55,270 bases of DNA from Chloroflexota bacterium (GTDB lineage: Bacteria; Chloroflexota; Dormibacteria; Dormibacterales; Dormibacteraceae), in NCBI GenBank assembly GCA_005879945.1, contig VBHX01000177.1, forward strand, positions 1 through 55,270, in the 5' to 3' direction. Under the pieces are notes generated by a model. It was given only the letters and a program-made list of their open reading frames with translations. It made no database searches and was not told the origin of the DNA. A program made the position numbers and the translations under genes. Below are positions 1 to 55,270 of the stretch, one piece after another. How positions within the stretch are numbered: the stretch's first letter is position 1; the number at the start of each line of letters is the position of its first letter.

Positions 1-294
1 GTTGATGATCTGGAACACGACTCCCCAGACGTCGCCGCCCGAATCGACCGTTCCGTAGAAAAAATCGGCCCAGGTGTCACCGTTGTGGGTCCTGCCGCCG
101 GTGCACTGGCTCTTCTGCTCGCCGGCATCGGGAACTATGCCGGCCATGTGGCCCGCGATCTCGCCCGAGAACGTGATGTTCTCGGTCCAACTGCCCTGCG
201 CCACGATGGGACTCGGTGACTGCGCCGGCTTCGGCGAATTCGAGTTGCAGGCGGCTATGACGATGAGGGCGACGATGCCCGCTGCCCGAAGCAT
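1..294 (-). CDS. putative lipoprotein, C-terminus outside window
   Basis: The reverse strand is open from an ATG at 294 to the window edge, giving 98 codons without a stop. The N-terminus reads MLRAAGIVALIVIAAC: a short positive n-region, a hydrophobic core and a lipobox (I-A-A-C) with Cys16. This indicates a type II signal peptide and lipid anchoring outside the membrane. The visible mature part is Ser/Pro-rich and then polar (THNGDTWADFFYGTVDSGGD), and I recognise no domain. It is transcribed away from the phosphatase gene on the other strand, and the two starts are close together, so a promoter must overlap coding sequence. Being a CDS is well supported; its function is unknown. Confidence 0.72.
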   Translation of the reverse strand, partial: MLRAAGIVALIVIAACNSNSPKPAQSPSPIVAQGSWTENITFSGEIAGHMAGIVPDAGEQKSQCTGGRTHNGDTWADFFYGTVDSGGDVWGVVFQIIN

Positions 295-332
295 GTGATC
301 GAATGTTACCCATGACCCCGGGTGCGGAGCGG

Positions 333-896
333 ATGACAGAGGCGATGCGATCTCTGGAGGCCGCATTCCTGATCGGGGTCGACGGCGTGACCGAGATCTG
401 GCTCGTGCGTCACGCCGACTGCTACCAGGACATGTCCGATGGCGCGAATCCCGCGCTCAGCTCACTTGGACGCCGGCAGGCAGAGCTGCTTGCGAAACGC
501 CTGCGTGAGTTGAAACCCGCGGCCGTCTACTCGAGTCCGTATCGGAGGTCTCTCGAAACCGCGCGCGCAATAACTGACGATGTGCGCGTCGATGAGCGTC
601 TCATCGAGATGAAGATGGAGCTCAGCGACGACGGCGGGCTCGATTTCAAAGAGGTGCCCGCGACCACAATCGAGCGCATGAGCGCCGCCATCAACGACAT
701 CGCCAGCGCGCATCGCGGCGAGCGCGTGATCGTGGTCGCCCACGGCGCCGCGATGGTGATGTATCTCACGCACGTGCTCAGGCTCGAGCCGGGTCAGCTG
801 CGCATGCTGCCCTACTACACGTCGGTCAGTGTGGTCAGGGTGCTCGGCGAGAGACAGATTGTCGGTTCGCTCGGCGACACCGCTCACCTCGAGTGA
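333..896 (+). CDS. histidine phosphatase family protein
   Basis: This is a phosphoglycerate-mutase-like (branch 1) phosphatase of about 187 aa. The catalytic RH motif is in IWLVRHAD, followed by the SSPYRRSLETA segment typical of the family and the second catalytic His in VVAHGAAMV near the C-terminus. Start choice is uncertain: ATG codons at 303, 312, 333 and 345 and a GTG at 387 are all in frame. I chose 333 because a GGAG lies just upstream and the preceding residues look non-conserved. The stop overlaps the next gene by four bases (GTGA), so it is probably translated with the kinase and acyl-CoA dehydrogenase that follow. The substrate is unknown; a phosphorylated acyl or small-molecule intermediate is an inference from the neighbours. 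Confidence 0.85.
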   Translation: MTEAMRSLEAAFLIGVDGVTEIWLVRHADCYQDMSDGANPALSSLGRRQAELLAKRLRELKPAAVYSSPYRRSLETARAITDDVRVDERLIEMKMELSDDGGLDFKEVPATTIERMSAAINDIASAHRGERVIVVAHGAAMVMYLTHVLRLEPGQLRMLPYYTSVSVVRVLGERQIVGSLGDTAHLE

Positions 897-1870
897 GCGA
901 GCGCATTCGCGAAGACCTCGAGGCGCAGTGCCGTGAGAGGCTCGGCAGGCCGCGACTGCACGTGACCTCGGTCGACCCCATCCCGGAGGGCCATTCCGGG
1001 TTCACGTACTTCGTGACCATCGAAGATGGCGATGGCCCTGGTCGTTACGTCCTGCGCCTCCCCCCTCCCGGCGCGCGGATCGCCGGTCCGGCTGATGTCA
1101 TCCGCCAGGGCCGCATCATGGCCGCCCTTCACGATGCGGGCCTGCCCACGCCCGCGATCCCAATCCTGACCGCCGATCCGGTCGTAGACGGGCGGCCATT
1201 CGTGCTCATGGAGGCGGTCGAGGGTGTGCGCATCGAAAAGGCCGGAAAAGAGCAGCGGCCGCTCGACATCTCCAAGTCCGCTGTGGAGGTGCTCAAGAAA
1301 CTGCAGGCCCTGCCGCTCGACCGCACCGGAATCGGCGGCGAGGAACCGGTGAGCCTCCAGGCCGAGATGGTGCGATGGGCGTGGCTGATGCAGCGCGCGC
1401 CTGAGGAGCTGACCACTCGAGCTGGAGAGCTGGGCGGCCTGCTGGCGCGCGGCGTTCCGGCCGAGCGCCCTCCCGCACTGGTCCATGGCGACTACCACTA
1501 CGGCAACATGCTGTTCCGCGGCGCCGAGGTCGTGGCGGTGCTCGATTGGGAGATCGCGCAGATTGGCCAGCCGCTGCTGGATCTGGGCTGCCTGTGCATC
1601 GTCTCGGTGCGCCGCCAGTACCACGGGGCGCCGAACCCGGGTGGCGCCATCGACGTTTCGGTCGAAGACCTGTACAGGCTCTACGGCGCCGATGCAGAGG
1701 AGATGCGCTGGTACCTGGCGCTGAGCCTCTACAAGTACGCGTCGATCTTCGGCTACAACCTAATGCTCCACAGGCGCGGCAAACGACCCGATCCCATGTA
1801 CGAAGGCCTGACGGATACGATCACCGGCATGATCGAGGAGGGTATCGCCGTGATCGAGGGCAGGAGTTAG
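893..1870 (+). CDS. APH-type phosphotransferase, LvaA/ACAD10-like kinase
   Basis: A 325-aa protein with the aminoglycoside phosphotransferase/choline kinase fold. It has the catalytic-loop HGD at 198-200 with Asn205, and the metal-binding DWE at 218-220. It begins with GTG overlapping the upstream stop and ends two bases before an acyl-CoA dehydrogenase. Kinases of this type next to, or fused with, such dehydrogenases form the ACAD10/ACAD11 and Pseudomonas LvaA/LvaC systems, in which the kinase phosphorylates the 4-hydroxy group of a 4-hydroxyacyl-CoA and the dehydrogenase-like partner removes the phosphate. That role is inferred from the pairing. An antibiotic-resistance function is unlikely given this context. 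Confidence 0.85.
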   Translation: MSERIREDLEAQCRERLGRPRLHVTSVDPIPEGHSGFTYFVTIEDGDGPGRYVLRLPPPGARIAGPADVIRQGRIMAALHDAGLPTPAIPILTADPVVDGRPFVLMEAVEGVRIEKAGKEQRPLDISKSAVEVLKKLQALPLDRTGIGGEEPVSLQAEMVRWAWLMQRAPEELTTRAGELGGLLARGVPAERPPALVHGDYHYGNMLFRGAEVVAVLDWEIAQIGQPLLDLGCLCIVSVRRQYHGAPNPGGAIDVSVEDLYRLYGADAEEMRWYLALSLYKYASIFGYNLMLHRRGKRPDPMYEGLTDTITGMIEEGIAVIEGRS

Positions 1871-1872
1871 CC

Positions 1873-3162
1873 ATGACGTGGGACTTCTCGACAGAGCCGG
1901 AGTTCGAAAAGAAGCTCGAGTGGATGCGCGAGTTCGTGCTCGAAGAGGTTTATCCGCTCGAGGTGTTGGAGGCCAACGAGAAGGATTTCATGCTGGCGAT
2001 CTGGCATCTCCAGCAACAGGTAAAGAAGCAAAAGCTGTGGGCCACGCACCTGCCGCCCGAGCTGGGCGGGCAGGGCTATGGTCAGGTGAAGCTGGGGCTC
2101 ATGCACGAGATCGAAGGCGCCAGCGTGTGGGCACCGATCGTCTTCGGCAACCAGGCCCCGGACTCAGGCAACTCCGAGGTCCTCGCCCATTTCGGCACTG
2201 AGGAACAGAAGAAGCGCTGGCTGCTTCCGCTGCTCGACGGCAAGATCCGCTCAGCTTTTTCGATGACCGAGCCGAACACCGCCGGGTCAGATCCGACGCT
2301 CCTCTCCACCACGGCCGTGCTCGATGGGGACGAGTGGGTGATCAACGGGCACAAATGGTTCACGTCGAACGGCATGATCGCCGACTTTCTGATCGCGATG
2401 GTGGTGACTGAGCCCAAGGCCGATGCCTACGAGCGCGCGTCGATGATCATCGTGCCCAGCGACGCGCCGGGCTTGAAGAGGCTGCGGAACATCCCCACCA
2501 TGGGCGGCGAGCACGAGAGGTTTGGCTACGGCCACGCCGAGGTCCTTTATGAGGACGTGCGTGTGCCCAAGGACAACCTCCTCGGCGAGCGCGGCCAGGG
2601 TTTCCTGATCGCGCAGGCCCGGCTGGGCCCAGGCCGCATTCATCACTGCATGCGCTGGCTCGGTCAAGCGCGCCGAGCATTCGACATGCTCTGCGAGCGA
2701 TCTTTGCAGCGAGAGGCATTCGGTAAGAAGCTCGCCGGCCACCAGACCGTGCAGAACTGGATCGCCGACTCCGCGGCCGAGATGCAGGCGGCGCGCCTGA
2801 TGACGCTGCACGCTGCGTGGGTGATCGACACGCATGGCGCGGCAGCAGCGCGCAAGGAGATCTCGCTCATCAAGTTCTTCGGCGCCAACGTGCTGCATGA
2901 CGTGATCGACCGCGCCATCCAGATCCACGGATCGCTCGGCTATTCGTCCGACATGCCATTGGAGGAGATGTACCGCCACGCGCGAGCCGCACGCATGTAC
3001 GACGGACCGGACGAGGTCCACCGGGTGTCGGTGGCGCGGCAGATCCTTGCCGGCTACCAGCCGCCCAAGGGCATGTGGCCGCGAGAGCACGTGCCGACCC
3101 GACGCGCTGCTGCGCAGCGAAAGTTCGCGGCGCTGCTGGAAGCCGCCGTTACCGATGCCTGA
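1873..3162 (+). CDS. acyl-CoA dehydrogenase, ACAD10/11 (LvaC-like) type
   Basis: A 429-aa flavoprotein with the full three-domain acyl-CoA dehydrogenase layout: helical N-domain, beta domain with SAFSMTEP and the INGHKWFTS segment, and C-terminal helices ending in IQIHGSLGYSSD. Where ordinary medium-chain enzymes have the catalytic Glu in YEGT, this one has YDGPDEVHR (376-384), so Asp377 takes that position. This variant is typical of ACAD10/11-like enzymes. The reading frame is open upstream to 1546, but the ATG at 1873 is preceded by CAGGAG and lies two bases after the kinase stop, so I use it. The expected role is conversion of a phosphorylated 4-hydroxyacyl-CoA to an enoyl-CoA, or a plain dehydrogenation. 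Confidence 0.9.
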   Translation: MTWDFSTEPEFEKKLEWMREFVLEEVYPLEVLEANEKDFMLAIWHLQQQVKKQKLWATHLPPELGGQGYGQVKLGLMHEIEGASVWAPIVFGNQAPDSGNSEVLAHFGTEEQKKRWLLPLLDGKIRSAFSMTEPNTAGSDPTLLSTTAVLDGDEWVINGHKWFTSNGMIADFLIAMVVTEPKADAYERASMIIVPSDAPGLKRLRNIPTMGGEHERFGYGHAEVLYEDVRVPKDNLLGERGQGFLIAQARLGPGRIHHCMRWLGQARRAFDMLCERSLQREAFGKKLAGHQTVQNWIADSAAEMQAARLMTLHAAWVIDTHGAAAARKEISLIKFFGANVLHDVIDRAIQIHGSLGYSSDMPLEEMYRHARAARMYDGPDEVHRVSVARQILAGYQPPKGMWPREHVPTRRAAAQRKFAALLEAAVTDA

Positions 3163-3940
3163 GCCGGCGGACCTGCCCGATTACGCGCTCCGCAACCGAG
3201 CGGTGTGGACCATTTCGAATGCTCGGTTCACAGCCGAAAACGCGCGCGATTCGTGGGCCCAGCATCGAATCTACTGGGGCGTGTTCAAGGTGCCTGAAGA
3301 CGAAGTCCAGGTGCTGCCGGACGAACGAGGGCTGGACGTGATCGAGCTTGGATGCGGCACCGCTTACTTCGGCGCCTGGTTCAAGAAGGGAGGCGCCCGC
3401 AGAGTCGTCGGCGTCGACATCACGCCGGCGCAGCTGGCCACCGCCCGGGAGATGGACGTCGAGTTCGGCCTCGGGCTGGAGCTCATCGAGGCCAACGCGG
3501 AAAACGTCCCGCTCCCCGACTCCTCGTTCGACCTCGCGTTCTCGGAGTACGGGGCCTCGATCTGGTGCGACCCCTACCTCTGGATCCCGGAGGCGGCACG
3601 CTTGCTGCGACCGGGCGGCGAGCTGGTCTTCATGCGCACCAGCACCCTGCAGCTGTTGTGCTCACCCGAGGAGGGCAGGGTGGCCGACCGCCTGCTGAGG
3701 CCCCAGAAGGGAATGCGCCGCTTCGATTGGACTGACGATGATCTAGGGCCCTCGACGGATTTCCACATCATGGGATCCGAGCTGTTCCAACTCCTGCGCA
3801 AGACCGGATTCGACCTGCTGGATTTCCGCGAGCTCTTCGCCCCCGACGATGCGGTCGACCATCCGTGGTACTCGTATGTGCCGGCGGAATGGGCGAGGCG
3901 CTGGCCCGCCGAGGAGATCTGGCGCGCGCGTAAGCGCTAG
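3155..3940 (+). CDS. class I SAM-dependent methyltransferase
   Basis: 261 aa starting at an ATG that overlaps the end of the acyl-CoA dehydrogenase by eight bases. Motif I is VIELGCGTAYFG, the acidic residue after strand 2 is in VVGVDITPAQ, and the motif II-III region LPDSSFDLAFSEYGASIWCDP and LLRPGGELVFM are the usual Rossmann methyltransferase signatures. The N-terminal cap (residues 1-60, rich in Trp and Arg) probably forms the substrate lid. The 3' end overlaps the convergent rhodanese gene by four bases. The substrate cannot be read from sequence. Its place behind the kinase/dehydrogenase pair suggests a small organic acid or related metabolite, but this is only inference. Confidence 0.85.
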   Translation: MPEPADLPDYALRNRAVWTISNARFTAENARDSWAQHRIYWGVFKVPEDEVQVLPDERGLDVIELGCGTAYFGAWFKKGGARRVVGVDITPAQLATAREMDVEFGLGLELIEANAENVPLPDSSFDLAFSEYGASIWCDPYLWIPEAARLLRPGGELVFMRTSTLQLLCSPEEGRVADRLLRPQKGMRRFDWTDDDLGPSTDFHIMGSELFQLLRKTGFDLLDFRELFAPDDAVDHPWYSYVPAEWARRWPAEEIWRARKR

Positions 3941-5280
3941 GGGCGCGACTCCGCAAGGTGCAGGCGGTCCCAGTCCGAATATGGGCCGTTCACGTGGATG
4001 ATCCGCTTCAGGCCCGCCTGCTCCAGCAGGCTCGCCGCGATCCCCGCCCGGTATCCAGAGGCGCAGTGGACCGCGACCGGCGCCTCGTGTGGGATCTCGT
4101 TCGCGTGGTGAGGCACGTCGGGCACATACATATGCAGAGCGCCCGGCACGTGTCCCGACGCCCATTCATGCTCGTCCCGCGCGTCAACCACGGTCATCGG
4201 CTCCGCGCTGATCACCCACTCCGCCATGTCCTCGACGTCAACCGTTTCGAAGGTCGACACCTCACGGCCGCTCGACCGCCACGCGTCCATGCCACCATCG
4301 AGCGCGCCGGCGATGGTGTCGAACCCGATCCGCAGCAGCTGGCGCCGCGACTTCTGATGCTGCGCATCGGTCCCGCCCGCCAGCACGATCGGCCGGCCGC
4401 GTGCAATGAGCCAGCCGACCCACGCGCTCACCGGCCCGTCGATACCGATGTTGTAGCTCCCAGGGATGTGCTCGCGGTCGTAATCCCGTCCTGGCCGGAC
4501 ATCGACCACCGCCGCGCCCTCGTCCATCATGCGGGCCACCTCATCGGCGCCCAGCCGCGTCAGCGGAGGTGGCGAAGTGCCAATCAACGGCGCCCCACCG
4601 CGATTGATCGCTGACATGTCTCGGTAGTAAGTCGGGTAGCGGGGCTGGTTCAGGGCCCGGGCGAGAAATGGCATCACCTCGGTCGTCAGGAAAAAGGGGT
4701 TGGTTCGTCGCTCGGTTCCAAGTGTGGTTTCGTGGCCGCTACCCCCGCCGGCTGCGCAAAACGACCCACCGCCGTGCGTCGGAAAGACTCGAATGTCGTC
4801 GGGCAGCCCGCGCAGCCGGGCCTGCAGCGTGGTCAGCGCTTCGAGGGCCAAATGCACGGCCAGGTGCGGGCCGAACAGATCGGTCCGCGCGATGGCGCCA
4901 AGCATCACGGCGCCACCAGAGAAAAGATCGTGTGGCTTGCCGCCCTCGCTGAGCAGGTAGCTCTTGTGCGCGGGCGTGTGGCCTGGCGTATGGACTGCGT
5001 GCACTGTCAAGCTGCCGATCGTGAGGTCGTGGCCCGGCTCGAGCTCGTCGATGTTCGCTCCCACTTCCGCCGCCAGCTCGCGCCGCCCCGAAACGAAATC
5101 GTTGTGCAGATGAGTGTCGAGCGAATGAGTGAGCTTGACGTTCAGCTTGGAAGCCAGCTGGACGTAGCGCTCGACGTCCCGCAGGGGGTCGACGACGAAA
5201 CCTACCCCGCGGTCGGGATCGGCGACAAGGAAGCTGGCGTTTCCCAATTCGGCAGCGCGAACAGCCTCGACTGTGTACAC
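3937..5280 (-). CDS. metallo-beta-lactamase fold plus two rhodanese domains
   Basis: 447 aa, GTG start four bases after the frdD stop, so probably part of the frd operon. Residues 1-230 are a persulfide-dioxygenase-like MBL domain, followed by two rhodanese domains. The metal motif reads THLHNDFVSG (His57, His59, Asp61, Phe62 where many MBL proteins have His), and His100 is kept in HTPGHTP. The position of the bridging Asp ligand (TGD in ETHE1-type enzymes) is Gly in FSGGAV. The first rhodanese lacks a catalytic Cys (VLAGGTD), while the second keeps it in VHCASGYRAG. The family handles glutathione or protein persulfides and sulfane sulfur. Dioxygenase activity is doubtful here; sulfur transfer by the last domain is plausible. 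Confidence 0.85.
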   Translation of the reverse strand: MYTVEAVRAAELGNASFLVADPDRGVGFVVDPLRDVERYVQLASKLNVKLTHSLDTHLHNDFVSGRRELAAEVGANIDELEPGHDLTIGSLTVHAVHTPGHTPAHKSYLLSEGGKPHDLFSGGAVMLGAIARTDLFGPHLAVHLALEALTTLQARLRGLPDDIRVFPTHGGGSFCAAGGGSGHETTLGTERRTNPFFLTTEVMPFLARALNQPRYPTYYRDMSAINRGGAPLIGTSPPPLTRLGADEVARMMDEGAAVVDVRPGRDYDREHIPGSYNIGIDGPVSAWVGWLIARGRPIVLAGGTDAQHQKSRRQLLRIGFDTIAGALDGGMDAWRSSGREVSTFETVDVEDMAEWVISAEPMTVVDARDEHEWASGHVPGALHMYVPDVPHHANEIPHEAPVAVHCASGYRAGIAASLLEQAGLKRIIHVNGPYSDWDRLHLAESRP

Positions 5281-5284
5281 GGCA

Positions 5285-5686
5285 TTAGCCGAAGGAGATA
5301 GGCACGGTCGTCAGGAGCACCCAGATCGTGACCGCCGTGATCACCACCGCACCGCCGTAGAAGATCACCTGCGCCGGTACGGATCTCGCAGCAGGCACCC
5401 CGAGGTCGACGAGCAGGTAGCGCAGTCGATGCGCGAAGTGGAAAAACGGCACCGCGATCAGCACCAGCAAGTAGAGCTTCACGATCGGGTTGCCGACGAT
5501 GCGGATCCAGGTGTCGTAGTGGCGGTCGACCACCCGCACAATTCCGAGCGGGCCGAGTATGCCCTGGACCAGAACGTGTATTGGCACGAGTATCGCGGCG
5601 ATCACCCCGCCCTGCGCGAACAAGAACCACCAGAGGAGGTGGGTATAGGCGGTCCTGGAGTTCTTGGCGTGACCGTCGTGGTTCAT
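5285..5686 (-). CDS. frdD: fumarate reductase/succinate dehydrogenase membrane subunit D
   Basis: 133 aa with three predicted membrane helices (around residues 15-40, 58-80 and 100-130). The sequence WWFLFAQGGVIAAILVPIHVL followed by FFHFAHRLRYLLVDLG matches FrdD of the quinol:fumarate reductase family, with conserved helix-I Gly and the His of the FHxxHR segment. I use the ATG at 5686, whose ATG overlaps the frdC stop (ATGA), although the frame is open further upstream. It anchors the catalytic FrdAB dimer in the membrane and forms part of the quinone site with FrdC. Confidence 0.85.
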   Translation of the reverse strand: MNHDGHAKNSRTAYTHLLWWFLFAQGGVIAAILVPIHVLVQGILGPLGIVRVVDRHYDTWIRIVGNPIVKLYLLVLIAVPFFHFAHRLRYLLVDLGVPAARSVPAQVIFYGGAVVITAVTIWVLLTTVPISFG

Positions 5687-6096
5687 CTGGCAAACCCGAT
5701 GAGAACAGCGGCGATCACAGCGGAAGCCACCAACCACGCCGCGAACTGCGACAGCACAATCAGCCGCGACGGCACGCCCTTGATGTGGATGATCACGCCC
5801 GCCAGGCTCAGGAACGTATAGGTGTGGTAGAGCGCGAAGGCCAGGACGATGATGCTGAAGACGATGAAGGCCGGAGAAGAAGGCGGGTAGTAGCCTTTCG
5901 GGCCGTTTGACGCGCGCTGGATCTCATACAGCAACCACAGCAGCCACAGCGCCATGGGAAGCGCGGTGAACTCGCGGATGATGTAGAGGAAGTAGTGGCG
6001 CTGGCGGAGCCACCACCCGCGCGGCATCTCGGGCTTGTAGACGCGCGGTGGTGGGTGGGTCGAATCTGCCGCCTCGGCGCCTCCGAGCGCCTTCAA
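5683..6096 (-). CDS. frdC: fumarate reductase/succinate dehydrogenase membrane subunit C
   Basis: 137 aa, three membrane helices. The sequence WWLRQRHYFLYIIREFTALP near residue 30 and the later FALYHTYTFLSLAGVIIHIKG segment match FrdC. The open frame extends upstream inside frdB, but the most convincing start is a TTG at 6096. It is preceded by GAGGAA, and it lies four bases after the frdB stop. It would pair with FrdD to hold FrdAB and exchange electrons with menaquinone or ubiquinone. The enzyme may run as succinate dehydrogenase in an aerobe; direction cannot be told from sequence. Confidence 0.85.
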   Translation of the reverse strand: MKALGGAEAADSTHPPPRVYKPEMPRGWWLRQRHYFLYIIREFTALPMALWLLWLLYEIQRASNGPKGYYPPSSPAFIVFSIIVLAFALYHTYTFLSLAGVIIHIKGVPSRLIVLSQFAAWLVASAVIAAVLIGFAR

Positions 6097-6100
6097 GATC

Positions 6101-6844
6101 TCATTCCTCGCGGTTTCCGTACGGAAGGACGAATCGCATCGTGGTGTCGAGCTTGGTCTGCTGGATCGCCTTCGCCGGATCGACTCCCTTGGGGCAGACG
6201 ACTGAGCATTCGCCGACGAAGCTGCACTCCCATACGCCCTCAGAGTTTGCGAGCACGGGCAAACGCTCCTTGATGCCCTGGTCACGCGAATCGAGGTCGT
6301 AGCGGCGCGCGAGCGCGGTCGCCGCCGGGCCGAGGAACTCGTTGTTCAGCCCGTACACGGGGCAGGCGGCATAACAGAGCATGCAGTTGATGCACTCGCT
6401 GAACTGGCGGAACTCATCGATCTGGTCCATCGTCTGCCGGTGCTCGCCCGCGCCCAGCGGATACTCCTGCTTGCGGATGATCCAGGGCTTGATGGACTTC
6501 AGCTTGTGCATGAAGTCCTCCATGTCGATGACGAGGTCGCGCACGATCGGGAAGTTGTTCAGCGGCTCTACGGTTATGGATCGCGGCCAGTAATCGCGTA
6601 GAAATGCGTTGCACGTGAGCTTGGGAATCCCGTTGATCATCATCCCGCAGCTCCCACAGATGCCCATGCGGCACGACCACCGATAGCTGAGGCTGCCATC
6701 GACATGCGCCTTGATGTGATTCAGTGCGTCGAGTACGACCATGCTCTCGTCGGCAAAGGGAATGTCGTACGACTGCAGCCGGGGTGCCTTGTCCTTCGCG
6801 GGATCGAAGCGTGTCGCCCTGACCGTGATCCTTTTCTCAGCCAT
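6101..6844 (-). CDS. frdB: fumarate reductase/succinate dehydrogenase iron-sulfur subunit
   Basis: 247 aa. The N-terminal plant-type [2Fe-2S] domain has the cluster motif SCRMGICGSCGMMING plus a downstream Cys (PKLTC). The C-terminal ferredoxin-like domain has CINCMLCYAACP and CSFVGECSVVCPKGVDP for the [4Fe-4S] and [3Fe-4S] clusters. Length and cysteine pattern are complete. The start ATG shares its A with the frdA stop (TGATG), so the two are translationally coupled. It carries electrons between the FAD of FrdA and the membrane quinone site. Confidence 0.95.
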   Translation of the reverse strand: MAEKRITVRATRFDPAKDKAPRLQSYDIPFADESMVVLDALNHIKAHVDGSLSYRWSCRMGICGSCGMMINGIPKLTCNAFLRDYWPRSITVEPLNNFPIVRDLVIDMEDFMHKLKSIKPWIIRKQEYPLGAGEHRQTMDQIDEFRQFSECINCMLCYAACPVYGLNNEFLGPAATALARRYDLDSRDQGIKERLPVLANSEGVWECSFVGECSVVCPKGVDPAKAIQQTKLDTTMRFVLPYGNREE

Positions 6845-8556
6845 CAGTAAGTCCTCGCCTGTGGTTTGAAGTTGGTGATTCGTACATTGCGATATTCGAG
6901 TCGAGGTGCGGCTCCATCGGTGCGATGCGCAACGGTGTGGTTCAGATATTTGTCGTCGTCTCGCTCAGGAAAGTCGCGGCGCGCGTGGGCACCGCGCGAC
7001 TCTTCGCGCGCCAGCGCTGAGAAGGCGATCGTTTCCGCCATCTCGAGCATGAAGTCCAGCTCAAGCGCCGCGGTCAGCTCGGTGTTGAAGGTCCGGCTCG
7101 AGTCCTCAATCTTGATTCGTTCGAAGCGGTCGCGGAGCGAGGCCAGCCGCCTGGTCAGGCCCTCGAGGCCGTCCCGTGTCCGGAAGACGCCCGCACCGGC
7201 ATCCATGTCGTGCTGCATCTCCTCGCGGATCGTCCCGATGCGCTCGTCGCCGCCCCTTTTGTCGAGATAGGAAGACTCGATGTGATTCGTCTCATCTGCG
7301 AGCAACGCGTCGACCGGGTTCGTGCTCACCGGACCGGCCGAGCTCGCGTACTCCGCAGCGGCGCGTCCCGCCGCAGCGCCGAAGACCAGGCATTCCGACA
7401 ACGAGTTCGAGCCCAGCCGGTTGCCTCCGTTGAGGCCGACGTTGGCGCACTCCCCAGCCGCGTACAGGCCGGCGATCGGTGTGGCCCCCGAGATGTCGGC
7501 GTCGACGCCGCCCATCATGTAGTGCTGCACCGGCCGCACCGGGATCGGGTCCTTGACGATGTCGATGCCGACGAACTCTCGGCCGAGCTCGCGCATGAAC
7601 GGCAGCTTGCGATCGATGACCGCCTCGCCGAGATGGCGGACGTCGAGATGCATGTACTTGCCGTGCGGTCCGTCGAAACCGCGACCCTCCTCGAACTCCG
7701 TGACCATCGCCCGAGAGATGATGTCGCGCGGCCCGAGCTCCATTTTGTTCGGAACGTAACGCTTGAGGAATCGCTCACCGTCTTTATTGAGGAGGTAGCC
7801 GCCCTCGCCCCGCACGGCCTCGGTGATGAGGATGCCCGTGAAGGGCAAGCCGGTCGGGTGGAACTGCACCATCTCCATGTCCTTCAGTCCCACCCCCGCC
7901 CGATAAGCGAGTGCCATGCCGTCTCCGGTGCAGATGTTGCCGTTCGTGGTGAACGCGTAGATGCGGCCAAGCCCACCGGTGGCGATTATCACCGTCTTCG
8001 CGGTGATCGCCTCGAGCCGGCCGCTCCGCATGTCGATCGCGACCACCCCGACGCAGCGCGAGTCCTCGATCAGCAGCTTGGTGGCGAAGGCTTCGTCGTG
8101 GCGGTGGATCTGGGAGAACTGGAGGGACGTCTGGAAAACGGTGTGCAGCATGTGGAATCCGGACTTGTCGGCCGCGAAGCAGGTGCGCCAGGTGGTCATG
8201 CCGCCAAACGGGCGCACCGAGATCTTGCCGTCTTCATCGCGGCTCCACGGGCAGCCCCAGTGCTCCATCTGGATGATCTCGACCGGAGCTTCACGCACGA
8301 AGGCCTCGACCACATCCTGGTCGGCGAGGTAGTCCGAGCCCTTGATGGTGTCGAAAGCGTGAGTCTCGTAGCTGTCCTCGGGGCGGAGGACCGCCGCAGC
8401 TCCACCCTCGGCGGAGACCGTATGGCTGCGCATCGGGTATACCTTCGAGACCATCCCGACCTTGAGGCGGGGATTGGCATCGACGGCCGCTATCGCCGCC
8501 CTGATCCCGGCCAGCCCACCGCCGACCACCAGGACGTCGTAGCTCTCAAAATCCAT
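6844..8556 (-). CDS. frdA: fumarate reductase/succinate dehydrogenase flavoprotein subunit
   Basis: 570 aa. It opens with the dinucleotide fold YDVLVVGGGLAGIRAA. The His that binds FAD covalently is in RSHTVSAEGG, the substrate region MVQFHPTGLP is present, and the C-terminal FAD motif is YAAGECANVGLNGGNRLGSN. I start at the ATG at 8556 rather than the TTG at 8568. First gene of frdABCD, so its promoter must lie inside the divergently transcribed FAD-oxidase gene, whose ATG overlaps this ATG on the other strand (CATG). It interconverts succinate and fumarate in the TCA cycle and respiratory chain. Confidence 0.95.
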   Translation of the reverse strand: MDFESYDVLVVGGGLAGIRAAIAAVDANPRLKVGMVSKVYPMRSHTVSAEGGAAAVLRPEDSYETHAFDTIKGSDYLADQDVVEAFVREAPVEIIQMEHWGCPWSRDEDGKISVRPFGGMTTWRTCFAADKSGFHMLHTVFQTSLQFSQIHRHDEAFATKLLIEDSRCVGVVAIDMRSGRLEAITAKTVIIATGGLGRIYAFTTNGNICTGDGMALAYRAGVGLKDMEMVQFHPTGLPFTGILITEAVRGEGGYLLNKDGERFLKRYVPNKMELGPRDIISRAMVTEFEEGRGFDGPHGKYMHLDVRHLGEAVIDRKLPFMRELGREFVGIDIVKDPIPVRPVQHYMMGGVDADISGATPIAGLYAAGECANVGLNGGNRLGSNSLSECLVFGAAAGRAAAEYASSAGPVSTNPVDALLADETNHIESSYLDKRGGDERIGTIREEMQHDMDAGAGVFRTRDGLEGLTRRLASLRDRFERIKIEDSSRTFNTELTAALELDFMLEMAETIAFSALAREESRGAHARRDFPERDDDKYLNHTVAHRTDGAAPRLEYRNVRITNFKPQARTY

Positions 8557-9655
8557 GCCGAAGCTCAATGTTATTCGGTCCCCTGACCTGACCCCGTTCT
8601 GGCCGCGGCCCGTCGAACGCTACCCCGGCCGGCTGCCGGAACGGGTGGACGTGCTCGTGGTCGGTGGCGGCATCACGGGGGTCAGCCTCCTCCACCAGCT
8701 GCGGAATCGCGCGAATGAAATCGTGCTGGTCGAGCGAGCCTATATCGCGGCGGGGGCGAGCGGGCGCAACGCCGGATTTCTTCTCGCCGGCGTGGCCGAC
8801 AACTATGCCAAGGCGGTCCGCACATACGGCCGAACGCGCGCGCGCGACATCTGGCAGATGACCCTCGACAACCACGACATGATGGTCGAGGCCATCGCGG
8901 GCCAGCCTGCCGGCTACCGCCGCCTCGGCAGCGCGACGCTGGCCGCCGGCGACGAGGAAGCGGGTGAGCTCGAGGAATCCCAGCAGCTTTTGAACGAAGA
9001 CGGATTCAAGGCCAAATGGGACGGCCACGTCCTGATGAATCCGCGCGATGGAGAGGCCAATCCCGCCGCAATCGTCGGCGCCCTGGCACGCCAGTCGCCT
9101 CCCGGAACGATTCGCGAAGGCGTGAGCGTCACCGCGATCGAGACAGGGTCCGGATCCGACGTGCTCGTCCACGCCGACGGCGCTGAATGCCGAGCCGGCT
9201 GCGTGATCCTCGCCACCAACGCATACACACCGCAGCTTCTTGCCGAAATCGCAATCCAGCCCCGCCGCGCGCAGATGCTCGCGAGCGCGCCCGACGCCGC
9301 TCGCCTGTCCACAGTTCCGACCTACTCGAATTTCGGTTATCGCTACTGGCGGCAGCTGCAGACCGGCGAGGTCCTCGTCGGTGGATGGCGGGACACCGCC
9401 TATAACGTGGAGGTCGGCTACGACGAGCGGCCGACCGATGGCATCCAGTCCCACCTGGACGCACAGCTCAAGCGCATGGGCGCCGAAGCTCCGGTGACGC
9501 ATCGCTGGGCGGGCACGATGGGATTCACGGAAACGGGCCTACCCCTGGTCGGGCCGGTCGCCGGAATGCCGAATGTCTACGCGTGCGCCGGTTTCAACGG
9601 CCACGGCATGGGCTTCGCATTTATCAGCGCGAAGCAGCCCATCGACTCGATGTAG
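8555..9655 (+). CDS. FAD-dependent oxidoreductase, DAO/glycine-oxidase type
   Basis: 366 aa of the D-amino-acid oxidase/GlpO-like fold. The residues before the FAD motif (TPFWPRPVERYPGRLPERVD) are typical of this class and support starting at 8555; a GTG at 8649 is an alternative. The dinucleotide motif is VLVVGGGITGVSLLHQL. A GASGRNAGF motif and the C-terminal GLPLVGPV and YACAGFNGHGMGFA segments follow, as in sarcosine/gamma-glutamylputrescine oxidase-like enzymes. No Shine-Dalgarno is visible because the start overlaps frdA's start, so the message may be leaderless. The 3' end overlaps the convergent M19 dipeptidase by 32 bases. Likely oxidises an amine or amino acid; substrate unknown. 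Confidence 0.88.
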   Translation: MPKLNVIRSPDLTPFWPRPVERYPGRLPERVDVLVVGGGITGVSLLHQLRNRANEIVLVERAYIAAGASGRNAGFLLAGVADNYAKAVRTYGRTRARDIWQMTLDNHDMMVEAIAGQPAGYRRLGSATLAAGDEEAGELEESQQLLNEDGFKAKWDGHVLMNPRDGEANPAAIVGALARQSPPGTIREGVSVTAIETGSGSDVLVHADGAECRAGCVILATNAYTPQLLAEIAIQPRRAQMLASAPDAARLSTVPTYSNFGYRYWRQLQTGEVLVGGWRDTAYNVEVGYDERPTDGIQSHLDAQLKRMGAEAPVTHRWAGTMGFTETGLPLVGPVAGMPNVYACAGFNGHGMGFAFISAKQPIDSM

Positions 9656-10610
9656 GCAACGACCTCGACAAGAAGCCGATCCAGTTCGTACCCATGATCC
9701 CTTCGACTTGAGCGGCGCTGAAGTGCCGTCGCAGCTTGCGCGGCAGCTCCTTCAGCTCACCCAGGTCGTGCATCGGTCCATATCGCGAATCGATGCCGCC
9801 GTCCAGGTCGCTACCCAAACCCACGTGTTCCGGCCCGCCGGACGCCCGAGCCAGGCGAATTGCATGGCGGACCACGTCGTCGAGCCTGGTTCGGCCCTTC
9901 TTCCTCAGGTGGCTTGGATAGAAGCTGATGCCGAGGATGCCTCCGCGCCGGGCCACCTCGGCGGCGGTCGCGTCGGTGATCTGGCGGTCCCCAGGAACGA
10001 TCGCGCGGGCGTTGCTGTGCGAGCACATGATCGGGCCGCGCCACAATTCGAAGGCCTCCGCAACAGCCTGGTCGGCCATGTGGCTGAGGTCGAGGATGAC
10101 ACGCTTGCGCCTCATTGCCTTCAGGAGTTGCACGCCGAGCTCGGTCAGACCGCCCGGAGCACCCGTACCGCCGCTGTAGCGCGTGCGACTCCAGGCGGGG
10201 CCGATGACGCGCAGGCCCATGTCGGTCCACGCGCCGAGCTGCGACGGCGTTTCGATGGGGTCGGCGCCTTCCATCAAAAGGACGGCAGCGAGCTCTCCGC
10301 GCTTCCAGTTGCGGACGTACGCGTCGAGCTCGCGCGAATCGCCGATCAGGTGCAGCCCGCAAGACCGGTAGTAGTTGACCTCGGCGACGGCCATGATGTA
10401 CGCCTCGTGTTCGTTCTCGTAGACGAATCGCGTGCGCATGGCGCGCCTCGCTCTCGCGGGAGCTGTGTACAGGGTCGCGCAGATCAGGCCGACGCCGGCT
10501 GACGTCAGCGCCGACCGGCTGATCAGGTAACGCCGGGCGGGCGGCCCGAGAAAACCTCGTCCCTCCGCGATCGCGTTCCAGCCGATGTCCAGATGAGCGT
10601 CGACGATCAT
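9624..10610 (-). CDS. membrane-dipeptidase-like peptidase, M19 family
   Basis: 328 aa, ATG at 10610 chosen because MIVDAHLDIGWN is the normal family start (HxD metal motif). Other metal-ligand regions are visible: AVLLMEGAD (Glu), ILDLSHMAD (His) and CSHSNARAI (His), then GLGSDLDGG near the C-terminus. This is a TIM-barrel zinc dipeptidase related to renal dipeptidase and bacterial D-Ala-D-Ala or L,D-dipeptidases. No signal peptide is seen, so it is probably cytoplasmic. The start overlaps the stop of the sugar-kinase remnant (ATGA). The C-terminus after GTNWIGFLSRSL is a short Ser/Arg tail overlapping the oxidase gene. Confidence 0.9.
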   Translation of the reverse strand: MIVDAHLDIGWNAIAEGRGFLGPPARRYLISRSALTSAGVGLICATLYTAPARARRAMRTRFVYENEHEAYIMAVAEVNYYRSCGLHLIGDSRELDAYVRNWKRGELAAVLLMEGADPIETPSQLGAWTDMGLRVIGPAWSRTRYSGGTGAPGGLTELGVQLLKAMRRKRVILDLSHMADQAVAEAFELWRGPIMCSHSNARAIVPGDRQITDATAAEVARRGGILGISFYPSHLRKKGRTRLDDVVRHAIRLARASGGPEHVGLGSDLDGGIDSRYGPMHDLGELKELPRKLRRHFSAAQVEGIMGTNWIGFLSRSLPTSSRWAASR

Positions 10611-11035
10611 TGCGCGGCCACGAGCACGGCGCGGCCGGCCGCCTCGACCGGGGTGGCGCCCTCGACAAAAGCCACGCAGAACGCCGCGGCCAACGCCGCC
10701 CCGAAGTCGTGCGCCGCGGACGGCGCTGAAAGGCGACGGCCGAAGACGCTGCACCCGCCACCCTCCAGCGCGACCACCGGCACGCCGGCGAGTCCCTCGA
10801 GAGGCACACCGAGTTCCACCGCAGCCGGGGTAGAGGTGAACAGGATGTCCGGGCGGATGGCGGTCAGCTCGTACGCGGTCTGGGGGCCGCTGCGCCGCCG
10901 GACCCAGGCGGCGTCATCGAGCACCAACGCGATCAGCGCTCCTTCGCGGCGGGTAGGCGCCGCCGGCGTCGCCTCATCCCCGAGACGGCGCACCCGGTCG
11001 CAGAAGGTCGCCTCCTCTCCCAGGACCGCAAACAT
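10607..11035 (-). CDS. short, degenerate PfkB-family sugar kinase homologue
   Basis: 142 aa that align by eye with the C-terminal half of ribokinase/PfkB kinases. The IRPDILFTSTPAAVEL segment corresponds to the usual LRPDIVFANEDEAELL, VPVVALEGGGCSVFG is the strand before the nucleotide site, and AAHDFGAALAAAFCVAFVEG takes the place of the GAGDAFAAGF helix. The anion-hole GAGD has become AAHD, so only the Asp remains, and the N-terminal sugar-binding half is missing. The ATG at 11035 has no clear ribosome site. It lies just downstream of the MarR operator region and overlaps the M19 start. It could be a remnant or a non-catalytic protein. Low certainty beyond the fold. Confidence 0.45.
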   Translation of the reverse strand: MFAVLGEEATFCDRVRRLGDEATPAAPTRREGALIALVLDDAAWVRRRSGPQTAYELTAIRPDILFTSTPAAVELGVPLEGLAGVPVVALEGGGCSVFGRRLSAPSAAHDFGAALAAAFCVAFVEGATPVEAAGRAVLVAAQ

Positions 11036-11069
11036 CGCGAGATCGAGAATAACTGGCGCCGGATACCTG

Positions 11070-11081
11070 TATTACGTAATA
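11070..11081. promoter_or_regulatory. candidate MarR operator, perfect 12-bp palindrome
   Basis: TATTACGTAATA is a perfect inverted repeat in the only AT-rich stretch between the divergent sugar-kinase remnant and the marR-MFS pair. It lies 15 bases before the preferred marR ATG. MarR-family dimers typically bind such palindromes over their own promoter, so autoregulation of the regulator and pump, and possibly of the divergent gene, is inferred. Confidence 0.5.
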
Positions 11082-11096
11082 ATGAAGTCCTTCAAT

Positions 11097-11669
11097 ATGA
11101 ACTCAGACACCTTGAACCCTGACACGGCCGCGAAGCTGCGGACTGAGCTGGGCCCTATCCACGAGCTCGCCCGAGACGAGTCCGGCCGGCTGTACAGCGT
11201 CGGCATGCGCGCCCTTTTCGAGTCCCTCAACGTCGACATGAGCGCCGTCGAGGCGCTGGCTGCAATGAAGATCGCGTCCCGCACGCTCCATCTGCTGCAG
11301 GAGCGATGGGCCGAGTCCCACGACCTGTCTGAGGGCCGTATGGGTGTGCTCTTTCGCCTTTATCGGTGTGGCGACACTCCATTGGGGAACCTCGCCGAAA
11401 ACCTCGAGTCGACGCCCCGGAACATCACCGGCCTTGTCGATCACCTGGAGCGCGACGGCCTGGTCGAGAGGGTGCCCGACCCCGCCGATCGCCGGTCCGT
11501 GCGGGCGCGCCTGACCCCCGCGGGCAGGGAACGGATCGAGGGGATCTGGAAGCAAGGACTCGAGCATCAGTTCGAGATCGTCGGAGGAATGAGCAAAGAA
11601 GACCTGGCGCAGCTGCGCCACCTGTGTCTGCTGCTGGTCGAGAACGCCAGGAAGGAGCTGGGCAAGTGA
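11097..11669 (+). CDS. MarR-family transcriptional regulator
   Basis: 190 aa with a winged helix-turn-helix. SEGRMGVLFRLYRCGDTPLG leads into the recognition region LAENLESTPRNITGLVDHLE, and the wing is RDGLVERVPDPADRRSVRARLTP with the DxRSxR signature. An upstream in-frame ATG at 11082 directly abuts the palindrome, so I prefer 11097. The N-terminal 45 residues are longer than in minimal MarR proteins. The stop overlaps the GTG of the MFS transporter (GTGA), the usual arrangement in which a ligand-sensing MarR represses an efflux pump. Confidence 0.9.
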   Translation: MNSDTLNPDTAAKLRTELGPIHELARDESGRLYSVGMRALFESLNVDMSAVEALAAMKIASRTLHLLQERWAESHDLSEGRMGVLFRLYRCGDTPLGNLAENLESTPRNITGLVDHLERDGLVERVPDPADRRSVRARLTPAGRERIEGIWKQGLEHQFEIVGGMSKEDLAQLRHLCLLLVENARKELGK

Positions 11670-13252
11670 TAACTCAAGGACTCTCCCGCAACCGGGTGAT
11701 CCTGGCGACGGCGGGCACGGCGCTTGCCCTCTTGCTCGCCGCCCTCGACCAGACCATCGTCGGCACCGCCATACCCCGCATCGTGGCGGACCTCAACGGG
11801 CTCGACCGACTTGCCTGGGTCACGACCGCCTACCTGGTCACGTCCACGACCATGACGCCAATCGCGGGCAAGCTCGGTGACCTGTTTGGGCGCAAGCCCT
11901 TCCTGCTCGCCGGGATGATCGGGTTCGTCGCCGCGTCTGCGCTCTGCGGTCTGTCTCAGGACATGACACAGCTGATCGTGTTCCGGGGCATCCAGGGCAT
12001 CTTCGGCGGCGTGCTGTTCGCCACGGTCTTCACAGTCATCGGCGACCTGTTCCCGCCCGAGAGCCGTGGACGCGTCCAGGGACTTTTCGGTGGCGTGTTC
12101 GGCCTGAGCTCGATCGTCGGCCCGACTGCCGGCGGGTTCATCACCGATCACTGGAGCTGGCGCTGGGTTTTCGAGGTCAACATCCCGGTCGGCATCGTCG
12201 CCGTCGCGGTCGTGCTCGCCGGCCTGCCGTACGTGCGCTCGAAAGCCTCGTGGCGCGACATCGACTTCTTTGGTGCGGTCACCCTGGCCGCCGGCGTGGT
12301 TCCCCTCCTGATCGCGCTTTCCATCACCCGCGACCACGCGTGGACCTCGCCAGAGGTTGAAGGCCTGCTCGCATTGGCAGCGGTCATGCTCGCCGCCTTC
12401 GTGTTCGTCGAGTCCCGCGTCGAGCACCCGATCGTGCCTCTGGAGTTGTTCAAGAACACGACCTTCACCGTCTCGATGGTAGTCGGCTTCCTGACCGCGT
12501 TCGGGATGTTCGGCTCGATCCTCTTCACGCCGCTGGTGTTCCAGGGGGTGTTGGGAATCAGTGCGACCAACTCCGGCGCGCTCATCACTCCGATGATGTT
12601 CGGCCTGCTCGGCGCGAGCACGTTGACCGGATTTGCGATGCGCCGCGTCAAGCGCTACCGGTACCTGGGCACGCTTGGGGTCGCGGTGATGATCGTTGGC
12701 ATGTACTTGCTCTCGCTTATCACTCCATCGATGCCCGAGTGGCGCGTCGTCGCCGCCCTGATCGTGGTCGGCCTCGGCCTCGGCACCACCTTCCCGCTGT
12801 ACCTGACCGCCGTACAGGTCGCGTTGCCGCGCAGCTACATGGGCGTGGCGTCGAGCCAGATCCAGTTCTGGCGCAACCTTGGTGGTACGGTCGGCAGCTC
12901 CATCCTCGGCGCGGTGCTGGCCAACCGGCTGCCCGACTACCTCAAGACCAGGATCGGCGAGCTGCACCTACCGCCCCAGGCGCTCCAGCATCTGCCGTCG
13001 GGCGGCGCCAACGCCGTCCTCCAGCCGGGAGCGCTCTCACAACTGCCGCCGGCGGTGGCGACGGCCATCCGCCTGGCTCTGTCGGACACCCTTCGCGACA
13101 TCTACATATTCGCCGGGCTGATCCTGATAGCCGCCCTGGTCGCGACGGTGTTCCTGAAGGAAGTCCCGCTGGCAGGAGTCCCCACGCAGGCGTTCGGAGA
13201 ACCCGTGCCGGAGGATGACGACACCAAGGCACGCGAACCGGTGGCCGTCTAA
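11666..13252 (+). CDS. MFS drug-efflux transporter, DHA2 (EmrB/QacA) type
   Basis: 528 aa with about 14 hydrophobic segments. LDQTIVGTAIPRIVADL in helix 1 is the DHA2 motif D1, GKLGDLFGRKPF is motif A between helices 2 and 3, and GLSSIVGPTAGGFI is the antiporter motif C. I start at the GTG overlapping marR's stop, although the frame is open far upstream. The loop near residues 430-475 is extracellular-like and unusually polar, as in many 14-helix pumps. Proton-coupled export of hydrophobic compounds under MarR control is the expected role. Confidence 0.92.
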   Translation: MITQGLSRNRVILATAGTALALLLAALDQTIVGTAIPRIVADLNGLDRLAWVTTAYLVTSTTMTPIAGKLGDLFGRKPFLLAGMIGFVAASALCGLSQDMTQLIVFRGIQGIFGGVLFATVFTVIGDLFPPESRGRVQGLFGGVFGLSSIVGPTAGGFITDHWSWRWVFEVNIPVGIVAVAVVLAGLPYVRSKASWRDIDFFGAVTLAAGVVPLLIALSITRDHAWTSPEVEGLLALAAVMLAAFVFVESRVEHPIVPLELFKNTTFTVSMVVGFLTAFGMFGSILFTPLVFQGVLGISATNSGALITPMMFGLLGASTLTGFAMRRVKRYRYLGTLGVAVMIVGMYLLSLITPSMPEWRVVAALIVVGLGLGTTFPLYLTAVQVALPRSYMGVASSQIQFWRNLGGTVGSSILGAVLANRLPDYLKTRIGELHLPPQALQHLPSGGANAVLQPGALSQLPPAVATAIRLALSDTLRDIYIFAGLILIAALVATVFLKEVPLAGVPTQAFGEPVPEDDDTKAREPVAV

Positions 13253-13349
13253 CCGGGCGTCTAAAAAAACCGCCACCTCCAAATCACCGGCAGGCGAGTT
13301 AAAATCGCCCCCGAAACGCTAGAGGGGGTAGACCGGTCAACCACGTCCG

Positions 13350-13378
13350 GGCCTCTGAGCGACTTTCATGGGGAGGCC
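13350..13378 (+). promoter_or_regulatory. leader hairpin covering the ribosome binding site
   Basis: GGCCTC (13350-13355) and GAGGCC (13373-13378) can pair around a 17-base loop. The right arm contains the GGGGAGG ribosome binding site of the zinc-ribbon gene starting at 13384. A TAAAAT at 13300-13305 could be the -10 box, giving a leader of about 70 bases. Control of translation by this stem is inferred from the geometry only. Confidence 0.35.
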
Positions 13379-13383
13379 AGACG

Positions 13384-13668
13384 GTGAGTTTCTCGGACAG
13401 GACGTTGCAGTGCCGCGACTGTGGGCGCGATTTCATTTTCACGGCGGGGGAGCAGGAGTTCTATCAGTCGCGGGGGCTGCAGAATGAGCCTCGCCGGTGT
13501 CCGGAATGTCGAGCGGCCCGCCGCTCGTCCGAGGGCAACGGCCGGACGCGCGTGATGCATGACGTGATCTGCTCGAACTGCGGGAAGCAGACGCAGGTGC
13601 CGTTCGTGCCGACGGGGGCGAGGCCGGTTTATTGCCTTGATTGCTTCCAGACAGTGGGGCGCCGCTAG
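13384..13668 (+). CDS. double zinc-ribbon protein
   Basis: 94 aa, GTG start with GGGGAGG eight bases upstream. The first ribbon is LQCRDCGRDFIFTAGEQEF followed by PRRCPECRAAR. The second is ICSNCGKQTQVPFVPTG followed by VYCLDCF, giving four CxxC pairs. This is the zf-trcl type of small zinc protein common in Chloroflexota and Actinomycetota, where copies are often linked to cold-shock or translation genes. No enzymatic residues are seen, and nucleic-acid or ribosome binding is only a guess. It is followed by a strong bidirectional terminator and appears to be a single-gene unit. Confidence 0.82.
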   Translation: MSFSDRTLQCRDCGRDFIFTAGEQEFYQSRGLQNEPRRCPECRAARRSSEGNGRTRVMHDVICSNCGKQTQVPFVPTGARPVYCLDCFQTVGRR

Positions 13669-13698
13669 CAGCAAACCGTCTTACGTAACGTCGCAATT

Positions 13699-13721
13699 GC
13701 GGCCGGGTTCACCCCGGCCGC
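13699..13721. terminator. bidirectional hairpin terminator
   Basis: A perfect 9-bp GC stem (GCGGCCGGG / CCCGGCCGC) with a 5-base loop lies between two convergent genes. No long U tract follows on either strand; there is only a short CTTTAT on the forward side. Termination is inferred from position and stem strength. Confidence 0.6.
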
Positions 13722-13732
13722 AGCTTTATCAA

Positions 13733-14011
13733 CTACTTCGGACTCAGGTCGAGCTCAAATTCCTCCGCGCAATCGCAGCCAATCAGCTGCTCTCCACATC
13801 GTGGGCACTGTTCCAAATCGCAGCCGAAGTGGTGCGTGCCGCCGGCGACCACCCCACAGTCGCCGCAGCGGCCGCTGAAGCTCCCCGGCCATATCGTCTC
13901 CGCTCCATAGACCACTGGCGTGAAAACCTCATTGCGGAAGGTCATCTCAGATCGCGTTGTGCACGTATCCGCCTGAAGCATCTCCTGCCTGCAGTCCTCG
14001 CAAACAGCCAT
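13733..14011 (-). CDS. small zinc-binding protein of unknown function
   Basis: 92 aa. Cys pairs occur in VCEDCRQEM, RCGDCGVVAGGTHHFGCD and CPRCGEQLIGCDC, with a His-His in between, so two or three zinc knuckles are likely. The RCGDCG...HHxGCDxxxCPRCGxQLIxCxC pattern recurs in actinobacterial hypothetical proteins. I prefer the ATG at 14011 (MAVCEDC) over 14041, because the Cys-rich fold begins there. The acidic C-terminus is EEFELDLSPK. It is convergent with the zinc-ribbon gene. Function unknown. Confidence 0.65.
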   Translation of the reverse strand: MAVCEDCRQEMLQADTCTTRSEMTFRNEVFTPVVYGAETIWPGSFSGRCGDCGVVAGGTHHFGCDLEQCPRCGEQLIGCDCAEEFELDLSPK

Positions 14012-14063
14012 CGCCCGAGATGCTATGCCGGATGCCGGCAAACGCCAACCGCCTTAACAGCGG

Positions 14064-14849
14064 CTACGCGATAGCGATCGGCCTGACTGGGGAACCGGTC
14101 GCCCCGCGCATCTTCAGCGGCAGGCAGATGAACGCGAACTCGTAAACCTTCGCCGCCGCGAGCTCCTCCAGGTTCAGGTTCTCGATGATCGGGATTCCGG
14201 CCCGCACCAGGAGGAGGACATGGCCGGGAAGCGTGAACCCGAGCTCAGGGTCCGGTGGACCGATGACGTCCCAGGCCATGTTGTCGGCGCCGACAGCGCG
14301 GACGCCACGCTCCGAAAGCCAGCGCGAGCCACTCGGGCCGACGCCCGCCGCATGCAGGTATTGCGGAGCATCGGACCACAGTGAGCCGTAGCCGGTGCGC
14401 ACCAGCACGACGTCTCCCGCGCGCACCTCGACTCCACCAAACGCAGTGGCCTGCTCGAGCTCCTGCCGGCTGATGTAGTGATCTGGCGGCAGCATCTGTT
14501 CGTGGGCGACGTCCAGCAGGACGCCGCGACAGACCAGCGGTGCCATCGTGTCGATGCCAAGAACCCGGAAGCCGACTGAGGTCTGCACTCCGGAGTCGAC
14601 ATGCACACCGCCGTGCAGGAGCATGTTCTCGGCCTGGTGCGCGAGCGCATCGATGTGAGTGCCCGAGTGCTCGGGCATGACCACCAGCCCGGACGCACCT
14701 GTCCGCGCCTCCGGTGCCCCCCGCGCATGGTGGCGGTGCAGGAAGTAGTTGAACCCCGGCGCGTGAGCCGGATGGGTTGGTGCGCCGGCGAAACGGGGCT
14801 GCTCGAGATCGAAGACTCGGGCCGCTCCGAGTGTCTCGGCGAGGCTCAC
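14064..14849 (-). CDS. cyclase-family metal hydrolase (kynurenine formamidase-like)
   Basis: 261 aa of the PF04199 cyclase fold. The metal motif [12 protein letters not shown] (HxGTHxD) is present, with a later His at LPGHVLLLV and the acidic region [11 protein letters not shown]. Family members hydrolyse N-formylkynurenine or similar amide or lactone bonds, or act in polyketide cyclisation. It starts with a GTG overlapping the stop of the IF-1 homologue, so it is the last gene of a reverse unit. No other tryptophan-catabolic genes are near, so the kynurenine role is not supported by context. Confidence 0.85.
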
Positions 14850-15142
14850 TCTCTGTAGCGGTAGACGATTCGTCCGCGCGTCAGGTCGTAAGGCGAAAGC
14901 TCGACCCTGATCCGGTCTCCGGGCGTGATGCGGATGAAATAGCGGCGCATGCGCCCCGCCGCGTAGGCGATTAGCTTGTGGCCGTTCTCGAGCTCGACCT
15001 CGAACATTGCATTTGGGAGTGCTTGAGAGACGACGGCGTCCATGACGACCGCCTGCTCTTTCTGGCCGCCATCATCCTTCTCCGGCTTGCGCGCCTTCTC
15101 TGGTCGTCGCGGACCTCTGCGCTGGCTCTTGAACTTTCCCAA
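14846..15142 (-). CDS. infA: translation initiation factor IF-1 with basic N-terminal extension
   Basis: The C-terminal about 70 residues match IF-1 closely: [20 protein letters not shown], then [20 protein letters not shown] and [14 protein letters not shown], an OB (S1-like) fold that binds the 30S A site. About 27 residues rich in Lys, Arg and Pro precede it ([19 protein letters not shown]). The start at 15142 is a TTG without a clear Shine-Dalgarno; the internal ATG at 15043 would cut into the fold. It is not beside rpmJ, rpsM or secY as infA usually is. It may be the only IF-1 or a second copy, which the window cannot decide. Confidence 0.8.
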
Positions 15143-15154
15143 GACTCGTGAAGT

Positions 15155-16072
15155 CTACTTGCCAGGCAATAAGGCGACCAGTCGGGCCTCGATCGCCTCA
15201 GCCACATCAGGCGGCACGCGATCGACCTTCGCCAGGCGTCGCAATGTCTCGACCCAGCGTCCGCCCTTCTCGCGCACGACACCGGACATAAGCTCGCAGC
15301 CGCCGTCCATGTCGCCGTTCATGGCCATCTCGAGCCCGGTCCAGAACCTGATCTCGACCATCTCCGGGGCGATGCGAATCGCCTCCTCGGCCTTGGCGCT
15401 TGCAGCCTTCTTGTCGCCGGCGTCTGACAGCTGGTCGGCCTCGGACAGCGTCGTGTACGCGCGCTTGATGCGGAGCAGGCGCCGCAGCTCTGGCAGCGGT
15501 TCGGGAGCATCCTCGACCCGCAGGTCGATGAGCCTGTCCACCCAGGGACGGCCGGTGGCGGTGGCCGCGACCACCACCATCGCCGCGGACTGCTTGCCGC
15601 GGATATCGCCGCCCTCTGCTTCCGCGGCCGCAAGCGCCGCCATCATCCGCTCTGCAAGGGGCGCATCAGTGGTGGTGAAGGCATGCGCCATCGCCGCCCA
15701 GACCGTGTCCTTCTCCATGAGGTTCGCCTGACAGCTGAACCCATCGCCTGTGTGATGACCGGCGGCGGGGATGCATTTGCTGCCGGTATGGGCGGCGACG
15801 CTGCCGCTCGCGTCCACGATCGCGCACTGGCGCACGTCAGCGAGCGGATCACCCGCGGTCAGCGCCGTGACAGCCTGCTCCGCCGTGTAGCCCGCCTGCA
15901 GCAGGTCGAGGCCTAGCGGTCCGTAGCTGAGGTTGACCTGCGACTGCGTGGCGACAGCGCCCACGCCGGCCAGCGCCCAGGGCACGGCAGGGCTGACCTG
16001 GAAGTAATGCGACTGAACCGCGACGCCGAACTGTCCGGTCTCTTTGTCGCGGGCGACGATGGAGTAAGTCAA
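15155..16072 (-). CDS. DUF1028 Ntn-hydrolase-like protein
   Basis: 305 aa. The start TYSIVARDKETGQFGVAVQS and the following VGAVATQSQVNLSYGPLGL, TGSKCIPAAGHHTGDGFSCQAN and RPWVDRLIDLRVED are hallmarks of DUF1028, which has an N-terminal-nucleophile-hydrolase fold. I use the TTG at 16072, preceded by TTAGGA, which gives the exact family N-terminus; the frame is open upstream inside the acyltransferase gene. The C-terminal 100 residues are helical and TPR-like (AEEAIRIAPEMVEIRFW). Hydrolysis of peptides or cell-wall fragments is suspected for the family, but not demonstrated here. Confidence 0.85.
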   Translation of the reverse strand: MTYSIVARDKETGQFGVAVQSHYFQVSPAVPWALAGVGAVATQSQVNLSYGPLGLDLLQAGYTAEQAVTALTAGDPLADVRQCAIVDASGSVAAHTGSKCIPAAGHHTGDGFSCQANLMEKDTVWAAMAHAFTTTDAPLAERMMAALAAAEAEGGDIRGKQSAAMVVVAATATGRPWVDRLIDLRVEDAPEPLPELRRLLRIKRAYTTLSEADQLSDAGDKKAASAKAEEAIRIAPEMVEIRFWTGLEMAMNGDMDGGCELMSGVVREKGGRWVETLRRLAKVDRVPPDVAEAIEARLVALLPGK

Positions 16073-16091
16073 GGGGTCAATCCTAAGGCCG

Positions 16092-16973
16092 CTAGTCGGA
16101 GTACTCCGGCTCGCGCGGCTTGAGCGCCCGCCACCGCTCGATCCAGCCGCCCTGGATTTCCGGCTGTGCCGCTTCCGCGGAGAGGGCTCGCACCGCTTTC
16201 TCCACCCGGGCGCTGAACTCTCGCGAGCCCTCTTTCGGATTCGGTGACATCGGTCTTCCAATCCGCACTCGCGCCGAACCGGGTAGCGGCAGCTTCTGCC
16301 CCCTCGGCATGATCTGGTACGCCCCGCGGATGTGCATGGGCACGACCGGCGTGCCGGTTTCGTTGGCCAGATGTCCCACGCCCGGCTTGAACTCCTGGAT
16401 GCGGCCGTCTGGAGAACGGCTGCCCTCGGGGAACAGGACCAGGTTCCAGCCCGACTTCAGCAACCGGCTGGAGGCATTGAGCTGGGCCTGCGCGCCGCCC
16501 GTGCGGGAGAACGGAAACGTGTTCAGAAAGAGACTGACGATGTTGCCGAGCAGCGGGCGCTTGAACCAGTAGTCGGCGGCCGCCGCTACCACGGTCCGGT
16601 CGCGGGCGCGGTCCGAGAGCGCGTGGAGGATGAGCGAGGTGTCGGCGTGGCTCGAATGGTTCGCGGCGAAGATCACCGGGCGTTCGAGCTCAGTCACCCA
16701 CTCGCGTCCTTCCACCTTCGGGTGCGCCATGGCCTCGGTGAACGGAAGCAGTAGACCGCGCTGGATGAGCCAGCGCAGCGTGCGCACCGGCTCCTGACGT
16801 GCCCAGCCTAGATCAGCCGGCGGCGCCGGCACGACGGCGCCCCGCTCCGGCCAGCTGCGCGGGCGCGGTGTGTCCCAGTGCCAGCCCCGGCGGACATGCC
16901 TCACGTCTTTCGCGACGTCGCCAAGCGCGTGCAGGAGCTGCACCGGTCCGCGATCACCGGAGTACCAGGGCAT
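16092..16973 (-). CDS. 1-acyl-glycerol-3-phosphate acyltransferase family (PlsC-like)
   Basis: 293 aa with the four acyltransferase blocks: NHSSHADTSLI (HX4D, block I), FPFSRTGG (block II), LFPEGSRSPDG (block III) and VPMHIRGAYQIMPRG (block IV). About 70 N-terminal residues precede the core and contain many Trp/Pro. No full membrane helix is obvious, so peripheral attachment is likely. The gene begins three bases after the LarA-like stop. Acylation of lysophosphatidate or another glycerol lipid is expected. The upstream fatty-acyl-CoA reductase/HAD fusion hints at a shared role in an unusual lipid or ether lipid. Confidence 0.88.
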   Translation of the reverse strand: MPWYSGDRGPVQLLHALGDVAKDVRHVRRGWHWDTPRPRSWPERGAVVPAPPADLGWARQEPVRTLRWLIQRGLLLPFTEAMAHPKVEGREWVTELERPVIFAANHSSHADTSLILHALSDRARDRTVVAAAADYWFKRPLLGNIVSLFLNTFPFSRTGGAQAQLNASSRLLKSGWNLVLFPEGSRSPDGRIQEFKPGVGHLANETGTPVVPMHIRGAYQIMPRGQKLPLPGSARVRIGRPMSPNPKEGSREFSARVEKAVRALSAEAAQPEIQGGWIERWRALKPREPEYSD

Positions 16974-16976
16974 CTC

Positions 16977-18554
16977 CTATTCGACGTCGGCAAGGAGGAT
17001 CGGGGGCATGCGCATGTGGGTGACGCTCGGGTGGCGACCCACCGTCTGCTCGGCCATCTCGAACGCGTCTTCGAGGGTGGTCGCGCATTTGAATCCAAGC
17101 CGGTGGACGACTTCGCGCTCGCCGCCGACGATGATGATGTCGCCCGCGTGCTCCATCGCGTGGGCGGCCCAGTACCAGGCATAGAACGGGTGCGCACCGT
17201 GGTATGCGTGCGATTTCCTGTACAGCTGCCGGAACCAGGGATCCTCTGCAAAACGCAACTCGTACTTGGCCTCGAGCTCAAGCGGCGCGGTCGTATCGGC
17301 GAGCACCTCGTCGTAGAAATCGATGTAGCTCGGATGCTGGACCGCGTCGAACTCGTATCGGCAGGGATGAGTCAGGATGAGCACTCCGCCCTTCCTCAGC
17401 ACGGGCTTGTGCCGGTAGAAGTTGAACAGGTAGCCGACACCCATGCATACGACCAGGACGGGGTTCATGGGCGCGTTGACGTTGTAAGGACCGAGGTACG
17501 GCACGCCGATGGTCACGATGTCTGTCTGCCCTTCGACGCGCACGGTGAGCTGGTTGCGAACGTTTTCCAGCGTCTTGTCGTGCACGGCATCGACCTGCCC
17601 AGCGGTCACGCTCGTCAACCCGTAGGGCGCGCGCATCGCGTGAAAGAAGTTGCGCTTGACCGCCGGCGGCGCGAAGTCGGTGAGCTGTTTTGTCGCGAGG
17701 AACATCGCCTGGTCCTGCGCGGTCCAATCCGTCTCGCGCTTCTGCATGAAGTTGGCGATTGCGGGAAAGGCGTGGTTGTTGACGGTGGTCTCGATGTGAA
17801 ACACCCGCACCGTGTCCTCGATGAGCTGGCCCTGGCGGATGCACGAGTGATGCAGCGCGGAGTCGGGAGGGTTCATGTACGAACGCGAGCCCAGAAGCGT
17901 CTTCACGTTGTGGTGGGCGCGGATGCCGCGATAGGTGGCAAGGCCCGTCGCCATCGACTTGTGCCCGCCATCCATAGGCACGAGCGTGAGGTTCACATAA
18001 ACGACGAGGTCGGATTCGGCCGCCCGCTTGTGCAGCGTGACTTCCTCTCCCTCCGCCGTCTTGCCGATGTAAACGTTGGCCTCGGGGTCCTCGCCATCGT
18101 GCTGATACAGACGGTCCGGCCAGAACGTGCTGAAGATGCGATCACCGACGATGTGGCGAACCTCGTCGGCGGTCATCCGGCGGTGTAGCCCGAGCGCGGC
18201 GATGAGGTGGATGTCCTCCACGCCCGCCTCCGCGGCCATGTCGACGACCTCCTCCATGACCAGCTGGCGCACGTCCGGCGCCGCCATCGGCGGCAGCGGG
18301 AGCGAGAGATCGTCGAACGCGATCGTGAGCTTCATGCCGCGCCGAAGGAGAGCCTTCAGCGGGTCGTCCTCCAATGGTTTGCCCAGCGCTCGCCTGATGG
18401 CGCGCTCGGGATGCGCGATGGCCTCGAGCGGGTCCGGCGGATAGACGATGCGAGCGCCGAGCGGCAGCTTCTCGAGCCGAACGCCCTCGCCAAACTGGAA
18501 CAGCACCGGCGGGGTGTTGCGATCGACCTCGATTACCGCACCCGGTCTCGCCAT
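16977..18554 (-). CDS. LarA-like (DUF2088) nickel-pincer enzyme homologue
   Basis: 525 aa. The DUF2088/LarA N-domain signatures are seen: TIAFDDLSLPLPPM (substrate loop), IHLIAALGLHRRMTADE (equivalent of the GTHRP loop with His) and MDGGHKSMATGLATYRGIRAHHN (the Lys/His region that binds the nickel-pincer nucleotide in LarA). It is about 100 residues longer than typical lactate racemases, with extra sequence near the C-terminus. The start shares a base with the stop of the adjacent alcohol dehydrogenase (TGATG). LarA homologues racemise or epimerise various 2-hydroxy acids. The pincer-synthesis genes larB, larC and larE are not in this window. Confidence 0.75.
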   Translation of the reverse strand: MARPGAVIEVDRNTPPVLFQFGEGVRLEKLPLGARIVYPPDPLEAIAHPERAIRRALGKPLEDDPLKALLRRGMKLTIAFDDLSLPLPPMAAPDVRQLVMEEVVDMAAEAGVEDIHLIAALGLHRRMTADEVRHIVGDRIFSTFWPDRLYQHDGEDPEANVYIGKTAEGEEVTLHKRAAESDLVVYVNLTLVPMDGGHKSMATGLATYRGIRAHHNVKTLLGSRSYMNPPDSALHHSCIRQGQLIEDTVRVFHIETTVNNHAFPAIANFMQKRETDWTAQDQAMFLATKQLTDFAPPAVKRNFFHAMRAPYGLTSVTAGQVDAVHDKTLENVRNQLTVRVEGQTDIVTIGVPYLGPYNVNAPMNPVLVVCMGVGYLFNFYRHKPVLRKGGVLILTHPCRYEFDAVQHPSYIDFYDEVLADTTAPLELEAKYELRFAEDPWFRQLYRKSHAYHGAHPFYAWYWAAHAMEHAGDIIIVGGEREVVHRLGFKCATTLEDAFEMAEQTVGRHPSVTHMRMPPILLADVE

Positions 18555-19735
18555 CAGACTTTCAATCCTCGCAAATCGAAGGCGACCTTCACCGCGCCCA
18601 ACCGCCCGGCGCTCATCGCATACGCGATCGCGTCGCGATACTCGCCGAGCCCGAACAGGGGATCGGTCAGCTTCTCAAGGTGCAGCTCCGGCGCGGCCTC
18701 GAGCGCCAGCTCGAACGTGGGCGTGCCCTTGCGCTTCGGCTCGGAGCCATATGCGTAAGCGCCCATCACGCTCAGCTCGCGCTGCCAGATGGCCGCCCAG
18801 TCCACCTTCTCCTCGCCGGGCATCCCGACCGCGACGACGGTTCCGCCCTCGCGCGTGAACCGCACCGCGTCGTTGAGGCTGCCGGCCCGACCGATGCACT
18901 CGAAGGTGATATCCGCACCGCCGAGGAGCAGCGACCGGTCGACCCCGTCGAGGCGCCGTGCGCGCGTCGCGAACCGGATGCGCTGATAGACGTCAGCAGG
19001 GTTGATCACCTGGTCGGCACCCATCTTCTGAGCAAGCTCGCGCTGGGTCGGATGCTTGGCTACCGCAATCAGCCGCTTCGGCGGCGTGAACAACCGGATC
19101 GCGGCCACTGTCAACAGCCCGATCGTGCCTGCGCCGAGGACGACCACGATGTCGTCTTTGGACGCGCCACCGCGGAGCGCAGCATGGACGCAGCAGGCAA
19201 ACGGTTCGATCAGTACCGCCGCCTCGTCGGACAGCGACTCCGGGATCGGGTGCAGCTGGCTCGGGTGAGCGACGAGCACCTCGCCCCACCCGCCACCGGT
19301 GTCGGCGCAGTAGCCGGTCTGCAAGCCGACCTCGATTGGTCCCTCGGTGACGTTGTAGCAGAGCCCTGGGCGGCCCTCGGCGCAGCGAGGACATGGCGGG
19401 TCGATGCCACGCACCCTGCAGCCCAAGGCCGGCTCGATCACGACGCGGGAGCCATCGTCGAGCGTGCCGACTACCTCATGACCTGGCACGAACGGATAGC
19501 TGGTGAGGGGGTCGAGATACAGCGACGCATGGCCGCCAATCGCCGACAGGTCGGAACCGCAGATGCCGGAGAGCGTAGGCATGACCCGCACCCACTCACG
19601 CGTCGGCAATTCGGGTTCGGGCACGTCGCCCAGCTTCAGCATCGACAGCGCACTCGTGGCGACCTCCGGCCGGCCGCCGGATGCCCTCACGATCGCGTAG
19701 GAGGGGATGCTTCTGCGGTACTGAAGAGCTAGCAC
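18554..19735 (-). CDS. zinc-dependent alcohol dehydrogenase, MDR family
   Basis: 393 aa. LSGICGSDLSAIGG holds the catalytic Cys, VPGHEVVGTL the His/Glu ligand pair, and CPRCAEGRPGLCYN belongs to the structural-zinc region. VVVLGAGTIGLLTVAAI is the NAD(P) Rossmann motif. The frame is open to a GTG at 19747, but that codon lies inside a palindromic repeat, so I prefer the GTG at 19735. The repeat's GGGGAG would then serve as the ribosome site. The gene is coupled to the LarA-like gene by TGATG. Together they suggest oxidation of a sugar- or hydroxy-acid-like compound after epimerisation. Confidence 0.88.
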   Translation of the reverse strand: MLALQYRRSIPSYAIVRASGGRPEVATSALSMLKLGDVPEPELPTREWVRVMPTLSGICGSDLSAIGGHASLYLDPLTSYPFVPGHEVVGTLDDGSRVVIEPALGCRVRGIDPPCPRCAEGRPGLCYNVTEGPIEVGLQTGYCADTGGGWGEVLVAHPSQLHPIPESLSDEAAVLIEPFACCVHAALRGGASKDDIVVVLGAGTIGLLTVAAIRLFTPPKRLIAVAKHPTQRELAQKMGADQVINPADVYQRIRFATRARRLDGVDRSLLLGGADITFECIGRAGSLNDAVRFTREGGTVVAVGMPGEEKVDWAAIWQRELSVMGAYAYGSEPKRKGTPTFELALEAAPELHLEKLTDPLFGLGEYRDAIAYAMSAGRLGAVKVAFDLRGLKV

Positions 19736-19739
19736 GCGA

Positions 19740-19785
19740 CTCCCCACCCGGCGCTTTGCGCCGACCTCCCCGCACGGCGGGGAGG
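19740..19785 (+). repeat. two-hairpin palindromic repeat, copy A
   Basis: CTCCCCAC is followed by hairpin GGCGC-TTT-GCGCC (19750-19762) and then CCTCCCCGC-ACG-GCGGGGAGG (19765-19785), a perfect 9-bp stem. The same layout occurs at 35451, 37414 (inverted) and 55044. It lies between the acyl-CoA reductase and alcohol dehydrogenase genes and reaches the latter's start region. Confidence 0.75.
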
Positions 19786-19799
19786 AACACCTCGACCGC

Positions 19800-22160
19800 T
19801 CATCGTCTTACGGCCTCCTTGTACTCCGGCGAGCGCGGGTCAGGCATTGGGAGGCGCCAGTTGCCCGGCGCCATGCGCCAGCGCTCCACCCGCCAGCCGC
19901 GCTGCCCGGCGACCTGCGACAGCCGCGCGTCGGGGTTCACTGCGACGGGCGTTCCGACCAGCTCGAGCATGGGGAGGTCGGACAGCGAGTCCGCATAGGC
20001 AAAGCTGTCGGCCAGCACCAATCCGTGCCGAACCGCGTACTCCTCGAGCAGCACGCCACGCGCCTCGCCCGCGGGCGGCGGCGATTCGAGGTCGCCGGTC
20101 AAGCGCCCATCGCGAACCAGCAGGCGGGCGCAGTCGACCTCGACCTCGAGCAGCTCGGCGAGTGGCTCGACCACGACGTCGAGCGCTCCAGTCAGCAGCA
20201 GGACACGATGGCCGGCACGTTTGTGCTCGCGAATGCGGCGCATGCCTTCTGGGTAGATGCGCCGGAGCGTCACAGCATTGAGCGCCTCACGCCCGAGCCG
20301 CTTCATGACCTCGTAGTCGAGGCCGTCGTACTCCCGGTAGAAGCTGCGCTGAAACTCGGCTCGCGATCGGCGCTCGAGGTACAGCCATCGCGGCGCCTCG
20401 CGGGCCATCTGGGCCATGAACGCCGGCCATTCGTCGACGGGCTGCGCGCGCAGCCGCATCCATAGGAAGTACTCGACGACGTTGGTCTCGACGAGGGTGC
20501 CGTCCACGTCGAAGACGGCGAGCACATCGGAACGACCCGCGCGCTTCTCCATTGCCGACCGCACCGACGTCGTCTCCGGCTTGGGCGCCGTGCTGCCGCT
20601 CGGCTGGCGACCCTTGCGCGCCACGGTCTCCGCGCGCGACATGCGCACGACCGTCGGAAAGTGCACGTCCTGGAAGTAGTGCTCCCAGTCGTACAGCGCT
20701 GCGTCGAACGGAAACTTCTTGCGCTCAGCCGCGGGCACCCGCTCCCAGACCGACATCAGGTTTCGCGTGTCGAAGATGCAGTCGACCTCTGTGTAGACAC
20801 CGTAAAGCTGAATCAGGTTGAGGCCGCGTTCCAGCCGGTCGCGCTCTTCGTTGAGGTCGTCGGACAGGTCGGCGACGCTTGCCCCGAGCGGCAGCCGTTC
20901 GACCGCCCATTGCGCGGCCGATACAAATCGCAGAGCCGCCTCACCCTTCGCGGCGAGCTCACCACGCGTCGGATACGTCCACGTCGGCGTTCCGATCGCC
21001 TGCCCGTAGCGGTCGCGCAGAGGGTGCTCCGAGAAGTACTGCGTCGCCTCCTCGGTCATGCGGCGGAACCGGAGCGGGTTGCGGCTGCCCGAGGCGGCGT
21101 GATAGACGCGGGGCTTGGAGTCTGGCGGCGGACTCGCGGCAACCGCCAGAACCGTGTTGACGACGAAGTCCGCCGGGATGATGTCCAGGAGCGAATCGGG
21201 GAGGCCCGAAAAATCGCGAAGGATGCCGCGGCCGAACGCGAGGATCAGCGGCTCCGCCATGCGGAATCCTTCCAGCCAGCCGGCGAAGGGCTCATCGAGC
21301 GCGCTCTCGATGATCGAAGGCCGCACGATCGAGAGCGGGATGTCGCCGTGGAGCTCGACGACCGCGTGCTCCGCCATCGCCTTGGTGAACGAGTAGATGT
21401 CGGCGAAGCCCATCGAGTTGGCGTGGACGCGCCCGCGTTCGATGAGGCGCTCCCTCACCCATCGCTCGCGGAGGCGCTCGGTCGCGCGGGCCACGGCCGG
21501 CGTGCCGGCAGGACCCATTCGCGATTGGGCCTCACGGCGAAGCCGCTTGAGCACCTCTGGCCGGCGTGACTCCTCCTCGACGGGACCGCGAAGCGTCGTG
21601 AGCACGGCAGCTTCGTGGCGCCAGTTGAGACCCGGATCGAGCGGCGGCTCTTCGCGAACGAGACCGCGCAGCATGCCGCCGACAAAAGCCGTTGATATGT
21701 GCACCAGGTGCGGATGCTCGCCCGATTTCTGCAACGCCTCCACCAGCCGGGCCGCGCCGAGCAGGTTGGTCTGCGCGGAGAGGTCCGCGGGGTTGTCGAA
21801 CTCGACCGCGGCAGCCGAGTGGATGACGATGTCGCACGCATGCAGCTGCTCACGGCTCGCGTCGCTCAAACCAAGGCCGTCGCGGCCCAGGTCGATCTCG
21901 AGAACCGCGAGCTTTGACTTCGCGAGCTTCGCGAATGCCGCTTCACCCAGCTCGTCCTTGAGACGCTTGAACGCAGGACTCGACAGCACCTCGCGTTCCA
22001 GGCGTTCCGCCGCGGGACGCCGCGCGCTCGATCGGATCGCGAGGTTGATGCGGCCGACCTCGGGTATCGAGCGCAGGCATTTCTCGACGATCGACTTGCC
22101 CAGGAAGCCGGTGCTGCCGGTGACCAATACGGTCTTGCCTTTGAAGGCCTCGGCGATCAA
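19800..22160 (-). CDS. fatty-acyl-CoA reductase fused to HAD-IB phosphatase
   Basis: 786 aa. Residues 1-510 are an extended SDR/NAD-binding-4 reductase with nucleotide motif VLVTGSTGFLGKSIVEKCL, the catalytic YSFTKAMAE (YxxxK) and a FAR-like C-terminal part. A low-complexity linker near 510-545 leads to a HAD-IB domain with nucleophile motif FDVDGTLVETN, LLLTGALDVVV (motif II) and DSFAYADSLSDLPML (motif IV). Start is a TTG at 22160, eight residues before the Rossmann core. The reductase half would turn acyl-CoA into fatty aldehyde or alcohol; the HAD half resembles phosphoserine-phosphatase-like or lysophospholipid-acting enzymes. A joint role in wax, alcohol or ether-lipid synthesis is inferred. 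Confidence 0.87.
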   Translation of the reverse strand: MIAEAFKGKTVLVTGSTGFLGKSIVEKCLRSIPEVGRINLAIRSSARRPAAERLEREVLSSPAFKRLKDELGEAAFAKLAKSKLAVLEIDLGRDGLGLSDASREQLHACDIVIHSAAAVEFDNPADLSAQTNLLGAARLVEALQKSGEHPHLVHISTAFVGGMLRGLVREEPPLDPGLNWRHEAAVLTTLRGPVEEESRRPEVLKRLRREAQSRMGPAGTPAVARATERLRERWVRERLIERGRVHANSMGFADIYSFTKAMAEHAVVELHGDIPLSIVRPSIIESALDEPFAGWLEGFRMAEPLILAFGRGILRDFSGLPDSLLDIIPADFVVNTVLAVAASPPPDSKPRVYHAASGSRNPLRFRRMTEEATQYFSEHPLRDRYGQAIGTPTWTYPTRGELAAKGEAALRFVSAAQWAVERLPLGASVADLSDDLNEERDRLERGLNLIQLYGVYTEVDCIFDTRNLMSVWERVPAAERKKFPFDAALYDWEHYFQDVHFPTVVRMSRAETVARKGRQPSGSTAPKPETTSVRSAMEKRAGRSDVLAVFDVDGTLVETNVVEYFLWMRLRAQPVDEWPAFMAQMAREAPRWLYLERRSRAEFQRSFYREYDGLDYEVMKRLGREALNAVTLRRIYPEGMRRIREHKRAGHRVLLLTGALDVVVEPLAELLEVEVDCARLLVRDGRLTGDLESPPPAGEARGVLLEEYAVRHGLVLADSFAYADSLSDLPMLELVGTPVAVNPDARLSQVAGQRGWRVERWRMAPGNWRLPMPDPRSPEYKEAVRR

Positions 22161-22197
22161 TTCCGATTGATTCTAGAGTCGGTGGTGGGGCGCCCTG

Positions 22198-23277
22198 CTA
22201 TACAGCCTGTCCATGGTTGACCCTCGCGGTGTGGACCTCGTTGGAGCCACCCGCATCGGTCCAACCAAGGTTGGTGGTGACCGAGACCCAGAACCAGTAG
22301 TACTGGTTGGGTTCGCCGTGCCAGACCGCCAAGTCGGCGCCGACGCCGGTACGCCAGAGCTTCATGTGCCCGTCCTGGACCACGTAGACATCGAATCGGT
22401 TCCCCACTCCCGGGCTCGTCCAAGACACGTTGGTCGCGTTGGGATCGTCCGGGTTCTGCGCCGCGTTCACGGTTACCGCCGGCAGCGGCACGTCGGCAAA
22501 TCGCGGCGAGCCACCAAGCCACAGGTCGCCACGGTCGTAAGGCCATGGATCCGGGTTCGACCCGTACCACCCATATGGATCAACCGGGGTCTGGCTGCGG
22601 TGCAGGTCGTACACACCGAAGTGGAGGTGTGGGCCGGTCGCTGTGCCGGTGCTGCCGGATAGGCCAATCACCTGGCCCCGGCGGACGTACTGGCCCTTGC
22701 TGACATAGAGCTGTGAGAGGTGACCGTAGAAGGTCAGCAGCCCGTTGCCGTGATTGATCTCGATCGTCAGTCCGCTTAGACACGTGTGGCAGTTCGGGTC
22801 GAGCCAGTTCGCGAGCATGACCGTGCCCGGCGCGGCGGCAGCCACGGGCTCATAGGTGAGCGCGTAGTCGTAACCGTCGTGTCCGTCGTAGTACAGGTAG
22901 TCGTGACCGCCAGGGGTCTGGGCGTAGCCCGCGGTGAAGGCTGGGTCCGGCCCGCCGACGTTGGTGGACGCGGTCAAACCGTCGTAGCGGCAGACCTGGC
23001 CGTTGACGCCATAGTCGGGATAGCAGTGATCGAAGAGCGAGGTCACGTAGTGCGGGCCCATGAATGGGAGGGTCAGGAAGGCGCCCGGTGCGGGCCCGGA
23101 CCCGGTGTCGCCGGCGCCGTTCTCGACCGGGCCGTAGTTCGTCTGGCTGGGATAGAACCAGCGCGTGTAGTGCGCAGGCTTCTCGCCTGGGGGAAGCGCC
23201 GCGGCCGCGTGAACCGGCGCGCTCTGCAGCAGCAGAGGCGCGACGGCAACGAGCGAGAGCAGATGGCGGAAGGGCAT
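22198..23277 (-). CDS. secreted M23 metallopeptidase with C-terminal Fn3-like domain
   Basis: 359 aa. The ATG at 23277 gives a signal peptide (MPFRHLLSLVAVAPLLL, cleavage near VHA-AA). The LytM/M23 zinc motifs are GHDGYDYAL and TGPHLHFGVYD, and YGHLSQLYVSKGQYVRRGQ is the usual central strand. Two Cys residues in DPNCHTCLSG may form a disulfide. The last 95 residues (NATNVSWTSPG...WTDAGGSNEV) look like a fibronectin-type III beta-sandwich. Expected role: cutting peptidoglycan cross-links, or remodelling outside the cell. The frame is open upstream, but that part lacks a signal. It is divergent from the quinone oxidoreductase gene. Confidence 0.88.
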   Translation of the reverse strand: MPFRHLLSLVAVAPLLLQSAPVHAAAALPPGEKPAHYTRWFYPSQTNYGPVENGAGDTGSGPAPGAFLTLPFMGPHYVTSLFDHCYPDYGVNGQVCRYDGLTASTNVGGPDPAFTAGYAQTPGGHDYLYYDGHDGYDYALTYEPVAAAAPGTVMLANWLDPNCHTCLSGLTIEINHGNGLLTFYGHLSQLYVSKGQYVRRGQVIGLSGSTGTATGPHLHFGVYDLHRSQTPVDPYGWYGSNPDPWPYDRGDLWLGGSPRFADVPLPAVTVNAAQNPDDPNATNVSWTSPGVGNRFDVYVVQDGHMKLWRTGVGADLAVWHGEPNQYYWFWVSVTTNLGWTDAGGSNEVHTARVNHGQAV

Positions 23278-23341
23278 TGGATTCAAGGGTGGCTTGCGCC
23301 CGCCGTACAACGGGCGGCGGATTGGTTAAGTTTCGCAAATC

Positions 23342-24391
23342 GTGCCTGACGATGCAGTTAACAAAGCTGTTCTGAGCCAGGGCCGGGCGGCCGTGTACGA
23401 GGAGCCGGCCGGGCCGTCGGGGGTCAGAATCCGGGTCCGGCCGCGGACCAAACCCGCCCCCGGCTCGGTCGCAATCGCGATCCGGGCCGCCTCCATCAAC
23501 CATCTCGACCTTTGGCTTGCGCATGGGGCGCAGCGCATCCCGCCGCCGCGGGTCATAGCCGCCGACGGCGCGGGCGTTGTCCTCGACTCTGGCGACCCCG
23601 CGTGGAAGGCAGGTGACGAGGTCGTCATCTTTCCGACTCTTTGCGACTGGGAATGCGAGTGGTGCCGCGCCGGCGAGAACGTCCGCTGCCCCCGTTTCGG
23701 AGTGCTCGGCGAGCACTCGGACGGGACCGCGTGTGAGCTCATCCACATCGACGCGCGCAATGTGTTCCGCAAGCCGAACGGCCTCAGCTGGGAGGAGGCG
23801 GCGGCTTTTCCGCTGACCTTCCTCACCGCATGGCGGATGCTCACCACGCGCGCGCAGCTGCGAGCGGACGAGACCGTTCTCGTCGTCGGTGCGGGTGCGG
23901 GTGTCGCGGTGGCCGCGATCCAGATCGCCAGGCACATCGGCGCGCGCGTCCTGGTGACCAGCCGCTCGGAAGCGAAGCAAAAGCGCGCTCTCGAACTTGG
24001 CGCCGACGCTGCCTTCGACTCCGCTGGCTTCAGCAAGGCGGTTCGCGAGGCGACGCGAGACGGCGTCGAGGTCGTTTTTGAGCACGTCGGGCCAGCCACG
24101 CTCGAGGAGTCGATGCGCTCGCTGGCGATGGGCGGGCGGATCGTCACATGCGGATCGACATCCGGGGTCAAGGCCGAGGTCTCCATGCCCCGCCTCTTCT
24201 TCCGCCAGGCCGGCCTCCTCGGGTCGACGATGGGGAACGCATCCGAGTTCGAGGCCCTGTTGACGGCGGTCGATCGCGGCCTGCGCCCCGTGGTCGACTC
24301 CGTCTATCCGTTGGAAGATGTACAGGCGGCGCTCACTCGTCTCGACGCCGCCGAGCAGTTCGGTAAGGTCGTGCTGTCCGTTGCTTCTTAA
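23342..24391 (+). CDS. quinone-oxidoreductase-type MDR dehydrogenase
   Basis: 349 aa. RAASINHLDLWLAHG and the structural-zinc-like FPTLCDWECEWCRAGENVRCP are of the alcohol dehydrogenase/quinone oxidoreductase family. The nucleotide motif is VLVVGAGAGVAVAAIQIA. The catalytic Cys of zinc alcohol dehydrogenases is replaced by Asn (INHLD), while the four-Cys lobe remains, so this is probably an NAD(P)H-dependent reductase or quinone oxidoreductase with structural zinc only. GTG start; no Shine-Dalgarno, but a 6-bp inverted repeat (CGCCCG...CGGGCG, 23297-23316) lies 26 bases before the start, between this gene and the divergent peptidase gene, and may be an operator. Confidence 0.85.
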   Translation: MPDDAVNKAVLSQGRAAVYEEPAGPSGVRIRVRPRTKPAPGSVAIAIRAASINHLDLWLAHGAQRIPPPRVIAADGAGVVLDSGDPAWKAGDEVVIFPTLCDWECEWCRAGENVRCPRFGVLGEHSDGTACELIHIDARNVFRKPNGLSWEEAAAFPLTFLTAWRMLTTRAQLRADETVLVVGAGAGVAVAAIQIARHIGARVLVTSRSEAKQKRALELGADAAFDSAGFSKAVREATRDGVEVVFEHVGPATLEESMRSLAMGGRIVTCGSTSGVKAEVSMPRLFFRQAGLLGSTMGNASEFEALLTAVDRGLRPVVDSVYPLEDVQAALTRLDAAEQFGKVVLSVAS

Positions 24392-24403
24392 AGGAGAAGG
24401 GTG

Positions 24404-24814
24404 ATGTTCAAGGGATTTCGCGCTTTCCTTCTGCGGGGCAACGTCGTGGACCTCGCCGTCGCGGTCGTGATCGGGACCGCTTTCACTGCCGTCGTCTCGT
24501 CCTTCTCTTCCGCCTTCATCACCCCGCTGATCGCGCTCATCTTCGGCAAGCACGATGTGTTCAGCGGGCTGTCGTTCACGGTCAACGGCGTCCTCTTCCC
24601 TACCGCGACATTGCTCGACAAGTTGCTTGCGTTCATCGTCACCGCCGGGATCGTTTTCTACCTGGTCGTGACGCCAGTCAACGCGCTGGTCGAGCGCTCA
24701 CGGAGAGCTGAGAAGCCCGCCGACCCGACCACCAAAAAGTGTCCCGAGTGCCTGAGCGAGATTCCGATCGACGCAAAGCGCTGCGCGTTCTGCGCGCAGC
24801 TCCAGCCGGTATGA
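24404..24814 (+). CDS. mscL: large-conductance mechanosensitive channel with C-terminal zinc ribbon
   Basis: 136 aa. FKGFRAFLLRGNVVDLAVAV opens TM1 of MscL, with the pore Gly/Ala pattern AVVIGTAFTAVV, then a periplasmic loop (FGKHDVFSG) and TM2 (LLAFIVTAGIVFYLVVTPVN). Instead of the usual charged helical bundle, the C-terminus is a zinc ribbon with Cys113, Cys116, Cys127 and Cys130 (CPECLSEIPIDAKRC). AAGGAGAAGG is the ribosome site; a GTG at 24401 is the alternative start. MscL opens under membrane tension to release solutes. The ribbon may replace the C-terminal bundle as a cytoplasmic assembly or gating element. Confidence 0.92.
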   Translation: MFKGFRAFLLRGNVVDLAVAVVIGTAFTAVVSSFSSAFITPLIALIFGKHDVFSGLSFTVNGVLFPTATLLDKLLAFIVTAGIVFYLVVTPVNALVERSRRAEKPADPTTKKCPECLSEIPIDAKRCAFCAQLQPV

Positions 24815-24839
24815 GAAGGAACCTCCAGTCGGTCGACCA

Positions 24840-25541
24840 TCAAGCCGGGGTAACCCAGAGTTTCGCCGCGGTGTCGTGGCTGAGCGTGACCTCGCGCTTG
24901 CCTGCGCGGATCCGGATCGTGCGTCCGACGCCATCGACCTCGACCACATCAACCTTCTGGCCTGGGATCAGGCCGCGGTCGCCCAAGTACGCGAGCAGCA
25001 AGGGAGCCTCTCGCTCCGCGACCTCCGACACACGCGAGATGGCGGCGCGCGACCCCTCGTCGAGGCTCGCCAGCCGCCGCTCCTTCGGCGCGGCTTTCGA
25101 GTGACCAGGGATCGGGTTGCCGTGGGGGCACGTGCCCGGGCGGCCCAGCGCTTCGTATAGACGCTCCTCGACGACCTCTGAGACGGCGTACTCCAGCCGG
25201 GCCGCCTCCGCGTCCGCAGTCACCCAGTCGAGGCCGAGAACGTCGGTGAGCCAGCGTTCCATGATGCGGTGGCGCCTGACAATCGACTCCGCCGCCCGCT
25301 TTCCGGCTTTCGTCAGCTCCACCTCCTTGCGCCCGTTCATGTGGACCATGCCGTCGCGGGCCATCCGCCGCAGCGCCACGGTCACTGTCGGCCTGCTCAC
25401 TCCCAGCCAGTCGGCCAGGCGCGCGCTGCGGGTCGGCTCGCCCTCCGACCACATGTAATAGATAGCCTCCAGGTAGCGGGAGATGACCTCGGAGGGCTCG
25501 CGAGCTCTTTCGTTAGACTTATCTAATTGCGTCTTTTGCAC
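24840..25541 (-). CDS. DtxR/MntR-family metal-dependent repressor
   Basis: 233 aa. The N-terminal winged helix is EVISRYLEAIYYMWSEGEPT...RLADWLGVSRPTVTVALRRM. The dimerisation/metal domain follows with AAESIVRRHRIMERWLTDVL and PGTCPHGNPIP (Cys/His ligands), and a C-terminal SH3/FeoA-like domain of about 70 residues (GLIPGQKVDVVEVDGVG...TLSHDTAAKLWV). It starts with GTG six bases after a TAGGAT box, so the message is probably leaderless. A palindrome lies inside its first codons. Paired with a divergent ZIP transporter, it probably senses Mn, Fe or Zn and controls metal uptake. Confidence 0.92.
   Translation of the reverse strand: MQKTQLDKSNERAREPSEVISRYLEAIYYMWSEGEPTRSARLADWLGVSRPTVTVALRRMARDGMVHMNGRKEVELTKAGKRAAESIVRRHRIMERWLTDVLGLDWVTADAEAARLEYAVSEVVEERLYEALGRPGTCPHGNPIPGHSKAAPKERRLASLDEGSRAAISRVSEVAEREAPLLLAYLGDRGLIPGQKVDVVEVDGVGRTIRIRAGKREVTLSHDTAAKLWVTPA
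25513..25526. promoter_or_regulatory. candidate DtxR-type operator between regulator and ZIP transporter
   Basis: TTAGACTTATCTAA is an inverted repeat (TTAGA...TCTAA) 13-28 bases inside the dtxR-like gene and about 45 bases before the ZIP ATG. The TTAG-CTAA form resembles DtxR/IdeR/MntR boxes. One bound dimer could block the start of the leaderless regulator transcript and the -35 region of the transporter. Confidence 0.5.
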
Positions 25542-25547
25542 GTACTA

Positions 25548-25553
25548 ATCCTA
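25548..25553 (-). promoter_or_regulatory. -10 box of the dtxR-like gene (leaderless)
   Basis: TAGGAT on the reverse strand ends six bases before the GTG, the spacing expected if transcription begins at the start codon. No Shine-Dalgarno is present, which agrees with a leaderless message. Confidence 0.45.
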
Positions 25554-25570
25554 GTGGCCCCTAGCAGCCG

Positions 25571-26359
25571 ATGAGCCAGGGCACCGCGGTCGCGCTCGGA
25601 GCCATCGCCGGGGTAACCATTTTCCTCGGCCTGCCCGTCGCACGCGTGCGCGGATTGCCGAAGGCGGTGCAGGGGTTCCTCAACGCCTTCGCCACAGGAA
25701 TCCTGATCTTCATCCTGTGGGACATCCTCAGCCACGCGAGCGGCCCGGTGGAGAAGGCACTGGTGGCCGCGCGAACCGGCTCGAACACGCCGTTCGTGCT
25801 GATGGCGGCAATCTTCGCCATCGGCATCGGCGCCGGACTGCTCGGACTCGTCTATTTCAACCGCGCACTCTTCGGCCGTCTGAAGCATGCAGACCACACG
25901 CCCAGCCCGCGCAGCCTTTCGCTGGCGATCGCGACCGGCCTCGGCCTGCACAACCTGTCCGAAGGACTCGCCATCGGCCAGTCGGCCCGCGCAGGAGCCA
26001 TCGCGTTCGTGGGCGTGCTGGTCGTCGGTTTCGCGCTGCACAACATCACCGAGGGCTTCGGCATCGCGGCGCCCATGACGATGGACCCCAACCCTGCTCC
26101 GTGGCGCTTCCTGGGGCTGGCCGGTCTCATCGGCGGCGGGCCGACGTTCATCGGCACATGGATCGGATATCTGGCGTCATCCGACTATTTCTATGTGGCG
26201 TTCCTGGCCGTCGCGGCCGGGGCGCTGCTCTACGTCGTCAACGAGCTCTTCCACGTCGGACGGCGGCTCAGCACCCCCACCTCATTCGCGTGGGGGCTCC
26301 TGTTCGGTTTTCTGACCGCCTACGCCACCGACCTGGTGCTGACGCTGGCCAGCGCCTAG
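25571..26359 (+). CDS. ZIP-family divalent metal transporter
   Basis: 262 aa, seven to eight membrane segments. The metal-binding helices IV and V carry GLHNLSEGLAIG and ALHNITEGFGIA (HNxxEG signatures). A short His-containing loop (KHADHTPSP) lies between helices III and IV. The N-terminus has no cleavable signal. Start ATG, without an obvious Shine-Dalgarno; a possible -10 TACTAA lies at 25543. It is transcribed away from the DtxR-like regulator and most likely regulated by it. Zn, Mn or Fe import into the cytoplasm is expected. Confidence 0.92.
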   Translation: MSQGTAVALGAIAGVTIFLGLPVARVRGLPKAVQGFLNAFATGILIFILWDILSHASGPVEKALVAARTGSNTPFVLMAAIFAIGIGAGLLGLVYFNRALFGRLKHADHTPSPRSLSLAIATGLGLHNLSEGLAIGQSARAGAIAFVGVLVVGFALHNITEGFGIAAPMTMDPNPAPWRFLGLAGLIGGGPTFIGTWIGYLASSDYFYVAFLAVAAGALLYVVNELFHVGRRLSTPTSFAWGLLFGFLTAYATDLVLTLASA

Positions 26360-26366
26360 TCAGAGC

Positions 26367-26717
26367 CTAATTCTGCCCCGCGTACTCGAAGTCGTCCGGC
26401 TCGGTGTCGTCCCAGTCGGGGAAGCGCCAGCGGAACAGACGCTCCTGGACCTCGAAGAGGCTGTCCAGCGTGTCCTGGACGTGGCCCGAGTCGCGAAGCG
26501 GCTCGCGGACGTGGTCAGGCATTGGGTCAACGGCCTCTCGCAGCTCTGTGCGAAGCGCGGCGGGAACGGTCTTCACGCCGTCCCGGTTCATCTCCTCGAG
26601 CTGCCACAGGACGCGGTCCGTCGATTCCAGCATGCGCTGGAAGGCGTATCGCCGGCGGTTCTGCCGGCGAAGAGCGGACTCCTGCTGCTCGATCCGTGTG
26701 CTTGTGTGGTCGATCAT
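26367..26717 (-). CDS. hypothetical helical protein
   Basis: 116 aa with a good ribosome site (AAGGTAAGGAA) before the ATG. The sequence is strongly helical and charged: an Arg/Gln-rich N-terminus (RIEQQESALRRQNRRRYAFQ) followed by heptad-like LESTDRVLWQLEEMN and LDSLFEVQERLFRW, then an acidic tail (DWDDTEPDDFEYAG). No membrane segment, signal or known motif. It is convergent with the ZIP gene and divergent from the Nudix gene. Codon pattern and start context support it as real; no function is recognised. Confidence 0.6.
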   Translation of the reverse strand: MIDHTSTRIEQQESALRRQNRRRYAFQRMLESTDRVLWQLEEMNRDGVKTVPAALRTELREAVDPMPDHVREPLRDSGHVQDTLDSLFEVQERLFRWRFPDWDDTEPDDFEYAGQN

Positions 26718-26784
26718 TTCCTTACCTTGATTCAGCTACCTTTCCTAGCTTACCGGCTCCGCTCGGGTTCACCAATAGCCGCCT

Positions 26785-27393
26785 TTGGCTGATTTCCTGG
26801 GCCGCCTCGAACACCTGTTGCATCCCATCGACGGCTGGGGGGAGTTCCGGCGTGGCGCGCGCAAGGCCGCGGTCGTGTTCGTCCTGTACCAGGTGGACGG
26901 GCGTTGGATGGTCCCGTTCGTCCGCCGGCGCGCCGACATGCGAGACCATCCCGGCCAGGTCGCGCTGCCTGGTGGTGGCGTCCAGCAGGGTGAGTCGGCC
27001 TGGTCGGCGGCGCAGCGCGAGGTGGCTGAGGAGATCGGCGTCCCGGTCGGCCGGCTGGTGCCGCTGGGCGCGGGCGACCCGATTTACGCTGCCGTTTCGA
27101 ACTTCTCCGTCGTCCCCTTCGTCGCTTATCTGCCCGACCCGGTGCAGCCATTCGTGCACGACGATCGCGAGCTGGAAGGAGTGCTCCAGATCCCGCTCGA
27201 TCGGCTCCTCGACGACAGCGCCTGGCTCCTTACGGATGATGCCTGGCGTTTTCGTTACCTCGCGCACGAGGAGAGCGTGGTGTGGGGCCTGACCGAGCGG
27301 ATCTTCGCCGGGCTCGCCCCGAGGCTCAGCCTTGCGCTCTCGGAATCGCACGCCGAAGGTCAAAGGCCGGATCCGCCAGCTGCTGCGGGCTGA
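26785..27393 (+). CDS. Nudix hydrolase, CoA/NADH pyrophosphatase-like
   Basis: 202 aa. The Nudix box is GGGVQQGESAWSAAQREVAEEIGV, matching GX5EX7REUXEEXGU. The preceding VPFVRRRADMRDHPGQVALPGG resembles the CoA-pyrophosphatase (NudL/YeaB) subgroup, where LRxHxGQVxFPGG is typical. Start is TTG at 26785 with no strong Shine-Dalgarno. The C-terminal 20 residues overlap the convergent flavoprotein gene by 68 bases. Expected role: hydrolysis of CoA or oxidised CoA derivatives to phosphopantetheine, plausible in a genome rich in acyl-CoA enzymes. Confidence 0.88.
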   Translation: MADFLGRLEHLLHPIDGWGEFRRGARKAAVVFVLYQVDGRWMVPFVRRRADMRDHPGQVALPGGGVQQGESAWSAAQREVAEEIGVPVGRLVPLGAGDPIYAAVSNFSVVPFVAYLPDPVQPFVHDDRELEGVLQIPLDRLLDDSAWLLTDDAWRFRYLAHEESVVWGLTERIFAGLAPRLSLALSESHAEGQRPDPPAAAG

Positions 27394-28444
27394 TCTGCGC
27401 GCGCGCCTCCATCGCATGTCGGGCGCGTGAAACCGTGTGACGGTCGTTGACTCCCACGACCCCGATCAGCCGGCCCTCACGCAGGTAGAAGACACTGAAC
27501 GGCGGCTGCCCGAAGGTGGCGCGCGTAATCGTCGCGTCCCACGCGAGCCCCGCGCCCGCGTACTGAAGGTTGAGCTCGTACTGGTCCGACCAGAACCAGG
27601 GCGCCTCCGCAAACGGATCGCCGCGCCCCGCCATCGCCTGCCCGACCGCGAACCCCTGCCGCTGAGCGGTCTGGAAGTGCTCGACCCGGATACGGGCCTC
27701 GAACAGAGGGCTCCAGAACCTCGTGACGTCCCCGGCGGCATAGACGCCGGGAACCGACGTGCGTCCTTGCTCGTCGACCTGGATTCCGTCATCTATTGCG
27801 ATGCCGGCCGCGGCCGCGAGCTCCACACGAGGCACTGAGCCAATACCCACCACCACGGAGCGTCCGAGGTCCTTCGGCGGTGAGGTTTCCAGGCGTAGAT
27901 CGACTCCGTGCCGGCGGTGAACATCGGCCAGGTAGTTACCAAGCTCCTCGCCCAGCACCCGCTGCATCGGCTGTGGCAGCACCTCGAACACCCTGACCAC
28001 GGATCCGCGCTGCCGCGCGGCGGCCGCAACCTCGCAACCGATGAACCCGGCGCCGACGACGTCGAGCTGCGCACCGCTCTCCAGGATGGCGCGGAGCTGG
28101 AGCGCGTCAGACAGCACGCGCAGGTAGACCGCGTCGTCGAATCCCGCGAGCCTGCGGGCCGACGATCCGGTGGCGATGCAGAGCAGATCCCAGCCGACGG
28201 TGTCGCCGCTTTCGAGGACGATCTTGTGCTGCTCGAGATCCAGCTCGGTCACCCACCTTCCCAGCAGCAGCTCGACGCCAAGCTCGCGGTACTGCGCGGC
28301 AGGACGCAAACCGAGGCGCTCGCGCGCAACGGTTCCGAGCAGAAAGCCTTTGGACAGGTGGGGCCGCTCATAGGGCATCTCGGGCTCGCCGCAGACGACG
28401 ACAACCTCGCCTTGAAAGCCGGCATCACCCAAGCCCGCTGCCAC
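27326..28444 (-). CDS. FAD/NAD-binding ferredoxin/rubredoxin reductase-like protein
   Basis: At least 372 aa. ERPHLSKGFLLG, CIATGSSARRL, LDVVGAGFIGCEVAAAA (NAD site) and VPGVYAAGDVTRF match the FAD-dependent ferredoxin/rubredoxin reductase family. The canonical GTG at 28444 lies downstream of the first FAD motif: the same frame upstream reads SKAVIVGGGPAGDA, which is the expected N-terminus. No ATG, GTG or TTG exists there; the nearest near-cognate choices are a GTC and a CTG (28514-28516) inside ccmD. It sits at the end of the ccm operon, so it may supply electrons for thiol or haem handling, but this is inference. Confidence 0.85.
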   Translation of the reverse strand: MAAGLGDAGFQGEVVVVCGEPEMPYERPHLSKGFLLGTVARERLGLRPAAQYRELGVELLLGRWVTELDLEQHKIVLESGDTVGWDLLCIATGSSARRLAGFDDAVYLRVLSDALQLRAILESGAQLDVVGAGFIGCEVAAAARQRGSVVRVFEVLPQPMQRVLGEELGNYLADVHRRHGVDLRLETSPPKDLGRSVVVGIGSVPRVELAAAAGIAIDDGIQVDEQGRTSVPGVYAAGDVTRFWSPLFEARIRVEHFQTAQRQGFAVGQAMAGRGDPFAEAPWFWSDQYELNLQYAGAGLAWDATITRATFGQPPFSVFYLREGRLIGVVGVNDRHTVSRARHAMEARAQISPQQLADPAFDLRRAIPRAQG

Positions 28445-28473
28445 TGCATCTCCGGCGGGTCCGCCGCCGACGA

Positions 28474-28575
28474 TTACTGCTTTCGAGACAGCTCGCGAAG
28501 GCGGCGCAGCGACCAGACGAGGTATCCGCCAAGGACGGCGACCGCGAAAGCGTAGGCGCTGATCAGATAGATCAC
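28474..28575 (-). CDS. ccmD: CcmD-like small membrane protein
   Basis: 33 aa read from GTG overlapping the ccmC stop (GTGA). A single membrane helix (ISAYAFAVAVLGGYLVWSL) is followed by a basic tail RRLRELSRKQ. Size, topology and position after ccmC fit CcmD, which helps release holo-CcmE from the CcmABC complex. Too short to be found by length alone, but the helix and overlap make it convincing. Confidence 0.75.
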   Translation of the reverse strand: MIYLISAYAFAVAVLGGYLVWSLRRLRELSRKQ

Positions 28576-29264
28576 CGCGCGTCCCCCGCCCTGGTCTGCG
28601 CGACGATCGGCGCCACCACCTTTTCAGCGGCCTGGTCGGTGAGAAACTCGATGCGGTACCTGATCGCGATCATCACGGCCGCGAGAACCAGTGTGCACGC
28701 CATCGTGATGAGGAATGCAACCAGCATCCGCGGAGGCAGGGCGTCGTTGAGCACGACCGGACCTGGGTGCTGAGTCCGCCACCACGTGACGCTGAAATGC
28801 ACCACCGGAACATCGATGAAGCCGAAGATGCCCACGACCGCGGCGAAGCGGGCGGACTGGCGGCCGGGCTCGGCGAGGCGGCGCACCATCAAGTAGCCGG
28901 CGTAGATGATCCAGAGCACCAGCGTCGAGGTAAGCCGGGCGTCCCAGGTCCAGAACGTGCCCCAGATCGGCTTCGCCCAGATCATCCCCATGACCAGAGT
29001 CACAGTCGTGAAGACGAGCCCGACCAGGGCTGCCGCGCGCGCGAGCCGGTCCGCGGCGGCGTTCTCCTTCCACAGGTAGACGACGCCCCCGATGAGCACC
29101 ACCGCGAAGCAGCCGTAGGCCGCGATGGCCGCGCTGACGTGCAGGTAAAAGATCCGCTGCACGGGGCCCTGCAGGGCGTCGGTCGGCGCAAACAGGAAGA
29201 TGAAGCCTCCCGCGATGAGCATCAGCGCTACCGACGCGGCCGAACCCTGTTCGTGCCTAGTCAT
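28572..29264 (-). CDS. ccmC: haem exporter/handling protein CcmC
   Basis: 230 aa with six membrane segments. The Trp-rich WWD motif is WGTFWTWDARLTS, flanked by conserved His in QRIFYLHVSAA and VPVVHFSVTWWR. The ATG at 29264 overlaps the ccmB stop; the open frame upstream is not used. CcmC presents haem on the outer side of the membrane and attaches it to CcmE with the CcmAB ATPase. Confidence 0.93.
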   Translation of the reverse strand: MTRHEQGSAASVALMLIAGGFIFLFAPTDALQGPVQRIFYLHVSAAIAAYGCFAVVLIGGVVYLWKENAAADRLARAAALVGLVFTTVTLVMGMIWAKPIWGTFWTWDARLTSTLVLWIIYAGYLMVRRLAEPGRQSARFAAVVGIFGFIDVPVVHFSVTWWRTQHPGPVVLNDALPPRMLVAFLITMACTLVLAAVMIAIRYRIEFLTDQAAEKVVAPIVAQTRAGDAR

Positions 29265-29922
29265 CGAGCACGAACCGTGCGGCCAGCGAGGTGAGCACGA
29301 CGAACAGTATGTCCAAGTCGAGGAGAAGGCCATTGGCCGAACCGGTGGCGGTGCCACCGCCGCCCATCGCCGATTGCACGGCCTGGCCGCCGACCACCAC
29401 GAACGGTATCCACAGCGGCAACGTCAGCAGCGGCAGCAGTAGCTCCCGCGCGCGCACCTGCGCAACCATGGCCGCGAACAGGCACCCGAGCACCGCCATG
29501 CCAACAGTCGCGAGGAGGACCGCGGAGACCTCATCAAACGTCAGCGGCACCGCGAAGAACAGAGCGAGCGCGGGCAGCAGCACCGCCTCACAGATGACGA
29601 GCAGCAGGCCCGCAGCCAACGCTTTGCCCGCGAAGATCGCCGCGGGCATGGCGGGTGTCATCAACATCGCCTCGAGCGAGGCCTGCTCGCGCTCGGCCGC
29701 AAACGCTCGGCCGAAGGCGACGAGGCCCGCGAACACCAACGCCATCCACAAGACGCCAGGCGCGATCGCAGGCGCGTTGCGCGAGTCGAACTGGAACCCG
29801 AAGTTCGCGATGACCAGCGCAAGCACGACGAACTGAGCGAGGGCCGGCACGATCTCGCGTGTCCTCCACTCGGAGGCGAGGTCCTTGCGCGCGACAGCCA
29901 GCGCGATGGTTATCGAGCGCAT
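29257..29922 (-). CDS. ccmB: haem ABC exporter permease CcmB
   Basis: 221 aa with six hydrophobic segments. The N-terminus ARKDLASEWRTREIV and the following AFAAEREQASLEAMLMTP are conserved CcmB features, the latter being the coupling helix to CcmA. A Gly-rich stretch (SAMGGGGTATGSANG) separates the last two helices. Three bases after the ccmA stop. It forms the membrane part of the CcmABCD complex that releases haem-loaded CcmE. Confidence 0.92.
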   Translation of the reverse strand: MRSITIALAVARKDLASEWRTREIVPALAQFVVLALVIANFGFQFDSRNAPAIAPGVLWMALVFAGLVAFGRAFAAEREQASLEAMLMTPAMPAAIFAGKALAAGLLLVICEAVLLPALALFFAVPLTFDEVSAVLLATVGMAVLGCLFAAMVAQVRARELLLPLLTLPLWIPFVVVGGQAVQSAMGGGGTATGSANGLLLDLDILFVVLTSLAARFVLDD

Positions 29923-29925
29923 TTA

Positions 29926-30570
29926 CTAGTGGACGACGCGCAGGCGGGTCGGCACGCCAACGACCCTTCCGCGGCGCAGCTCGAGCGTTCGCTTGCACAA
30001 GCGGTTGGCGAGCGCGTGGTCATGGGTCGCGATGATCGCGGTGCGCCCGCGCATGACCTTCATCAGCAGGTCCGGGCCGTCGGAGTCGAGACTAGCGTCA
30101 GGCTCGTCCAGAACCAGCAGCTGGGGCTCGTGCAGTACCGCCCTTCCGATCGCTAGGCGCTGCTGGGCTCCGCGCGAAAGCTTTCCGGCCGGCCGTCGGG
30201 CGATGTCTGCTAGGCCGACCAGGTCGAGAACCTGCGCCACGCGTGCGCGATCGACGCCCTGGAGCGTGCAGAAGAAGGCCAGGTTCTCCGCAGCCGAGAG
30301 GGCGGGGTAGAGCCCCGGAGCGTGTGCGACAAAACCGATGCGCCCGCGAAGGCGCCGCCGCTCGACCATCGCGTCGAGGCCAAAGATCTGGAGCGTGCCC
30401 GAGGTCGGGCGAGCGGCCGTGGCCACGATGCGCAGGAGGGTGGTCTTGCCCGCGCCGTTCTCGCCCAATACCGCCAGGTGCTCACCCGCGTCCACCACCA
30501 GGTCGACGGCATCGAGCGCGACGTCGGCGCCGAAACGCTGGGTCAGCGCGGTACCGACGATCGTGCTCAT
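29926..30570 (-). CDS. ccmA: haem ABC exporter ATP-binding protein CcmA
   Basis: 214 aa ABC ATPase: Walker A LGENGAGKTTLLR, signature LSRGAQQRLAIGRA (LSGGQ replaced by LSRGA), Walker B LLVLDEPDASLD and the switch His in IIATHDHAL. Its ATG overlaps the stop of the 35-codon gene upstream. Energises release of holo-CcmE from CcmC. Confidence 0.93.
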   Translation of the reverse strand: MSTIVGTALTQRFGADVALDAVDLVVDAGEHLAVLGENGAGKTTLLRIVATAARPTSGTLQIFGLDAMVERRRLRGRIGFVAHAPGLYPALSAAENLAFFCTLQGVDRARVAQVLDLVGLADIARRPAGKLSRGAQQRLAIGRAVLHEPQLLVLDEPDASLDSDGPDLLMKVMRGRTAIIATHDHALANRLCKRTLELRRGRVVGVPTRLRVVH

Positions 30571-30674
30571 CCGCGCACGCCGTCCTCAAGGTCGTCCTCG
30601 GGCGTCCGAATCAGCGGCCACAGCACAAAGGGTCCCGCAGCGAAAAGGAGCAGCGTCGCGAAGAGCAGGGTCAT
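30567..30674 (-). CDS. 35-aa single-helix protein in the ccm operon (CcmI N-terminus-like)
   Basis: MTLLFATLLLFAAGPFVLWP begins a membrane helix, followed by LIRTPEDDLEDGVRG. The ATG overlaps the ccmF stop and its stop overlaps the ccmA ATG, both as ATGA, so it is held in the translation chain from both sides. The helix ending in WPL resembles the first helix of CcmI/CycH, whose larger soluble part is missing here. A helper of CcmF, or a remnant of CcmI, are the two likely readings. Confidence 0.62.
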   Translation of the reverse strand: MTLLFATLLLFAAGPFVLWPLIRTPEDDLEDGVRG

Positions 30675-32638
30675 GACGCGCCCACCGTGCTTGGCACCCG
30701 AACCACCGCGGGCGCGACAGCGAAGCGCCGCTCGCGGGCGTTGCCGAGCAGCACGCCGAGGATGATGACCGCGCCGCCCGACCAGATCCAGGTCACCAGC
30801 GGGTTGACGAAGATCCTGAACGAAGCCGAGCCATCGCCGTTCGTGCCGGCGAGCACCACATAGACGTCTGCGATTGGGCTGCTGCTGATCGCGACATGCG
30901 TGAGCGACTGCCCGCCGAGGCTCGCGTACGTGGCACGGGCCGGCTGCAGGGTCCGGTCGCCCAGCTGCATCGCAGCGACCAGCTCGGAATGATCCGAGAG
31001 CTGCCGCACCTGCGACCCGGTGTAGGTGAGGCTGTAGCCGGCCACAGAAACCTGCTGACCAGGCTGGAGCGTGACGTCCTTCTCCTGCTGCCAGAAATGC
31101 GACCCCGCCAGGCCCAGTACGACGACCGCGAGACCAAGGTGGGCCAGGTACGCGCCGTAGCGGCGCCGCTTCCTGGACACGAGCGCCACCGCACGCGCCC
31201 AGCCCGCGCCGGCGCGCCGCCATCTCATCGCCGCGCGGAAGTACTCGTAAAGGACGGTGCCGGCCACGGCGGCCCCCAGGGGGATGCCCAGCAGCGCGGG
31301 GAGCGAACGCACGCCGGATGCAAACAGCACCGCGACGATCAGCGCGAATGCGCCCGCCGGCCATCGAAGCGCGCGAACGAGAGGCGCGCCGGCATGCCGC
31401 CAGGGCACGAGCGGGCCCGCGGCCATGAGCACGAGGATGGCCGCGAACAGCGGACCGGCGGCACGCTCGTAGTAAGCGGCGCCGACGACCCGCTCCTGGC
31501 CGGTCATGCCGGAGACCAGCGGCAGGATCGTTCCCCACAGCACCACCGCGACGACGCCGATGAGGAGGAGGTTCTGCAGCGCAAAGGCGCCCTCGCGTGA
31601 GACCGCGGGCGCCGGCTCGCCGCGCGTCTTAAGCGTCCCGCCGCGGATTGCGAGCAAGCCGACCGAGAAGACAAGACAGGCACCCAGGAATCCGAAGAAC
31701 CATGGCCCGATCGAGCTGACCGCGAACGTGTGCACCGAAGGCACGATCCCGCTGCGCACGATGAACGTGCCGAAGACGACCAACAGGAAGGCAAGGATGA
31801 CGAGTCCGAAGTTCCATCCGCGCAGCCGGCCGCGGCGTTCCTGCACCTGTGACGAATGGAGGTATGCGGTCGTCGCGAGCCAGGGCATCAGGGCGACGTT
31901 CTCGACCGGGTCCCAGCCCCAGTAACCGCCCCAGCCAAGCACGTGGTAGGCCCACCACATGCCCAGCAGAAGACCTGTGCTCTGCAGGCCCCAGGCCAGC
32001 AGCGCGAAGCGACGCGTGTGCGCGATCCAGGCGGCGTCGGACCGGCCCGCGAGCAGCGCGGCGGCCGCGAAACTGAACGGAATCGCGAAGGATGCGAAGC
32101 CGGCCAGGATGACCGGCGGATGGATGAGCATGCCGCCGTCGCGCAGGACGGGGTTGAGGCCGAGACCGTCCGGCGGTGTGATCTGCAGCACATCGAACGG
32201 GCTCGCCACGAGCACGAGTACGACAAGGAAGAAGCTGAGAATCGCGGCCATGATCCCGGCGGCGTACGCGGCGACCCTGAGCCCGAGGGTTGCGCTGGCC
32301 ACCAATGCGACGCTCCCGAGGAGGCCAAGGATCAGCGCCCAGTAAAGGAGCGAACCCTCCTGCCCCCCGTAGAATGCCGCGGCCACCAGGGCGATCGGCG
32401 TCGAGAGATCGCTGTGCTCGGTGACGTATGCGAGCGAGAAGTCATGGGTGAGCAGCGCTGTCTCGAGCACGACCGACGCGATGACGAGCATCGCCGCGGT
32501 CGCGTAGAAAGCGCGGCGGCCGACCTGCACCATGACGACGTTTTGCGACCAACCGGCCCAGAACGAGAGCATCGCCGAAAACAACCCCATGACCAGGCCG
32601 GCGAGCAGGGCACCCGCGCCCAGATACGCGAGGATCAC
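30671..32638 (-). CDS. ccmF: cytochrome c haem lyase subunit CcmF
   Basis: About 655 aa, many membrane segments. The WWD domain is WGGYWGWDPVENVALMPWLA with flanking His (HSSQVQERRG upstream of helix 8; SVHTFAVSSIGPW downstream). The C-terminal soluble domain begins near KDVTLQPGQQVSVAGYSL. Two starts are possible: GTG at 32674 inside ccmE's haem motif, and GTG at 32638, which overlaps the ccmE stop as GTGA; I prefer the latter. CcmF receives haem from CcmE and joins it to apocytochrome CXXCH cysteines. Confidence 0.93.
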   Translation of the reverse strand: MILAYLGAGALLAGLVMGLFSAMLSFWAGWSQNVVMVQVGRRAFYATAAMLVIASVVLETALLTHDFSLAYVTEHSDLSTPIALVAAAFYGGQEGSLLYWALILGLLGSVALVASATLGLRVAAYAAGIMAAILSFFLVVLVLVASPFDVLQITPPDGLGLNPVLRDGGMLIHPPVILAGFASFAIPFSFAAAALLAGRSDAAWIAHTRRFALLAWGLQSTGLLLGMWWAYHVLGWGGYWGWDPVENVALMPWLATTAYLHSSQVQERRGRLRGWNFGLVILAFLLVVFGTFIVRSGIVPSVHTFAVSSIGPWFFGFLGACLVFSVGLLAIRGGTLKTRGEPAPAVSREGAFALQNLLLIGVVAVVLWGTILPLVSGMTGQERVVGAAYYERAAGPLFAAILVLMAAGPLVPWRHAGAPLVRALRWPAGAFALIVAVLFASGVRSLPALLGIPLGAAVAGTVLYEYFRAAMRWRRAGAGWARAVALVSRKRRRYGAYLAHLGLAVVVLGLAGSHFWQQEKDVTLQPGQQVSVAGYSLTYTGSQVRQLSDHSELVAAMQLGDRTLQPARATYASLGGQSLTHVAISSSPIADVYVVLAGTNGDGSASFRIFVNPLVTWIWSGGAVIILGVLLGNARERRFAVAPAVVRVPSTVGAS

Positions 32639-33012
32639 TGGGTGTACGGAGTGGTCGAGAATCGCGATGGGCACTTCGCGAGCAGCATTCGCGCGTGGAA
32701 AACGTTGTCGGCGCCCAGCCTGCCTTCAGCCACCACCGTGATACCAGGCCGGAAAATGTCCGGCAGCGCGCCTTTGTAGTCGACCAGCACCGAGGACGTG
32801 CCATCCTTCTCAGTGAACTGGACCTGCAGGCCTCCATCGCTGCGCCGCACATCGTTCTGCACCACTCCAGCGACGCGAACGTCACCGGCCCCGGGCTGCT
32901 GCGAGCGCAGCTCTGACACCGTGAGGTAGTACTCGGAAGCGCCCGAGGCCGAATAGACCAGGTAGCCAACGCAGCCGCAGACGACCAGCATCACGATGCC
33001 CCAGCGGATCAT
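32635..33012 (-). CDS. ccmE: haem chaperone CcmE, Cys-type variant
   Basis: 125 aa: one N-terminal anchor helix (IVMLVVCGCVGYLVYSASGA), then an OB-fold (DVRVAGVVQNDVRR...LQVQFTEKDG...ALPDIFRPGITVVAEGRLG). The haem-binding site of classical CcmE is HxxxY. Here the position reads LLAKCPSRF, with Cys114 and Phe118, matching the C-type (CxxxY) CcmE of archaea and some deltaproteobacteria but with Tyr replaced by Phe. Its ATG overlaps the ccmG-like stop. Carries haem from CcmC to CcmF on the outer face of the membrane. Confidence 0.92.
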   Translation of the reverse strand: MIRWGIVMLVVCGCVGYLVYSASGASEYYLTVSELRSQQPGAGDVRVAGVVQNDVRRSDGGLQVQFTEKDGTSSVLVDYKGALPDIFRPGITVVAEGRLGADNVFHARMLLAKCPSRFSTTPYTQ

Positions 33013-33524
33013 GCGGCGATCAGCGTCAAGTAGTGATCCAGCGTCGACGTGTCCAGCGGTCCCGCAAATGACGCGGTGACCACTCCGTTGGCGTCGATGA
33101 AGATCGTCACCGGCGGCCCGACGACGCCGTAATCCTGGTACTTGCCTGACACGATCGGCCCCACCGGATATGTGTGCGCGTGCTGCTGCTCAAAGGACCG
33201 AACCCCGGAACTCGTGTCCTGCACGGCAGCGCCGACAAAGACAACGTTGGGATGCGCCGCCGCCGCGCCGGTCAGGACCGGTTGCTCCTGGACGCAAGGT
33301 CCGCACCACGACGCCCAGAAGTTGACGACCACTGGTTTTCCGCGCAGCTGCTGGATCCCGACCTTCTGCCCGTCGGGCTGCTGAATGGCCAGGTCCGGGG
33401 CTGTGTGCCCCAGGAGGTGCGGGCTGTTCATGGCCGCGTGCTGAAGGCCCCAGGCCAGCGAAACCATCAGGACTGCGCCGAGGACGATCGCGCCGGCCGA
33501 GATGAAACCGGACCTGAGGTTCAA
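33009..33524 (-). CDS. ccmG: TlpA/CcmG-like thiol-disulfide oxidoreductase
   Basis: 171 aa: N-terminal anchor (ISAGAIVLGAVLMVSLAWG), then a thioredoxin fold with NFWASWCGPCVQEQP (Cys74, Cys77) and the cis-Pro loop VVGPPVTIFID. The IQQPDGQKVGIQQLRGK stretch is typical of ResA/TlpA. First gene of the ccm operon. It would keep apocytochrome CXXCH cysteines reduced for haem attachment. No CcmH (LRCxxC) gene is found in the operon, so this protein may do the whole reductive step. Confidence 0.9.
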   Translation of the reverse strand: MNLRSGFISAGAIVLGAVLMVSLAWGLQHAAMNSPHLLGHTAPDLAIQQPDGQKVGIQQLRGKPVVVNFWASWCGPCVQEQPVLTGAAAAHPNVVFVGAAVQDTSSGVRSFEQQHAHTYPVGPIVSGKYQDYGVVGPPVTIFIDANGVVTASFAGPLDTSTLDHYLTLIAA

Positions 33525-33552
33525 CGCGCTGAGTCTAGTCGAGCCACAAGTA

Positions 33553-34794
33553 CTAGTCGGAAAGGGAGTTTGCGGCCGAAATCCGGCTGTAAAGATGGCC
33601 GCTCGGCTTGATCGTCCGCTCCAGGGTCTTGCGGTCCACCTCTATCAGTCCGAAGCGGATGCCGTACCCGCGGCCCCACTCGAAGTTGTCCGTGTTCGTC
33701 CAGTGGAAATAGCCGCGCACGTCCACGCCGTCGCCGATGGCGAGCAGAACGTTGGCGAGGGTCTCGGTGATGTAGCTGCGGCGCCACTCGTCGTCGGTCG
33801 TGGCCAGACCGCTCTCGGTGATGTACACGGGTTTGCCCATCGAACGCACCTCGTTCAGCACGATGCGCATCCAGGTTGGGTCGGTGCTGAGCCCCATGTC
33901 GGTCACGCGACGGCCCGGGACGTTGAAGCGCCGGATGAACTGGTCCATCGGCCGCGCCGCGTCGAATGCGCACATCTGGCCCCAGTAGTGGGCGATGCCG
34001 ATGTAGTCGCTCGTCGACTCCACGATCCTGCGCAGGTGCCCGGGTGCGATTGGCCAGCGGTCGAGCGCCATCTGCGAGGTTCCCGCCGCCCACCGATCGC
34101 GCCGCCTGCCGGACGCGGGCAGGAAAAGCAGCTTGTGGTGCGACAGGCCAACCTGCGCGTCTGGCCATCTGCGCTTGATCGCCAGGTAGGCGAGCTCGTG
34201 CGCCTTGCGCATGTTGCTGGTGACGCGATAAAGGCCGGCGATGTCTCCACGCCGGCCGGGAGGGAACTCGCCAGTGACCCAGCCGTTGGCTCCATAGATG
34301 CCCGGTTCGTTGATGGTGCACCAAAGCGTGACGAGGTCGCCGAGCTCGTCGGCCACACGATGCACGAAAGGTAGAAATGCGTGCGCGGCGCCACGCGCTG
34401 CCCATCCGCCCTTCCGCGCAAACCAGATCGGGTTCGAGAAGTGATGGAGGGTGACCATCGGCTCGAGGCCCTGCTCGCGAAGATCGGCGAGGACGTCGCG
34501 GTAGTGGCGGATCTGGCGTACGTCGAACTCGCCCTGCGAGGGTTCGATGCGCGACCACTCAATCGAGAGCCGATGGGCGTTCTGGCTGAGCTCCCGGAGG
34601 AGGGCAAAATCTTCGCGGTAGCGGTGATAGTGGTCGTTGGCCATCCCTGACGTGTCGCCGTTGGCGATCCGGCCTGGCTGCTGCTCGAACTCCCACCAAT
34701 CGCTGTTGCGGTTGTCGCCCTCGACCTGGTGGGCGGCGCTCGATGTCCCCCAAAGAAAGCCATCGGGGAATCGCGGAGCGCGCGCCTCGCTCAC
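33553..34794 (-). CDS. glycoside hydrolase family 1 beta-glycosidase
   Basis: 413 aa with the GH1 barrel: FPDGFLWGTSSAAHQVEGDN at the start, acid/base Glu163 in CTINEP and nucleophile Glu327 in YITESG (usual form ITENG). RLSIEWSRIEP and the aglycone-site Trp in YFHWTNTDNFEWGRGYGIRFGL are also present. No signal peptide, so intracellular cleavage of short beta-glucosides or related sugars is likely. Its ATG overlaps the stop of the phosphatase gene upstream. Slightly shorter than the usual 440-480 aa. Confidence 0.92.
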   Translation of the reverse strand: MSEARAPRFPDGFLWGTSSAAHQVEGDNRNSDWWEFEQQPGRIANGDTSGMANDHYHRYREDFALLRELSQNAHRLSIEWSRIEPSQGEFDVRQIRHYRDVLADLREQGLEPMVTLHHFSNPIWFARKGGWAARGAAHAFLPFVHRVADELGDLVTLWCTINEPGIYGANGWVTGEFPPGRRGDIAGLYRVTSNMRKAHELAYLAIKRRWPDAQVGLSHHKLLFLPASGRRRDRWAAGTSQMALDRWPIAPGHLRRIVESTSDYIGIAHYWGQMCAFDAARPMDQFIRRFNVPGRRVTDMGLSTDPTWMRIVLNEVRSMGKPVYITESGLATTDDEWRRSYITETLANVLLAIGDGVDVRGYFHWTNTDNFEWGRGYGIRFGLIEVDRKTLERTIKPSGHLYSRISAANSLSD

Positions 34795-35423
34795 GCGATG
34801 CTGGCCTGTTTGTCGACCTTGGGTGGCGACACGTACTCCCAGCGGACGGGCTTGTCGTCTTCGATATCCACGACGAGCATCCCAGACTTGTCGATCGCCT
34901 TGCGGTACATCTCACGCTCGTTGTGGGGGCGGCCGTCGAGCACGATCCACGCGGCCTGCAGCGGGTCAGCGTGGCTGACGATGGCCATGGTTTCGCCTGG
35001 GTGCTCGCGCGCAATGCGGCGCATCACCCTGAGAATGCGGGCGCCCATCTGGTCGATTGACTCGTCGCCGGGCACCAGCCCCCGCTTGGCCTTGTGCACG
35101 AACCAGAGCGGGCGGCGCATCGGGATCTGCCAGTACGGAAGTCCCTGGAGGTAGCGGCTGAACTCGGCCTCGCGCAACTCGGGCTCCGTCTCGATGACTG
35201 CCGGTGGGTCGAGCCTCGAGTTGATCAGCTCGGTTGTCTCGACAGCCCGTGCAAGCGGACTGGTGACGATTCGCTTGACGTTCTCCGATCGCAGCCGGTC
35301 GCCCACGGCTGTGGCCTGCGCGCGGCCGAGCGCGCTCAGCTGAAAGCCATCGAGGTGCCCGTAAAGAAGACGGCGCGGGTTCTCGACGTCGGCATGCCGG
35401 ATCAGGAAGACGCGCGTTGACAC
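34791..35423 (-). CDS. histidine phosphatase family protein
   Basis: 210 aa, branch-1 histidine phosphatase: VFLIRHADVENPRRLLYG holds the catalytic RH, SPLARAVETTELI is the second Arg region, and MAIVSHADPLQAAW the second His. It is not closely similar to the phosphatase at 333-896. The gene overlaps the glycosidase by four bases, so the two are co-translated. A sugar-phosphate substrate is conceivable from this pairing. Repeat copy B lies 27 bases upstream of its start. Confidence 0.88.
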   Translation of the reverse strand: MSTRVFLIRHADVENPRRLLYGHLDGFQLSALGRAQATAVGDRLRSENVKRIVTSPLARAVETTELINSRLDPPAVIETEPELREAEFSRYLQGLPYWQIPMRRPLWFVHKAKRGLVPGDESIDQMGARILRVMRRIAREHPGETMAIVSHADPLQAAWIVLDGRPHNEREMYRKAIDKSGMLVVDIEDDKPVRWEYVSPPKVDKQASIA

Positions 35424-35450
35424 TCAACTGATCCTAACTGCGCGATCGAT

Positions 35451-35495
35451 CCTCCCCACCGGCGCTTCGCGCCACCTCCCGAAGTGGCGGGAAGG
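35451..35495 (+). repeat. two-hairpin palindromic repeat, copy B
   Basis: CCTCCCCACC, hairpin GGCGC-TTC-GCGCC (35461-35473), then CCTCCCG...CGGGAAGG, an imperfect stem. It ends directly at the stop codon of the GGDEF-like gene (TAG complement at 35496-35498) and precedes the phosphatase on the same strand, so it could act as a terminator between them. Confidence 0.72.
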
Positions 35496-36152
35496 CTAGG
35501 AACGAAATGCGCCGACCGACGTGCGATTGGTCCCGGACGACCGGCCGTACTCGAGCGCGTGGTAGGCCTCGCGGAGGAGGTTGCCGGAGTACTCGCGGCG
35601 GTTCATGAGGCCCGCCTCATCGCCGGATGTTGAGACGACGGCGATCGTGGCCGCTCCGCAGCTGACGGTGATCCTCTTCCAGTTGCCGCCGGTCGCAAAG
35701 TCGTGGGCGGCGATCCCCCGGCGGATCTTGTCGGCGGCAAGGGTCGCGCCCTGCTCGTCCGTCTCGGGCAGGACGATGGCGAAATGCGGCGGCCCCTCCG
35801 CATCCAAAAAAGCGACGGTGTCGGTGTCGCGGATGGCCTGCCCGAGCCGCTCCGAGATCTCGCGCAGCAGCCCTTCAAGCTGGATGTGCCCGAGCTCCTT
35901 GTGGACGTGCTCGGCGTGGTCGAGCTCCACCACCAGCACCGACAGCGGCCGGTGGTAGCGGACGGCCCGATTGGCCTCCTGGCCGACCAGGGCGTTGATG
36001 AACTTTGAGTTCCAGATCCCCGTCACGGGGTCGACAACGCCGAACAGGGGGCTGGAGGTGCGGTCGGACTGGCTGTGCCCGCAATTCGGGCAGTATTGGG
36101 CTCCGACGGGCAATTCGGAATTGCAATACCAGCAGGCGCCCACGGCGGGCAT
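35496..36152 (-). CDS. zinc ribbon plus degenerate GGDEF domain protein
   Basis: 218 aa. Residues 7-25 form a zinc ribbon (CWYCNSELPVGAQYCPNCG). From about 40 the sequence follows the diguanylate-cyclase fold: DPVTGIWNSKFINALVGQE, PLSVLVVELDHAEHVHKELG, LLREISERLGQAIRDTDTVA, and near the end ITVSCGAATIAV. The GGDEF loop itself is EGPPHFAIVLPET, so the catalytic signature is lost and c-di-GMP synthesis is unlikely. Start ATG at 36152 follows GAAGG; the open frame upstream belongs to the shadow of rarA. It may act as a sensor or nucleotide-binding scaffold. Confidence 0.75.
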   Translation of the reverse strand: MPAVGACWYCNSELPVGAQYCPNCGHSQSDRTSSPLFGVVDPVTGIWNSKFINALVGQEANRAVRYHRPLSVLVVELDHAEHVHKELGHIQLEGLLREISERLGQAIRDTDTVAFLDAEGPPHFAIVLPETDEQGATLAADKIRRGIAAHDFATGGNWKRITVSCGAATIAVVSTSGDEAGLMNRREYSGNLLREAYHALEYGRSSGTNRTSVGAFRS

Positions 36153-36179
36153 TCTACCTTCGAGGTCAGAATTTCCAAT

Positions 36180-37451
36180 GTGACTAACCAGGGCGAGCTT
36201 TTCGAGGTTCCAGGCGGACCTGAGCCGAACGCGCCCCTGGCCACCCGGCTGCGGCCCCGGAGCTTCGACCAACTGGTCGGCCAGAAGGGGATCGTCGAGG
36301 TCCTCCGCGGGCTGAGCGCCTCCGGACACCTGCCCAGCATCGTGCTCTGGGGGCCCCCGGGGAGCGGAAAAACGACCCTGGCCGGGCTTCTGGCCGCCGA
36401 GACGAAGGCGCGCCTGGTCGCCATGTCGGCGGTCACCGCGGGGGTGGCCGATCTCCGGAAGGTGGTCGCTGAGGCCAAGGTGCACCGCCGGGCGGGCCTG
36501 CGGACGGTGCTCTTCATCGACGAGATCCACCGCTTCAACAAAGCCCAGCAGGACGCCATCCTGCCGCACGTAGAAGACGGCACTGTGACCCTCATCGGCG
36601 CCACGACCGAGAACCCTTCCTTCGAGGTCATCGCGCCGCTGCTTTCGCGGAGCCGGGTATTCCGCCTGGAGGCCCTCGAACGCGACGACCTGAAGAAGAT
36701 CGTCGAGCGCGGCGCAGGCGAGCTTGGCGCCACCCTCACCGAGGACGGCATGGACGCCCTGCTCGAGGGCGCCCGGGGCGATGCCCGGGTGGCGCTCAAC
36801 GGGCTCGAGACCGCGGCTGCGCTCGCGGGTGAAGGCGAGGTGACGCTCACGCATGTCGAGCGTGCGCTGCAAGAAGGTCACCTTCTCTACGACCGCGCCG
36901 GCGACCAGCACTACGACATCGTGTCGGCGCTGATCAAGAGCGTGCGCGGCAGCGATCCGGACGCAGCGGTCTACTGGCTCGCGCGGATGCTGGAAGCCGG
37001 CGAGGACCCGCTGTTCGTCGCGCGCCGGCTCGTCATCTCGGCCGCGGAGGACATCGGCCTCGCCGATCCGCAAGCGCTGCAGGTCGCGATGGCGGCGCAG
37101 CAGGCCGCGCACTTTGTGGGGATGCCGGAAGCAGTGTTGCCGCTCACCGAAGCCGCGCTGTATCTCGCTCTTGCGCCGAAGTCGAACTCCGCGCTCACGT
37201 CATACGGTGCCGCGCGCGAGCTCATCAACCAGACTGGCAACGAGCCGGTGCCTATGCACCTGCGGAACGCCGTCACGGGCTTGATGCGATCGATGGGCTA
37301 CGGCCGCGACTACAAGTACGCGCACGACTATGAAAGTGGCGTCGCCGACCAGGTGCACATGCCCGAAAAGCTGAAGGGCCGCAGGGTGTACCAGCCCGGT
37401 CCACGTGACCGGGGCTCCCCGCCCCGCGGGGAGCTCCCGCCACGCCCGTAG
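36180..37451 (+). CDS. rarA: replication-associated recombination protein RarA (MgsA) AAA+ ATPase
   Basis: 423 aa, GTG start. LRPRSFDQLVGQKGIV begins the clamp-loader-like AAA+ domain; Walker A is WGPPGSGKTTLAGLLA, Walker B VLFIDEIHRFNKAQQDA, sensor 1 LIGATTENPSF. The C-terminal tetramer domain contains YDIVSALIKSVRGSDPDAAV and GYGRDYKYAHDYESG, all typical. The final 13 residues (DRGSPPRGELPPRP) are encoded by palindromic repeat copy C and replace the normal family end. Only 27 bases separate it from the divergent GGDEF-like gene. Acts at stalled replication forks. Confidence 0.94.
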   Translation: MTNQGELFEVPGGPEPNAPLATRLRPRSFDQLVGQKGIVEVLRGLSASGHLPSIVLWGPPGSGKTTLAGLLAAETKARLVAMSAVTAGVADLRKVVAEAKVHRRAGLRTVLFIDEIHRFNKAQQDAILPHVEDGTVTLIGATTENPSFEVIAPLLSRSRVFRLEALERDDLKKIVERGAGELGATLTEDGMDALLEGARGDARVALNGLETAAALAGEGEVTLTHVERALQEGHLLYDRAGDQHYDIVSALIKSVRGSDPDAAVYWLARMLEAGEDPLFVARRLVISAAEDIGLADPQALQVAMAAQQAAHFVGMPEAVLPLTEAALYLALAPKSNSALTSYGAARELINQTGNEPVPMHLRNAVTGLMRSMGYGRDYKYAHDYESGVADQVHMPEKLKGRRVYQPGPRDRGSPPRGELPPRP

Positions 37452-37471
37452 GGCGTCGCGGTGTGGGGAGC
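37414..37471 (-). repeat. two-hairpin palindromic repeat, copy C (inverted)
   Basis: Read on the reverse strand it has CTCCCCAC, then hairpin ACGCCC-TAC-GGGCGT (37442-37456) and hairpin GCTCCCCGC-GGG-GCGGGGAGC (37414-37434, 9-bp perfect stem). It covers the last codons and the stop of rarA. Confidence 0.7.
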
Positions 37472-37489
37472 TCGATATTGAATTTCGGT

Positions 37490-37495
37490 TAGATT
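37490..37495 (+). promoter_or_regulatory. -10 box of the Ndk-like gene
   Basis: TAGATT ends eight bases before the GTG at 37504 with no Shine-Dalgarno between, suggesting a leaderless or nearly leaderless message just downstream of the repeat. Confidence 0.35.
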
Positions 37496-37503
37496 CACGA
37501 ACC

Positions 37504-38124
37504 GTGGCTGACGCTCTCGTCATTTTCAAACCCGACGCGGCCTACAGGCTGGCCGCTCGCGCAGGCATCTGGGGCTGGCTCGCATCAGAGCGCGAGTGGA
37601 AGATCGAGTCTCTCACATGGTTCCAGCCGCCCGCATCGCTCATCGAGGGTCACTACGACTTTCTCGCCGGCAGGCCGTTCTTTGGCTGGCTGGTCGATTT
37701 CATGACCGCACTGCCGATGGTGGTGGGTCGCGTCACTGCGGCGCCCGACGCCCTCGAGCGAATGCGCTACGACATGGGCGAGACGAGGATCCAGCAGTCG
37801 CGTCCCGGCTCGCTGCGCGAGCGCTACGGGATCTATGGCGGGGTCAACTGCCTCCACCTGTCGGATGCGCCCGAGACCGGCACCGCCGAGGTGGCACGGT
37901 GGTCGAAATTCGTTCAGCTGGACAAGCTCGAGGTCGAGCTAGACGTCGACTCGAACAAGCCCGACCACACCTTTCACCTTCGATCGCTGGCGACTCAGGT
38001 GGCGGGCGGCATCCACGTCGACCTCGCATCTCAGATGATCCGCGAGCTGATGGCTGAGGAATCGGATCTCCAGGGTCCGCAGCTCGAGGCCCTTTTTCGA
38101 ATTACTTTGGGGGCGTTGGCGTAG
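37504..38124 (+). CDS. ndk: nucleoside-diphosphate-kinase-like protein with C-terminal extension
   Basis: 206 aa. ALVIFKPDAAYR (Lys9), HYDFLAGRPFFGWLVDFMTA (Tyr51, Phe59-60), RMRYDMGETRI, GSLRERYG (Arg105) and GVNCLHLSDAPE (Asn115, catalytic His118) follow Ndk in order, so the active site is complete. Identity to ordinary Ndk is low, and about 65 residues follow the core (LDKLEVELDVDSNKPDHTFH onwards) where normal Ndk stops at 140-150. GTG start. It balances NTP pools if active. The 3' end overlaps the convergent MscS gene by 23 bases. Confidence 0.82.
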   Translation: MADALVIFKPDAAYRLAARAGIWGWLASEREWKIESLTWFQPPASLIEGHYDFLAGRPFFGWLVDFMTALPMVVGRVTAAPDALERMRYDMGETRIQQSRPGSLRERYGIYGGVNCLHLSDAPETGTAEVARWSKFVQLDKLEVELDVDSNKPDHTFHLRSLATQVAGGIHVDLASQMIRELMAEESDLQGPQLEALFRITLGALA

Positions 38125-38659
38125 CGTCCGACGCGGGCGGCGGCATTCGGCCGTGGACCAGCACCGGGCGGTTGAAGAGCTCTGAGTTAGGGACCACGAT
38201 CATGTCGCCCGAGTCACTCCTCAGCAGCGTGACCCTAAGCTTGATCTCAGCAACCGTGCCCGAGAGCACGTCGAGCGTGATGCGATCGCCCACCCTGATG
38301 TGACGCTCCAGCAAGACGTAGTAGCCAGACACGTAGTCCTTCAACACGTCCTGGACCCCAAAGCTGGCGATGATGGTCGCCAGCACGATGCCGAAGAGCG
38401 CGATGTTGGCGCTCTGGATCGCGAAGCTGACCGCGAACGCCGCACCGAGGCCGATCAGGCCGAAAGCCACCACGCGGCCGACGATCACCGCCAGCTCGGG
38501 TCGGATCTGTCGGTTCCGCAGCATGTCGGCGACGCGGCGTGCGAGCAGGCGCGCGATCACGACGAAAACGACGAAAACGAGCGCGCCGATCAAAAAGTAC
38601 AGCAGCGACGTGGGGTCAGGCGTGGTCCAGGGCACGGCCGCCAGCGGCGGCGGCGTCAC
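38102..38659 (-). CDS. small MscS-type mechanosensitive channel
   Basis: 185 aa: two or three membrane helices (LLYFLIGALVFVVFVVIARLL; LAVIVGRVVAFGLIGLGAAFAV; the pore helix NIALFGIVLATIIASFGVQD), then the MscS beta domain VLLERHIRVGDRITLDVLSGTV followed by DMIVVPNSELFNRPV. The large cytoplasmic cage is missing, and the protein ends in a Pro-rich tail. It starts with a GTG overlapping the L25-like stop. Function: release of osmolytes on hypo-osmotic stress, or a modest ion leak. Confidence 0.88.
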   Translation of the reverse strand: MTPPPLAAVPWTTPDPTSLLYFLIGALVFVVFVVIARLLARRVADMLRNRQIRPELAVIVGRVVAFGLIGLGAAFAVSFAIQSANIALFGIVLATIIASFGVQDVLKDYVSGYYVLLERHIRVGDRITLDVLSGTVAEIKLRVTLLRSDSGDMIVVPNSELFNRPVLVHGRMPPPASDATPTPPK

Positions 38660-39195
38660 TTCTTCTTCTCGGGTGCTTCCTCTGCCGCGGGAGCCTCGCC
38701 CTCGGCTGCGGCCTCGCCCTCAGCGGCGGCCTCACCTTCGGCAGGAACCACCGCCTCGGCGGCCGGGACTTCCTCTTCGACCTTGAGCTCGCGCTTGTGG
38801 ACGATCTTGACCACGAGCTCGTCAGTCTCCAGGAGCACGGTCACTCCCTTGGGCACATTGAGATCGGAGACACGGAGCTCGGCCTCGATGTCTTCGAGCG
38901 GGGTGAGGTCGACTTCGAAGGACTCCGGGATGTCGGTTGGCAGACACTCGACGCGCAGCGAGTGGATCGGCTGGAGGATGTCCGCGTCTCCGCGCTTGAC
39001 CGCGGCGGACTCGCCGGTCAGGTGGACCGGCACCTCAACGGTGATTTTCTCTTCGAGGCTGACCGCGTAGAAGTCGACGTGGATGGGCCCCAGGCGCCGC
39101 GGATGGGTCTGGATCTCGCGAACGAGGACTTTCTCGGCTCGATCCTTGTCGACAACCAGGTCGACCAGGTGGGTCCGTCCGGACTTGACGAACAC
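38656..39195 (-). CDS. rplY: ribosomal protein L25/CTC-type, N-terminally truncated
   Basis: 179 aa. KVLVREIQTHPRRLGPIHVDFYAVS and the C-terminal TL5 domain (EKITVEVPVHLTGESAAVKR...PTDIPESFEVDLTPLEDI) identify the CTC/TL5 form of L25. The tail is an AEGEAAAEGEA repeat ending in Lys. The first 40-45 residues of L25, with most of the 5S-rRNA-binding barrel start, are absent. The frame upstream of the GTG at 39195 still reads RHRLEFQKV, as L25 should, but meets a TAG at 39220-39222. Either the gene lost its 5' end or the short form is used. 5S rRNA binding is doubtful. Confidence 0.75.
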   Translation of the reverse strand: MFVKSGRTHLVDLVVDKDRAEKVLVREIQTHPRRLGPIHVDFYAVSLEEKITVEVPVHLTGESAAVKRGDADILQPIHSLRVECLPTDIPESFEVDLTPLEDIEAELRVSDLNVPKGVTVLLETDELVVKIVHKRELKVEEEVPAAEAVVPAEGEAAAEGEAAAEGEAPAAEEAPEKKK

Positions 39196-39220
39196 CTTCT
39201 GGAACTCAAGACGGTGTCGC

Positions 39221-39226
39221 TATGAT
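39221..39226 (+). promoter_or_regulatory. -10 box of the RDD gene
   Basis: TATGAT lies 51 bases before the RDD ATG, followed by a leader with an AGAAGGAATAAGG ribosome site. The same bases contain the reverse-strand TAG that closes the L25 frame. Confidence 0.4.
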
Positions 39227-39277
39227 ACCGCGCAGACCAATCCCCTCGGATCGGCACACCACGCAGAAGGAATAAGG

Positions 39278-39844
39278 ATGCAAAGCCCACCGCCTCCCCC
39301 GCCCCCTTCCGGAGAGATGGTCCCGCCCCCGCCACCACCGAGCGGCCCTATGCAGGCACCTGGCGGGTATCTCGCGCCGCAGATGCCCGGTCAGACAACC
39401 TACGGCGGATTCTGGATCCGCGTCGTGGCCAGACTGCTCGACGGGCTGGTCGTTGGGATTCCTTTTGCCATCTTGTTCGGAATTGTCTTTGTGGCCTTTG
39501 GTGTGTCCGCCAACTCGAGCAATCAGAGCACGCAGCAAGCCGGCACGGCGGTTTTCGGAGGCGCGTTCATCCTCCTGTACCTGGTCCTGCTCGCAGTGTC
39601 GATCGCGTACTGGATCTATTTCTGGGGTTCGAGCGGCCAAACGATCGGAATGCGATTGCTCCGGTTGCGGGTCATTGACGCGAACACCGGAGCTCCGATC
39701 GGATACGGTCGGGCGGCGATTCGCTTTCTCATGTCATTGATCAACACCTGGGCCTGCTACATCGGATGGATATGGGTCGCCTTCGATGCCCGCAAACAGG
39801 GTTGGCACGACAAAGTCGCCAACTCGGTGGTGATCCATTACTAA
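39278..39844 (+). CDS. RDD-family membrane protein with proline-rich N-terminus
   Basis: 188 aa. Residues 1-45 are Pro/Gly/Gln-rich (two PPPPPP runs) and probably cytoplasmic. Then comes the RDD domain: GGFWIRVVARLLDGLVVGIP (Arg and Asp in helix 1), a second helix, YWIYFWGSSGQTIGMRLLRLRVID and the last helix with AFDARKQGWHDKVANSVVI. Strong ribosome site AGAAGGAATAAGG. RDD proteins are membrane proteins of mostly unknown role, some linked to ion exchange. The proline-rich head recurs in two other membrane proteins at 44413-45905. Confidence 0.85.
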   Translation: MQSPPPPPPPSGEMVPPPPPPSGPMQAPGGYLAPQMPGQTTYGGFWIRVVARLLDGLVVGIPFAILFGIVFVAFGVSANSSNQSTQQAGTAVFGGAFILLYLVLLAVSIAYWIYFWGSSGQTIGMRLLRLRVIDANTGAPIGYGRAAIRFLMSLINTWACYIGWIWVAFDARKQGWHDKVANSVVIHY

Positions 39845-39857
39845 CTGACGTCGATCT

Positions 39858-40277
39858 CTAGCGGCTTCCCTCTGGGAAACGCTTGCGAAGCCAGTCGACG
39901 ATTCCCTGTAAAGGCGTGCCCGGGGTGAAGAGCTCGGCCACGCCTTTCTCCTTGAGCGCGGCGATGTCGTCCTCGGGGATGATCCCGCCGCCGAAGACGA
40001 CGATGTCGGTCGCCTTTCGTCGCTTCAGCTCCTGGACGACCGCGGGGAAGAGGGTCATGTGCGCGCCCGAATGGATTGACAAACCGATGACCTGCGCATC
40101 TTCCTGCAGAGCGGCATCGACGACCATCTCCGGCGTCTGCCGCAGCCCTGTGTAGATGACCTCATAGCCCGCGTCGCGAAGAGCGCGTGCGACGACCTTC
40201 ACGCCCCTGTCGTGGCCGTCGAGCCCGACCTTGGCGAGCACGATCCGCACCGGCCGGATCGCAGTCTTCGTGGCCAT
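39858..40277 (-). CDS. methylmalonyl-CoA mutase, cobalamin-binding subunit
   Basis: 139 aa B12-binding domain as a separate protein: [21 protein letters not shown] contains the DxHxxG that binds cobalamin through His, followed by [18 protein letters not shown] (SxL-like) and [11 protein letters not shown] (GG motif). The ATG at 40277 shares a base with the stop of the large subunit (TGATG); a TTG lies one codon upstream. Small and large subunits together interconvert acyl-CoA skeletons, normally (R)-methylmalonyl-CoA and succinyl-CoA. Confidence 0.93.
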
Positions 40278-41920
40278 CAAATGACTGCGCGTTCCGTGTA
40301 GATGCCGAACACCTCGACCATCGCGTTCATGATCTCGCCCTCGGTCGCGTATGCACGCACGGCTTCGAGGATGTACGGCATCAGGTTGTCACTACCCGCG
40401 GCCGCCTTGCGCAATTGCGACAGTGCATTCGAGCATCGCGCGTGGTCGCGCTTTTCACGAACCTCGCGGACCCGCGCCACCTGCTCGCTCTCGAGCCTGG
40501 GGTCGATGCGCAGGATCTCGATCGGCTCCTCTTCGTCGACCGTGAACTCGTTGACGCCGACCACGAGCCGTCGCTTCTGCTCGAGCTCCTGCTGGTAGCG
40601 AAAGGCCGCGTCCGCGATCTCCTTCTGGAAGAATGCCGCCTCGATCGCCGGGATGACACCGCCGAGCTCCTGGATGCGCTTGAAGTAGGCCTCCGCCTGG
40701 CGCTCCATCTCGTCGGTCAGCGCCTCCACGAAGAAGCTGCCGCCCAGCGGGTCGATGGTGTTGGCGACGCCGGTCTCGTACGCCAGCAATTGCTGCGTGC
40801 GCAACGCGAGACGCGCGGCCTTGTCAGTCGGCAGGGCGAGGACCTCGTCCATCGCGTTGGTGTGGAGCGACTGTGTGCCGCCCAGCACCGCGGCGAGCGC
40901 CTCGATGGCGGTGCGGGCGATGTTGAGCTCGGGCTGCTGCGCGGTCAACGAGACGCCTGCCGTCTGGGTGTGGAACCTGAGCTTCCAGGAGCGCTCGTCC
41001 CTGGCGCCATATTTGTCGCGCATCCACCGGGCCCAGATGCGGCGCGCGGCGCGGAACTTTGCGATCTCTTCGAAGAAATCGATGTGTGCGTCGAAGAAGA
41101 ACGACAGCCGCGATGCGAAGTCGTCGATGCGCATGCCCCGCTCGATGCAGGCGTCGACGTAGGCCATGCCGTCCGCGAGCGTGAAGGCAAGCTCCTGCGC
41201 CGCCGTCGAGCCCGCCTCGCGGATGTGGTAGCCGGAGATGGAGATGGTGTTCCACTTCGGCACCTCCTTGGCGCAGTACTCGATCGAGTCGACGACGAGC
41301 CGCATCGACGGCTCGGGCGGAAAGATGAACTCCTTCTGCGCGATGAACTCTTTGAGGATGTCGTTCTGCAGCGTGCCGCCAAGCCTCGCGGCCGGTACAC
41401 CCTGCTTCTCGGCGACGGCTATGTACATGCACAGCAAGATCGCCGCGGGTGAGTTGATGGTCATCGAAGTGGTTATGTCCGCGAGCGGGATGCCTTCGAA
41501 CAGCGTCTCCATGTCCGCGAGCGAATCGATCGCAACGCCGCAGTGGCCGATCTCTCCGCGGCTTGTGGGCGCGTCCGAGTCCTGGCCCATCAAAGTCGGC
41601 ATGTCGAAGGCGACGGAAAGCCCGGTCTGGCCGTTTGCCAGCAGGTATTTGTACCGGCGGTTGGTCTCCTCCGCGGTGGCAAAGCCCGAGAACTGCCGCA
41701 TGGTCCACAGGCGGCCGCGGTAACCGGTGGGATGGATGCCGCGGGTGTACGGGAACTGGCCGGGAAACTCCTCCTCGCGCTTGGCGAGGTCGCCCGAGGT
41801 ATAGAGCGGCTTGAGGGGAACCCCGGAGATGGTCGAGGTCTCGAGCCCATCGTCCCGCGACGGGACCGACTCGTAGTCCTCCTTCCACGCCTGCTGGGGA
41901 TCTCTGGCTCGGACCTTCAC
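40277..41920 (-). CDS. methylmalonyl-CoA mutase family, large catalytic subunit
   Basis: 547 aa substrate-binding barrel of the archaeal-type, two-protein mutase. [67 protein letters not shown] and [19 protein letters not shown] are all family signatures. Residue 77 is Phe (RQFSGF), where classical methylmalonyl-CoA mutase has Tyr89, while Arg207 (PSMR) is kept as in methylmalonyl-CoA rather than isobutyryl-CoA mutases. Methylmalonyl-CoA is the most likely substrate. ATG start; meaB follows upstream on the same strand with a 20-base gap. Confidence 0.92.
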
Positions 41921-41940
41921 TGCACCTGAACTCGATTCAA

Positions 41941-42780
41941 TTATCGCTTTCGGTCGAGGATCTCCTCCGCCGTGCCGTACGGCGTTCCCTCCTCGAGTAG
42001 GCGCTCGGCCAGGGCGGGATCCTCCGCGAGCGCTCGCCGCACCCGGTCTCTGGCAATTTCAGCCGCGACCTCGGCGGTCTCCTCCTTGAGCCTTTCGGCA
42101 GCCAACCGCTCGCCGCGGCCGGTGCTCGCCAGGTACTTGCGATGTGACTCGATCGCCGCCCAGAGCTCGTCGATGCCTTCCGAGCGGGTGGCAGAGGTCG
42201 GGATGATAGGGGGTTTCCAAGCCTTCGGCGCGCCCGGCACGTTGGAGAGACTGAGCATCGATCGCAGCTCGGTGAGCGCCCGGTGGTGACCCTCGAGGTC
42301 GGCCTTGTTGACCACGAAGATGTCGGCGATCTCGAGAATGCCGGCCTTGATCATCTGCACGCCGTCGCCCAGGTTCGGTGTCAGGACAACAACGGTTGTG
42401 TCGGCGATGGCCGCCACTTCGAGCTCCGACTGGCCCACCCCGACGGTCTCGAGGATCACCGGGTCGAATCCGAACGCGCCCAGCAGCCGGATGCTCTCGC
42501 GTGCCGCGAGCGACAGACCGCCGAGGTGGCCGCGCGCGCCCATGCTGCGGATGAACACCCTGGGGTCGAGGGCGTGCCGCTGCATGCGGATGCGATCGCC
42601 GAGGATCGCGCCGCCCGTAAATGGCGAGTTGGGGTCGGTCGCGATCACCGCGACGAAGCGATCAAGCTTTCTCAACGAGGCGATCAGCGCGTCGACGAGG
42701 CTTGACTTGCCCGTCCCGGGTGCGCCTGTGAAGCCGATCACATACGCCTTGGGTTGGTCCTTCAAGGCCGCCTCGAGCAC
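41941..42780 (-). CDS. meaB: MeaB/ArgK GTPase, mutase chaperone
   Basis: At least 279 aa. P-loop [40 protein letters not shown] (switch I), [16 protein letters not shown] (Walker B/switch II) and VVNKADL (NKxD) define MeaB. The canonical GTG at 42780 removes the conserved N-terminal helix; in the same frame upstream lie RDVRALARAISLVEKRDPAI, a typical MeaB start region, with no ATG, GTG or TTG. A CTG at 42877-42879, one base after the LCP gene's stop, is the nearest candidate. MeaB protects and reloads the B12 mutase encoded next to it. Confidence 0.92.
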
Positions 42781-42880
42781 TCTGATGGCGGGGTCGCGCT
42801 TTTCGACGAGGCTGATCGCGCGGGCGAGGGCGCGAACGTCCCGCGCGCGGAATTTTTCGGCTAGGTCAGGATCGCTCAGC

Positions 42881-44329
42881 TCACCGGCCCAGCCAGTGCA
42901 GCGCGAAGTCGTGCCCGATGATGACCACCAGTCCGTATGTCTGCTGTCCGCTGGCGGGTGCCGGGCTGGTCGGCGTTGCCGCGACGACGGTGGCGCCGAA
43001 GTAGCTCGCGAGCCACTTGCCGGTCAGCGGAAATTGCCCGTTCGAGTAATCGAGGATCACGGTCTGCGCGACTGAGCGGTGGCCGACCGGATCCGCGAGC
43101 TGCAGGCCGGTCGGGTCGAACATGGTCGTCACCCGACTATCGAGGCCGGGGAAGTTGTTTGAACCGTTGACGATCTGGATGGGAGCCTTCTCGGCCAGAA
43201 CCGCGGGGTCGATGAGGAGCGAGGCGATGTACTTGTGAATCATCCCGAAGCTCGGATCGTCGGCGCAAAGCTGAGAGACATAAGCGCCCATGCCGCAGTT
43301 GTAGGAGTCGAGCAGGTTGCCCTCGGTCCCCGGCGCCGGCGCAGTCAACGCGACGCGGACGATCGAGGTGTCGGGGAGATTCTTGCCCCAGTCGTAGATG
43401 GCTCGCATGTCAGATAGCGACATGTCGGTTGTGATGTGGTTCTGGAGCGCGGTCAGAAGCTGCGGCGCCTTCGAGAAGCCGTTGATCGTCGTCGCCTTCT
43501 TCTTGATCGCCTGCATGATGTCCTGCTGCCGGCGAGCCCGGCCGAAGTCGGATAGCTGTTCAGGCTGGATGGCATGGCGCGATCGCGCGATCTCGAGCGC
43601 CTGCTCCCCATTGAGATGCTGGCAACCCGCTTTGAAGTGAATCGGGTGATACCCGTTGTTGTAGTCGGGGTACGAGGTGTCGTCGAGGTTGGTCGACAGG
43701 CAGACGTCCACGCCGCCGAGCGCGTTGACCATGTCGCGGAAGGCGACAAAGTCGACTGCGATGTAGCGGTCGAACGTCAGCCCGGTGACCTTCCCCACCT
43801 CGTGCTCGGCCGCGTGGCCGCCGCCGTCGCGCCCCTGGTACTGCGGCGCGACGCAGCAGATGATGGGCACGTAGGGAACCTCGTAGGCCGCGTTGATCTT
43901 GTTGACCCAGACGCTGTTGGAGTTGCTCTGAAGGTTCAGGCCGAGCGTGAGGTCGCGCGGGATTGACACCATTGCGACGCGATTGCTTGCGGGGTCGATG
44001 GTCACCGCCATGATCGAGTCCGTCAGGAACGGCGCGTCGTTCTCATAACCGCCACGACCGAGCAGAAGTATGTTGACCTGCTGTCCGTGCTTCAGCTTGT
44101 AAGCGATCGTGCCCGGCGTCGGCTCGACCGCCTGAACGACCTCGCCGATCGGATTGACGTGGTGACCGGTCGTGGCAGATACGAAATCATCCAGGCGCTT
44201 GTAAGCGAGGGTGGCCGTGACGATGACGACCAGCAGTAGAGACGCGGCAATGATCGCCGGGACCGACCTGGTCAGGCGGTAGGAGACGTGGTAACGGGAT
44301 CGCCTGGCCCTGGGCCTGGCCCTCTGCAT
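42881..44329 (-). CDS. LytR-CpsA-Psr (LCP) family cell-wall protein
   Basis: 482 aa: Arg-rich N-terminus, one membrane helix (AIIAASLLLVVIVTATLAY), the LCP domain (NILLLGRGGYENDAPFLTDSIM, VSIPRDLTLGL, INAAY, VGKVTGLTFDRYIAVDFVAF, ARSRH, FGRARRQQDIMQAI) and a C-terminal LytR_C domain (PIQIVNGSNNFPGL...VILDYSNG). The Asp, Arg and Lys/Arg residues that bind the polyprenyl pyrophosphate are present. It would attach wall polymers to peptidoglycan, which fits a wall with secondary polymers. ATG at 44329 and GTG at 44335 are both close to a TAGAAT box. Confidence 0.92.
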   Translation of the reverse strand: MQRARPRARRSRYHVSYRLTRSVPAIIAASLLLVVIVTATLAYKRLDDFVSATTGHHVNPIGEVVQAVEPTPGTIAYKLKHGQQVNILLLGRGGYENDAPFLTDSIMAVTIDPASNRVAMVSIPRDLTLGLNLQSNSNSVWVNKINAAYEVPYVPIICCVAPQYQGRDGGGHAAEHEVGKVTGLTFDRYIAVDFVAFRDMVNALGGVDVCLSTNLDDTSYPDYNNGYHPIHFKAGCQHLNGEQALEIARSRHAIQPEQLSDFGRARRQQDIMQAIKKKATTINGFSKAPQLLTALQNHITTDMSLSDMRAIYDWGKNLPDTSIVRVALTAPAPGTEGNLLDSYNCGMGAYVSQLCADDPSFGMIHKYIASLLIDPAVLAEKAPIQIVNGSNNFPGLDSRVTTMFDPTGLQLADPVGHRSVAQTVILDYSNGQFPLTGKWLASYFGATVVAATPTSPAPASGQQTYGLVVIIGHDFALHWLGR

Positions 44330-44339
44330 AGGCACGGGG

Positions 44340-44345
44340 ATTCTA
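44340..44345 (-). promoter_or_regulatory. -10 box of the LCP gene
   Basis: TAGAAT on the reverse strand lies four bases before a GTG and ten before the ATG at 44329. No Shine-Dalgarno precedes either start, so a leaderless message is likely. Confidence 0.4.
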
Positions 44346-44412
44346 CCCTGCACGACGGATTAGGAACGTCGGCGGCAGTGGCTGGGTTACGCAGAAATCG
44401 AGTTCGGGCGAC

Positions 44413-44862
44413 TCATCCGGTGGTGGATCCGCTATGGGCCACAGCGTAGAAGTAAATGATGTACACGACCGCGCTGACAACAAAATCCGCGATCCCAAGT
44501 ATCAATCCAGCCAACGCGAGACCGCCGCCGCCAAGCATGCCGCCGCTCACTGCGATGCGCTGGCGAGAGATGAACCCCATGATCGCAGCCGCGGGACCGA
44601 GGATCACGCCCAGGCAAAAGCAAACGAGCCCGACGATGCCGCATATGAGCGAGGCGATCGCGAGGCCATCGTTGCGCGTACCCGCATAAGCCATCGCACC
44701 TGGTGTGTATCCCGCCGGCGGGGGCGGAACGAATCCGCCGCCAGGCAGTGGCGGTGGAGGCGGAGGAGGAGGTGGTGGTGGTGGTGGTGTGAACCCACCA
44801 CCGGGCGGAGGCGGAGGCGGATAGCCGCCACTGGGCGGGGGCGGAGGCGGCAAGTCCGACAT
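44413..44862 (-). CDS. DUF4190-like membrane protein with long polyproline head
   Basis: 149 aa. Residues 5-55 are almost wholly Pro and Gly, including a run of 13 prolines. Two hydrophobic hairpins follow (LAIASLICGIVGLVCFCLGV; LALAGLILGIADFVVSAVVY) with the conserved ILGPAAAIMGFISRQR between them, as in DUF4190 proteins. Poly-Pro heads of this kind are cytoplasmic and may bind SH3- or WW-like partners; the role here is unknown. It precedes no other gene in the same frame run, and starts ten bases after the DUF4013 gene's stop. Confidence 0.75.
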   Translation of the reverse strand: MSDLPPPPPPSGGYPPPPPPGGGFTPPPPPPPPPPPPPLPGGGFVPPPPAGYTPGAMAYAGTRNDGLAIASLICGIVGLVCFCLGVILGPAAAIMGFISRQRIAVSGGMLGGGGLALAGLILGIADFVVSAVVYIIYFYAVAHSGSTTG

Positions 44863-44872
44863 CTTAGTCCTC

Positions 44873-45532
44873 CTATCCGGCGGTGTGCGCGGTAGAGCCG
44901 ATCTCGAAGCTCCGGACGATCCATGCCTGCATCGCCACCGCGTACGCGTTGGTGAAGAGGATTCCGATGCCGCACGCGATCAGGCCGAGGGAGCCGACGA
45001 AGCTCGCGGCGATCAGCATAAGGCCGGCGATCAGGGTGTTGATCGGATTCACGCGTGCGCGCCTCAACACGTCTCCGATTCGGAGCCCAGCGCCGATCCC
45101 TCCAGTGTCGGTCGCGAGGATGATCGCCGGGAGCATGAAGGTCAGGGCGAGGCTTCCGAGTGTGAAGACGCCGAACGAGATCAGGTTGAGAACGATCGCA
45201 ACAGCGATAAGTGCTGCGTTGCCCTGGCCGTGCCCCTGCTGGACCGCAAGCGCCAGTCCCGGCAGGTAGATCGCGAACCCTACCGCCAACAGGACGAGCA
45301 GGTAAATCAGCACCACCACGTACACACGCACACCCCTCCCGAGATAACTCAGGTTGGCGGGCGCCAGGCGCTCCTCGCCGGCACGCAGGCGATCAAGCGA
45401 CGCGAGCATCCACCCCAAGTTGTTGATCTGGCCGGCGATTGGGATCAGCGATATCAGCGCGATGATGAGCAGCTTCACGGCCCATTCGGGATCGCGGAAG
45501 GGCCAGACAAAGGCTTCGGTGATTCGATCCAC
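44873..45532 (-). CDS. DUF4013-like membrane protein
   Basis: 219 aa with five or six hydrophobic segments. The start AFVWPFRDPEWAVKLLIIALISLIP matches the beginning of DUF4013 proteins (PF-DP-W-KLL), and NNLGWMLASLDRLRAGEERLAP is the conserved loop after helix 1. Membrane protein of unknown function. It starts seven bases after the stop of the upstream DUF4190-like gene. The three genes here share membrane-protein character and may form one unit. Confidence 0.78.
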   Translation of the reverse strand: MDRITEAFVWPFRDPEWAVKLLIIALISLIPIAGQINNLGWMLASLDRLRAGEERLAPANLSYLGRGVRVYVVVLIYLLVLLAVGFAIYLPGLALAVQQGHGQGNAALIAVAIVLNLISFGVFTLGSLALTFMLPAIILATDTGGIGAGLRIGDVLRRARVNPINTLIAGLMLIAASFVGSLGLIACGIGILFTNAYAVAMQAWIVRSFEIGSTAHTAG

Positions 45533-45539
45533 GGACTTG

Positions 45540-45905
45540 TTATGAAGGAGCGGGGCCGGAGATCGCGAACAGGAGCACGACCAGCCAGGCGAGGCTCACG
45601 AGGGCACCGACCGCCGTGGCGACGATGCCGAACACCCACGCGGTCAGCGCGAGGCCGCGTCCGCCCAACGTTCCGGATGAGGCGTCGATGCGATTGGCCG
45701 CGGACTTGCCCACAAAGTAGGCGATGGGCCCGCAGATGAGGCCGGGAATACCGAACGGCAGTCCCAGCACCAGTCCGAAGATCCCGATCACCAGCGCCAC
45801 GACTGCACGGTTGTCGGCCCGTTGCGCCGGCGCGACGGCCGGCGGCGGGTACGAAGGCGGCGGATGATACGGCGCGACCGCCGGCGGAGGCCGCTCGAGA
45901 CTCAT
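45540..45905 (-). CDS. DUF4190-like membrane protein with proline-rich head
   Basis: 121 aa: a Pro-rich head (residues 6-26), then two membrane segments (VVALVIGIFGLVLGLPFGIPG; LALTAWVFGIVATAVGALVS) separated by CGPIAYFVGKSAANRIDASS and a Gly-rich GGRGLAL, the DUF4190 pattern. ATG overlaps the stop of the acyl-CoA dehydrogenase gene upstream (ATGA), so it begins a membrane-protein run that is co-translated with fatty-acid catabolic genes, an odd pairing. Function unknown. Confidence 0.72.
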   Translation of the reverse strand: MSLERPPPAVAPYHPPPSYPPPAVAPAQRADNRAVVALVIGIFGLVLGLPFGIPGLICGPIAYFVGKSAANRIDASSGTLGGRGLALTAWVFGIVATAVGALVSLAWLVVLLFAISGPAPS

Positions 45906-47041
45906 CTCAGCAACGATCGCGCAATGACGACGCGCTGGATCTGGTTCGTGCCCTCGTAGATCTGCGTGATCTTTGCGTCACGCATCATCCTTTCGACCGG
46001 GTAATCGGAGATGTAACCGTACCCGCCGAGGATCTGAACGCAGTCGGTGGTCACCTTCATCGCCATGTCCGACGCGAACAGCTTCGCCATCGCGGCAACC
46101 TTCGTGAGGTCTGGCGCCTTCTTGTCCACTTTGGTCGCCGCGAGGTAGACGAGGTGCCGGGCCGCCTCGATCTGGGTTGCAATGTCCGCAAACATGAACT
46201 GGATGCCCTGGAACGACGCGATCGGCTGGCCGAACTGCTGGCGATCGCGCGCGTACGCGAGCGCGTAGTCGAATGCGCCTTCGGCGATGCCCAGCGCCTG
46301 GGCGCCGATTCCGGGCCGCGAGCGATCGAGGACCGCGAGCGCGATCTTGAACCCCGCCCCCTCATCGCCCAGACGATTGGCGGCGGGGACCTTGACCTCT
46401 TCGAACACGAGCTGCGCAGTGGGTGAGCCGCGGATGCCGAGCTTGTGCTCTAGCTTCGTCGCCTGCCAGGGGCTCGTCTCCTTCTCGAGCACGAACGCCG
46501 AGATGCCTTTGTGGTTGGCATCGGGATCGGTTTGCGCGAACACGACCAGCGTGCCGGCCACGCTCCCGCCGGTGATGAACTGCTTGGTCCCGTTGAGCAC
46601 GTACTCGTTGCCGTACCGCTTCGCCCGAGTCTTCATCGCCGCGGCGTCGGAGCCGCTCCCGGTCTCGGACAGCGCGTAGGCAGCGACCTTCTCGCCTGAG
46701 GCCAGCGGCGGGCAGAGACGCTTCTTCTGCTCCTCGGTGCCGGCGACCAGGATCGGATATGAGCCGAGGGCCTGGACGGCGAGGATCAGCGACGAGGTGG
46801 CGCAGGCCTTGGCGATCTCCTCGACGCCCATGCAGATCGTGACGCTCGACCCGGAGATGCCGCCGTACTGCTCTGGGAAGGGAATGCCGAGGATCCCGTT
46901 CTCGGCGAAGAGCCTTTCAATATCCTTCGGATACTCGGCCTTCTCGTCGATCTCGGCGGCGCGTGGGGCGACCTTATCCTGCACCAGCTCCCGAATCGTG
47001 TCCCGGATCGCGATCTGCTCTTCGGAGAAATCGAAGTCCAT
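45902..47041 (-). CDS. acyl-CoA dehydrogenase (short/medium-chain type)
   Basis: 379 aa of normal length. FDFSEEQIAIRDTIRELVQD start, AAYALSETGSGSDAAAMKT (FAD/substrate), VLNGTKQFITGG, and the C-terminal IQILGGYGYISDYPVERMMRD and YEGTNQIQRVVIAR, with the catalytic Glu in YEGT. Ordinary flavoprotein that makes trans-2-enoyl-CoA and passes electrons to ETF. The gene lies seven bases after the next dehydrogenase, so the pair may act on one pathway, for instance branched-chain amino acids or short fatty acids. The exact substrate cannot be read. Confidence 0.93.
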   Translation of the reverse strand: MDFDFSEEQIAIRDTIRELVQDKVAPRAAEIDEKAEYPKDIERLFAENGILGIPFPEQYGGISGSSVTICMGVEEIAKACATSSLILAVQALGSYPILVAGTEEQKKRLCPPLASGEKVAAYALSETGSGSDAAAMKTRAKRYGNEYVLNGTKQFITGGSVAGTLVVFAQTDPDANHKGISAFVLEKETSPWQATKLEHKLGIRGSPTAQLVFEEVKVPAANRLGDEGAGFKIALAVLDRSRPGIGAQALGIAEGAFDYALAYARDRQQFGQPIASFQGIQFMFADIATQIEAARHLVYLAATKVDKKAPDLTKVAAMAKLFASDMAMKVTTDCVQILGGYGYISDYPVERMMRDAKITQIYEGTNQIQRVVIARSLLR

Positions 47042-47048
47042 CGCGCTG

Positions 47049-48167
47049 CTATTGGATCATTTCTCGGGCGATCACGATTCGTTGGACCTGGTTGGAACCC
47101 TCGTAGATCTGCAGCGCTTTGGCGTCGCGAACGTGGCGTTCGAATGGGCTGCCCGACACCGCACCCTCCTCCCCGGCAATCTGCAGCGCGTCCAGCGCGA
47201 TCTGCATCGTGGTGTCGGTGCAGTGGAGCTTCGCCATCGACGCCTCGCGAGTGAAAGGCCGGCCACGGCTGCACAGCCATGCGGCGCGGTAGGCGAGAAA
47301 GCGCGCCGACGCGAGGCGAGTTGCCATGTCGGCGAGACTGAATTCGTCGCCTTGCTCACTCGCGCGACCCTTGAGTAGCGCGGTGGATTCGTCGACCGCG
47401 GCCTGCGCGATCCCGAGCGCCTGCCCGGAGATCCCGATCCTTCCCGAGTCGAGGGCGCGCATCGCGACGGTGAAGCCCTGGCCTTCGGCGCCGAGCCGGT
47501 TGGCGACCGGCACCGCGACGTCTTCGAGCACCAGCTCGCCTGTCGGCGATCCGTTCAGGCCCATCTTCTTGAAGACCTGTCCGACGCGAACCCCCGGCGT
47601 GTCAGCGGGCACGATAAACGCGCTGACGCCCGACGCACGCTCACTGGGGCCCGTGCGGGCGAACACGATGTACAGACCCGCACGCCCGATGTTGGTTATG
47701 AAGACCTTGGTGCCGTTGAGGATGTAGCCGTCGCCGTTTCGTCGCGCGCTCGTCTTCAGGGATCCGGCATCTGACCCGGCGGCGGGCTCCGTAAGCGCAA
47801 AAGCACCAAGCAGCTCGCCTGACGCAAGCCGCGGCAGCCATTTCCGTTTCTGCTCTTGAGTGCCGAACAGGAGGATGGGCTCGCTGCCGACGCTCGTGTG
47901 CACGTCGACGATCACCGACGTGGACGCGCATGCCTGCGCGAGCTCGTCAATACAGAGCGTGAACGCCAGCGCGTCGAGCCCGGCGCCGCCGAACTCGCGC
48001 GGGATCAGAACGCCGAGCAGGCCAGCTTCAGAAGCCGCGCTGACGGCCTCCTCGGGAAACCGGTGATCTCGGTCGACCTCGGCCGCCAGAGGCAGCGCAA
48101 CCGCCTGCGCGATCTCTCGAACGGAGTCGCGGAAGGCCACGTGCCGGGGCGGCAGTTCAAGGTCCAT
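47049..48167 (-). CDS. acyl-CoA dehydrogenase (short/branched-chain type)
   Basis: 372 aa. MDLELPPRHVAFRDSVREIA, LGAFALTEPAAGSDAGSLKT, ILNGTKVFITNIG, LNGSPTGELVLEDVAVP, and YEGSNQVQRIVIAREMIQ with the catalytic Glu are all present. Begins an operon of two dehydrogenases. Its ATG at 48167 is 33 bases from the divergent gene at 48200, so the two promoters share this gap. The role is beta-oxidation-type dehydrogenation; substrate unknown. Confidence 0.93.
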   Translation of the reverse strand: MDLELPPRHVAFRDSVREIAQAVALPLAAEVDRDHRFPEEAVSAASEAGLLGVLIPREFGGAGLDALAFTLCIDELAQACASTSVIVDVHTSVGSEPILLFGTQEQKRKWLPRLASGELLGAFALTEPAAGSDAGSLKTSARRNGDGYILNGTKVFITNIGRAGLYIVFARTGPSERASGVSAFIVPADTPGVRVGQVFKKMGLNGSPTGELVLEDVAVPVANRLGAEGQGFTVAMRALDSGRIGISGQALGIAQAAVDESTALLKGRASEQGDEFSLADMATRLASARFLAYRAAWLCSRGRPFTREASMAKLHCTDTTMQIALDALQIAGEEGAVSGSPFERHVRDAKALQIYEGSNQVQRIVIAREMIQ

Positions 48168-48180
48168 TTAGCGGCGCATT

Positions 48181-48186
48181 TACAAT
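48181..48186 (+). promoter_or_regulatory. -10 box of the 48200 gene
   Basis: TACAAT sits 13 bases before the ATG at 48200, in the only AT-rich stretch of the 32-base gap between two divergent genes. A leader of about seven bases would follow. Confidence 0.4.
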
Positions 48187-48199
48187 ATTTGGTTGCGGT

Positions 48200-48622
48200 A
48201 TGGAAGCAGGACCTAGATACCTCGAAGGCACGACCGTCGGCAGCGGACGCGACATCATCGGGGTGCGCAGGGACCGCATCGCCGACATCATCAGCACGGG
48301 CCGCGAAATCATCGCCCGCGCGAAGGCTGACAAGCTCCTCCCGGAGACCATCACCGGGGCTACGGCTGCCCTCCTGGTCACGATCGCCGGGTATGGCGAG
48401 CCGCTCTCAGAAGGCCAGTGGCGCGAGCTCGCCGGGGTTGTGGGAGGCATCATGCGCGACAGCACTTATGCGGACTTGGCCCGGCTCCGGACGTTGATCA
48501 CGCAAGAGCAGTTCTTGAACGTGGCACGAAACCAAGGCTACGGAAGGTTCATACGCCGCCTGGACGACGGGCGGTGGGTGTGCGAGCTCGCCCCGAAGCT
48601 CGAAGACCTCCCTGACGAGTAA
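48200..48622 (+). CDS. hypothetical protein, helical
   Basis: 140 aa with a typical codon pattern and clear promoter. Features: a basic-acidic helical N-terminus (RRDRIADIISTGREIIARAK), a hydrophobic middle (ETITGATAALLVTIAGYGE) too short and polar to be a firm membrane helix, and a C-terminal region rich in aromatic/basic residues (YGRFIRRLDDGRWVCELAPK). No Cys pairs, signal or known motif. It is followed at once by a secreted beta-propeller gene whose best start may overlap its stop. Function unknown. Confidence 0.6.
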   Translation: MEAGPRYLEGTTVGSGRDIIGVRRDRIADIISTGREIIARAKADKLLPETITGATAALLVTIAGYGEPLSEGQWRELAGVVGGIMRDSTYADLARLRTLITQEQFLNVARNQGYGRFIRRLDDGRWVCELAPKLEDLPDE

Positions 48623-48674
48623 GTCGGTCTCGTCACTCGCGCGGTCCCGACCGGTCCGCATCGCCTTCGCCATC

Positions 48675-49826
48675 GTGTTCACACTGGTCATCGTCAGCCC
48701 GGCCGGGGTGGTGTTCGCGGTTGTGTGGACCGCGCCCGCAGTCACCCAGCCGGCCACGGTCGCGACCGACACCGAGCCTGCGCGCCTCCTGCCGGCGCCC
48801 GACGTCCAGCCGGTGACGCTGCCGGCGGCCCCGATAAACGTTTACGCGAACACGATGTCGGGCGTGGTGCCCTGTCCCCTCTGCGAGCTCCCGCCGCGGG
48901 TCTACGTACCGAACAGCACAGGCGGGACGGTCGATGTGATCGACCCCTTGACGTTTAAGGTGATTGACCACTTCGCGGTCGGGGCCATACCACACCACAT
49001 CGCACCGGCTTGGGACATGAGCGCGCTGTACGTTGACAACGAGGGATCGAGCAACCTCACAGTCATCGACGTCCACACTGGACGGCCGAGCGGGCTCAAG
49101 GTCAACATTCCCTTCCCCTACAACCTCTACTTCACGCCTGACGGCACGAAGGCGATCGACGTGGTCGAGCGACTGCAGAGGATCGAGTTCCGCGATCCGC
49201 ATGACAACTGGGCGCTAATCAAGGCAGTCCCGATCCCCTGGCCGGGCGCAGACCACCTCGATTTCAGTGCCGACGGCAGCTACCTGATGATCTCGACCGA
49301 GTACTCGGGCGTCGTGGCGAAGGTCGACACGATCAACATGAAGCTCGCCGGGTACGTTCGTGTGGGCGGGCTGCCGATCGACGTCAAGCTCTCGCCCGAC
49401 GGCACGCTCTTCTACGTGAGCAACCAGGGCCGGATGGGCGTGTCGGTCATCGACCCGGTGGCGATGAAGGAAATCCAGTTCATCCCCACCGGCCGCGGTG
49501 CGCACGGTCTGCAGGTCTCGCGGGACACCCACCTTCTGTATGTGTCCAACCGCCTCGAAGGGACCTTCTCGGTCATTGATTTCGCCACGCGACGCGAGGT
49601 CTCCAAGTGGCCGATCCCGGGCGGCGGTAGCCCGGACATGCTGCAGCTGAATCCCGACGGTACCCAGCTGTGGGCGTCGGGCCGCTACAACGCGACGGTG
49701 TACGTCATGAGCACGGTTACGGGCTTGCTGATCACCAAGATTCGTGTGGGTCCTGAGGATCACGGCCTGACCTACTTCCCAAACGTCGGCCTGCACAGCC
49801 TGGGCCACAACGGTGTCTATCGATAG
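48675..49826 (+). CDS. secreted YVTN-type beta-propeller protein
   Basis: 383 aa from the GTG at 48675. The body is a run of about 40-residue blades with YVPNSTGGTVDVIDP, LYVDNEGSSNLTVID, LMISTEYSGVVAKVD, FYVSNQGRMGVSVIDP and LYVSNRLEGTFSVID, the YVTN/surface-layer propeller pattern. The upstream frame continues to a CTG at 48612-48614, giving a signal peptide with a basic start (TSKSVSSLARSRPVRIAFAI) before the hydrophobic core; from the GTG the basic region is lost. Cys pair CPLCELP near the start of the mature protein. Such proteins often bind ligands or support metalloenzymes outside the cell. Role unknown. Confidence 0.82.
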   Translation: MFTLVIVSPAGVVFAVVWTAPAVTQPATVATDTEPARLLPAPDVQPVTLPAAPINVYANTMSGVVPCPLCELPPRVYVPNSTGGTVDVIDPLTFKVIDHFAVGAIPHHIAPAWDMSALYVDNEGSSNLTVIDVHTGRPSGLKVNIPFPYNLYFTPDGTKAIDVVERLQRIEFRDPHDNWALIKAVPIPWPGADHLDFSADGSYLMISTEYSGVVAKVDTINMKLAGYVRVGGLPIDVKLSPDGTLFYVSNQGRMGVSVIDPVAMKEIQFIPTGRGAHGLQVSRDTHLLYVSNRLEGTFSVIDFATRREVSKWPIPGGGSPDMLQLNPDGTQLWASGRYNATVYVMSTVTGLLITKIRVGPEDHGLTYFPNVGLHSLGHNGVYR

Positions 49827-50768
49827 CGACGCACCGGTTCGGATCTGGGAAGAGCCTGTCCGCGGTTCGTTCGGCGACCTCTCGAGCCTGAATCTCCCCG
49901 GCATCGAGCGAATGCGGGTCTCTACTCGAAGCGACGCCGCGCGGCCGCCAATCCACTTCCTCACGGGCCTGCGACCCGTGGAGTGGGGCTTCGGAAGCTC
50001 GACCTTCAGCATGCCGGTCACACCGTGGCTGCAGACGACCGTTCCCGGGTTGATCGTCGGCGGCATCATCGCCTTCCTGGCCGATGGGCCGCTGGGCACC
50101 GCGATCATGACGGTGCTCCCGCCGCTCGCTTACATGACCACGTCGGACCTGTCGCTCAGCTTCCTTCAGCCGGGAAACCTGGAAAGCGTGACGCTGCTTG
50201 GACGGGCACGGCTCATCCACGGCGGGCGCTCGGTCGCGCTGTCGGAGGTCACCATTGAGGATGGTCTCGGCCGCCACCTTGCACATGGCACCTCCCGCGG
50301 CTTCATCCTCACCGCGCCCGGTGCACCATCAGACCCCATGGAGGACGCATCGCCGCACTACGCCACCCCCGATCGCATCCGACGCATGCCGACGAGGGTA
50401 CCTGCACGTTCGTGCTCCCGGCCAGCTCGTGGCTGGCTTCGCCGGCGCCGGTGCTCTACGGAGGGGCGATTGCCATGCTGGCCGACGGGGCGCTGTCATG
50501 CGCGGTGATGACGATCAACTCGGCCGGAAGCTCGTTCGCCCCGCTCGACCTGAAGGTGAACTACCTCCGCCCGGTGCTGCCCGACGGAGGATTGCTGACC
50601 GCGCGGGCGACGCTGGTCCATCGCGGCCGGTCGATGGCTGTCGCGACCGCCGAGATCACCAACGAAGATGGCAAGCGCGTCGCGCTCGCGAGCTCGAGCA
50701 ACATGCTGCTGCCCGGCCGGCCCTGGAGCGACCTCGCCGGCGACCGCGAGCTGCCGCCGCCGACCTAA
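49813..50768 (+). pseudogene. tandem-hotdog (PaaI-like) thioesterase, interrupted by a frameshift
   Basis: Two hotdog domains lie in different frames. The first (49813 to about 50390, GTG start) has WGFGSSTFSMPVTPWLQTTV and GGIIAFLADGPLGTAIM. It then runs out of frame into an Arg-rich tail. The second (from about 50395, frame -1 relative to the first, to 50768) has FVLPASSWLASP, GGAIAMLADGALSCAVM, LDLKVNYLRPVLPDGGLL and VHRGRSMAVATAEI, the typical fold. The junction has a CCCCC run near 50368 that could have lost a base. An intact protein would be about 317 aa, a double-hotdog acyl-CoA thioesterase. If not an assembly error, the second half could be expressed from a later start. Confidence 0.7.
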
Positions 50769-51928
50769 GCCCCTAGCAGTCGCGCGATCAGCATCCGCTG
50801 CACCTCTGACGTGCCCTCTCCGATCTCGTTGACCTTGACGTCACGCCAGTAGCGCGCTACCGGGTAGTCCTCCATGAACCCGTAGCCGCCGTGGATCTGC
50901 ACGGCCTGGTCCGCGGCACGCTTGGAGGCCTCCGAGGCGTACAGCTTGCACATCGCAGCGAGCATACGCACCTCGTCAGAAGTCTTGGCGCCGCCGTGCG
51001 TGTAGCTGACGGCGGCCCGATACACCATCGTGCGCGCGAGCTCGGTCTCCATCGCCATGTCCGCGAGCTTGAACTGGATCGCCTGGTGCTTGGCGATGGG
51101 GACACCGAACGTACGCCGCTCCTTCGCGTATGCGAGCGATGCGTCGAGGCACGCCTGCGCTACGCCCACCGAAAGCGCTGCAATGGCGATGCGGCCGCCC
51201 ATCAGGGTGTTGAGGAACTGCCTGTACCCGCCACCGCGCTCGCCGAGTAAGTTCTCCTCTGGGACCGAGCAATCCTCAAAGCTCAGCGGGTGCGTGTCGG
51301 ACGAATGCCAGCCGAGCTTGCGATACGGCTCCAGCACGTGGTAGCCGGGAGTGCCGGTGGGGATCATGATCGCGCTGATCTCGGGGCCGCCGCGTTTGGT
51401 CTTGCCGGTGACCGCCGTCACCGTCACGCCCGCGGAGATGTTGGTGCCGCAGTTGGTGATGAACTGCTTCGCGCCGTTGACCAACCAGTGTCCATCGCGC
51501 TGCTCGGCGCGGGTCTTGGTCGCGCCGGCGTCAGAGCCCGCCTCGGGCTCAGTGAGGCCGAACGCCCACAGCTTCTTGCCGGCGAGCAGGTCGGGCAGCC
51601 AGCGCTGCTTCTGCTCGGCGCTGCCGAAATCGTGGATGGGCGAAGCGCCAAGGCAAACGGCGGCTTCGAGCGTGATGCCAACCCCCGCGTCCGCTCGCGA
51701 GATCTCCTCGATCGCAATGCACAACGACAGGAAATCTGCGCCCGCGCCGCCGTACTCCGGCGAGAACGGCAGCCCGAAGAGGCCCAGCTCGCCCATGCGG
51801 CGGACAATGTCGTAGCCGAACTTGTGGTTGCGGTCGAGCTCCTCCGCAGCTGGGGCCACGACCTCCTTGGCAAAGTCGCGGCACAGCTCGCGCACCGCAC
51901 GCTGTTCGGACGACAGCTCGAAATCCAC
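50765..51928 (-). CDS. acyl-CoA dehydrogenase
   Basis: 387 aa from GTG at 51928 (VDFELSSEQRAVRELCRDFA is the normal family start; the frame upstream is a shadow). LWAFGLTEPEAGSDAGATKT, LVNGAKQFITNCG, GWHSSDTHPLSFEDCSVPEENLLGE and IGEGTSEVQRMLIARLLG, where Glu of the EGT motif is the catalytic base. Closest by eye to short-chain/butyryl-CoA-like enzymes. Its 3' end overlaps the thioesterase gene by four bases, and it faces the alpha/beta hydrolase gene with 31 bases between starts. Role in short-chain acyl-CoA oxidation is likely. Confidence 0.92.
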   Translation of the reverse strand: MDFELSSEQRAVRELCRDFAKEVVAPAAEELDRNHKFGYDIVRRMGELGLFGLPFSPEYGGAGADFLSLCIAIEEISRADAGVGITLEAAVCLGASPIHDFGSAEQKQRWLPDLLAGKKLWAFGLTEPEAGSDAGATKTRAEQRDGHWLVNGAKQFITNCGTNISAGVTVTAVTGKTKRGGPEISAIMIPTGTPGYHVLEPYRKLGWHSSDTHPLSFEDCSVPEENLLGERGGGYRQFLNTLMGGRIAIAALSVGVAQACLDASLAYAKERRTFGVPIAKHQAIQFKLADMAMETELARTMVYRAAVSYTHGGAKTSDEVRMLAAMCKLYASEASKRAADQAVQIHGGYGFMEDYPVARYWRDVKVNEIGEGTSEVQRMLIARLLGA

Positions 51929-51946
51929 GGAGCAAATCGTTGCAGA

Positions 51947-51952
51947 TAGGAT
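51947..51952 (+). promoter_or_regulatory. -10 box of the alpha/beta hydrolase gene
   Basis: TAGGAT lies seven bases before the GTG at 51960, with no Shine-Dalgarno; an alternative ATG (51951) is inside the box itself. The layout matches the boxes at 25548 and 44340. Confidence 0.4.
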
Positions 51953-51959
51953 GCGGCGA

Positions 51960-52748
51960 GTGAGTGGCGATGCATACGAAGATGCCGTTCGGATCGCCAC
52001 GAGCATCAAGGACCTCGACGGCCCGAACGTCAACCCCGTCTGTCAGACCCGGCTCTACACCCACGGCCGCCGAACCGAGCGATCCCTCGTTTTGCTGCAC
52101 GGTTTCACCAACTGCCCGCAGCAGTTCGATGCGCTCGGCAAGCAGTTCTTCGAGATGGGCTGGAACGTCCTAATCCCCCGCAACCGCGCCGCCGAAGCGG
52201 GTGCCGGCCTGGGTGAGCGCTTGACCGTGGCCGGGTTATCGCTGGGCGGGATCCTCACGGGCCACCTCGCCGAAACCCGCGACGGAATCGAGCGCGCCGT
52301 CCTGATCGCCCCGATGTTCGGGCTCAGGCCCGTTCCCGCCCTGGGACTGAGGGCGATCACGCAGCTCGCCAACATCCTCCCGAACTTCTATATCTGGTGG
52401 AACGGCCAGCTCAAAGACAAGGTCGGTCCGTCTCACGGCTACCCCCGCTTCTCGACCAAGGCGTACGCCGCGCTGTTCGAGGCCGGCAGTGGAGTGTTCA
52501 AGGCCGCACGTTCGGCTGCGCCGAAGGCCGAGTCGATCGCGGTGATCACCAACGCCGCCGAGCCGCGCCTGGACAACCAGTTCACGTACAAGCTGGTCGA
52601 CCTGTGGCGAGCGCACGGTGCCAACGTGAGCTTTTTCGAATTCCCTGCCGACGAGCATCTCCCCCACGACCTGATCGACCCCTCCAACCCCGACCAGAAC
52701 ACGGAGCGCGTCTACCCCGTCGTGGTCAAGACGATCTCAGGAGCCTAG
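51960..52748 (+). CDS. alpha/beta-fold hydrolase (esterase/lipase-like)
   Basis: 262 aa. The oxyanion-hole segment LVLLHGFTNCPQQFDALG and nucleophile elbow TVAGLSLGGILTGHLAE (GxSxG) are clear, and the His is in PADEHLPHDLID. A lid-like stretch rich in aromatics (NFYIWWNGQLKDKVG) lies between. No signal peptide, so cytoplasmic. The cap and the LLHGFTN segment resemble monoacylglycerol- or carboxylesterases. Start GTG preferred over ATG at 51951 because the latter overlaps the -10 box. Substrate unknown. The last 12 bases overlap the convergent lipoprotein gene. Confidence 0.87.
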   Translation: MSGDAYEDAVRIATSIKDLDGPNVNPVCQTRLYTHGRRTERSLVLLHGFTNCPQQFDALGKQFFEMGWNVLIPRNRAAEAGAGLGERLTVAGLSLGGILTGHLAETRDGIERAVLIAPMFGLRPVPALGLRAITQLANILPNFYIWWNGQLKDKVGPSHGYPRFSTKAYAALFEAGSGVFKAARSAAPKAESIAVITNAAEPRLDNQFTYKLVDLWRAHGANVSFFEFPADEHLPHDLIDPSNPDQNTERVYPVVVKTISGA

Positions 52749-53222
52749 AGACGGAAACGGACAGGCCGTCGGATCGGGCGGTATGTCCCACTGGCTGGTT
52801 TGACCAGCTTCGACCCGCGCGTTCGTCCAAGGCATGTACAAAACAGTTACCCCACTTCCGTTACTCGTCCGTTGCCCTCCGTCGTCATCAACCAGGGCGT
52901 ACCACCCGGCCGGCAGCAGGAAACTGTAGTGACCGCCAGCGGCTACGACCTGGGACGCAACCGATGGAATTCCTTGGACCTGGGACTTGGCGATCCAACC
53001 CCTGGTGTCACTGAACCTGACCTGCAGCACGACTACCTTTCCTGCTTTGTACACGATCTGCCCGTGAGGAACGCATTCGGTCTCGATCCCGCCCACCAGA
53101 ACGCCGTAGCCCGCGGGCATGTGTGGCGACGATGAGGCTGCGGATCTTGTCGACCCCGGCTGTTCGCAACCAGTAGCAAGCAGCAGAACTACGGCCAGGA
53201 CACTCAGGATCGCTCGGCGCAT
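52737..53222 (-). CDS. lipoprotein of unknown function
   Basis: 161 aa. Type II signal peptide MRRAILSVLAVVLLLATGC with lipobox ATGC (Cys19), preceded by a TGAGG ribosome site. The mature domain is mostly beta (VVVLQVRFSDTRGWIAKSQV; HYSFLLPAGWYALVDDDGG; GVTVLYMPWTNARVEAG) and has two more Cys (ETECVPHG and TACPFPS) that could form a disulfide. Resembles small Greek-key or Ig-like surface lipoproteins. No recognised family. Confidence 0.75.
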   Translation of the reverse strand: MRRAILSVLAVVLLLATGCEQPGSTRSAASSSPHMPAGYGVLVGGIETECVPHGQIVYKAGKVVVLQVRFSDTRGWIAKSQVQGIPSVASQVVAAGGHYSFLLPAGWYALVDDDGGQRTSNGSGVTVLYMPWTNARVEAGQTSQWDIPPDPTACPFPSLGS

Positions 53223-53260
53223 CGTTGCCTCAGCACGGTCAGTCTAGGGCTGCGAGGGGG

Positions 53261-53671
53261 CTATAGCTTCCTCGACATCTCGTATTCGACGCGCGCGTCG
53301 CCTGGCCGCACGTGCTGGGTCGCGCCGGTGCGCTTGAAACCATGGCGCTCGTAGAGCCTCTGGGCATGCTCGTTGGTCTCGACCACCCACAGCAGGAGCT
53401 CGTCATAGCCGGCCTCACGCGCCGTTTCGACGGTCGCCAGCAGCAGAGCGTCGCCGACGCCCTTGCCGCGTGCCTGGGGATGCACCCAGAACGAGGTCAC
53501 GGACGCCGCCCGGCTCGAGCCGGCCTCACCGACGGACGCCATGCCGACCGCCTGGCCATCCGCTTCAGCAACGAATCGCGTCCGCGAGACCACGGCAGCC
53601 CGCCATTCCTCCTCTGTGCGCCCGCGCTCGCGCTCCCATGTGGACCCGAATGCGTACGCCGCATCCTTCAA
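53261..53671 (-). CDS. GNAT-family N-acetyltransferase
   Basis: 136 aa from TTG at 53671. The acetyl-CoA motif is VHPQARGKGVGDALLLATVE (QxxGxG/A), with the following VETNEHAQRLYERHGFKRTG and AGYDELLLWV as in GNAT enzymes. Upstream in the same frame lies TEIRNLGPDEWQIFRDIRLA, the usual GNAT start (IRxLxxxDW), but no ATG, GTG or TTG is there; the frame continues past the DUF2752 stop at 53730. The nearest near-cognate is ATC, one base after that stop. Transfers acetyl to an unknown amine; not clearly antibiotic-related. Confidence 0.82.
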   Translation of the reverse strand: MKDAAYAFGSTWERERGRTEEEWRAAVVSRTRFVAEADGQAVGMASVGEAGSSRAASVTSFWVHPQARGKGVGDALLLATVETAREAGYDELLLWVVETNEHAQRLYERHGFKRTGATQHVRPGDARVEYEMSRKL

Positions 53672-53729
53672 TGCCGCCAGGCGAATGTCGCGGAATATTT
53701 GCCACTCGTCTGGGCCGAGGTTGCGGATT

Positions 53730-54158
53730 TCAGTTTCCGAGGACGAACACCTTCAGCGCCCAACTGATGAGAACGAGGCTGATTCCGCTGATCGTCAGCA
53801 GGTGCCACTGGCGCGATGTGAGCTGGGGTGTCCACGTCCGGCCGGTGACAAGACCCGCCGCGAGACCTCCGGCCCCAAGGATGGTGCCCGCGAACAGCGC
53901 GGGGCCCAGCGGGTATAACCGCACCGCGTCGGCGATGTCGCCCTCCCACATGTAGGCGAAAGATCGTGTGCCACCGCAGAACGGACACGGGTGCCCGGTG
54001 AGGTAATAGAACGGGCATGGCGGCAGCGCGAAGTGCGCGGCGTGCATGGCCCAGTACGCGCGCGTGTAGACCAGCCACAACACGAGGCCGCCAAAAAGCC
54101 CGAAGTCGCGAAGGCGCTCATCGGGCAGCGAGCGGCTGATGGAGATCGGGAATGACAT
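53730..54158 (-). CDS. DUF2752 membrane protein
   Basis: 142 aa, three membrane segments. The signature CPFYYLTGHPCPFCGGTRSFAY (with two CxF/CxxC groups) is the DUF2752 motif, and the rest is LFGGLVLWLVYTRAYWAMH, ALFAGTILGAGGLAAGLVTG and LLTISGISLVLISWALKVFVL. The function of the family is unknown. It begins two bases after the sucD stop, so may be co-transcribed with sucCD. Confidence 0.85.
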   Translation of the reverse strand: MSFPISISRSLPDERLRDFGLFGGLVLWLVYTRAYWAMHAAHFALPPCPFYYLTGHPCPFCGGTRSFAYMWEGDIADAVRLYPLGPALFAGTILGAGGLAAGLVTGRTWTPQLTSRQWHLLTISGISLVLISWALKVFVLGN

Positions 54159-54160
54159 CG

Positions 54161-55024
54161 CTATGCCCGCAGCAGGCCGACGATGTCGTCGGTCGTCTCC
54201 GCCACCGCAACGCCGGCGGCCCGAAACGCCTCTTCCTTGCTTTTCGCCGTGCCCCGGTTGCCGGAGATGATCGCACCCGCGTGACCCATCCGCTTGCCCT
54301 CCGGCGCGGTGCGGCCGGAGATGAAAGCAACGGTCTTCAATCTGGTGCCTTTGCCGAGCACCTCCGCTGCGCGCTCCTCATCCGTGCCGCCGATCTCGCC
54401 GATGACCACAAGGTGCGTGGTCTGAGGGTCGTGCTCGAAGAGCTCGACGACGTCCTTGAATGTCAGGCCGAGCACAGGGTCCCCGCCGATCCCAACGATG
54501 GTCGACTGGCCCATTCCAGCCGCGGTGAGCGCCGAGCCGACCTCATATGTCAGCGTGCCGCTGCGCGACACCAGACCGACGTGGCCGGGACTCGCGACTC
54601 GCTGCGGGATGATGCCGATCTTGGCCACGCCTGGCGTGATCAAGCCCGGGCAGTTCGGGCCCAGCAATCGCGCCCTCGGGTATCCGTGCAGGAAGTCCTT
54701 GACCTTGATCATGTCCTGGATCGGGATGCCTTCGGTGATGCAGACGATCAGCTCGATGCCGTTGGCGGCCGCTTCCATGATGGCGTCCGGCGCAAACGGT
54801 GGCGGCACGAATATGCCGGACGCGTTCGCGCCCGTGGCGCGGACTGCCTCGGCGACCGTGTTGAAGACCGGCACGCCGACGTGCGTGGTCCCTCCCTTGC
54901 CAGGGCTCGTGCCTCCCACGAGGTTGGTGCCGACCTCGCGCATCTGCTCCGCGTGAAATGTGCCCTCACGCCCGGTGATGCCCTGGACGATTACGCGCGT
55001 GCCGGCGTCCAAGAGGATGCTCAT
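54161..55024 (-). CDS. sucD: succinyl-CoA synthetase alpha subunit
   Basis: 287 aa from ATG at 55024, which overlaps the sucC stop (ATGA). VIVQGITGREGTFHAEQMRE is the CoA-binding Rossmann start, LLGPNCPGLITPG and VGLVSRSGTLTYEVGSAL follow, and the phospho-His is in GKRMGHAGAIISG. Full length for the family. With SucC it links succinyl-CoA hydrolysis to ATP or GTP synthesis in the TCA cycle, and handles the succinyl-CoA made by the mutase at 40277. Confidence 0.96.
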   Translation of the reverse strand: MSILLDAGTRVIVQGITGREGTFHAEQMREVGTNLVGGTSPGKGGTTHVGVPVFNTVAEAVRATGANASGIFVPPPFAPDAIMEAAANGIELIVCITEGIPIQDMIKVKDFLHGYPRARLLGPNCPGLITPGVAKIGIIPQRVASPGHVGLVSRSGTLTYEVGSALTAAGMGQSTIVGIGGDPVLGLTFKDVVELFEHDPQTTHLVVIGEIGGTDEERAAEVLGKGTRLKTVAFISGRTAPEGKRMGHAGAIISGNRGTAKSKEEAFRAAGVAVAETTDDIVGLLRA

Positions 55025-55270
55025 CTCGTGATGGAAGGCTGCGCCTCCCCACCCCCGCTTCGCGGGACCTCCCCATGGGATGGGGAGGTGACCTCTACGA
55101 TTTTCTTGGCCGCCTCCCACGCGTTGGCGCCCGGCTCGATGCCGTTCTGCCGCAGGATGGCGCGGCCTTCCTCCTCGCGAGTGCCGCTCAAACGCACGAC
55201 CAGCGGAAGCTTCATCTGCAGCCGGTCGCGGGCCGTGACGATGCCCTTGGCGACCTCGTCGCCCCGCGTG
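55021..55270 (-). CDS. sucC: succinyl-CoA synthetase beta subunit, C-terminal fragment
   Basis: The reverse strand is open from the window edge to the TGA at 55021. It reads TRGDEVAKGIVTARDRLQMK, then LPLVVRLSGTREEEGRAIL and ANAWEAAKKIVEV, the C-terminal CoA-ligase part of SucC. After KKIVEV, where the family normally stops within a few residues, about 20 more residues (TSPSHGEVPRSGGGEAQPSI) are encoded by repeat copy D. The 5' part of the gene lies outside the window. Coupled to sucD by ATGA. Confidence 0.93.
   Translation of the reverse strand, partial: TRGDEVAKGIVTARDRLQMKLPLVVRLSGTREEEGRAILRQNGIEPGANAWEAAKKIVEVTSPSHGEVPRSGGGEAQPSITR
55044..55089 (+). repeat. two-hairpin palindromic repeat, copy D
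   Basis: CCTCCCCAC, hairpin CCCGC-TTC-GCGGG (55054-55066) and ACCTCCCCAT-GGG-ATGGGGAGGT (55067-55089), a perfect 10-bp stem. It lies entirely inside the 3' end of sucC, in frame. Confidence 0.78.

What the first reader, a model, noticed from the sequence alone, without database searches (positions are those of the whole stretch)
28474..33524. Compact cytochrome c maturation operon with a Cys-type CcmE and no CcmH
Order is ccmG, ccmE, ccmF, 35-aa ORF, ccmA, ccmB, ccmC, ccmD, reductase. CcmE carries LLAKCPSRF, the C-type (CxxxY) rather than HxxxY haem site, with Tyr changed to Phe. C-type CcmE systems are known to lack CcmH in several lineages. The Phe variant is unusual, and the Tyr normally contacts haem.
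Basis: partly seen in the sequence, partly recalled or inferred. Interest (0 to 1): 0.55.

Follow-up and report, generated by a model that had tools for sequence, protein, structure and literature searches.

The report
Cytochrome assembly operon missing CcmH
This is a known variant of the bacterial machinery that attaches haem to cytochrome c; its unusual features turn out to be normal for its lineage, and the one new detail is that a lost pair of helper genes has left a tiny, still conserved, membrane-helix gene behind.

Summary
The operon is real: ccmG-ccmE-ccmF-microORF-ccmA-ccmB-ccmC-ccmD, with a downstream FAD reductase, all on the minus strand. CcmE carries CPSRF (Cys114, Phe118). No CcmH passes the Pfam cut-off in the genome. 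A 2011 review (PMC3601427) already describes Cys-type CcmE in Chloroflexi, Phe in 4 examples, and says that missing CcmH is not characteristic of the type. Here Phe is fixed in the window's family (39 of 39 CcmE). CxxxF is the commonest of five motif types read in 148 of 207 phylum genomes with CcmE, and 50 of 66 CxxxF genomes do have CcmH. Within the family CcmH was lost once: four CcmH-bearing genomes form the sister clade of the CcmH-less ones on a CcmF tree. In those four, ccmH and a 72-91 aa CcmI-like gene sit between ccmF and ccmA. It matches the CcmI membrane helix by profile comparison and is under purifying selection (dN/dS about 0.21). So this is an ordinary lineage-specific System I* operon with a new detail, a "micro-CcmI".

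The parts
33009..33524 (-). ccmG-like membrane-anchored thioredoxin (WCGPC), TTG start
   Evidence: PF08534 E 3.6e-16, ResA/DsbE families; present in the ccm locus in 35 of 35 CcmH-less family loci
32635..33012 (-). ccmE, haem chaperone, 125 aa, motif C114-P-S-R-F118 (CxxxF)
   Evidence: PF03100 E 5.5e-24; motif aligned
30671..32674 (-). ccmF, cytochrome c haem ligase, 667 aa, with WGGYWGWDPVEN (WWD-type) motif
   Evidence: PF16327 E 7.6e-54, PF01578 E 2.8e-33; WWD label recalled
   Evidence: TIGR03142 CcmI profile positions 4-27, E 0.074; family alignment vs CcmI of relatives hhalign prob 96.5-96.9; dN/dS 0.21
29926..30570 (-). ccmA, ABC ATPase
   Evidence: TIGR01189 140.8 bits, above cut-off 131.6
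29257..29922 (-). ccmB
   Evidence: PF03379 E 8.4e-27
28572..29264 (-). ccmC with WGTFWTWD motif; ATG at 29264 preferred over the GTG at 29357
   Evidence: PF01578 E 1.7e-35, TIGR01191 E 9.1e-45; start from reading the sequence
28474..28575 (-). ccmD, 33 aa
   Evidence: PF04995 E 2.5e-5 and TIGR03141 E 2.8e-5, both just under the curated cut-offs
27326..28489 (-). FAD/NAD(P) ferredoxin-reductase-like oxidoreductase downstream of the operon
   Evidence: PF07992 E 5.7e-50, PF14759 E 4.4e-26

Best explanation
This is a complete, vertically inherited System I* (Cys-type CcmE) cytochrome c maturation operon of a Dormibacterota/Chloroflexota soil lineage. CcmABCD would load haem on Cys114 of CcmE, and CcmE would hand it to CcmF. 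CcmG would keep the CXXCH thiols reduced, and CcmF alone would do the ligation for the one detected monohaem cytochrome (inferred from homology and literature). Phe118 is an old lineage trait: it predates the loss of CcmH, since CcmH-bearing relatives share it. At the base of the CcmH-less clade, ccmH and the soluble part of a CcmI-like protein were lost in place between ccmF and ccmA. A single-helix remnant (micro-CcmI) stayed under purifying selection, probably as a small helix packed against CcmF. Shown: gene content, motif distribution, synteny, the single loss on the tree, and selection on the micro ORF. Inferred: every biochemical step and the partner of the micro-protein.
For: Operon and motif. 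Phe in 39 of 39 family CcmE (38 CPSRF, 1 CPAHF). CcmH above cut-off in 4 of 42 family genomes (G175, G254, G312, G325), located between ccmF and ccmA and followed by a CcmI-like ORF of 72-91 aa; G312's passes the TIGR03142 cut-off (30.1 vs 29.3 bits). On the CcmF tree these four are one clade (SH-aLRT 95), sister to 34 CcmH-less rows (98): 1 change. Micro ORF in 32 of 32 CcmH-less loci with a complete ccmF-ccmA junction (39 loci examined, 4 with the long form, 3 cut by contig ends). Its dN/dS is 0.21 over 465 pairs. Variability at codon positions 1/2/3 is 0.147/0.068/0.332, and 0 of 20000 permutations reach the 3-minus-2 difference. hhalign of the micro alignment vs CcmI of other families: prob 96.5; vs the four long ones: 96.9; 0 of 100 column shuffles reach either score; CcmD control prob 0.8 and 0.2. 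One cytochrome c domain locus in each of 12 of 12 family genomes, with both PF13442 and PF00034.
Against: The window's own micro ORF falls below the TIGR03142 cut-off (13.3 vs 29.3 bits), and two of the three long forms tested also do (G175 no match, G325 18.1 bits); a 25-residue membrane helix is short for homology claims. dS is near 0.93, so the ratio is approximate, and pairs are not independent. CcmG also exists in the CcmH-bearing relatives on another contig, so CcmG did not simply replace CcmH. The genome is a MAG, 86.8% complete. The CcmI rows outside the family were recruited with a profile re-estimated once from hits that may include micro rows. No expression or function data.
Confidence: 0.8

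Rival explanations
1. The micro ORF is an unrelated small membrane protein, or decaying residue, that happens to sit where ccmH-ccmI was.
For: Single matches to the CcmI profile are weak (E 0.0015 to 0.23 for the five relatives tested and 0.074 for the window). Length and C-terminus vary (27-60 aa).
Against: Family profile vs CcmI profile prob 96.5-96.9, with 0 of 100 shuffles reaching the score; WPL conserved in 32 of 32; coding-type substitution pattern; same position, and the same helix in the four long forms.
Confidence: 0.12
2. CcmH is present but missed: too diverged for the profile, or on an unassembled contig.
For: G000 is 86.8% complete in 236 contigs; only sub-threshold hits (best E 0.199).
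Against: None above cut-off in 38 of 42 family genomes, some at 96-99% completeness. The place where relatives keep ccmH is fully sequenced in 32 loci and holds only the micro ORF. The same profile finds it in 157 of 301 phylum genomes.
Confidence: 0.06
3. The Phe variant is a recent loss of the haem ligand that signals a degenerate or altered CcmE.
For: Tyr is described as the iron ligand in E. coli CcmE (PMC10457321 passages; PMC3601427 passages).
Against: Phe in 15 CxxxF and 5 HxxxF families. All but one of the Phe-bearing rows lie in one 50-row clade of the thinned CcmF tree. [quoted passage not shown]
Confidence: 0.07

Closest known systems
System I* of Desulfovibrio and archaea (Cys-type CcmE, no CcmH)
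   Same: Cys in place of the haem-binding His, no CcmH, CcmABCEF present; ccmD present as in Desulfovibrio
   Different: Motif CxxxF instead of CxxxY; CcmG present (absent in the Desulfovibrio system according to PMC3601427); a CcmI-derived micro ORF between ccmF and ccmA
Chloroflexi Cys-type CcmE systems noted in FEBS J 2011 (PMC3601427)
   Same: Same phylum, Cys-type; the review's set has Phe in 4 examples and CcmH in about one third
   Different: Here the distribution is counted by family, and CcmH loss is placed on a tree
CcmI (TIGR03142, N-terminal membrane part)
   Same: First membrane helix, position between ccmF and ccmA, shared with the 72-91 aa CcmI-like protein of CcmH-bearing family members
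   Different: Only about 30 aa: no cytoplasmic hairpin, no TPR; below the curated cut-off

Membership tests
System I* (Cys-type CcmE cytochrome c maturation) | Cys replaces the haem-binding His of CcmE | tested here: met
   CPSRF, C114 invariant in the 17-row alignment
System I* (Cys-type CcmE cytochrome c maturation) | CcmA, B, C, E, F present | tested here: met
System I* (Cys-type CcmE cytochrome c maturation) | No CcmH (not required by the 2011 review) | tested here: met
System I* (Cys-type CcmE cytochrome c maturation) | CxxxY with Tyr (majority form, not required by the 2011 review) | tested here: not met
   Phe118; a known minority variant
System I* (Cys-type CcmE cytochrome c maturation) | Covalent haem binding by the Cys and production of holocytochrome | not testable with these tools
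   needs expression
CcmI | Score above the TIGR03142 cut-off | tested here: not met
   13.3 vs 29.3 bits for the window
CcmI | First membrane helix homologous to CcmI | tested here: met
   hhalign prob 96.5-96.9, 0 of 100 shuffles
CcmI | Cytoplasmic loop and TPR domain | tested here: not met
   27-60 aa only

The most novel reading that the evidence does not exclude
The micro-CcmI is a working single-helix subunit of a minimal CcmF ligase. When CcmH was lost, the CcmI-like protein shrank to the one helix that CcmF needs, giving a CcmF-micro-CcmI enzyme that makes cytochrome c without CcmH or the TPR chaperone.
Probability: 0.4. Interest if true: 0.55.

Novelty: new variant of a known kind. Interest (0 to 1): 0.38.

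Why it matters
Why some System I machines work without CcmH and CcmI is an open question in the reviews read here. This lineage shows the step itself: a sister pair of clades with the same CcmE, one with CcmH and a 72-91 aa CcmI, one without CcmH and with only a CcmI helix kept under selection. That suggests which part of CcmI the ligase cannot lose, and gives paired natural operons for a direct test.

Tried and rejected
Rejected: 'Phe is unusual' (fixed in the family and common in the phylum); 'Cys-type implies no CcmH' (84 of 117 C-type entries have CcmH); 'CcmG replaced CcmH' (a CcmG homologue of 130-155 bits is also present, unlinked, in all four CcmH-bearing relatives). Considered but left: structure prediction (one-chain folding cannot dock a 35-aa helix on CcmF).

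Rows dropped or limited: CcmE motif read for 148 of 207 phylum genomes with CcmE; 59 not read, mostly not fetched. Among those fetched, G066 reads KCASKQ and was not classed, and G037 is cut by a contig end. The first motif pattern missed rows with other residues before the Cys/His and was widened; one mis-parse (G299, HRTSL) was corrected to HDEVY, but the row keeps the wrong name in the tree printed. One search printed CcmH 'False' for G301-G325, which one search had not examined; one search tested them, and G312 and G325 proved positive. In one search the automatic pick for G254 (L078) was the end of CcmH; its CcmI-like ORF was found. The CcmE tree has only 111 columns and few strongly supported deep forks. 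The tree was thinned to 106 of 143 rows and uses FastTree; long branches meet in it. One search counted 7 CcmH changes over the phylum, so CcmH changed more than once elsewhere. PF02683 (CcdA/DsbD) gave no match at E <= 0.001 in G000 and G247, and matches in 10 of 12 genomes, 7 over the cut-off, so the electron donor of CcmG is unresolved.

Full report
What is there. Searches confirm a minus-strand operon: ccmG (33009-33524), ccmE (32635-33012), ccmF (30671-32674), a 35-aa ORF (30567-30674), ccmA (29926-30570), ccmB (29257-29922), ccmC (28572-29264), ccmD (28474-28575), then an FAD oxidoreductase. CcmE ends LLAKCPSRFSTTPYTQ; Cys114 and Phe118 stand at the haem-binding Cys/His and the Tyr positions. 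The closest named relatives (CcmF mostly 72-86% identical) are soil MAGs titled Chloroflexi or Candidatus Dormiibacterota bacterium, so I take the genome to be of that group (inference).

CcmH. PF03918 finds nothing above its cut-off in the genome (G000 86.8% complete). In the family, 4 of 42 genomes have CcmH (G175, G254, G312, G325). In the phylum sample 157 of 301 have it, while 207 of 301 have CcmE.

The CcmE motif. In the family, CcmE was found in 39 of 42 genomes and all 39 carry Phe (38 CPSRF, 1 CPAHF). In the phylum the motif was read in 148 of 207 genomes with CcmE: CxxxF 66 (50 with CcmH), CxxxY 48 (31 with), CxxxL 3 (3), HxxxF 11 (11), HxxxY 21 (21); one genome, G225, counts twice (CxxxL and HxxxY). 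CxxxF occurs in 15 families. In 13 of these every genome read has CcmH; f1 and f38 are mixed. So neither Phe nor Cys predicts the loss of CcmH. Named loci show CPSKF also outside the phylum, in 4 of 4 Solirubrobacter loci and one actinobacterial MAG.

Literature. [quoted passage not shown] Allen et al. 2006 is known to me only by title from reference lists. PMC3884852 (passages) reports that D. vulgaris CcmE binds ferric haem non-covalently through its Cys, so iron ligation without the Tyr is plausible. PMC9084895 (passages) says that archaeal Cys-type systems lack CcmD, H and I. Searches for CcmE+CPSKY, CcmE+Chloroflexi, CcmI+Chloroflexi and Dormibacterota+cytochrome c+heme (open-licence papers only) returned no listing that describes a CcmI remnant; apart from PMC3601427 those hits were seen as listings only.

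The 35-aa ORF. In G175, G312, G254 and G325 the space between ccmF and ccmA holds ccmH followed by a CcmI-like ORF of 72-91 aa. In 32 of 32 CcmH-less family loci with a complete junction it holds only an ORF of 27-60 aa with a helix like AIIVATLLLFLAGPFVLWPL. 39 loci were examined in all: 4 have the long form and 3 are cut by contig ends. dN/dS is 0.21 and the codon-position pattern is that of a coding gene. Profile comparison ties it to CcmI (prob 96.5-96.9; 0 of 100 column shuffles; CcmD controls 0.8 and 0.2), although the window ORF alone does not reach the TIGR03142 cut-off. Elsewhere in the phylum ccmF is commonly followed by ccmH and a longer CcmI-like gene.

One loss in this family. On a CcmF tree of 50 rows (38 family, 12 others) the four CcmH-bearing rows form a clade (95) sister to the 34 CcmH-less rows (98); the minimum is one change. 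A beta-glucosidase-like gene lies upstream of the operon in the window (33553-34794; name recalled from its sequence) and in the four CcmH-bearing loci, so the locus is the same and the loss was in place.

How it works (inferred). Haem goes from CcmABCD to Cys114 of CcmE, then to CcmF. CcmG serves as thiol reductant. The only cytochrome c domain locus that I detected in each of 12 of 12 family genomes (PF13442 and PF00034) is a membrane-anchored monohaem protein in the window's genome (CATCH). A single simple substrate may have made CcmH and the soluble part of CcmI dispensable.

Side result. Within the phylum, HxxxF CcmEs are nearer to CxxxF ones (38.7% mean identity, motif left out) than to HxxxY ones (33.2%). 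The HxxxF genomes in the CcmF tree lie in its mainly Phe-bearing 50-row clade. This suggests that Cys and His were exchanged in nature with Phe as a footprint, although the review says that neither system tolerates the swap. The trees are short or approximate, so this is a lead.

Verdict. Observation confirmed; interpretation partly supported; mostly known. The new part is the single-helix CcmI remnant and the placing of the loss.

Noticed in passing
phylum CcmE set: f5, f13, f25, f31, f44 (e.g. L160, L156, L137, L145, L133): HxxxF CcmEs that resemble CxxxF more than HxxxY ones and sit in the Phe-bearing clade of the CcmF tree: a possible natural Cys-to-His exchange.
   Followed up: partly
L312, L313, L318, L319 (Solirubrobacter), L317: CPSKF CcmE in Actinobacteria; no CcmH found within the fetched loci, and a weak CcmI-like match present.
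   Followed up: no
window 28444-28489: The dinucleotide-binding GGGPAG of the reductase lies upstream of the first ATG/GTG/TTG of its frame (GTG at 28444), so the start is non-canonical or the sequence has an error.
   Followed up: no
L236/L333 5725-6297: Only one cytochrome c domain locus is detected in each of 12 family genomes; in the window's genome it is a monohaem protein with a C-terminal membrane helix and no respiratory gene recognised next to it.
   Followed up: partly
L254, L255, L256, L258: In the CcmH-bearing relatives the CcmG homologue is not in the ccm locus but about 1 kb from a second thioredoxin-fold match on another contig.
   Followed up: partly
families f15, f23, f53, f57 (e.g. 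L219-L228): CPSKY CcmE with low PF03100 scores and no CcmH in the genomes read: another CcmH-less group in the phylum.
   Followed up: no
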